Source: a virus
IMG/VR virus record: IMGVR_UViG_3300045421_000405
Span: 1-28,490 of that record
Direction: 5' to 3' (one strand)
DNA: 28,490 nt
Below the pieces are notes generated by a model, which worked only from the letters and a program-made list of their open reading frames with translations, ran no database searches and had not been told where the DNA came from. The position numbers and the translations under genes were made by a program. Shown here one piece after another: positions 1 through 28,490 of the stretch. Within the stretch, counting starts at the first letter, position 1. Each line of letters opens with the position of its first letter.

Positions 1-940
1 CTTCCATTGTTGGTGGTTCACACTCAAATCTCGATGCTGCTTCAATAGGATTTCTTATGTATTCAGATTCAAGATCTGATCTTTTAATTGTCGGATTAAC
101 TTCCCATGTAGCGGCCTTTATAAACCAAGTCTTTGGCTCTTTTTTATCTTTAGCACCAAAATATCTCTGTTGAATGAAATCACCTTTATATCTGGGGAAA
201 GACAATAATATGACTTTCCCAACTTCCGGAAATCTTGACATTACAGATAATTTACTCATGTTATATATAGCAGAAGCCGAACCTTTTGCCCTGGTATCAC
301 CTTTTAATTCTGCATCTGTTTTAAACGCGGATATTTCATCGAGCACTATAGTTAATACTTCATAACCTTCCCAGCCTTCACTTTCTGAGTGACCGGAGAA
401 TAGTCTTACTGGTCTAGAGAAGAAAAATATTTCTGATACTCTAGGTTCAAATCCAACGCCATTAAAATACGGAGAGCTAAGTAGAAGGTTTTTTAATGGT
501 TCGAAGAAGACTCTCTGGGCTTGTTGAGCATTTACGGCAAGATTTAATAAATCAACGTAAACTCCATTCGCTTTACCATAGTAAGCGAGAGGGTCACGCA
601 AACAATGTAACAAATATGCCGTGTATGCGATCGAAATTCTGCTACAATGGTCCTTTCCAGAACCTTTACCCAACATACAAATTACTTCATTATCCGTATA
701 TTTCTTATGGTATTCCAGACCATCATGTTCACCCATAACTTTTATCAAAGTAGGCAATTTAAATATTTGCGTACTATGTTTAACTATTTCAAGCTGTATC
801 GCAGACAATGGTGGCAGACCAAGATATTTCTTTTCTTGTACGAATGTTTCAATTCCTACAGGTTCTTCTATCAATTCATCTTGTCTCAACAATCTATCAA
901 AGTCTTCAAATTCCAAATTAATTCCAAGATATTCAGACAT
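1..940 (-). CDS. terL: Terminase large subunit, ATPase part (C-terminus off window)
   Basis: This is the packaging motor ATPase that drives DNA into the prohead. Reading leftward from the ATG at 938-940, the frame stays open for 313 codons to the window edge. It shows a Walker A-like loop GKGSGKD at residues 91-97 and a Walker B TIVLDE at 197-202, with D201 and the catalytic E202. A likely motif C/coupling segment, LLSFP, lies near residue 245. The nuclease domain would lie beyond the left edge. The position after the small terminase gene supports the call. No Shine-Dalgarno sequence precedes the start, but a perfect TATAAT lies 7 bases upstream, so a leaderless transcript is possible. The family assignment rests on motifs and neighbours. 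Confidence 0.88.
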   Translation of the reverse strand, partial: MSEYLGINLEFEDFDRLLRQDELIEEPVGIETFVQEKKYLGLPPLSAIQLEIVKHSTQIFKLPTLIKVMGEHDGLEYHKKYTDNEVICMLGKGSGKDHCSRISIAYTAYLLHCLRDPLAYYGKANGVYVDLLNLAVNAQQAQRVFFEPLKNLLLSSPYFNGVGFEPRVSEIFFFSRPVRLFSGHSESEGWEGYEVLTIVLDEISAFKTDAELKGDTRAKGSASAIYNMSKLSVMSRFPEVGKVILLSFPRYKGDFIQQRYFGAKDKKEPKTWFIKAATWEVNPTIKRSDLESEYIRNPIEAASRFECEPPTME

Positions 941-1124
941 AAATACCATTATATATTACAATGGGCACAAAACCCGTTCTCAAATTATGAGAATTTATAT
1001 AGGCATGAAAACCCGTTCTCAAATTGTGACAAATTTTTGTATACGCCCAAAAACCGGTTCTCAAATTGTGACAGATTTTTGTATACGCCGAAAAACCCGT
1101 TCTCAAATTGTGAGTATCGTGCAT
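933..1124 (-). CDS. Possible small repeat protein in the terminase repeat array
   Basis: This 63-codon frame could start at the ATG at 1122-1124, 13 bases after the small terminase stop, behind a weak GGA. It ends 8 bases inside the large terminase gene, an overlap style common in this genome. It would encode four units beginning HNLRTGF, of 13-14 residues, for example HNLRTGFSAYTKIC. Between the two closest units, two of three base changes are synonymous (ACG/ACC and ATC/ATT). However, repeat spacings divisible by three keep several frames open, including frames on the other strand, so openness alone proves little. No homologous family is recognised. The array may be purely regulatory DNA, and I lean slightly that way. 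Confidence 0.3.
   Translation of the reverse strand: MHDTHNLRTGFSAYTKICHNLRTGFWAYTKICHNLRTGFHAYINSHNLRTGFVPIVIYNGIYV
941..953 (-). promoter_or_regulatory. Putative leaderless promoter -10 of the large terminase gene
   Basis: On the minus strand a perfect TATAAT occupies 948-953, seven bases before the ATG at 940. With normal -10 geometry, transcription would begin at about 941, giving an mRNA with essentially no leader. No purine-rich ribosome site is present. No -35 is seen at 16-18 bp, although the repeat array lies immediately upstream and could bind an activator. Confidence 0.5.
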
Positions 1125-1185
1125 AAGGGATCCAATATCAGTTCTCAAACTCTGAAGGGTTTGAATTAGGGTTCTCAAATTGTAA
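976..1185. repeat. Array of six direct repeats between small and large terminase genes
   Basis: A core of GTTCTCAAATTGTGA type starts at 976, 1015, 1057, 1099, 1141 and 1171, with spacings of 39, 42, 42, 42 and 30 bases. The three middle copies are the most alike, sharing about 40 bases that include a GTATACGCC segment. The two right-hand copies are degenerate and lie at or inside the 3' end of the small terminase gene. The copy at 976 contains a perfect dyad, TTCTCA-N5-TGAGAA; the others keep only TCA-N5-TGA or slightly more. The repeats are contiguous with no unique spacers. Possible roles are a packaging/terminase recognition site, operators or tandem promoters for the large terminase gene, or a coding repeat. 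Confidence 0.92.
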
Positions 1186-1770
1186 GTCTTTTTCATCCAC
1201 ATCATCCGATTCAGAAAAATCAACTTTCTCTCCCGACATTATTTCAAACGCAATCTCAAGCTCCCTCCTGACTTCCTCAGCAATTTTTGGGTGCTTGGCA
1301 ATAACGTCTTTTAAGATTTTAGAAAGAATTTGATTAACGTTTTCAGCTTTTTGCATTCTTGCAATATATTCACCATCAGCTTGATTGCCGCCCAACAATT
1401 TATGAAGCTGAGCTTTTCTTTGAGCAATCTCCCCGGCAAGTTTTATAGCTTGTATTCTTGCAGCAACCATACCATTATCTGTTGCAATCGTAATTGTTTC
1501 CCAAGCTTCTTTGCTTAACTGATCAAATTCTTGTAATGCTTTAATTGTATTGAACTGAACTTTTTCAAGAAAATAAGGATCTTCAGCTACTGTCTTATTT
1601 AAAATTACTTTATATTCTTCAACGTATTCTTTTACTTCATTTACTTTCAGGCCCATCAAGGCAGCTATCTCGCTATTCCTATATCCCTTTACATGAAGCA
1701 ATCCAACTTGCTCTACATCTTTAATTTTGTCAATTAAGCTTTTATTTTGAATTACTTCGATATCTGACAT
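1138..1770 (-). CDS. terS: Terminase small subunit-like DNA-binding protein
   Basis: This 210-residue protein has a predicted helix-turn-helix at about residues 18-52 (segment GYRNSEIAALMGLKVNEV). A long helical, probably oligomerising region follows at about 60-180, and the tail is acidic. That layout matches small terminases, which recognise the packaging site and recruit the large subunit. The gene lies directly upstream of the large terminase gene in transcription order, and its start overlaps the preceding glycosyltransferase gene by 19 bases. The C-terminal codons run into the repeat array, so the FEN motifs in the tail come from two degenerate repeat copies. The call rests on architecture and context; another HTH protein cannot be excluded. 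Confidence 0.72.
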   Translation of the reverse strand: MSDIEVIQNKSLIDKIKDVEQVGLLHVKGYRNSEIAALMGLKVNEVKEYVEEYKVILNKTVAEDPYFLEKVQFNTIKALQEFDQLSKEAWETITIATDNGMVAARIQAIKLAGEIAQRKAQLHKLLGGNQADGEYIARMQKAENVNQILSKILKDVIAKHPKIAEEVRRELEIAFEIMSGEKVDFSESDDVDEKDLQFENPNSNPSEFEN

Positions 1771-2816
1771 AATCTATTTACATACTCCTGCCCAACATGT
1801 TCCCATGTAAGATTTTTATTAATAAATTCCGCACCACCAAATGTTTTTTTAGATATTTCATCATAATTATTTACAACATATAACATTTTATCACATAAAT
1901 CATCGAAATCTGGCTCGGCCCAATCACCGCATCCTTCATAAATACCAAACATATTTTTTGTTCCCCATTTAAAATCAAGAGGAACAGATAATTCTGCAAA
2001 CTCTGTGCATGCTGTTGCATTAGTACAAATAGTTGGGATACCCTTGGCTATGGCTTGAAATGGAAGCAGACCCCAGCCTTCACCCGATGTAGGGTAGACA
2101 AGGCAATCAGCTTGATCATATATTGAAGCCAAATCTTCTTGATTAACTTGCCAATCAATAACTTTTATTCGAGGATGGTCTGTTAAAAATGTTTTCACGT
2201 TTGTAATATTATCTTTTAATCTGGCATCTGGCGGTCCATTTGATTTATAAATCATCTCAAATCGCTCATTATTGCCAAACAGTTTTACAAAAGCGTCTAC
2301 CGACATCTGAGAGTTTTTTCTAGTTGATGGGGAACCTATAGACAAAAAAACAAATTTGTCTTTTGATAGCCGCCTTGGTTTTGCCGGGGGTGAGTAATGA
2401 AGCGGATTGACACCAAGTTTAAAATCATATACAGGAATTGTTACACCAGAATTAATAAATACTTCTTTAGCCCACTTTGATGTTGTCCACATTTCATCTG
2501 CACTATTGATTGTGTCTAGCCAGTAAAGAGGTATTTTATTTGTTTCCCAGTATGAAAAGCACACATTATATCCAGATTTTTTAGTAAAAAGGTCTGGAAC
2601 ACTATTATGAACATAAATATAAAAATCTTCTGCGGCACCTTTTATATTTTTTTCGTACAAAATAGGTAGTCCAGGAAATAATTGAAAATTATACTGAATT
2701 AAATTATTTTCAATTAAATTTAGATGTTTTTTTATATAAGATTTAATATATGCAGAAGACTGGTTATATCCATCATTGTAGGTCTGTGATGTTGCTGTTG
2801 TCCATTGCACTTTCAT
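1752..2816 (-). CDS. GT4-like (GT-B fold) glycosyltransferase
   Basis: A 354-residue protein with C-terminal features of GT-B retaining glycosyltransferases (GT4-like). These are a GSPSTRKN segment at residues 161-168, with R166/K167 expected to contact the donor phosphate, and PTSGEGWGLLPFQAIAKG at 242-259. The latter corresponds to the EX7E motif, but the second Glu is Gln (E246 to Q254). The N-terminal half is divergent and has no signal peptide or membrane segment, so the protein is probably cytosolic. The start overlaps the cysteine-cluster gene upstream by 44 bases, behind GGAAAGATTGGA. The acceptor is unknown: modified DNA bases, virion proteins or host glycans are all possible. Its position just before the terminase genes does not settle this. 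Confidence 0.82.
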   Translation of the reverse strand: MKVQWTTATSQTYNDGYNQSSAYIKSYIKKHLNLIENNLIQYNFQLFPGLPILYEKNIKGAAEDFYIYVHNSVPDLFTKKSGYNVCFSYWETNKIPLYWLDTINSADEMWTTSKWAKEVFINSGVTIPVYDFKLGVNPLHYSPPAKPRRLSKDKFVFLSIGSPSTRKNSQMSVDAFVKLFGNNERFEMIYKSNGPPDARLKDNITNVKTFLTDHPRIKVIDWQVNQEDLASIYDQADCLVYPTSGEGWGLLPFQAIAKGIPTICTNATACTEFAELSVPLDFKWGTKNMFGIYEGCGDWAEPDFDDLCDKMLYVVNNYDEISKKTFGGAEFINKNLTWEHVGQEYVNRLCQISK

Positions 2817-3564
2817 CTATTTGAAATCCAATCTTTCCGCCAACAATTTCCGCTTCTTGCTTTAGTCTAGGAATTCCTAAACCATGAACTTTTATATATT
2901 CAACTCTATAATTATACCAGCCCTGCACTGCCTGCCACATTTTATCGTCTGTAGTTTTACCTAATTCTTGAAGTTCTTCTGTAGAAATTAAAAAGCTAAG
3001 AACACCTAATGGCATGTATATAACAACATCATAATTACTATCCTTATCTTTTGCATATTTTTTAAGTAACAATTGAAATTGTGTAATTGTATCCTCCACT
3101 GGCTTTCCTGCAAAAAAATCAATGTTCCCGTAAGCATTCCTAATACGCGGACAATAATCATCAACTCCAGCTATTGTTCCAAAACTTCTACAGACCATTG
3201 GTCGAAATCCATAGATCGTACAGCCATTTTTGTAAAATGCACACCATTTTTCTGTTTTACCGCCAAACTCCCAGGTATCATCATGCATAAGTTCTTTTAG
3301 CTTATTAACAATTTCATTAAACCATTGCTTTGCAAATTCTTCACCTTTACTTTCAAGATATAAATAATATTCTTTATTAATATTGTAAGCTATGTTAGCA
3401 CATTCAGCCATTGGAATTGTTAATCCAATTTTACAACAAGTTCCAGTTCCAAGACATTTAAATTTACCTTCATTTTGTTTTGCCTCTAAAACTCTAATAT
3501 GATTGTAGAGCATGTCCATTTCAGCAAATATTGCAATATCATTAACAGCAATTCTTCTTTGCAT
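2773..3564 (-). CDS. YkgJ-like cysteine-cluster (metal-chelating) protein
   Basis: This 263-residue protein carries the cysteine pattern of the YkgJ/UPF0153 family, predicted to bind zinc or an iron cluster. C37 and the C43-C44 pair fall in CLGTGTCC, followed by C108, C115 and C125 in CAFYKNGCTIYGFRPMVCR; the GFRPMVCR segment is the family signature. The biochemical role of this family in phages is not established. The ATG overlaps the stop of the HTH gene upstream (TAATG). The 3' end overlaps the glycosyltransferase start by 44 bases, suggesting coupled expression. There is no signal peptide. The C-terminal half is helical and not recognised. Confidence 0.8.
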   Translation of the reverse strand: MQRRIAVNDIAIFAEMDMLYNHIRVLEAKQNEGKFKCLGTGTCCKIGLTIPMAECANIAYNINKEYYLYLESKGEEFAKQWFNEIVNKLKELMHDDTWEFGGKTEKWCAFYKNGCTIYGFRPMVCRSFGTIAGVDDYCPRIRNAYGNIDFFAGKPVEDTITQFQLLLKKYAKDKDSNYDVVIYMPLGVLSFLISTEELQELGKTTDDKMWQAVQGWYNYRVEYIKVHGLGIPRLKQEAEIVGGKIGFQIDESAMDNSNITDLQ

Positions 3565-3860
3565 TATCTTTTAAAACCCCTTTTTCTCATTTGTATCTCT
3601 TTTCTCCTCTCCCGCTTTCTTTTTTCAACTTGCTGCTGCATAGGGGATTGTGGTCTCCTTTTAGCAGTCGAGCTAAGATTTCTGCCTCTTCCTCTAAATC
3701 TAAGTAGCTGATATTTTTCGCACCAATTATAAAGACCTTGAGGGGTAATTTCTATATTATATGTCTGTTTAAGAAGTTTAACAATATCAGTCAAATTCAT
3801 CCTCTTACGAACATAATGCTCGTACAGCCAACTTTTATCTTTGTAGGGTTCTAGTGCCAT
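3564..3860 (-). CDS. Small basic helix-turn-helix protein
   Basis: This 98-residue protein has an N-terminal domain reading WLYEHYVRKRMNLTDIVKLL, followed by PQGLYNWCEKY at about residues 43-53. The pattern fits a tri-helical HTH of the recombinase or terminase-small type. A strongly basic tail follows, with runs of Arg and Lys from residue 53 to the end. It overlaps the RuvC-like gene upstream by 26 bases and is joined to the cysteine-cluster gene by TAATG. It may be a DNA-binding regulator or an accessory factor for recombination or packaging. It is also a candidate ligand of the terminase repeats, though nothing in the sequence proves that. The family is not recognised precisely. Confidence 0.65.
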   Translation of the reverse strand: MALEPYKDKSWLYEHYVRKRMNLTDIVKLLKQTYNIEITPQGLYNWCEKYQLLRFRGRGRNLSSTAKRRPQSPMQQQVEKRKRERRKEIQMRKRGFKR

Positions 3861-4416
3861 CTGCGCTCAACATTAAATAGTACCATAAACCAATACCAAT
3901 TGCATCGATAATGTCATCATCTTCTAGATTCTCTTCTGTCATTTCAAAATATCCACTAACTATATCTCTTACACGATTTTTTCTTTCCTGCTTCCTACTT
4001 AATTCGGTTATAAAATGTTCCTTATCTTCTTTAGAAATATTCTTGTAACCAATACCTCTTTTCCATAATATTGGATTAATATCCATAACTTTAGAACAAT
4101 ATTGCTGAGCAACCCCCCAGGAATAACCAATAATATAAGATATGATCCGACTTGTTTGAAAATTTTGAATATAAACTGATTGCTCTATAACACAATGGGT
4201 CGGTTTATATTCTTTACATACCTCAACTATTCCTTCATTTATTGACTCAAATTTAGTAGATATTTCTGATGACTTCGGGAACTTTATTTTCCCACACTTT
4301 ATTAAACGAGGTCTTTTAAGACCTATCTCGATTACAGCCCAGCCCAATGAATGGGATGATGGATCAATTGATAATACCCGGAGGAAATTGGTCTTGGCAA
4401 TAGATTTTATACTCAC
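3835..4416 (-). CDS. RuvC-like Holliday-junction resolvase
   Basis: This RNase H-fold nuclease is predicted to cut four-way junctions and clear branched replication or recombination DNA before packaging. With the GTG start chosen here (193 residues), the acidic residues are D18 in LSIDPSS, E78 in CVIEQSVY, and D168 and D171 in DDIIDAIGIG. Their order matches the RuvC active site. I prefer the GTG at 4416 because it makes a 4-base GTGA overlap with the preceding stop and follows GAGAGAGA. The upstream ATG at 4455 would overlap the zinc-ribbon gene by 43 bases. It sits in a recombination cluster with Cas4/RecB-like and RecA-like genes. Confidence 0.82.
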   Translation of the reverse strand: MSIKSIAKTNFLRVLSIDPSSHSLGWAVIEIGLKRPRLIKCGKIKFPKSSEISTKFESINEGIVEVCKEYKPTHCVIEQSVYIQNFQTSRIISYIIGYSWGVAQQYCSKVMDINPILWKRGIGYKNISKEDKEHFITELSRKQERKNRVRDIVSGYFEMTEENLEDDDIIDAIGIGLWYYLMLSADGTRTLQR

Positions 4417-4754
4417 ATTCTCTCTCTTCGAAGTTTTTCTTCGTCCCATCCCCAACTCACCAATCTTTGTAAAAATCTTTCACTCTTACATGATTCACAT
4501 ATATTTTCTTTATTATAACGAGATAAAATAGTATCACAGTCTTTAGTTAAACAAATTCTTTTCTTATTTTTATTACGTTTTTTTTCGTAATAATTTTCTA
4601 AAAGTTTTTTATTAGTAACTATCCTTCTACATTCTGTAGAGCAATATATACTATTATAGACTTTTGCTTGAAATTTTTGCTTGCATTCCTTATTCTTGCA
4701 AATTTTAAAAATACCACTACCCACTATCTCCCCAGCATAAAGAAGCCAAATCAC
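4413..4754 (-). CDS. Small protein with two zinc-binding cysteine clusters
   Basis: A 113-residue protein with two C4-type clusters. The first has CKNKEC and YCSTEC at about residues 19-41. The second has ICLTKDC and ICESC at about 67-90. A Lys/Arg-rich linker separates them and the C-terminus is charged. This looks like a paired zinc-ribbon DNA- or RNA-binding protein, but no named family is recognised. It sits between the Cas4/RecB-like nuclease and the RuvC-like resolvase, overlapping both, so a role in DNA processing is plausible. The start is uncertain: the ATG at 4754 has no clear ribosome site, and a GTG at 4724, just past GGGGAG, would fit the tighter spacing elsewhere. Confidence 0.65.
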   Translation of the reverse strand: MIWLLYAGEIVGSGIFKICKNKECKQKFQAKVYNSIYCSTECRRIVTNKKLLENYYEKKRNKNKKRICLTKDCDTILSRYNKENICESCKSERFLQRLVSWGWDEEKLRRERM

Positions 4755-5442
4755 AAGAAGAGCAGTTACTAGATGTTCTCTTGTATGGCCTGTCAGGAAT
4801 ACTCTGACTTACAAAGTTTCCATAAATTTGTCTGTATTTGTTAAATAACTTATCTATAAAAGATTGATCTTTTTCAATGTAAATTGGTAATATTTCTTGA
4901 TTATTTTTATTTTCATAAATAACAAAACCACTATCTAGATTTAAACATTGCATATATATTTGAGCTTGACGATAGTGTTCATCTTTTGGTTTTTTATAAA
5001 TTTGTCTATAATGAAAACCCTCAGAACTAATTGATTTTAATTCTATTAGCTTATCTCCATACCAATTAATAATACCATCTGCTGTGCCCTCAATTGGCGG
5101 ATCTGAATATGTTACTTTTATTTCTTCATCTACTAGAATACCCATATCTCTAAAATAGGTATACAATCTTTCATGAACAGCATGACCATTATCAAATATT
5201 CTATGAGTTTGCGGACTAAAATTAGGAGTTACCTCGACACCTTCAAATAAGTAGTACCAATACCTAGAGCACTGATTTGTATAGCTGGGGTGAAAACCAC
5301 TTACTTTTTTAACAACAGTTTCATTTTTCTTAAGAAGTTGATCATCTATTGCCTTGCATAGAGTATTTTCTAAATCTGCCGGAGACCTATGCTCGACAAC
5401 GACAATCTCTTTTGGCTTTTTTAACTGTTTTAATGATTTCAT
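4717..5442 (-). CDS. Cas4/RecB-like PD-(D/E)XK nuclease with Fe-S cysteines
   Basis: This 241-residue protein shows H87 and H90 in NGHAVHERL, D122 in EGTADG, E134-x-K136 in LIELKS and Gln residues in YRQAQIYM. Those are the motifs of the RecB/Cas4 nuclease fold. Four cysteines, C58 near the N-terminus and C227, C230 and C236 near the C-terminus, are arranged as in Cas4/AddB proteins that hold a 4Fe-4S cluster. It probably acts as a 5'-3' ssDNA exonuclease in recombination with the RecA-like protein. No CRISPR array or other cas gene is present here, so an adaptation role is not indicated. The start overlaps the preceding stop as ATGA. Confidence 0.85.
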   Translation of the reverse strand: MKSLKQLKKPKEIVVVEHRSPADLENTLCKAIDDQLLKKNETVVKKVSGFHPSYTNQCSRYWYYLFEGVEVTPNFSPQTHRIFDNGHAVHERLYTYFRDMGILVDEEIKVTYSDPPIEGTADGIINWYGDKLIELKSISSEGFHYRQIYKKPKDEHYRQAQIYMQCLNLDSGFVIYENKNNQEILPIYIEKDQSFIDKLFNKYRQIYGNFVSQSIPDRPYKRTSSNCSSCDLASLCWGDSG

Positions 5443-5762
5443 TGACCAAAACCGCCCTTTCCGGCAATTTTTAATGCATTTATGTTCTCCGAGAGAGCCT
5501 CATACATTGTTTTCCATATATCATTGACAAATTTATCTTGATCGCTCATAACCGCCGACTTTCTTTTAAATGCTTGTGATTTAATAATCATTAATGTTCT
5601 GTACGCTGCAAGTATATTAGCATACTTAATTGCCTGAGTACCTAAATAATGATCTGGATTTTCAATAATATCCTGAACAATTCTAATACATTCAACAAAC
5701 TCCTCGGACTTATCGCCCATTTGCTCAGCAATAATATCTTTATTAATAATAATGTCAGGCAT
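5439..5762 (-). CDS. Hypothetical helical protein in the recombination cluster
   Basis: This 107-residue protein is not recognised. It looks mostly helical, with an acidic N-terminal half and a middle segment rich in Ala, Tyr and Ile (YANILAAYRTLMIIKSQAFK). It ends in a Gly-rich GKGGFGQ tail. It has no cysteines arranged for metal binding, no membrane segment and no nuclease motif. It is tightly placed: TAATG joins it to the putative PD-(D/E)XK nuclease before it, and ATGA joins it to the Cas4/RecB-like gene after it. A role as a structural or accessory factor of these nucleases is inference from position only. Confidence 0.7.
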   Translation of the reverse strand: MPDIIINKDIIAEQMGDKSEEFVECIRIVQDIIENPDHYLGTQAIKYANILAAYRTLMIIKSQAFKRKSAVMSDQDKFVNDIWKTMYEALSENINALKIAGKGGFGQ

Positions 5763-6061
5763 TATTGATACTCACTCCCTTTGATAAGTTCTTTAAATAC
5801 ATCCCAATCAATTATTGCAACTTTAGTCTCAGAATCTTTTCCCATAACCACTGAAATACATGGGTATTTATAATTATCCCCCCATGAATCTTTGACAAGT
5901 TTTTTCCAAGCTTTATGACTGAGAGTAAATGTCTTGCTGTTATGTTTATAATCAACAAGAAATTTATTTAAAGTAGCATCCCCCTTTTTAACCCCTCTTC
6001 CGGAGTTTTTAACAGGCTTTGCTTTATCTTTTTTTATCTCCTCTTTTTCAGTTCTTTTCAT
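5762..6061 (-). CDS. Putative PD-(D/E)XK phage resolvase/recombination nuclease
   Basis: This is a 99-residue protein from the ATG at 6061, which follows AAGGAAATTCTC inside the end of the RecA-like gene. The frame could extend upstream to 6196, but that extension lies wholly inside the RecA-like gene and is rejected. The layout SGRGVKKGDATLNKFLVDYK, then a Lys-rich segment and YPCISVVMG with IIDWDVF, resembles small phage Holliday-junction or recombination nucleases. Those have a basic GRG...GD start, a (D/E)XK pair and a late strand. Here DYK could supply the D-x-K. The conserved early Glu is not obvious, so catalytic activity is uncertain. Position between RecA-like and Cas4/RecB-like genes supports the assignment. 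Confidence 0.5.
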   Translation of the reverse strand: MKRTEKEEIKKDKAKPVKNSGRGVKKGDATLNKFLVDYKHNSKTFTLSHKAWKKLVKDSWGDNYKYPCISVVMGKDSETKVAIIDWDVFKELIKGSEYQ

Positions 6062-6971
6062 TGAGAATTTCCTTTCCAATATCCGTACGCTGTTTGTCTG
6101 TAAGTTCAATTGCAGCCAAACCATTCCACTTTTGGTCCTGATAAGAATACCACGCACCTCTACGCTGAATGATTTCCATTTCGACAGCAATATCAATTAA
6201 CTCCCTATCTGTATCAATTGCCCCCTCCTGCGGTAAAACGTAATAATAACCAGTAGTTCCAATACTTGGTAATTGCTTTGTTTTTTCAATTGTCCAAGTT
6301 GCACGCTGACTAGTGATGAGGTTTGTTTCATCCCTTTCCATTTCATTTTTTGACATTGATAAAAATAATTTCACAATGTTATGCATGTTGTGATGAACGG
6401 TATTACCCATCTTTGCTTTTGTTACAGCAAACATACCGCTAAGATCCACTGTCTGGTGAGCGACAAAGAGCATTACATTTCTCTCTTTATGCAAATAATT
6501 GACGAGCTTTTGAAGTAAGAAACCCTGAGACCTTGATTGCAGCCCCATCGCCTTTCCCCCTTCCGGTTTATCATAGAATTCTTCCTTAATAATGTTAGAA
6601 AGACTGTCAAATAAGAAAATGTGTTTTTCTGTTGAATGATTAAGATATTCATAAATATTTTTAAGTATCTCTTCAACAATGGTTGATTGAACAACAACTA
6701 TATCATTAATATTTATATCGCACTTGGCAGCATATGCATCATTATAAGATGATTCCGAATCAATAATAACTGGTCTATATCCAAGACTTTGCGCTTTTGC
6801 TAAAATCCTAAAGCACATTGTTGTCTTACCAACAGACGGCGTGCCCCAAAACAAATGTGTAGCGCCGGTGTTAAGTCCACCGCCGAGTGCTCTGTTTAAT
6901 CCAATACTCGGTGTCGGTATCACTTCATGCACTGGCATTCTATCGCCCTTGCGTTTATCTACTAATAACAT
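6048..6971 (-). CDS. RecA-like (RecA/Sak4-type) recombinase ATPase
   Basis: This 307-residue strand-exchange or annealing ATPase has Walker A GTPSVGKT at residues 43-50. A catalytic-type Glu lies in IIDSESSYN (E73), and Walker B is HIFLFDSLS with D122. A RecA-type C-terminal signature, RRGAWYSYQDQKWNG, follows. It is shorter than bacterial RecA (about 350 residues) and closest in layout to phage RecA/Sak4 proteins. The ATG follows AAGGAGAG and lies 9 bases after the DnaE-type polymerase stop. It heads the recombination gene set and probably works with the SSB-like protein and the Cas4/RecB-like nuclease. Confidence 0.87.
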   Translation of the reverse strand: MLLVDKRKGDRMPVHEVIPTPSIGLNRALGGGLNTGATHLFWGTPSVGKTTMCFRILAKAQSLGYRPVIIDSESSYNDAYAAKCDININDIVVVQSTIVEEILKNIYEYLNHSTEKHIFLFDSLSNIIKEEFYDKPEGGKAMGLQSRSQGFLLQKLVNYLHKERNVMLFVAHQTVDLSGMFAVTKAKMGNTVHHNMHNIVKLFLSMSKNEMERDETNLITSQRATWTIEKTKQLPSIGTTGYYYVLPQEGAIDTDRELIDIAVEMEIIQRRGAWYSYQDQKWNGLAAIELTDKQRTDIGKEILNEKN

Positions 6972-6979
6972 ATCTCTCC

Positions 6980-9900
6980 TTATTCGTATATGTGCTCTGG
7001 TGTAATATAATTAATATTTTTTCTTTTAATATAATCTTCTATCGTAATTATTTTATCAGAAGAATCGAGTTTAAATGTGTCAAGACGATTAAGTGATTCT
7101 TTATCTTCAATCTTTGATAGTCGTGCTGCATACCATTGCCCCTCTATCAAAATATTTTTAATTTTCTTATATACAGAATTGAACAAAATAACCTTAAAGA
7201 ACTGCTTACCATCCCAGCAATACACGCTTGCCATTTCTTTATTGCTTTGAGTTGTAAAGATTCTAATATTAAAGATATACATCATTGTTTTTGGGTCGTT
7301 AACAAATCCAATATCATGTTTGTAAACCCAAGAGTATTTATGATTGACTCCAGTTTTTTTCATCATCATAATACCAAACAATCTTGAGTCATGTAACTGA
7401 AAGACATCGCAATAGGCATGCAGTGTTCTATCACCAATTAATGCATACACATAGTCTCGCTGTGCTAATTCCGTATTTCTTTCACCAAAAACTGTACATG
7501 AACCAGAATGATCTTCAAATTCTATACGCAAATAGTTTTGCGCTTTCTTTGTAGATCTAACAACAGCCTTAATCAGTGTAAGATTTGACATTGTTTCATG
7601 AAAATCTGCAGCATTTTCTACAAATTCGTCAATCTCTGTCTTAAATTCACTAGATTTAATTGGAAATCCCAGAACAGGGAGATAATATCTTGGATGATCA
7701 AATTCTGAAATATGACCAATTGATTGAAATGCACCAACTTTATCTAAACTTTCTCTCAATGGAGCCTTGATTGCAGATTTTGAACATTTATTACTAAACT
7801 CCTCGAACGAATTAAATGGTCGTTTAGCAAAAATTTCTTTAATCGCACTTGCACCACAACCCGCTACATTTGCAAGACCAAATCTAATACCCAGATCTTC
7901 ATCAGGCAGTGACATTGAAAAAAATTCTTGCGATTTATTAATATCCGGTGGGTAAATTTTAAGCCCTAATCTTTGAGCTTCCATTAAATATGCGGTAATT
8001 TTATCGGTTGCCGACTCGTTGTACAGCAGCGCCCAGATAAATTCAAGCGGATAATTAACTTTCAACCACATTGTCTGATATGACATAAGAGAATATGCAA
8101 CAGCGTGAGATTTATTAAACATATACAAAGCTGACATTTCAAATTCCGACCAAATTTTTTCAGATTGTATCTTAGTAAGATATTTATTGCTTACAAACTT
8201 ATCTTTAAACTTATCAAAACCAGCTATATCCTTTTTTTTACCAATAATCTTACGCAACGAGTCAGCTTCTGACCATGTAAACTCAGCCAAAAGCACTACC
8301 ATCTGCATCAATTGCTCTTGGAATATAACTGTGCCATATGTCTCTTCTAAAATTGGCATCACTATCTTATGTGGATACTTGGGGCTTGACTTGCCCTTTT
8401 TGCAATCGATATATCTCTGCCCTTGTGATAATAGGGCACCAGGCCTAACTAGGGCATTTGACACTACAAGATCGTTAAAATTATCGATACCCATTCTTTC
8501 TATCAAATTACGATAGGCGGCGGCATCTGTCTGGAAAATACCCACCGTATTAATGTTATTGAAATTCTCGTACACCCGGGGGTCATCCAGAGCTAAGGAT
8601 TGTGCCTCTACATTGGCACCAAACCGCTCTAGGATCATCGCTAATGCGTCTTTAATGACAGATACGGTCTTGAGGCCCAAAACATCTATTTTTATTAAAC
8701 CAACGGCTTCTGCGTCCTCCATCGCAAAGGCGGTCACGGAGCTGCGCTCACCACCTTGAGAGTCTTTTCTGGACTCCACAGGACACACTTGTGTTAATGG
8801 TATAGCAGATACCACCATCCCTGCAGCATGGACACCTGCCGTGCGTACACGATCTTGTAGGCGCTCTGCAATTTGTGGAACGTCCGGATATTTACGGACA
8901 AATATCTTACCTTTATCTGTACTCTTAAGTTCATCAATTGTTTCAAAGTATGGCGTTATAGAGTTAATCTCTGGAAATGGCACTTGTAAGATACGAGCAA
9001 CATCTTTAATAGCACTCTTGGGCTTAAATGTACCATAAATTGAAATTGCGGCAACTTTATCCGTCCCCCAGCGATAGGCAAGATAGTTTTTAATCTCATC
9101 TCGGCGCTTATCTTCAAAATCCAAGTCAATATCCGGATAGTCATTTCTTTCTGGATTTATAAATCTGGAGAAAAGGAGATTGTATTTAATTGGGTCTACC
9201 TTGGAAATGTCGAGCAAATAGGCCAGCAAACTACCGCCCACTGAACCTCGCCCTGTGCCTCTGCCAATATTATTATTGTCCGCCCATTTAACTAAATCCC
9301 ATACAATCAAGAAGTAGTCGGCAAATCCTAGCTGTTTAATGACACCCAATTCTTCATTGAGTCTTTGTAGATATTCCTCCCCCAAGCCTATCTCTTTTAA
9401 GCGAAAACTTGTAACTTCCGCCAAATAATCATCAGAGTTGATTTTACGCATGAATTTTGGCAACAGGTTCTTTCGCCTCCCCAACTTTGCCGTACATTTA
9501 TTAGCAATCTCAATTGTATTCTCCAGAATATCTATTCGATCATAACCGGCATCTTTAAACCACGAAGCTACTTCGCCAGCTTCTGCCAGGTAGGGATTAA
9601 TTTTATCGAATCGCAAAGATCGATCAGGATACATATTGTTAATCTTTTGGACCATATCAAGACCTGGGTTATGAATACAATCAGAATGCTCTTTGGCATG
9701 CCTTAGCTCTGCGGCTCCCATACCGGGGTATTGTGAGAGCATAAGCAGTATCTCTTCACACCCCTTATCTTTTCTTGTTGGAAAATGACAATCTGCTGTT
9801 GCTACAACAGGTCTATTGTATGCAGTCGCTAGGCTGATAAGTCCGTCATTGAGTTCTTTTGGATTCCAAGCTTGTATTTCATAATAGAAATCATCTTTAA

Positions 9901-10393
9901 ATATCTTTAAAAACCGCTCCGACAATTCCTGCGCCCTAGATGTATCTTTAGCCATAATTGATTTAGATATAGCACTAGCCATACATCCAGATAGAGCGAT
10001 AATATCATTGTCTACAAACTGTTCCAATAATTGAAAATCAATTCTTGGTTTATAATAGAAATTTTCTGTCCACGCGGTTTGATTGATTTTAAATAATTTT
10101 TGCAGACCTTCATTTGTTTTGGCTATAAGAATAAGATGAAATCTCTCGCTATTATCTTCAGAGTCTTGCGGGACAGACTCTACGAAATATGCCTCAATAC
10201 CAAACAATGGTTTTATATCATGAGCTTTACAAGCGTCTTGAAATTTCAAGACCCCACCCATTGTGCCATGATCAGTAATTGCCGCCGCAATTTGACCATT
10301 GATACTTGTTATTTTTGCAATCTCATCCGGTGTGGACATACCGTCGAGCAGTGAGTATTCAGAATGACAGTGAAGGTGAACGAAATCTGTCAC
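6980..10393 (-). CDS. dnaE: DnaE-type DNA polymerase III alpha subunit with intact PHP domain
   Basis: This 1137-residue replicative polymerase starts at a GTG after AAGGAT. The PHP domain (about 1-270) retains all nine expected metal ligands: H8, H10, D17, H42, E67, H86, C136, D200 and H202. It could therefore act as a proofreading exonuclease, unlike the metal-free PHP domain of E. coli DnaE. The catalytic aspartates lie in PDIDLDFE (D422, D424) and in KIDVLGL. GRGTGRGSVGGS near 376-387 is the dNTP-binding segment. A C-terminal OB domain is visible around VVRSTKKAQNYLRIEFEDHS. It is the largest gene of the replication block and likely replicates the phage genome with the phage helicase and primase. 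Confidence 0.95.
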   Translation of the reverse strand: MTDFVHLHCHSEYSLLDGMSTPDEIAKITSINGQIAAAITDHGTMGGVLKFQDACKAHDIKPLFGIEAYFVESVPQDSEDNSERFHLILIAKTNEGLQKLFKINQTAWTENFYYKPRIDFQLLEQFVDNDIIALSGCMASAISKSIMAKDTSRAQELSERFLKIFKDDFYYEIQAWNPKELNDGLISLATAYNRPVVATADCHFPTRKDKGCEEILLMLSQYPGMGAAELRHAKEHSDCIHNPGLDMVQKINNMYPDRSLRFDKINPYLAEAGEVASWFKDAGYDRIDILENTIEIANKCTAKLGRRKNLLPKFMRKINSDDYLAEVTSFRLKEIGLGEEYLQRLNEELGVIKQLGFADYFLIVWDLVKWADNNNIGRGTGRGSVGGSLLAYLLDISKVDPIKYNLLFSRFINPERNDYPDIDLDFEDKRRDEIKNYLAYRWGTDKVAAISIYGTFKPKSAIKDVARILQVPFPEINSITPYFETIDELKSTDKGKIFVRKYPDVPQIAERLQDRVRTAGVHAAGMVVSAIPLTQVCPVESRKDSQGGERSSVTAFAMEDAEAVGLIKIDVLGLKTVSVIKDALAMILERFGANVEAQSLALDDPRVYENFNNINTVGIFQTDAAAYRNLIERMGIDNFNDLVVSNALVRPGALLSQGQRYIDCKKGKSSPKYPHKIVMPILEETYGTVIFQEQLMQMVVLLAEFTWSEADSLRKIIGKKKDIAGFDKFKDKFVSNKYLTKIQSEKIWSEFEMSALYMFNKSHAVAYSLMSYQTMWLKVNYPLEFIWALLYNESATDKITAYLMEAQRLGLKIYPPDINKSQEFFSMSLPDEDLGIRFGLANVAGCGASAIKEIFAKRPFNSFEEFSNKCSKSAIKAPLRESLDKVGAFQSIGHISEFDHPRYYLPVLGFPIKSSEFKTEIDEFVENAADFHETMSNLTLIKAVVRSTKKAQNYLRIEFEDHSGSCTVFGERNTELAQRDYVYALIGDRTLHAYCDVFQLHDSRLFGIMMMKKTGVNHKYSWVYKHDIGFVNDPKTMMYIFNIRIFTTQSNKEMASVYCWDGKQFFKVILFNSVYKKIKNILIEGQWYAARLSKIEDKESLNRLDTFKLDSSDKIITIEDYIKRKNINYITPEHIYE

Positions 10394-10408
10394 TTTGTAT
10401 CCTTAAAT

Positions 10409-10969
10409 CTAATTAATAAATTTTTCTAATGTAATATCAAACAATGTATCTATACTATTGTATTTATCCCAAAATTCTTTATTATACCATTGCTTTCTGA
10501 GGTAACAATTAATATTAAATTTTTGCAGTTCTTCTATTTCCATAGGATTGTCCTCTACAACAAATAGTGGATCAATGGTCTTGATTACGTCAATCTTCTT
10601 ACCGAATTGTGAAAATCGCGGCACTCTTGAGTTTATATTCCATTTTTCCAACCACGGCAAAGTTTGTTCTATTGACGCCTGCTGTTGCCTTGCAGTAACA
10701 ATTTCTATATCATAACCAATACTAAACCAATAATTTATTTGATACCAAGCATCTTCATACGGCTTCATATTAGCCCAGAATAATGGTATATTAAATATGT
10801 TTAAAATATCAGGATCATTAACTGTAGATATAAGTGATGGCCCATAGTTGGCTTCATCAGCAGGCACGCCTAAACCATCAAGCCAATTGCTCATTGATGA
10901 ATCGATATCGGCAATTACGCCATCTAAATCCAATACAATTGTGAGATTTTTTACTTTTGTTATTTTCAT
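10409..10969 (-). CDS. HAD-superfamily phosphatase, 5'(3')-nucleotidase-like
   Basis: This 186-residue protein has HAD motif I DLDGVIAD (D14 nucleophile, D16 acid), motif II IVTAR (T92), a lysine at FGKK (124-125) and motif IV FVVEDNP with E139/D140. The class resembles 5'(3')-deoxyribonucleotidases, so it may tune nucleotide pools during replication. Its place directly before the polymerase gene fits that role. I use the ATG at 10969, which follows AAAGGAAAAA. A longer frame starting at 10990 would run into the tRNA gene and is rejected. The substrate is not determined. Confidence 0.85.
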   Translation of the reverse strand: MKITKVKNLTIVLDLDGVIADIDSSMSNWLDGLGVPADEANYGPSLISTVNDPDILNIFNIPLFWANMKPYEDAWYQINYWFSIGYDIEIVTARQQQASIEQTLPWLEKWNINSRVPRFSQFGKKIDVIKTIDPLFVVEDNPMEIEELQKFNINCYLRKQWYNKEFWDKYNSIDTLFDITLEKFIN

Positions 10970-10981
10970 TTTTTCCTTTTG

Positions 10982-11055
10982 TGGAGGCAAAGGGAGTTGA
11001 ACCCTTAACCTTCTGCTTGCAAAGCAGATGCTCTTACCGATTGAGCTATGCCCCC
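10982..11055 (-). tRNA. tRNA-Ala(UGC)
   Basis: This 74-base cloverleaf has a 7-bp acceptor stem (GGGGGCA with TGCCTCC, one G-U pair). The D arm has stem GCTC/GAGC, the anticodon stem TCTGC/GCAGA encloses the loop TTTGCAA, and the T arm is AAGGG-TTCAACT-CCCTT. The anticodon is UGC, alanine. The 3' CCA is not encoded: the bases after discriminator A73 are CAA, so host CCA-adding activity is needed. It lies between the SSB-like and HAD genes in the same direction. Confidence 0.96.
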
Positions 11056-11083
11056 CACCCTGGCTAATGCAACCCCTACCAGC

Positions 11084-11728
11084 TCACCAAGTATCTTTTA
11101 ATTCACCAGTAGTCAAGAACACCTGCTGCTTTTCATAAGGAAGCTTCATGTACACATTGTCTAACTGATGCATTTCCAGATCCGTAATTGCTTTCGCTTC
11201 TGGGGATACATCTAAAGGAATGATGGAGTAATTTGTATCGTGCTGTGCGGAGCCAGTACGAGAATACTTGTAGTATCTGTCAGTAATCGTACCAAACTCT
11301 TTGGCATACTCGATAAGTGTCAAACCAACATGTCGTTGATTAAATGTTGTGTCCAACACTCTTGGTGCCCATATCCCCAGCTCTTCTTCAACTGCAATAT
11401 TGATCAGCAGGTGCGGTCTTGGCCTCCATGCTTTATCATTAGTTGACTGCTCGGTTGCCCAGCATCTATAGTTATATTCTTCCATAGATGCAGTCGAGAG
11501 ACATTTCCACTTCCAGTTAATTGGTGAAACCACCACTGGAACTGTAATTGCCGCACCAACCTTTTCATCATAATTCTTTGAGTCTTCTGTTAGTTCTTGT
11601 CTGAATCTAATTCTGAATGACTGCCCCGCTTGAACAGTAAAAAAACGGTTTGGACGTTTCCCTTTTCCACCTGCCGGTGTTACTGCCTTTTCAAGGTCTT
11701 TTAGTGTTTTAATTGATGTAAATGCCAT
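11084..11728 (-). CDS. Putative single-stranded DNA-binding protein
   Basis: This 214-residue, mostly beta-type protein has a long aromatic- and Arg-rich core, including FTVQAGQSFRIRFRQEL and PVVVSPINWKWKC. The C-terminal region is acidic in part. Its size and layout resemble the OB-fold ssDNA-binding proteins that phages place beside primase and helicase. No zinc cluster of the T4 gp32 type is seen. The start is well supported by TTAGGAGAAAAACAAATG. It follows the primase gene directly and precedes tRNA-Ala. The assignment is by context and general character rather than a decisive motif; a different replication accessory protein is possible. Confidence 0.5.
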   Translation of the reverse strand: MAFTSIKTLKDLEKAVTPAGGKGKRPNRFFTVQAGQSFRIRFRQELTEDSKNYDEKVGAAITVPVVVSPINWKWKCLSTASMEEYNYRCWATEQSTNDKAWRPRPHLLINIAVEEELGIWAPRVLDTTFNQRHVGLTLIEYAKEFGTITDRYYKYSRTGSAQHDTNYSIIPLDVSPEAKAITDLEMHQLDNVYMKLPYEKQQVFLTTGELKDTW

Positions 11729-11739
11729 TTGTTTTTCTC

Positions 11740-12672
11740 CTAAATAATTTTGTTTTTGTTGTTAATTGCTTCTTTTATTTCATTACTAGTCATTTCGCCC
11801 GGGTCTTTCAACCCCGGCGGAATGCTTGCGAACGAGAGATCTTTCCCTCGGCACATCTCTATGATACCACGCCGCATGGCCTCTCCAGCCTCATCATTGT
11901 CGGAAAATATGATAATACTATCAAAAAATTTCCGAATTATCTTCATCTGTTTTTCTGATACCATAGCGCCAAGTGTTGCTACCGTATGTGGAAATCCAGC
12001 TTGATGAACAAACATACAGTCCACACTGCCTTCAACAATTATACATGAAGGGTGTTGCTTAGCATTTTGGATATTAAACAGATTATCGGCCCTCTTAAAA
12101 CCTCGATTATAAAGATATCTCGGTTCTTGATAGGACTCCACGGCTCGCCCAATAAGCCCTGTAAGTTTATATGTATGAGATCTTACTGGTATAACAACTC
12201 TATTTTTTTCCATAGAGAAACCAACTTCAAAGTATTTAAGCGTATCTATCGTCAAGCCTCTTTCTATTAGAGTTATAATCTTTTTAAGTTGGGATTCGTC
12301 TTTATAGTCAATTGATAGATTATCTATAGAAAGATCATCTTTATCTTCTTTATTGATATTCGACTGTTGATCAAAAATTGGTTTATTCAATATAAAATTT
12401 CCACTGTAGGGTTTACCTGTCAAATAAGAATATAATTGTCTAAAGTTACCCTTTTTACCGCACGATGGATTAAAGCATTGCCAGAGACCTGTCTTGATAT
12501 TTATATACATTGCTGCACTGTGCGTATTTTTATGAAATGGACAAAATACATTTAATTCATCCCCAGCTGCTGATTGTATTGGCACTGAGTATTTAGTAAA
12601 TAAATTATATATTTCCTCTTGCAACTGCTTAGACGAAAATTTTGAATTTATAGACATTTCGCTCTTTATCAT
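11740..12672 (-). CDS. DnaG-like primase with CHC2 zinc finger and TOPRIM
   Basis: This 310-residue primase has an N-terminal CHC2 zinc finger (C44, H47, C66, C71) followed by a shortened catalytic region. The TOPRIM domain shows E214 in IIVEGSVD and D258-x-D260 in IIIFSDNDEAG. It lacks the C-terminal helicase-interaction domain of full-length bacterial DnaG (about 600 residues), as phage primases often do. It would lay RNA primers for the phage polymerase. The frame could begin at the ATG at 12672 or at 12657, which has a nearby AAAGAG; the two differ by 5 residues. Its start lies within the small gene upstream, implying coupled translation after the helicase gene. Confidence 0.92.
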   Translation of the reverse strand: MIKSEMSINSKFSSKQLQEEIYNLFTKYSVPIQSAAGDELNVFCPFHKNTHSAAMYINIKTGLWQCFNPSCGKKGNFRQLYSYLTGKPYSGNFILNKPIFDQQSNINKEDKDDLSIDNLSIDYKDESQLKKIITLIERGLTIDTLKYFEVGFSMEKNRVVIPVRSHTYKLTGLIGRAVESYQEPRYLYNRGFKRADNLFNIQNAKQHPSCIIVEGSVDCMFVHQAGFPHTVATLGAMVSEKQMKIIRKFFDSIIIFSDNDEAGEAMRRGIIEMCRGKDLSFASIPPGLKDPGEMTSNEIKEAINNKNKII

Positions 12673-12829
12673 AATCAGTAATTAAATTTGTTTTATCAAA
12701 ATTGCCTTTTTCTTTTCTAGCCTCATCTTCCATCCAAGGTCTTAATCTATGCAATGTTTCAATGTCGACAACCTCACCGGAGACGATGATTCTGTTTATT
12801 TTTTTGAGTTTTTTCATTTTTCTACCCAT
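12629..12829 (-). CDS. Small hypothetical protein between helicase and primase genes
   Basis: This 66-residue protein reads MGRKMKKLKK at its start, followed by NRIIVSGEVVDIETLHRLRP. It is not recognised. It is basic at the N-terminus and mixed-charge thereafter, with a short hydrophobic C-terminus (YKFKIFV). I chose the ATG at 12829, which overlaps the helicase stop as TGATG and has GAGGAG upstream. A GTG four codons earlier is an alternative. It overlaps the primase start by up to 44 bases. Its fixed place between helicase and primase suggests a replisome accessory role, but this is positional inference. Confidence 0.6.
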   Translation of the reverse strand: MGRKMKKLKKINRIIVSGEVVDIETLHRLRPWMEDEARKEKGNFDKTNLITDYDKERNVYKFKIFV

Positions 12830-14043
12830 CAGATATCCCACTCCTCACTCCATTTCCCTATTTCCAGATTCCATCTAAGATAGAAGCCGAATTGCGATGC
12901 TCGTCTTACTTTCCTAGATACCACTTGAAATAAATCGGAAGCCGCTTCTCGGTGTATGGCTAGAACTAAATCTGCATCATATGCCAGCTGTTTACTCCAC
13001 GCAACCTCTTCCAATTCAGGTGGTCTTTCAGAATGACCATCAGCCATTGTAACTGCTGCAACATCTATTATTGGAATGCTATTACGAACGGCTATTCTTT
13101 TAAATGCTTTTGATAAATTCTTTGCCTTTTCTGTTTCTGTTTTGGCACCAGATGCGTCATCAAATAAACCGTGGTAGTCAAGGATAACAAGATCAGGATG
13201 ATATTGGTCAATTTTAGCCTGAACCATATTTTGATCCGCTGTTTCAAGACCCTCTGATGTTACTAAATGTATTGAATGCTTACCAGAAAAAGTTTTCTCT
13301 GCCCATTTTTCATATTTTTCAATAATTTCTGGATTGGCTTTTACTAAGTCGGTATTAGTAAAATGGCCTTCTCCATTATTTAAAAGTGTATCAAGTCTTT
13401 GCCCCTCTTGCTGTTTATTCATTTCAAGAGAAATAATTAATGGTCGATAACCAGCCTTCCAGGCATTTACTGCAAACAGTCTTGCAATAAATGATTTACC
13501 AACACCAGTCCAGCCCAAAAGAACAATAAAATCCCCCGGCTGCCAACCACCAAAGACCTTATCAATTACATTAATTCCCGATGGAATGCCTTGAATTTCT
13601 TTTTTATTCCTCGATCTTTCCTTAAGATCTTGCGCCCTATCTCGCCATTCACCAGCTAAATCTGTATCTTTAAGATTACTAGAGAACTTATAAAGCTTTG
13701 AAGATTCTTCCATTAAATATGATATCGCTTGCCTTGCACCAACATCACTAATTAATGAATGTGCTTTAGAAACAATACTTCGTGCTTGATATGCTAAAGA
13801 TTCTTTTTTAGCTTCATCAATATAATAACCAATTGGTTCCGGTGTTGAAATAAATTCAAAGTCCGCATGATGTTGCTTTATAGTTTCTTTTGATGGTACT
13901 CGTTTATGATTCTCGAAGTGTTCAACTATAAAGTTCCATATATCTCGATGTTCAAGAAAAACTTTTTCAACACCACCATTTACAGCAGAGATATAGTCTT
14001 TCGAGTCAATAATTGCATTGAGCAATCTAACCTCATAATTCAT
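12829..14043 (-). CDS. DnaB-like replicative helicase
   Basis: This 404-residue hexameric helicase candidate has an N-terminal helical domain (about 1-120) and a linker. The RecA-fold domain begins near IPSGINVIDKVFGGWQPGDF. Walker A is GWTGVGKS (177-184), a catalytic Glu lies in ISLEM (E207) and Walker B is DLVILDY (D289). It would unwind the fork ahead of the DnaE-type polymerase and recruit the primase encoded next. The ATG directly follows the stop of the preceding gene (TAAATG) with AGGA upstream. The overall length is slightly shorter than bacterial DnaB (about 450-470). Confidence 0.92.
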   Translation of the reverse strand: MNYEVRLLNAIIDSKDYISAVNGGVEKVFLEHRDIWNFIVEHFENHKRVPSKETIKQHHADFEFISTPEPIGYYIDEAKKESLAYQARSIVSKAHSLISDVGARQAISYLMEESSKLYKFSSNLKDTDLAGEWRDRAQDLKERSRNKKEIQGIPSGINVIDKVFGGWQPGDFIVLLGWTGVGKSFIARLFAVNAWKAGYRPLIISLEMNKQQEGQRLDTLLNNGEGHFTNTDLVKANPEIIEKYEKWAEKTFSGKHSIHLVTSEGLETADQNMVQAKIDQYHPDLVILDYHGLFDDASGAKTETEKAKNLSKAFKRIAVRNSIPIIDVAAVTMADGHSERPPELEEVAWSKQLAYDADLVLAIHREAASDLFQVVSRKVRRASQFGFYLRWNLEIGKWSEEWDI

Positions 14044-14346
14044 TTATGATCCTAATCTTTTTTTAGTTTCCTGTACAATATCTTTAAACTTATCTTGAGA
14101 CTTTTTTTCAAACTCAATTCTTTCAACAAATGATCTCGATTCAATAGCAAAATCAAACACCAAGAAAGGACCAGGGCGAGATTTTACAAAATACTCAATT
14201 GCCTCCTCTAGACCATCTTTTCTATAAAATGTAGCCAATGCATCAGCAACTTGCTCCTGCCTTGGGGAGTCTGGTATAAAAAGCTTATGATACTTTTTGC
14301 AACAACTTTTGAAGTACTCTATCAGTTCGTTTCCAGTTAGAATCAT
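14044..14346 (-). CDS. Hypothetical protein upstream of the helicase gene
   Basis: This 100-residue helical protein is not recognised. It has an N-terminal CC pair (FKSCCKKYH), a middle segment RQEQVADALATFYRKDG and a Lys/Glu-rich C-terminus that could form a coiled coil. A helicase loader would fit the position but no AAA+ or loader motif is visible. The ATG follows a strong GAAGGTGAAGAAG. The gene begins 62 bases inside the 3' end of the WhiB-like gene in another frame, a larger overlap than most here. It ends with TAA directly against the helicase ATG. Confidence 0.65.
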   Translation of the reverse strand: MILTGNELIEYFKSCCKKYHKLFIPDSPRQEQVADALATFYRKDGLEEAIEYFVKSRPGPFLVFDFAIESRSFVERIEFEKKSQDKFKDIVQETKKRLGS

Positions 14347-14578
14347 CCGGCTTCTTCACCTTCTTCCAAGTTTCTTGCATAACATCAAATTCTGAAAGAC
14401 CACCATTAACACCATAAAAAGAATCTGTTTCCCACATATTTAAAATACATTCTTTTCTAACAGTGCATGATTGGCAGACAGTTTTTGCATACTGTACTTC
14501 TTGATAATTATATGAAAACCAATACTTACTATTCTTATCTATCAGGCATAGCGCCCTTTTTCTCCAATTAGAAATCAT
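14285..14578 (-). CDS. WhiB-like Fe-S transcription regulator
   Basis: This 97-residue protein has the WhiB cysteine pattern: C11, then C35-x2-C38 and C44, which would ligate a 4Fe-4S cluster. The turn GVNGG (56-60) stands in place of the usual G(V/I)WGG. WhiB-like proteins bind the host principal sigma factor and are restricted to Actinobacteria and their phages. This is the main host clue in the window. The usual basic AT-hook-like tail is represented by a Lys/Arg-rich C-terminus. The start overlaps the preceding stop as AATGA. The missing Trp in the turn may weaken sigma-factor contact or change its partner; that is inference. Confidence 0.85.
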   Translation of the reverse strand: MISNWRKRALCLIDKNSKYWFSYNYQEVQYAKTVCQSCTVRKECILNMWETDSFYGVNGGLSEFDVMQETWKKVKKPDDSNWKRTDRVLQKLLQKVS

Positions 14579-14790
14579 TTCTCAGTATCTAGCTCTTGAA
14601 GTTTTGCTTCTATTTGGGAATCAACTGCATCCCACAACTTCTTCCAACTATCCTCGTCTTCAATACCACTGCATATAATCCTTGCACCAGCATCTAATCT
14701 TAATGATTCGTAGTTTCCAAGATTTTTGGTAATCCCAACTGAAGCCCAAATTTCGACTTGATCTTGGTTTAATTTATTAACTTGTGCCAT
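14575..14790 (-). CDS. Small hypothetical phage protein upstream of whiB-like gene
   Basis: This 71-residue acidic protein starts MAQVNKLNQDQVEIWASVGI and continues with a segment containing LRLDAGARIICSG. Its C-terminus is helical and Glu-rich. The compact alpha/beta character and fixed place among regulators resemble small conserved actinophage proteins, but I cannot name a family. The start is well supported by AGGAGATAAAAATG. It lies 2 bases after the MerR-like gene and overlaps the WhiB-like start by 4 bases, so the three are probably co-expressed. Confidence 0.7.
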   Translation of the reverse strand: MAQVNKLNQDQVEIWASVGITKNLGNYESLRLDAGARIICSGIEDEDSWKKLWDAVDSQIEAKLQELDTEK

Positions 14791-14792
14791 TT

Positions 14793-15143
14793 TTATCTCC
14801 TGTTGATTTTTATCTTTTGTGACATTCTGATTATTTTGACTGGAATTGATTTATTACTGGACGGTCGCCCAGGCATTCTACCATTGAAAAAAGAAACCAT
14901 ATCGTAAACATCGTTCTTTTCATAATATCTCCAATTCTTATAGCCATCACAGGTTTCGCTAAATTTCTTCCCCGTTGATATTAAATTACGCTTTTCATAC
15001 TTACGAATAGTATCTGGTCTCTTTTCTACAATCTTTGCGATTTCTCCTATGGTATAGATTCTATGCAATATTAGCTCTGCACCATTGTAAGGAAACTCGA
15101 TTTCAGCTTTGGTGCTTAAATCAATTGCATAGATTTTATTCAT
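14793..15143 (-). CDS. MerR-like helix-turn-helix protein
   Basis: This 116-residue protein has a winged-HTH segment, YTIGEIAKIVEKRPDTIRKY, followed by EKRNLIS at about residues 54-60. That matches the MerR family N-terminal DNA-binding domain. No cysteine effector domain follows; the C-terminus is short and basic. Proteins of this kind serve as phage transcription regulators or, in some phages, excision directionality factors. I start it at the ATG at 15143. The upstream part of the frame (to 15227) is very A+T- and Lys-rich and looks like a promoter region. A TTTACA-N16-TATAAA pair lies there. Confidence 0.75.
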   Translation of the reverse strand: MNKIYAIDLSTKAEIEFPYNGAELILHRIYTIGEIAKIVEKRPDTIRKYEKRNLISTGKKFSETCDGYKNWRYYEKNDVYDMVSFFNGRMPGRPSSNKSIPVKIIRMSQKIKINRR

Positions 15144-15165
15144 ATTTTTTACAATCTTCTTTATT

Positions 15166-15193
15166 TTTATAATTGTTGTAGAATATTTGTAAA
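15166..15193 (-). promoter_or_regulatory. Possible promoter of the MerR/WhiB gene group
   Basis: On the minus strand TTTACA (15188-15193) is followed after 16 bases by TATAAA (15166-15171), about 23 bases before the MerR-like ATG. This is a weak prediction because the whole 15144-15210 gap is A+T-rich and such matches arise easily. Confidence 0.35.
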
Positions 15194-15210
15194 ATTTATT
15201 TTTAATTATT

Positions 15211-15450
15211 TTATCCTGTAACAACATATCTTTCTCTGACTTGCTTAAAATTAAATTTCTTAAAGATTGTATTTAATTCTGAAACCTCCATGTCCACACC
15301 TCTAGCGCATCCAATACATGTTAAATCAATATAATTTTTTCTTCCAGCGAAATACTGAACTCCAAGTAGCATTTTATTATGACAATGTAAGCATCTCAAT
15401 TCCCTGTTGCAATAGTAACTTTTTATTTCCGGAATTTGTATTTTTTTCAT
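15211..15450 (-). CDS. Small zinc-ribbon protein
   Basis: This 79-residue protein has a zinc-ribbon pattern: YYCNRELRCLHCH gives C14 and a C20-x2-C23 knuckle, and LTCIGC gives C45-x2-C48. The knuckles are separated by about 21 residues with aromatic strands. Such ribbons bind nucleic acid or proteins, and no specific family is recognised. It joins the metallophosphoesterase gene before it by an ATGA overlap and precedes the MerR-like gene by an A+T-rich gap. It could be a small regulator or a cofactor for the phosphoesterase. Confidence 0.7.
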   Translation of the reverse strand: MKKIQIPEIKSYYCNRELRCLHCHNKMLLGVQYFAGRKNYIDLTCIGCARGVDMEVSELNTIFKKFNFKQVRERYVVTG

Positions 15451-16616
15451 TTATCTAGCCAACAGTTATATTCTGCTGTTACCATGCCTTTCTCGGGATG
15501 TACAAATACTAATAATTGCGATGGCCTTCCAGCTGAGGCTAGCGTTTCAGCAGCGTATGTATTAACAGACTCTGGACTTCCAGCAATTCTGAGCTGAACG
15601 GTATTAAATGTCATCTTTGTAGGGGTATGGAAATGACCTATATAGATATCATCGAATTCCTCCTCTACCGCCCCAATTTTCCAACCATAGGCCTTCTTTT
15701 GAAAAGCATAAAATGATGAAAGACTTCCAAATTGATCTCCATGGCAAAGTAATGCCTTATATTTCCCGATTTTATCTACTGCGTACCAATGCCTCTCACC
15801 ACGACCGTCTGGGATAATAAATTTAACTCTCGGCTCTTTTTCAAACATCAACTGTGTAATACGATAGAGCATTCTATCGCCATTTGTTTCTGGGTCATGG
15901 TCTCTTTTTGCCCTACCACCAATTGAACCATGATTTCCTATCACACCAACAAATGTAACCTTTTCAAAGTTTTCAAGCATTATGTTTATGAAATTTTTCA
16001 TAATTCTGGGGCCGTCAACTGTTATCTGCCGATATAAACCACCGTCAACTAGAAATGACTGACCTGGAAAGATTAATTCACCCTCTATAATGTCACCCAA
16101 AGCCCAAATTCTAATTTCTTTTATTGGATGATCTTTTCTTTGCATTTCAACAAGATTAATAATTTTTTCTGCGTACCTATAAACTCTTTCTTCACAAATC
16201 GTAGAGTTATAATCAGGCGTTACTTTAGATAATTGCCAATCTGAAAGAATCGCTACTGCAACCTCTTCATTTCCACGTCTTTTATCAATTTTTGGCTTAG
16301 GAATTGGCTTAAATTTTGTAGAGGCAATATCATCCTTGACTGCTTGATAAACCGCCGATGTTAGGTCGTCACTCTTTGTTTTCAGTTTATTATATTCCTG
16401 CAGTAACCTTGTGTATGCCACCTTAATTTCGGCATCTGAGTCTGGTTTTTTACCCGATAGCGGATCGGTGGGCACTTCAAACAACCCCTTTTCTCTACGA
16501 AATTTGCAAAGACCGCTGATATCAATCGATCTCCGGCATTCCTTGTCAGCGAATTTCTGATTTGCGGTTTTAGGGTCGAATTCCTGGTCGCAACCCTCCG
16601 CTGCACAAATTTTCAT
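15447..16616 (-). CDS. Calcineurin-like metallophosphoesterase with N-terminal cysteine cluster
   Basis: This 389-residue protein has phosphoesterase motifs in order: ILSDWQ (D126, Q128 replacing the usual His), LGDIIEG (174-179), GNH (227-229), CHGDQ (H292) and GHFH (327-330). These bind two metals and cleave phosphoester bonds, as in SbcD/Mre11-type nucleases and phosphatases. An N-terminal segment with C4, C9 and C27 suggests a small zinc finger, followed by a charged helical linker at 60-100. No SbcC partner is seen here. It opens the replication block. No Shine-Dalgarno precedes the ATG; a TATAAT lies 7 bases upstream, so it is probably translated from a leaderless mRNA. Nuclease versus phosphatase activity is not resolved. 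Confidence 0.85.
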   Translation of the reverse strand: MKICAAEGCDQEFDPKTANQKFADKECRRSIDISGLCKFRREKGLFEVPTDPLSGKKPDSDAEIKVAYTRLLQEYNKLKTKSDDLTSAVYQAVKDDIASTKFKPIPKPKIDKRRGNEEVAVAILSDWQLSKVTPDYNSTICEERVYRYAEKIINLVEMQRKDHPIKEIRIWALGDIIEGELIFPGQSFLVDGGLYRQITVDGPRIMKNFINIMLENFEKVTFVGVIGNHGSIGGRAKRDHDPETNGDRMLYRITQLMFEKEPRVKFIIPDGRGERHWYAVDKIGKYKALLCHGDQFGSLSSFYAFQKKAYGWKIGAVEEEFDDIYIGHFHTPTKMTFNTVQLRIAGSPESVNTYAAETLASAGRPSQLLVFVHPEKGMVTAEYNCWLDK

Positions 16617-16623
16617 AGGGTCA

Positions 16624-16629
16624 ATTATA
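16624..16629 (-). promoter_or_regulatory. Putative leaderless promoter -10 of the metallophosphoesterase gene
   Basis: A perfect TATAAT ends 7 bases before the metallophosphoesterase ATG at 16616, the same geometry as at the large terminase gene. The stop codon of the HNH gene lies inside this hexamer. A palindrome occupies the -35 region just upstream. Confidence 0.5.
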
Positions 16630-17074
16630 CACGATTTTCTCGCGGCAAGGTGCCGCCTGAGATATTTTTGGGATTAATTTTAGACGCCTCTCGTCTTAAA
16701 TCATTTTTACGACGCATACTTTCGCCCATTTTTTTCCGATGTTGCCGGGATGGTTTCCTACCTTCTCGATGTATCGCACTATGCTCCGACACTGTACATA
16801 GAAATAAATTATCAAGGCGATTGTCAGTTTTTATTTCATTTATATGATGCACAGTCTCCCATGCCTCAAGATATCTATTTAGATACTTCTCAACGACAAG
16901 ACGGTGCTCATAGACATACCCTTTAATATTGTACTTATGTTCTGGGCTAAGAATTCTGACATAGCCTTTGTCGTCAATGTATTTTCCGCCTTTATAATTT
17001 GGATTATTTTGACCATGAACATTTCTCTCTGTCCATTCAATATCTTTCCTTTTAGAGGCTAAGCTATCTTTCAT
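16625..17074 (-). CDS. HNH homing-type endonuclease
   Basis: This 149-residue protein has an HNH domain of the homing type. EHRLVVEKYL contributes H57, VHHINEIKTDNRLDNL contains the HH pair (76-77) and the metal-binding Asn, and EHSAIHR contributes H98/H102. A basic tail with SRQHRKKMGESMRRK resembles NUMOD3 DNA-binding modules of phage endonucleases. Such enzymes spread by cutting genomes that lack them. It sits exactly between the structural and replication blocks, where free-standing homing genes are often found. The start overlaps the previous stop as TGATG. It appears intact. Confidence 0.85.
   Translation of the reverse strand: MKDSLASKRKDIEWTERNVHGQNNPNYKGGKYIDDKGYVRILSPEHKYNIKGYVYEHRLVVEKYLNRYLEAWETVHHINEIKTDNRLDNLFLCTVSEHSAIHREGRKPSRQHRKKMGESMRRKNDLRREASKINPKNISGGTLPRENRV
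16638..16662. promoter_or_regulatory. Palindrome over the -35 region of the putative replication-block promoter
   Basis: An inverted repeat GCGGCA-AGG-TGCCGC, extended by four more pairs across a 2-base bulge, lies at the HNH gene's 3' end. Its centre falls where the -35 of the downstream TATAAT would sit, so it may be an operator. Read on the plus strand it is followed by TATTTTT and would look like an intrinsic terminator. On the minus (gene) strand no T run follows. Confidence 0.45.
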
Positions 17075-17733
17075 CAGATACTTGCACCAACATCCTCAAC
17101 TAATAATTGCAGCCTTTGCTCTGCAGTGGGGGTTACACTTATTTGTGGGGCATTCGATAAACCAGAGGTGCCGCCAGTTCTTGCCACTGCTACGGAGAAA
17201 GAATTGGCAACTAGGCCGCCTCCACTTTCTAAATAAACTGAATATGTTCCCGCACCAATAATAGTAATATCATTTGATTTAGTAGATAGTGTTACTGTTT
17301 GTGCATTTGCTGCTGTATTATAAAATGCATAGGGTGGAATGGTAAAATTCCAAACCATTAGTGGAGACGAAGCGCCATAGCCACTGGATACGGCATTATA
17401 GAGTTTAAGCTTAAGTATTGCATCCTCCGCGCCCTTGCCCAAAATATTAAAGCCTGGAAAAACACAAGTTAATTTGTAGTAACGATTTTGGTCGATTGTA
17501 ACTCTTTGATCCGAGCCACCATCGGGATTAGTTAGTGCCAAGATTTGGATATCGGAATCAGCAACGTTATTTGTAGCCTCTGAGGTAGTTTCTACAAATT
17601 CTAAAACGCCTTGCGGTTTTGCATCATTTGCATCCCTAATTTGCTCCATATTCATAGACATTTGAGACATTCGATCAGAAGAAATTGGGGTTCCATCAGT
17701 CCATGAAACAAAGACGTAGTTTTCGTATGCCAT
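17074..17733 (-). CDS. Beta-rich virion or tail-associated protein
   Basis: This 219-residue protein begins MAYENYVFVSWTDGTPISSD, a segment typical of small minor tail or virion proteins of actinophages. It continues with beta-strand-rich, Ser/Thr/Gly-rich sequence and no cysteine cluster or signal peptide. The middle part (about 60-190) has the character of a jelly-roll or head-binding module. It follows the tail-fibre gene directly (TAA then ATG) and is the last structural gene before the HNH gene. It has no Shine-Dalgarno, and a TATAAT lies 6 bases before its ATG. The exact family is not recognised; a tail-tip or decoration protein is most likely. Confidence 0.6.
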   Translation of the reverse strand: MAYENYVFVSWTDGTPISSDRMSQMSMNMEQIRDANDAKPQGVLEFVETTSEATNNVADSDIQILALTNPDGGSDQRVTIDQNRYYKLTCVFPGFNILGKGAEDAILKLKLYNAVSSGYGASSPLMVWNFTIPPYAFYNTAANAQTVTLSTKSNDITIIGAGTYSVYLESGGGLVANSFSVAVARTGGTSGLSNAPQISVTPTAEQRLQLLVEDVGASI

Positions 17734-19452
17734 TTAACTATTATACCCCAAATGCTGCTCAATTGCCTTCAATCTATCATTTAAATCATTAATTGCGGCC
17801 AGTAAATGCGGTATCATTTTTACATACACAACTTGCTGGTATTCTTCAGGGCTTTCCGAACCAACAATAAACTCAGGAAGCAATGTTTGCAATTCATCCG
17901 CAATTACTCCGATACCGTGTTGCCCTCGTAGCCAAGATTGAGGCATGTCGTTTTTATAATCAAATTCATATATTTTAATTGAATAAATTTTTTCTAGAAT
18001 TTCAGGAGTAATTGGCTGAATATTTTCTTTTTGCCTTCTATCGGAGTAAAATCCATCTGGAAAGAAATACGGATCAACATTAGGATCATTATTTATGATA
18101 CAACTAAGACTTCCACTGTCATTATCCCAACCAAATGCTATACCAAATCTACCCCCCGAAAGATTGGAGGCATTATAATACACACCGGTTCCCCCAGCGA
18201 TAATCATATCGCCAGATTCAATGCCCCCGTTAGCAGTAATTGTATCGTCAGATTGAATGCCTCCGTCAGCATATACAGTTCCAGCCGTATATATTCCATT
18301 GTCACTAAAATAGGTGCCATCGTCAGGAGACGGATTTGCATGATCCCCAGTAGAAAATGTTGAACCAAAAAACCCACTAACCGCAGTAATATATCCAGTT
18401 GTTTGGGTAGTCATATTGCCCTCAATATCATATTCAGTTTTAAAATATTCAGTCTCTGCTGTATTGCCAACGTAAAGCCTGACATCGCTGACGGACGGGT
18501 GGTCGGCACTAACCAATTCTAACTTGGCAACACGACTCTCATCTTCAACTCGTAAACCAGCCCTAAATTGCTCAAATTTTCCAATCGCTAATTCTCCATT
18601 AATTTGTTCTTGATGTGTCATTTCATATGTCAAGGAGTCGTTTTGAATTTTCCAATTGCCAATACTTCCACCAGTGGCGATAAGACTACCTGCAGGTGTA
18701 ATTTGAAACCTACCGTCTCCACTAAAAATAGATCCATCGCTGGGGTTAATATAAATATCTCTACCAAGTCTAACTACATTACCAATATCATCAATTGTTA
18801 CAGAAGTGATACCATTCGAACCTTTAAATGAAAAACCGTCTGCATTCCAGAAATTATTATTATCAATAAGAAATGAATTAGCATTAACATTTGCTTGAAC
18901 ATCAACATCTGTTCCAATAACTATAGTCCCATCATCGGTATAAATGCCGTTATCGCCACCGAGTTTAAAACCGTTCGTATTCCAGAAATTATTATTATCA
19001 ATAACTAAAGCACCAGCTGTGAGGGTACCCCTAATTGAAGCTGCACCGAATTCGGCGGCTCCATTGCTATATAATACCCATCCAGATGTATTAGCCACAT
19101 AATTGTTGCTACGTATAACATTATTGACTAAAACTATATTAGCCGCCAACTCATTTGCCGTAACTGCACCAGCTGCAATGTGAACAGATTGAACAGAATT
19201 TGGCAGTAATCTGACACCTGACGGGCCGAGAACATCGGTTTTAATAACATTTGAAATAACTGTTTTTAAGTTGTCAAAGTTCCTTTGCTGATTTATTTGT
19301 CTTTGATTTGACCCAATTTTACCAACAGTAAAATCATAAATAGAATATTGCCCTGTATCGATCAACGAAGACGACACACCATCATGGTCATGCCCGCCTT
19401 CAAAGAATACTATAGAGTTTTCCGATATAGCATTGCCAGATCTAAAACCCAT
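17734..19452 (-). CDS. Tail fibre/spike with C-terminal S74 intramolecular chaperone
   Basis: This 572-residue protein has a tail-fibre layout: an N-terminal attachment region and repeated NNNFWN...GF modules near residues 150-210. A Gly/Asp/Thr-rich stalk follows (about 380-430). The C-terminal chaperone runs from S470 (SDRRQKENIQ) to the end, with GIGVIADELQ and a helical tail. In the S74 family the chaperone trimerises the fibre and cuts itself off before the Ser. It probably binds the host surface. The ATG overlaps the preceding stop as TAATG behind AAGGAAGGTGG. The receptor is unknown. Confidence 0.85.
   Translation of the reverse strand: MGFRSGNAISENSIVFFEGGHDHDGVSSSLIDTGQYSIYDFTVGKIGSNQRQINQQRNFDNLKTVISNVIKTDVLGPSGVRLLPNSVQSVHIAAGAVTANELAANIVLVNNVIRSNNYVANTSGWVLYSNGAAEFGAASIRGTLTAGALVIDNNNFWNTNGFKLGGDNGIYTDDGTIVIGTDVDVQANVNANSFLIDNNNFWNADGFSFKGSNGITSVTIDDIGNVVRLGRDIYINPSDGSIFSGDGRFQITPAGSLIATGGSIGNWKIQNDSLTYEMTHQEQINGELAIGKFEQFRAGLRVEDESRVAKLELVSADHPSVSDVRLYVGNTAETEYFKTEYDIEGNMTTQTTGYITAVSGFFGSTFSTGDHANPSPDDGTYFSDNGIYTAGTVYADGGIQSDDTITANGGIESGDMIIAGGTGVYYNASNLSGGRFGIAFGWDNDSGSLSCIINNDPNVDPYFFPDGFYSDRRQKENIQPITPEILEKIYSIKIYEFDYKNDMPQSWLRGQHGIGVIADELQTLLPEFIVGSESPEEYQQVVYVKMIPHLLAAINDLNDRLKAIEQHLGYNS
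17740..17745 (-). promoter_or_regulatory. Putative leaderless promoter -10 of the 219-residue virion gene
   Basis: A TATAAT preceded by GGGG ends 6 bases before the ATG at 17733, with no ribosome-binding site in between. No good -35 is seen at 17 bases. It lies inside the last codons of the tail-fibre gene. Confidence 0.4.
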
Positions 19453-22400
19453 TAGACCACCTTCCTTACAACAATAGACTGGGACAAGCTTTTATCATAA
19501 TTAAAATCAGAACTTATAACCCAGTAGTCACCATTTATAATATCAAAGGAATCCATAGTTGATATTCTTATTCTATCACCAAGTTGTAATTTTGGTATTG
19601 TTAATACGTTTAAATTTAAAATTGGCACTGGATCCCCCATTTTATTAATAATAAAATTAGCTAGTCTTTTAGCATGATCAAGATTAGTAATAAATCGATT
19701 ATCAATTATTATTTCTTTTAATCCATATTTTCTAATATTATCATCTAGAGCTACTTTCTTTTCTTTGACATCCCCAGTATTTTCACTAACAACAACTGGT
19801 ATGCCTGCAATAGCGGTAAAATGCTTTTCTTGTGTGATTGGATTCTCTCCTTCTATATATACTATATCTCCGGAAACATTACTATTGGCAGCTGCGATAA
19901 TTAGGACAGCTCCATATGGAGTTGGATTATATCTAATTAAATCCAATTTTGGCGGCTTAACTGTTGATATATTTGTAATTAAGGGTTGCTCAATCATATA
20001 AGCCGGTGATTTATCGAACGTCAATTTATCATAAACTTTAACTTCTCTAACAAGAGTATTTGAACTATGTGCAACCGCCTGAGTATCGAATTGCCCTCGC
20101 TCTAGTGAGATGAAAGAATTACTCGTTGTATTACCATATTTAATTATTTCACTATCGATCATTAAATAACCTGTTTTGGGGAAGAATGGATCATCTGTTG
20201 TTGAAACACTTATGCTTGTATCCGAGTTGCTCATTGATCCAGTTAGTAAAACAACAGCCACTGTTGTTGGATCTTCTGCTCTCCACAATCCTTGTTTGCT
20301 CATAATATTATTAGTAACACCTTGTGTTTTTACTGTTACTTTATTTGTCTGTAATTGAACATTGTAGCTTGCATCTATTATGTTTGAAGAATCAGAAAGT
20401 GTATATTGAACATTAGAATGTTGATCAATTGATGTTTCAAAAAGTCTATTAAAATGTTCATATCTAGCTTGATTATATTCATCAAAGTATAATCTTCCAA
20501 AATCTGCCAAACTAATCTCATCAATAATTTGTCCTATTGTTTGATCGTTTCCATAGATAAATGGCATGACCTGTATTGGTTGAATTTGTGTTTGTACGTA
20601 TGAATTGACCACCATTTCATCATCAAATGCAATATTGGCAATAGAGAATTCATCTATATAAAACGATCTTATTACAACCGGTGGATTTTCTATTGCATAT
20701 GATTGATTGCCTTCCGGGCTAAAATAGGCACCCCTGCCGCCTATCGTTACATCTCTATTTGAAAATGGAATTAATGTTCCTGTGGTAGTAATTGTATTTT
20801 TAAGCTCTCCATTAATAAAATACTTAAGATTGCTATCTGCATATGTAACTGTGATTAAACTAAAGTTTGTATTAGATAGAGCAGTATTGGATGAAATTGT
20901 TTGAATTCCATTAGATGTAACAATTTTAAAACCATTTGATTGTGAGTTGTGATAAAACTCAAATCCACTCGTTGGTGATGAATTATTAAAGGAACTAATA
21001 TATTCCCCAGAGTTAGCAAAGGGGCCATTGTGCATTTTTGCATACAACTCAATTGTAAAATCACCTGTATAAGCAATACTATTGCTATCAAATACATCGA
21101 ATGAGTTATGATAGGGGATTCTTATATAGGCATTGGACTCTAATAAAACGGACCTAGAATCTGCATCTGATACGACCCCTGAAGGTTCAGATATCTTTGC
21201 ATTTGCCAGCAGTATCCCATTATTTTGCCTAGCCGATCTTTCGATAATATTTATATTTGGTGTTGGGGTCCATGTACTATTAGCAAAAGTTAAATAAGAA
21301 CCATGCTTTCTATTCCCATAATTATCACCGGCAACCATGGTGTAGCATTCGTGACTGTAAACCCAGTCTATAAAATCATCATATTCTTTTTTTAGGAATA
21401 TCTTAAATGGCTGATTGGTTATCTTTTCCTCAGCAAAAAACTCAATTTTCAAAGAGTATACCTGACCAGCTACTAATTCGTATAAATCAGAAGAGAAAGA
21501 TACGGGAGTGTTGGTTCCGGAGTCTACAAATCTCCATTCATCTATAATTTTAGTTTCATTTAGATACACCCTGACGCCGCCTTTGTTTATTCCAACAATC
21601 AATCTCTGCTCGCCGGTATTGGATGCAATGTAGTATCCATCAAAAACACCATTAAAAAAAGCATCTACAACGACATTATTTTTATCTGTAAATTGACCAG
21701 ATACCCAATTAACTGCCTTGCTTTCACCATTTTGTTCAGATATTTCTTTTGATGTTGTATTTTTTGATGGAGGAATCGATGTTCTAATATCTAAAGCCTT
21801 TTCGTAAGTGGACAGATATTTGTCCAGAGCATCTAGTCTAATATCACGCGGATTACCATCTTCCGGGACTTTGTATAACCTGGCTCTTAGAGAAGAAGCA
21901 ACTGTTCTTGAATTGTTTACTCTATCTACATTCTTTTCATTAAAATTCAAATGAATCACGGAATTATTTTTAGGATAAAACTTATCAGGATTTATTAAGT
22001 AATTGATATTTTTTCTTGGAAAGTTTGTCATTAATAACAAATGTTCAACTGCTTCAGCAACTGTTGTCTCTTGAAGAAGAAAACCTTTTGTTATTGTTTT
22101 ATCCTGACCAAATTTTGTCCAACCAGTTAGGTTTGCAGATACAGTCATACTTGAGGATGCAGCTTGCCATTCATCAATATAAAAGACACCGAATGGAACA
22201 TATTCAAATATGTCGTATACAACAGTCGAGCCAGCATTATGCGCCCTTGCTTTAGTATCACCGATCCCCCTTCTTATAGCATTAAAGGCATTCCCCTGCG
22301 CTTTTCTTGCAAGCACTCTTTCTTGTGTTGTTGTTCCTGGATTTATAGTTAATATATAATCATCCCCAGAACCCCCACTGGGAAAATCATTAACATTGTG

Positions 22401-23468
22401 GACACTAATAGTGTTTGCATTAGCGGCTAAATTGGATATAAGCGTTGTAATAACTTGGTCTGATGAGTATGGCGCTCTCTCCCATCCGGCAAAGATAAAG
22501 CATCTTAAGTCTTTTTTCATATACTTCCCATAGAGAGAAGCTGAGCTGAACACGTTAAAATCTTTATTAGAATTATCCAATGATAATGAAGCCGTGTTGC
22601 TTCCCCCACCAGCAATTGGCAGACTGGTTTCATGCACATCTCTAACTTTTGAGACGGCAAAGTTTATAACATGATCAGTAATATCAACTCTATATATTGG
22701 TGAAACCTCATTAACTCTTACATAGTCTTGAGGATTTTTTGTTGTATAAACAGTAAATAATATTTTATTAATATTATTATTAGAGATATTCTCTAAATAA
22801 TGATTAAAATAATATGAATTGCCAGGTATCTCGCCATCTTCATTATAAACAAGTGTGTTTGTATTATGATATGCTTTAATATTATAAGCACATATTTGAC
22901 CATTGTATTCAGATGTAATTATATTAATTAAATTAACTTTTCTTTCTGTAAAAATATATGTAAGTATGACTGGCGAGTCCATCTGATAGCCATTGAATGT
23001 GGGGTGAGGTGTTGAGGTGCTTTTAACAGAAGATTCATAACCAAACTCATAGTGTTCATCTTTTGTGGTCGGCAAACAATGCCACTGCCCATTTGCTGTT
23101 ATTGTTTTACCATTTACATCTTTTGCATCACAAACACCCCACGTAAAGGACTGCCGTTCAATACCATTGATGGATTCATTGGGTGTAAAATAAAAATTTC
23201 TATTTCTAGATTTATTAAACAAAATCTCTCTACTTGTCAACGCCCTGTTCCCTCGCAAAAGACCGGAGGCACCGGCGGAAACTTGCTGATCAGTTTGTAG
23301 GGCATTAGTATAATTACTAGATGCTATTTCTGTATTTCCAGATTTATCAAGATGTCTGCTGTCCAGCCAATCTAATAGTATAAGAGGCTTTACTCTTTGA
23401 GAAATAGATGATATAGCACTATTAAAAGAATTGGATATATCCAGGTCATATCTTCCTTTAGTAAGCAT
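19452..23468 (-). CDS. Large tail-hub/minor tail protein with carbohydrate-binding-like domains
   Basis: This 1338-residue protein is a tail-tip component. The N-terminal 280 residues look like a minor tail/adsorption region. A PA14-like segment lies near 586-700 (with GVFDGYYIASNTGEQ), and a concanavalin/LamG-like module near 798-911 (FTIELYAKM, ITVTYADSNLKYFINGEL, VTIGGRG). The C-terminal 300 residues, with LANFIINKMGDP and LQLGDRIRI, resemble tail-hub proteins of the gp37/gp27-like type. The two inserted domains suggest binding of host surface sugars. The start follows GGAAGAGG. It is followed by the fibre gene. Boundaries are approximate and the assignments are by eye. Confidence 0.75.
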   Translation of the reverse strand: MLTKGRYDLDISNSFNSAISSISQRVKPLILLDWLDSRHLDKSGNTEIASSNYTNALQTDQQVSAGASGLLRGNRALTSREILFNKSRNRNFYFTPNESINGIERQSFTWGVCDAKDVNGKTITANGQWHCLPTTKDEHYEFGYESSVKSTSTPHPTFNGYQMDSPVILTYIFTERKVNLINIITSEYNGQICAYNIKAYHNTNTLVYNEDGEIPGNSYYFNHYLENISNNNINKILFTVYTTKNPQDYVRVNEVSPIYRVDITDHVINFAVSKVRDVHETSLPIAGGGSNTASLSLDNSNKDFNVFSSASLYGKYMKKDLRCFIFAGWERAPYSSDQVITTLISNLAANANTISVHNVNDFPSGGSGDDYILTINPGTTTQERVLARKAQGNAFNAIRRGIGDTKARAHNAGSTVVYDIFEYVPFGVFYIDEWQAASSSMTVSANLTGWTKFGQDKTITKGFLLQETTVAEAVEHLLLMTNFPRKNINYLINPDKFYPKNNSVIHLNFNEKNVDRVNNSRTVASSLRARLYKVPEDGNPRDIRLDALDKYLSTYEKALDIRTSIPPSKNTTSKEISEQNGESKAVNWVSGQFTDKNNVVVDAFFNGVFDGYYIASNTGEQRLIVGINKGGVRVYLNETKIIDEWRFVDSGTNTPVSFSSDLYELVAGQVYSLKIEFFAEEKITNQPFKIFLKKEYDDFIDWVYSHECYTMVAGDNYGNRKHGSYLTFANSTWTPTPNINIIERSARQNNGILLANAKISEPSGVVSDADSRSVLLESNAYIRIPYHNSFDVFDSNSIAYTGDFTIELYAKMHNGPFANSGEYISSFNNSSPTSGFEFYHNSQSNGFKIVTSNGIQTISSNTALSNTNFSLITVTYADSNLKYFINGELKNTITTTGTLIPFSNRDVTIGGRGAYFSPEGNQSYAIENPPVVIRSFYIDEFSIANIAFDDEMVVNSYVQTQIQPIQVMPFIYGNDQTIGQIIDEISLADFGRLYFDEYNQARYEHFNRLFETSIDQHSNVQYTLSDSSNIIDASYNVQLQTNKVTVKTQGVTNNIMSKQGLWRAEDPTTVAVVLLTGSMSNSDTSISVSTTDDPFFPKTGYLMIDSEIIKYGNTTSNSFISLERGQFDTQAVAHSSNTLVREVKVYDKLTFDKSPAYMIEQPLITNISTVKPPKLDLIRYNPTPYGAVLIIAAANSNVSGDIVYIEGENPITQEKHFTAIAGIPVVVSENTGDVKEKKVALDDNIRKYGLKEIIIDNRFITNLDHAKRLANFIINKMGDPVPILNLNVLTIPKLQLGDRIRISTMDSFDIINGDYWVISSDFNYDKSLSQSIVVRKVV

Positions 23469-24542
23469 TTAAACCTCTTCCAAGCTTATAGAGCAATCCC
23501 AAAAATAAATATCATCAACAAGATCACGTCGAATTAGGGTTTCACTGTAATCTTTCACCAATACATTATAACTTGTTTCAGTGTATGGCGCAGCACCATT
23601 TTCATCCATATTGATTATTTTTAAAACATGGTGCTGTGGTTTTCCGGCTATTTCCTTTAAGTAGTCCCTACCACGATTTCCATCAACGGTATAAGATTGC
23701 GAATTGGGCACATATGTCCATGACAAACTAAATGTTTTTCTAGCCGGTCTGGATGAATATTTATAATATCTACTCTTTCTATTATTCCAGTTAGTATTTT
23801 CAACAAATATTGGATCGACCGCAACGCTAAGTTTTCTATTATGATTTGTTATTGGCTTATCATCTATTAACAATACAGTTCTTATATCCGACAAATCACT
23901 TGCAGAAATAACATTACCCACACTAAACTTAATGGCACGAGCTGCAACTTGACCAAGATTATTTATAACAATTTTTATAGTAATAAGAACAACTTTTCCA
24001 ACCACTGTCAAATTGACATTACCACTTAAGGATGCTGATATAAGTTTAACTAACTGAGCAACTGTTGAAATAGATGACGTTGCTGCAATAACCGACGAAC
24101 CTAATGCATCCTTTTTAATTAATGCATCTACACTAGATATTGATGATATACTTATTTGTGTATGATGTATCTGTTTGGCCTGCACCAAAACTAATGAGTC
24201 TGCAGATATAGATACTGATGTAAATCTAATTCCTTCGACAGAAAATTGTATATTTGAATTTATTGCTATTGAAACAGAAGCCAGTTTTACCCTAGTACCA
24301 ACGGTGAGCGTTGCACCATCGACAACAATTACAGATTCTGCATAAACTAATTTCCTTACAGAGATAGAGACATTGCTTTCTGAGGAAAGCGAAATATTAG
24401 CAAATGCTATTTTTGTAATACTAATTACAACATTAGATTGAGTATTAATTGATACATTTATTGTTAATGCATCATCTGAAGTTCTAAAATCAATACCAGG
24501 TTTAAATGGTTCTGAGAATGAGTAGAAGCCAAAATCTGACAT
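23469..24542 (-). CDS. Tail protein: beta-repeat stalk plus distal-tail-like C-terminal domain
   Basis: This 357-residue protein has two parts. Residues 27-207 hold about nine degenerate units of roughly 20 residues, such as VSINTQSNVVISITKIAFA and VSIAINSNIQFSVEGIRFT. They alternate Val/Ile/Ser and are predicted to form a beta-repeat stalk. Residues 224-357 match the whole downstream-facing domain of the neighbouring 131-residue protein: a HNRKL start, RRYY/RYYKYS, SLSWTYVPNSQSYTVDG, GRDYL and LIRRD near the end. The pair follows the tape-measure gene, where distal-tail proteins sit, so it is probably part of the tail tip. The start is preceded by GAGATCTAAT. Confidence 0.72.
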   Translation of the reverse strand: MSDFGFYSFSEPFKPGIDFRTSDDALTINVSINTQSNVVISITKIAFANISLSSESNVSISVRKLVYAESVIVVDGATLTVGTRVKLASVSIAINSNIQFSVEGIRFTSVSISADSLVLVQAKQIHHTQISISSISSVDALIKKDALGSSVIAATSSISTVAQLVKLISASLSGNVNLTVVGKVVLITIKIVINNLGQVAARAIKFSVGNVISASDLSDIRTVLLIDDKPITNHNRKLSVAVDPIFVENTNWNNRKSRYYKYSSRPARKTFSLSWTYVPNSQSYTVDGNRGRDYLKEIAGKPQHHVLKIINMDENGAAPYTETSYNVLVKDYSETLIRRDLVDDIYFWDCSISLEEV

Positions 24543-24543
24543 A

Positions 24544-24939
24544 TTAGATCTCGTTTAATGTAAGAGAGACATCATAATACGAACATTGAGTTGAGTAATC
24601 TCTTCTTATCAAGTCCTCAGTATAAGAATCTATATAGCAATTAAGTATTTCAGTTTGACCCGGCTTTAATTGAATCGATACAGATGCGGCAGCAGAACCA
24701 TTTGCCAGGGAATATAAGAAATCCCTGCCGACACGACCATCCACAGTTTTTGCCTGAAGACTGGGTAAATACGACCAAGTTAATGAAAATTGCCTTTTAT
24801 TTCTTGAGTAATATCTGCGCCTATGACCAGATGCTAAATCAATATCATTAGCAGCAATCTGTTCAGTAATATTTATCTTTCTATTGTGTTCTGTTATTTC
24901 TATTGAATTAATAGAGATAAGTTTCTGTATCGACATCAT
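24544..24939 (-). CDS. Distal-tail-like protein, short paralogue
   Basis: This 131-residue protein matches the C-terminal domain of its neighbour, with HNRKI, RRRYYSRNKRQFSLTWSYLP, TVDGRVGRDFL and LIRRDYSTQCSYYDVSL. It lacks the repeated stalk. It is encoded directly after the tape-measure protein, the normal place for a distal tail or tail-tip protein. The ATG-ATG start follows AGGGGCGG and overlaps the tape-measure stop. The gene probably arose by tandem duplication; which copy is ancestral is unclear. Two products of this fold could build alternating rings at the tail tip, but that is inference. Confidence 0.72.
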   Translation of the reverse strand: MMSIQKLISINSIEITEHNRKINITEQIAANDIDLASGHRRRYYSRNKRQFSLTWSYLPSLQAKTVDGRVGRDFLYSLANGSAAASVSIQLKPGQTEILNCYIDSYTEDLIRRDYSTQCSYYDVSLTLNEI

Positions 24940-27900
24940 CCGCCCCTATTCAATCCGTTATATGTTCTTATGACTCTATTTTCAAGACCTGCGGCTTTTT
25001 GATTTCTCGGAAGAACTTTTGTGTTGTATTCTTTCATCATTGAATTAAACCACTCCGGTTCACCAACAAATGTATCAACATAGATATTGACATTTTGAGT
25101 AGAAGATCCAGTCGGTGATACCTGATTTGTAGAATTATCAATTCTTACATTTGGCATATTAATATTTGGAATTGAAGGCATTTTTGGATATCTTGGCTTC
25201 GAAAGTTTCATGTTATTCAGTGCATCGAGAGTATCAGTACCAATTCTCTGCACTGCTTTATGGTTAAGTACATACTCACCACCGTGCAATATTGCCGGAA
25301 CCCCCTGTTGCGCGAAACCCTTTGTCATGCCACCATAACCATAGGTCATCATACCGCCCTTCATATATGAGCCAATCTTTCCACCGTTATATCTCCCAGC
25401 ACCTGCAGCCCTCAAATTATTTTTTTCCGCATTCAGTTGTGCCATGGCTTTTGCAGCTGAAGCGTCTGTAAGAGCGCCGGATGCAACTGCTGAAGCAAGA
25501 CTCGCTGCTGTAGCATTCCACTGCGCAGCTGATTTCAGGTATGCCTCTTGCCGCTCCAGGGCGGTTGTCTCTTTACCAACGTCAATTAAGGGGATTTCTG
25601 GGATTACTTCTCTAAACGAATATGTCTTTCCAGCAATTGCGCCAAGACCTACATACTTCAGCCATTCTGGCATTGTGAACGGCTTGCCCGTTATCGTATT
25701 TACACCTTTAATAACTAAATTGATCGCTCCCGCGAACAGATTTGGTATTTTTCCAATTAAACCAATAACAAAGTCAACAGCACCACCAAGTGCCCTTCTT
25801 ATAACATCGGCAACTGCTTCAATTTTTGGCTTAACAAATTCATAGAATGTATTGAATGCAGTTTTAATTTCACCCCAAATATTTTTAATAAAACCTAAAC
25901 CAGCAAGTATTTTATCCCATATCCAGCTTGTAAATTCTTTAAGCATACCTGAGGCCCATGACCAGAAGCTCTTCAGTTTATCCCAAACATCTTGCACTAC
26001 TTCCTTAATTTTTGCAAAGCCATCTTTAATTTTTTCCCATAGCACTTTAGCAAATTCCTGAAGAATGGGCCAGAGCCAGTCCCAAACACTCTGAAATAGA
26101 TCCCAGAAGTTTTGAAGGGCTGTCTTAATAGCCTCCCATGCTAATTTTATTTTATCCCACAACCAACTCCATATCTCCGCCAATATTGGCCCGAGCCAGT
26201 TCCAAACATTCTTGAACAGATCCCAATAGAATTGCAAAATTTCGCTAATCTTCTCCCATGCCCACTTTATACTATTCCACAACCAATTCCATAGCTCTGC
26301 CAATATAGGTCCAATCCAGTTCCAAGCACTCTTGAACAAATCCCAGAAGAATTGAAGGGCTGTTTGAATGCCCTCCCACGCGAATTTTATTCCATTCCAT
26401 AACCAGTCCCATAATTCTGCCAATATAGGTCCAAGCCATTCCCAAACACTCTTAAATAGATCCCAATAGAATTGCAAAATTACGCTAATTTGCTCCCATG
26501 CCCACTTTATTCCGTCCCACAACCAACTCCATAGCTGTTCTAATATTGGCGAAATAAGCTCCCATCCGGACACTATTAGATCCCAGAAGGGCTGAACATA
26601 TGGCTTGATGATCTCCCAAACCCAACCCAAAGCCTCCCAGATACCGTTACCCACAGTCTTAATAAATTCCCATGCTGTTGCTGCAGCAATCTGCAATCCT
26701 TCCCAGAATGCCATAACGTATGGTTTTATAAAGTCCCAAACCGAACCAAGAGCATCCCAGATTCCACTTCCCACAGTCTTAAGAAATTCCCACGCTAGTC
26801 CTGCGAGGTATTTCAAATTTTCCCAGAAGTTCATCACATATGGTGCTATAAAGTCCCAAACCCAACCAATAGCATCCCAAATACCACTACCCACGGTCTT
26901 GAGGAATTCCCACGCTATTCCTGCAAGGTATTTCAAATTGTCCCAGAAGTTCGTAACAAACCCACCAATATTATCCCAAACCCAACCGATAGCATCCCAA
27001 ATACCGCTTCCCACAGTCTTAAGGAATTCCCACGCCCCTCCTGCAGCAGATTTTAAACCTTCCCAGAATGCCATAGCGATCGGTCCAATATTGTTCCAGA
27101 TCCATCCGATAGCATCCCAAATACCGCTTCCCACAGTCTTAAGGAATTCCCACGCCTTTCCTGCGACAACCTTTAGGCCTTCCCAGAATCTTGTAGCAAA
27201 CCCACCAATATTATCCCAGATCCATCCCACAGCGTCCCAGATACCGCTACCAACGGTTTTAAGGAATTCCCATGTCTTTCCTGCAATAATCTTTAAACCT
27301 TCCCAAAATCTTGTAACAAACTCGCCAATTTTACCCCAGATCCATCCCACAGCATCCCAGATACCACTACCCACGGTCTTGATAAAATCCCATGCCTTTC
27401 CTGCAACAACTTTCAAACCTTCCCAGAATCTCATAGCGAACTCGCCAATCTTATCCCAGATCCATCCCACAGCATCCCAGATACCACTACCCACGGTCTT
27501 CAAAAACTCCCATGCCTTTCCTGCGAGATCTTTCAAACCTTCCCAGAAGGCCTTTGCTATTCCCCCAATCTTATCCCAAATCCAGCCAAGAGCATCCCAA
27601 ATACCACTACCCACAGTCTTAAGGAATTCCCATGCTGTTGCTGCAAAGTCCTTCAACCCTTCCCAGAATGCCATCATTATTGGTTTGATTGTATCCCAAA
27701 CCCAACCAAGGAATTTCCAAATAATCTCACCAAGTTGTTTAATATATGGATATACTTTTTTAGCAAAAACTATTAATAATTCAAATGCAAATTTTAGACC
27801 TTTATATATTACTATAAAATATAATGCCAACCGCTCAGCCATTTTTTGCAATAACGTAGCAACGATAAAAATACCAAGCATTAGGACTCTGAAGAGGAAG

Positions 27901-28490
27901 TCTCTAATCCATTTAACAACCGGATTATTCCAAATTGCATTAAGAACATCAAATATAGACTTTGCAACACCGGCAGCAATACCAAGAATTGTTTTCATAA
28001 TACCAAATACAGGCTTTGCAACACTGACGGCAATACCACCAAGAATACTAAATACAGACTTCGCAACATTGCCGACAACACTTATAATTGTTTTAAAAAC
28101 ATTAAATACAGGTTTTCCAACAGTGATGGCAATACTAAATAGCTTACCAAATATATCTTTAGCAAAATTAAATACTTTTTTAAGCACGTCTCCTATGAAA
28201 CTAAATAATGTTTTCAACATATCAAATATTGGAAGAATTAATGGACGTAATATCGGAACTAGATTTTTGCCACCAGTAAGTATAATATCCCATATTCCAT
28301 TTACAATTTTTGTTATTAAATCAAATGTGCCAGCTATAAGATCAAAGAATATATCAAATGGAACCGTAAATACTCTAATAAGTATTCTAATAAGTGGATT
28401 AACAATATCGAGAGTTGCTTTTACAGCCTTCCAGATGGGATCTTTAAATTTATCCATTAAGTCAATAATGAATTTGATACCTTTCAACAA
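24936..28490 (-). CDS. Tail tape-measure protein (N-terminus off window)
   Basis: At least 1184 residues are present and the frame is still open at the right edge. The TTG there is not evidence for a start. The protein sets tail length. Residues 124-188 hold 33-residue amphipathic repeats with AKPVF/AKSVF, followed by two hydrophobic segments (about 191-242). Residues 291-850 hold 14 modules of 40 residues rich in Trp, such as KTVGSGIWDAVGWIWDKIG. The C-terminus has the common tape-measure segment GVPAILHGGEYVLNHKAV after Gly-rich sequence. It ends against the distal-tail-like gene. The long Trp-repeat region is unusual and nearly identical at the DNA level in neighbouring copies. Confidence 0.92.
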   Translation of the reverse strand: MLKGIKFIIDLMDKFKDPIWKAVKATLDIVNPLIRILIRVFTVPFDIFFDLIAGTFDLITKIVNGIWDIILTGGKNLVPILRPLILPIFDMLKTLFSFIGDVLKKVFNFAKDIFGKLFSIAITVGKPVFNVFKTIISVVGNVAKSVFSILGGIAVSVAKPVFGIMKTILGIAAGVAKSIFDVLNAIWNNPVVKWIRDFLFRVLMLGIFIVATLLQKMAERLALYFIVIYKGLKFAFELLIVFAKKVYPYIKQLGEIIWKFLGWVWDTIKPIMMAFWEGLKDFAATAWEFLKTVGSGIWDALGWIWDKIGGIAKAFWEGLKDLAGKAWEFLKTVGSGIWDAVGWIWDKIGEFAMRFWEGLKVVAGKAWDFIKTVGSGIWDAVGWIWGKIGEFVTRFWEGLKIIAGKTWEFLKTVGSGIWDAVGWIWDNIGGFATRFWEGLKVVAGKAWEFLKTVGSGIWDAIGWIWNNIGPIAMAFWEGLKSAAGGAWEFLKTVGSGIWDAIGWVWDNIGGFVTNFWDNLKYLAGIAWEFLKTVGSGIWDAIGWVWDFIAPYVMNFWENLKYLAGLAWEFLKTVGSGIWDALGSVWDFIKPYVMAFWEGLQIAAATAWEFIKTVGNGIWEALGWVWEIIKPYVQPFWDLIVSGWELISPILEQLWSWLWDGIKWAWEQISVILQFYWDLFKSVWEWLGPILAELWDWLWNGIKFAWEGIQTALQFFWDLFKSAWNWIGPILAELWNWLWNSIKWAWEKISEILQFYWDLFKNVWNWLGPILAEIWSWLWDKIKLAWEAIKTALQNFWDLFQSVWDWLWPILQEFAKVLWEKIKDGFAKIKEVVQDVWDKLKSFWSWASGMLKEFTSWIWDKILAGLGFIKNIWGEIKTAFNTFYEFVKPKIEAVADVIRRALGGAVDFVIGLIGKIPNLFAGAINLVIKGVNTITGKPFTMPEWLKYVGLGAIAGKTYSFREVIPEIPLIDVGKETTALERQEAYLKSAAQWNATAASLASAVASGALTDASAAKAMAQLNAEKNNLRAAGAGRYNGGKIGSYMKGGMMTYGYGGMTKGFAQQGVPAILHGGEYVLNHKAVQRIGTDTLDALNNMKLSKPRYPKMPSIPNINMPNVRIDNSTNQVSPTGSSTQNVNIYVDTFVGEPEWFNSMMKEYNTKVLPRNQKAAGLENRVIRTYNGLNRGG
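25941..27620 (-). repeat. Fourteen 120-base coding modules in the tape-measure gene
   Basis: Nine modules beginning KTVGSGIW (unit 1 from 27620) are followed by five related Trp-rich modules of the form LW.WLW...WDLFK..W.W. All keep an exact 120-base period. Adjacent copies share long identical runs, for example in the segments beginning 27001 and 27121, and 27361 and 27481. That points to recent tandem duplication or gene conversion. Each module adds 40 residues of predicted helix. Confidence 0.93.
27927..28121 (-). repeat. 99-base amphipathic repeats near the tape-measure N-terminus
   Basis: Two full units of 33 residues start VGKPVF and VAKPVF. Each is split by an AKSVF/AKSIF half-unit (18 plus 15 residues). 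They are rich in Gly, Ala, Val and Phe and precede the hydrophobic segments. Confidence 0.75.

Follow-up and report, generated by a model that had tools for sequence, protein, structure and literature searches.

A tandem array of six bipartite units lies between the putative small terminase gene (terS) and the large terminase gene (terL) of a viral contig, and it is a candidate packaging-initiation (pac-type) recognition site for the small terminase protein TerS of this phage clade, a reading to which we give a probability of roughly 55%. Judged from the genomes compared, the array is a clade-wide feature, conserved at one locus with strict orientation. A TerS-binding pac site would explain together its position, tandem repetition, polarity, locus specificity, and motif turnover. 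We infer that TerS binds the units and that cutting starts at the array: oligomeric TerS would attach through an N-terminal helix-turn-helix (HTH) to the tandem bipartite units at the 3′ end of terS, the bound TerS would recruit TerL to make the first cut in concatemeric DNA, and the uniform direction of the units would set the polarity of packaging.

The array and its flanking genes

The window, i.e., the entire IMG/VR contig of 28490 bases, has on its minus strand the gene order terS (1138–1770), array, terL (2–949). The product of terL, an N-terminal part of 316 aa cut by the contig end, matches PHROG 17415 (terminase large subunit) and is 41–45% identical to terminases of Streptomyces phages (Stanwilliamsviridae); a full-length homolog of 579 aa also matches PHROG terminases. 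The HTH protein encoded upstream of terL (210 aa) is probably TerS, mainly by its position and also by weak profile matches (PHROG 9507, 5e-8; HTH PHROG 3855, 1e-4; Pfam Terminase_5 just under the cut-off). It comprises an N-terminal HTH at about residues 12–60, a conserved helical core (64–178), and a variable tail (179–210), and no homolog was matched among isolated phages. Its structure model is all-helical and of low confidence (pLDDT 57), and a fold search with this model gave no terminase fold and no useful match. Elsewhere on the minus strand, a 98-aa HTH-like protein upstream of terS (3564–3860) has no PHROG and no Pfam family above the cut-off, and a probable tape-measure protein (24936–28490) contains many tandem repeats of about 33 residues (WEFLKTVGSGIWDAIGWIWD...). 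A WhiB-like gene in the window suggests that the hosts of the clade are probably actinobacteria.

The six GTTCTCAAATTGTGA-type cores span positions 976–1185. They start at 976, 1015, 1057, 1099, 1141, and 1171, with spacings of 39, 42, 42, 42, and 30, and have, in this order, 1, 0, 0, 0, 2, and 1 mismatches to GTTCTCAAATTGTGA. These positions and spacings are exactly those of the original prediction, which also listed the perfect dyad TTCTCA-N5-TGAGAA, found at 977–993. It further described the array as bridging the two terminase genes; this is so at the 3′ end of terS, overlapped by the units at 1141 and 1171, but the array ends 26 nt before the listed terL start (949). There are no further matches to GTTCTCAAATTGTGA with two mismatches or fewer outside the array in the whole window. 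With up to three mismatches the window has seven matches, against 1.44 expected, and none of 100 shuffles reaches seven.

Because the minus strand carries the large genes, the functional reading of the core is TCACAATTTGAGAAC. Read in this way, each unit has a second part that is absent from the earlier listing, GCC-NTT, about 18 nt downstream of the core. The unit is thus bipartite, with TCANAATTTGAGANC (box A) followed about 18 nt on by GCC-NTT (box B). All the boxes are on the minus strand. Box A was located by core search, together with aligned relatives for units 3 to 6, and box B was read from the sequence and from the layout in relatives. Unit 1 has box A (TTACAATTTGAGAAC) at 1171–1185, within the coding sequence of terS (LQFEN). 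Unit 2 has box A (TCAGAGTTTGAGAAC) at 1141–1155, within the end of terS (SEFEN), and a box B–like CCCTTATG at 1122–1129. Units 3 and 4 share the same boxes A (TCACAATTTGAGAAC, at 1099–1113 and 1057–1071) and B (GGCGTATAC, at 1081–1089 and 1039–1047). Unit 5 has TCACAATTTGAGAAC at 1015–1029 and GCCTATATA at 996–1004. Unit 6, the nearest to terL, has box A (TCATAATTTGAGAAC) at 976–990, as part of the perfect dyad, and box B (GCCCATTGT) at 958–966.

Among relatives, the aligned units read TCA[GTC]AATTTGAGA[ACT]C, then a T-rich spacer, and then [GC]CC-NTT about 18 nt after the start of TTGAGA. The box A letters that served to collect the units were set by the search itself and are hence uninformative; the informative free positions are T at −7, C at +7, GCC at +18 to +20, and T at +22. 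Box B is poorly conserved among window-like genomes (TATACA, TTTATG, ATTACC, AAACCC). The internal layout of the units is constant and the spacing between units varies between 34 and 45 nt, so that every unit acts as a separate element of two parts. Among 100 unit-to-unit distances in relatives, 46 are of 42 nt, 19 of 45 nt, and 26 of 34–36 nt.

These spacings also bear on whether the repeats are translated. A minus-strand open reading frame (933–1223, 96 aa) reads the array in frame as HNLRTGF repeats, and every spacing in the window is a multiple of three, as are 80 of the 100 in relatives, the latter in part because some arrays fall in the coding sequence of terS. Spacings of 34, 35, 41, and 43 nt in relatives break the frame, however, and the open reading frame has no family match in profile searches. 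A repeat peptide is therefore extremely improbable, and a coding repeat was rejected on the loss of frame in relatives. A CRISPR array was also rejected, since the cores are just 15 nt long and the intervening DNA has a box B common to the units. The same applies to a structured RNA element, as the array has no match in Rfam and its fold stability is unremarkable (z-score −1.4).

Conservation and turnover at the terminase junction

With TerS and TerL as queries, viral contigs yielded 60 distinct terS–terL junctions, and a scan using more distant TerS sequences raised the number to 96. Using the strict pattern CANWWTTTGARA, box A is present one to five times, in the direction of transcription, in 53 of the 96. 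This count is conservative, as the strict pattern fits just four of the six copies of the window. Of 2.9 million viral contigs, 75 match a tandem-pair pattern, and in 73 the match is at the terS–terL junction; both genes flank 71 of these, and the other two are cut by the end of the contig or of the examined stretch. The check proposed with the original prediction, whether relatives have the same array at this place, is thus strongly passed. Matches to the pattern in bacterial genomes (L252 and L253) are not flanked by terS or terL. Satellites bearing the same array were considered and rejected, given the 73 junction matches and the lack of shared flanking genes around L226, L248, and the bacterial L252 and L253.

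In 17 long contigs of relatives, the box occurs almost exclusively at the array locus and has one direction. The array sits in the interior of long contigs, which argues against a cos site with fixed cohesive ends, although intracellular concatemers could look alike. Seven of about 80 contig right ends fall 592–751 nt after the start of terS, against about two expected from neighboring bins, an excess that we set aside because it may equally reflect assembly breaks. We also rejected a physical end of the genome at either the array or the distant site described below: contigs end from about 50 nt to several kilobases before the distant region, at no single point.

Copy number varies among close relatives: L109 and L041, whose terS genes are 95% identical in DNA, have two and four units, respectively. 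Other lineages have repeats of their own at the same junction, namely TCAAGAGACG (L081), CAAGGAAGG (L133), GGCAGAAGAGAGGG (L128), and TAGGATTTGTGAAGTC (L136). Compared with shuffles, repetition is clear in these four and in L152 and L161, weaker in L130, L086, L162, L085, and L159, and absent in L160, L125, and L150. Far lineages have a conserved [CG]ATAAAG just before terL, sometimes in single copy, and some have no recognizable unit. The junctions of eight isolated relatives have no array. The occurrence of a single unit or of none recognizable in far relatives, as well as the lack of the array in the isolated ones, counts against the pac reading.

The variable copy number, and the likeness of repeats within one array, would also be found in a mobile-element site, a recombination hotspot, or a functionless repeat. 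Such an origin is very improbable given the conservation of one locus across a deep clade, the strict orientation, and the matching unit at one distant locus.

Stanwilliamsviridae (Streptomyces phages such as BillNye and Mildred21) are the nearest named relatives by TerL, and there too terL comes after a small gene. Unlike the window, they have no tandem array at the junction, and several have a terminator-like inverted repeat just before terL. This inverted repeat, at the place of the array, is found in BillNye, Blueeyedbeauty, Mildred21, and StarPlatinum (L254, L166, L255, and L259).

A solitary distant unit

Six window-like long genomes (G001, G002, G003, G004, G006, and G008) have one matching unit 22–26 kb downstream of terL, within a large intergenic region and in the same direction as the array. 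The distant unit was sought with each lineage's own box A. In G002 it carries the local variant GAGATC, as in the array of that genome; in G003 the match is in a looser form. In G019, whose array is of the AAAGAGACGG type, two units with a like box are present at the corresponding distant place. With their own box A as query, no distant unit was found in G015, G018, G020, G021, and G023. Where read, a terminator-like hairpin precedes the distant unit in the same direction, and in window-like genomes no gene directly follows it. The match of motif between the array and the distant unit is more simply viewed as reflecting a common reader of both sites, with shared ancestry as a possible cause.

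A more specific proposal is that the array and the distant unit are partners, paired by TerS rings as in the twin-ring synapsis of T4, thereby licensing packaging or fixing terminal redundancy, with both sites changing their recognition sequence together. We regard this elaboration as improbable. Also improbable is an iteron-type replication origin or a partition site, bound by a phage initiator or a ParB-like protein. Direct repeats of fixed polarity are iteron-like, the second copy lies in a large non-coding region, and one relative encodes a ParB-like protein; yet the array tracks the terminase genes and not an initiator gene, and the replication genes upstream in the window lack a copy.

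The distant region has other repeated features. Beyond the distant unit, small paralogous genes (VNLKDIQSRLVKRGREAYEN... / SRGRK...RNHK) occupy a large region, seen in L167–L170 and, with kilobase values in terS orientation, in G018 (15–23 kb) and G019 (84.6–91 kb), for which the loci are L337–L348. The same region in G018 and G019 has many GTAATATTAC-type palindromes, often just after CATAAAG. In G003 (62.9–63.9 kb, L352) and G004 (46.9–47.9 kb, L369–L370), also in terS orientation, repeated TTGAGAATGTGTACTCAA-like dyads occur among paralogous genes and are possibly operators.

Possible roles: packaging site or promoter

The alternative that deserves most weight, though clearly less probable than a pac site, is a dedicated promoter or operator of terL. 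On this reading, box A would act as an activator site or −35-like element and box B as a −10-like element; expression of terL and of the small genes that follow would be driven or gated by the tandem copies, and a non-coding transcript would start from the distant unit. The offset of about 18 nt between boxes is fixed, and the last TTGAGA lies about 33–50 nt before the start of the terL match in window-like junctions; this short and near-constant distance is promoter-like and counts against the pac reading. The box B of far lineages is [CG]ATAAAG, and CATAAAG is strand-biased and intergenic genome-wide, with 23 forward and 2 reverse intergenic copies in G018 and 11 and 0 in G019. The position of the distant unit after a terminator-like hairpin of the same direction also fits a promoter.

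Against this, the boxes form no sigma-70-type site: a scan of positions 600–2000 for TTGACA/TATAAT-like pairs with 16–18 nt spacing found fewer sites than in shuffles, and none made of the two boxes. The poor conservation of box B in window-like genomes and the lack of a gene directly after their distant unit are also unfavorable, and RNA polymerase could not simultaneously sit on every one of up to six units spaced by 30–45 nt. Box A is not found upstream of portal, protease, and other operons in window-like genomes, where it occurs almost solely at the array and at the one distant unit, and this is not the distribution of a general late promoter; CATAAAG alone is more widespread in far lineages. 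The suggestion, made with the original prediction, of an operator array of late transcription is hence unsupported in window-like genomes, as other late genes are not preceded by the box. The intergenic regions of some of these genomes contain a few canonical sites of the TATAATAGA type (TATAAT/TACAAT) near start codons. In L345, L352, L369, and others such sites are at most about 10 nt from the start codon (e.g., GGTATAATAGATAAATGGC), which suggests leaderless promoters of actinobacterial type.

The other suggestion, a packaging recognition site, agrees with position, tandem repetition in one direction, near-exclusivity to the locus, and clade-wide motif turnover, and the array remains a candidate for this role. 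The site overlaps the 3′ end of the small terminase gene, with TerS assigned by position, and the candidate sites are repeated and locus-specific, apart from the solitary extra unit in some genomes. Co-variation between protein and motif gives no support, since the association excess of the TerS HTH (0.035, with relatedness uncontrolled) is close to that of two control segments of the same protein (0.010 and 0.025).

Several known systems have a similar arrangement. In phage P1 pac and lambda cosB, several short terminase-binding sites are repeated in or near the small terminase gene, and their packaging role was shown experimentally; their sequence and layout are unrelated to those of the array. 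In T4, the sequence preferred by TerS lies at the 3′ end of the terS gene itself (gene 16), with a homologous sequence in gene 19, and this pair is the basis of the twin-ring synapsis model (PMC10893049). The likeness is in a preferred or candidate TerS site at the terS 3′ end and a second similar sequence elsewhere, but the T4 sequence is GC-rich and forms no tandem array, and here the second site is 22–26 kb away. The pac site of SPP1 spans promoters and the start of terS and has three different repeat boxes; its direct repeats, which lie around that start, are proposed to bind TerS (PMC4737164). Hence, the pac and promoter readings can both hold. In SPP1 and SF6, as here, direct repeats adjoin the small terminase gene and differ among relatives (PMC4737164), whereas in the window one bipartite unit is repeated at the terS–terL junction. 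The DNA-binding domain of SF6 TerS has little specificity for pac repeats (PMC4737164), which makes it less certain that TerS is always the reader of repeats near terS. No such arrays in uncultured phages were found in the literature searched, which included few subscription journals. Most likely, the array belongs to a known class of packaging recognition sites, is unusual in its layout, and is joined in nearer relatives by a partner site far away.

The recognition of its own genome by the small terminase is poorly defined, and in SF6 the repeats presumed to be the signal are not bound specifically by the DNA-binding domain (PMC4737164). The junctions provide a large natural alignment in which many lineages have one layout and different motifs at one locus, the nearer lineages having a second matching site. 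These lineage-specific motifs make recognition testable by swapping motifs and TerS proteins. The array can also serve to mark candidate packaging sites in these uncultured phages, a widespread group whose hosts are probably actinobacteria.
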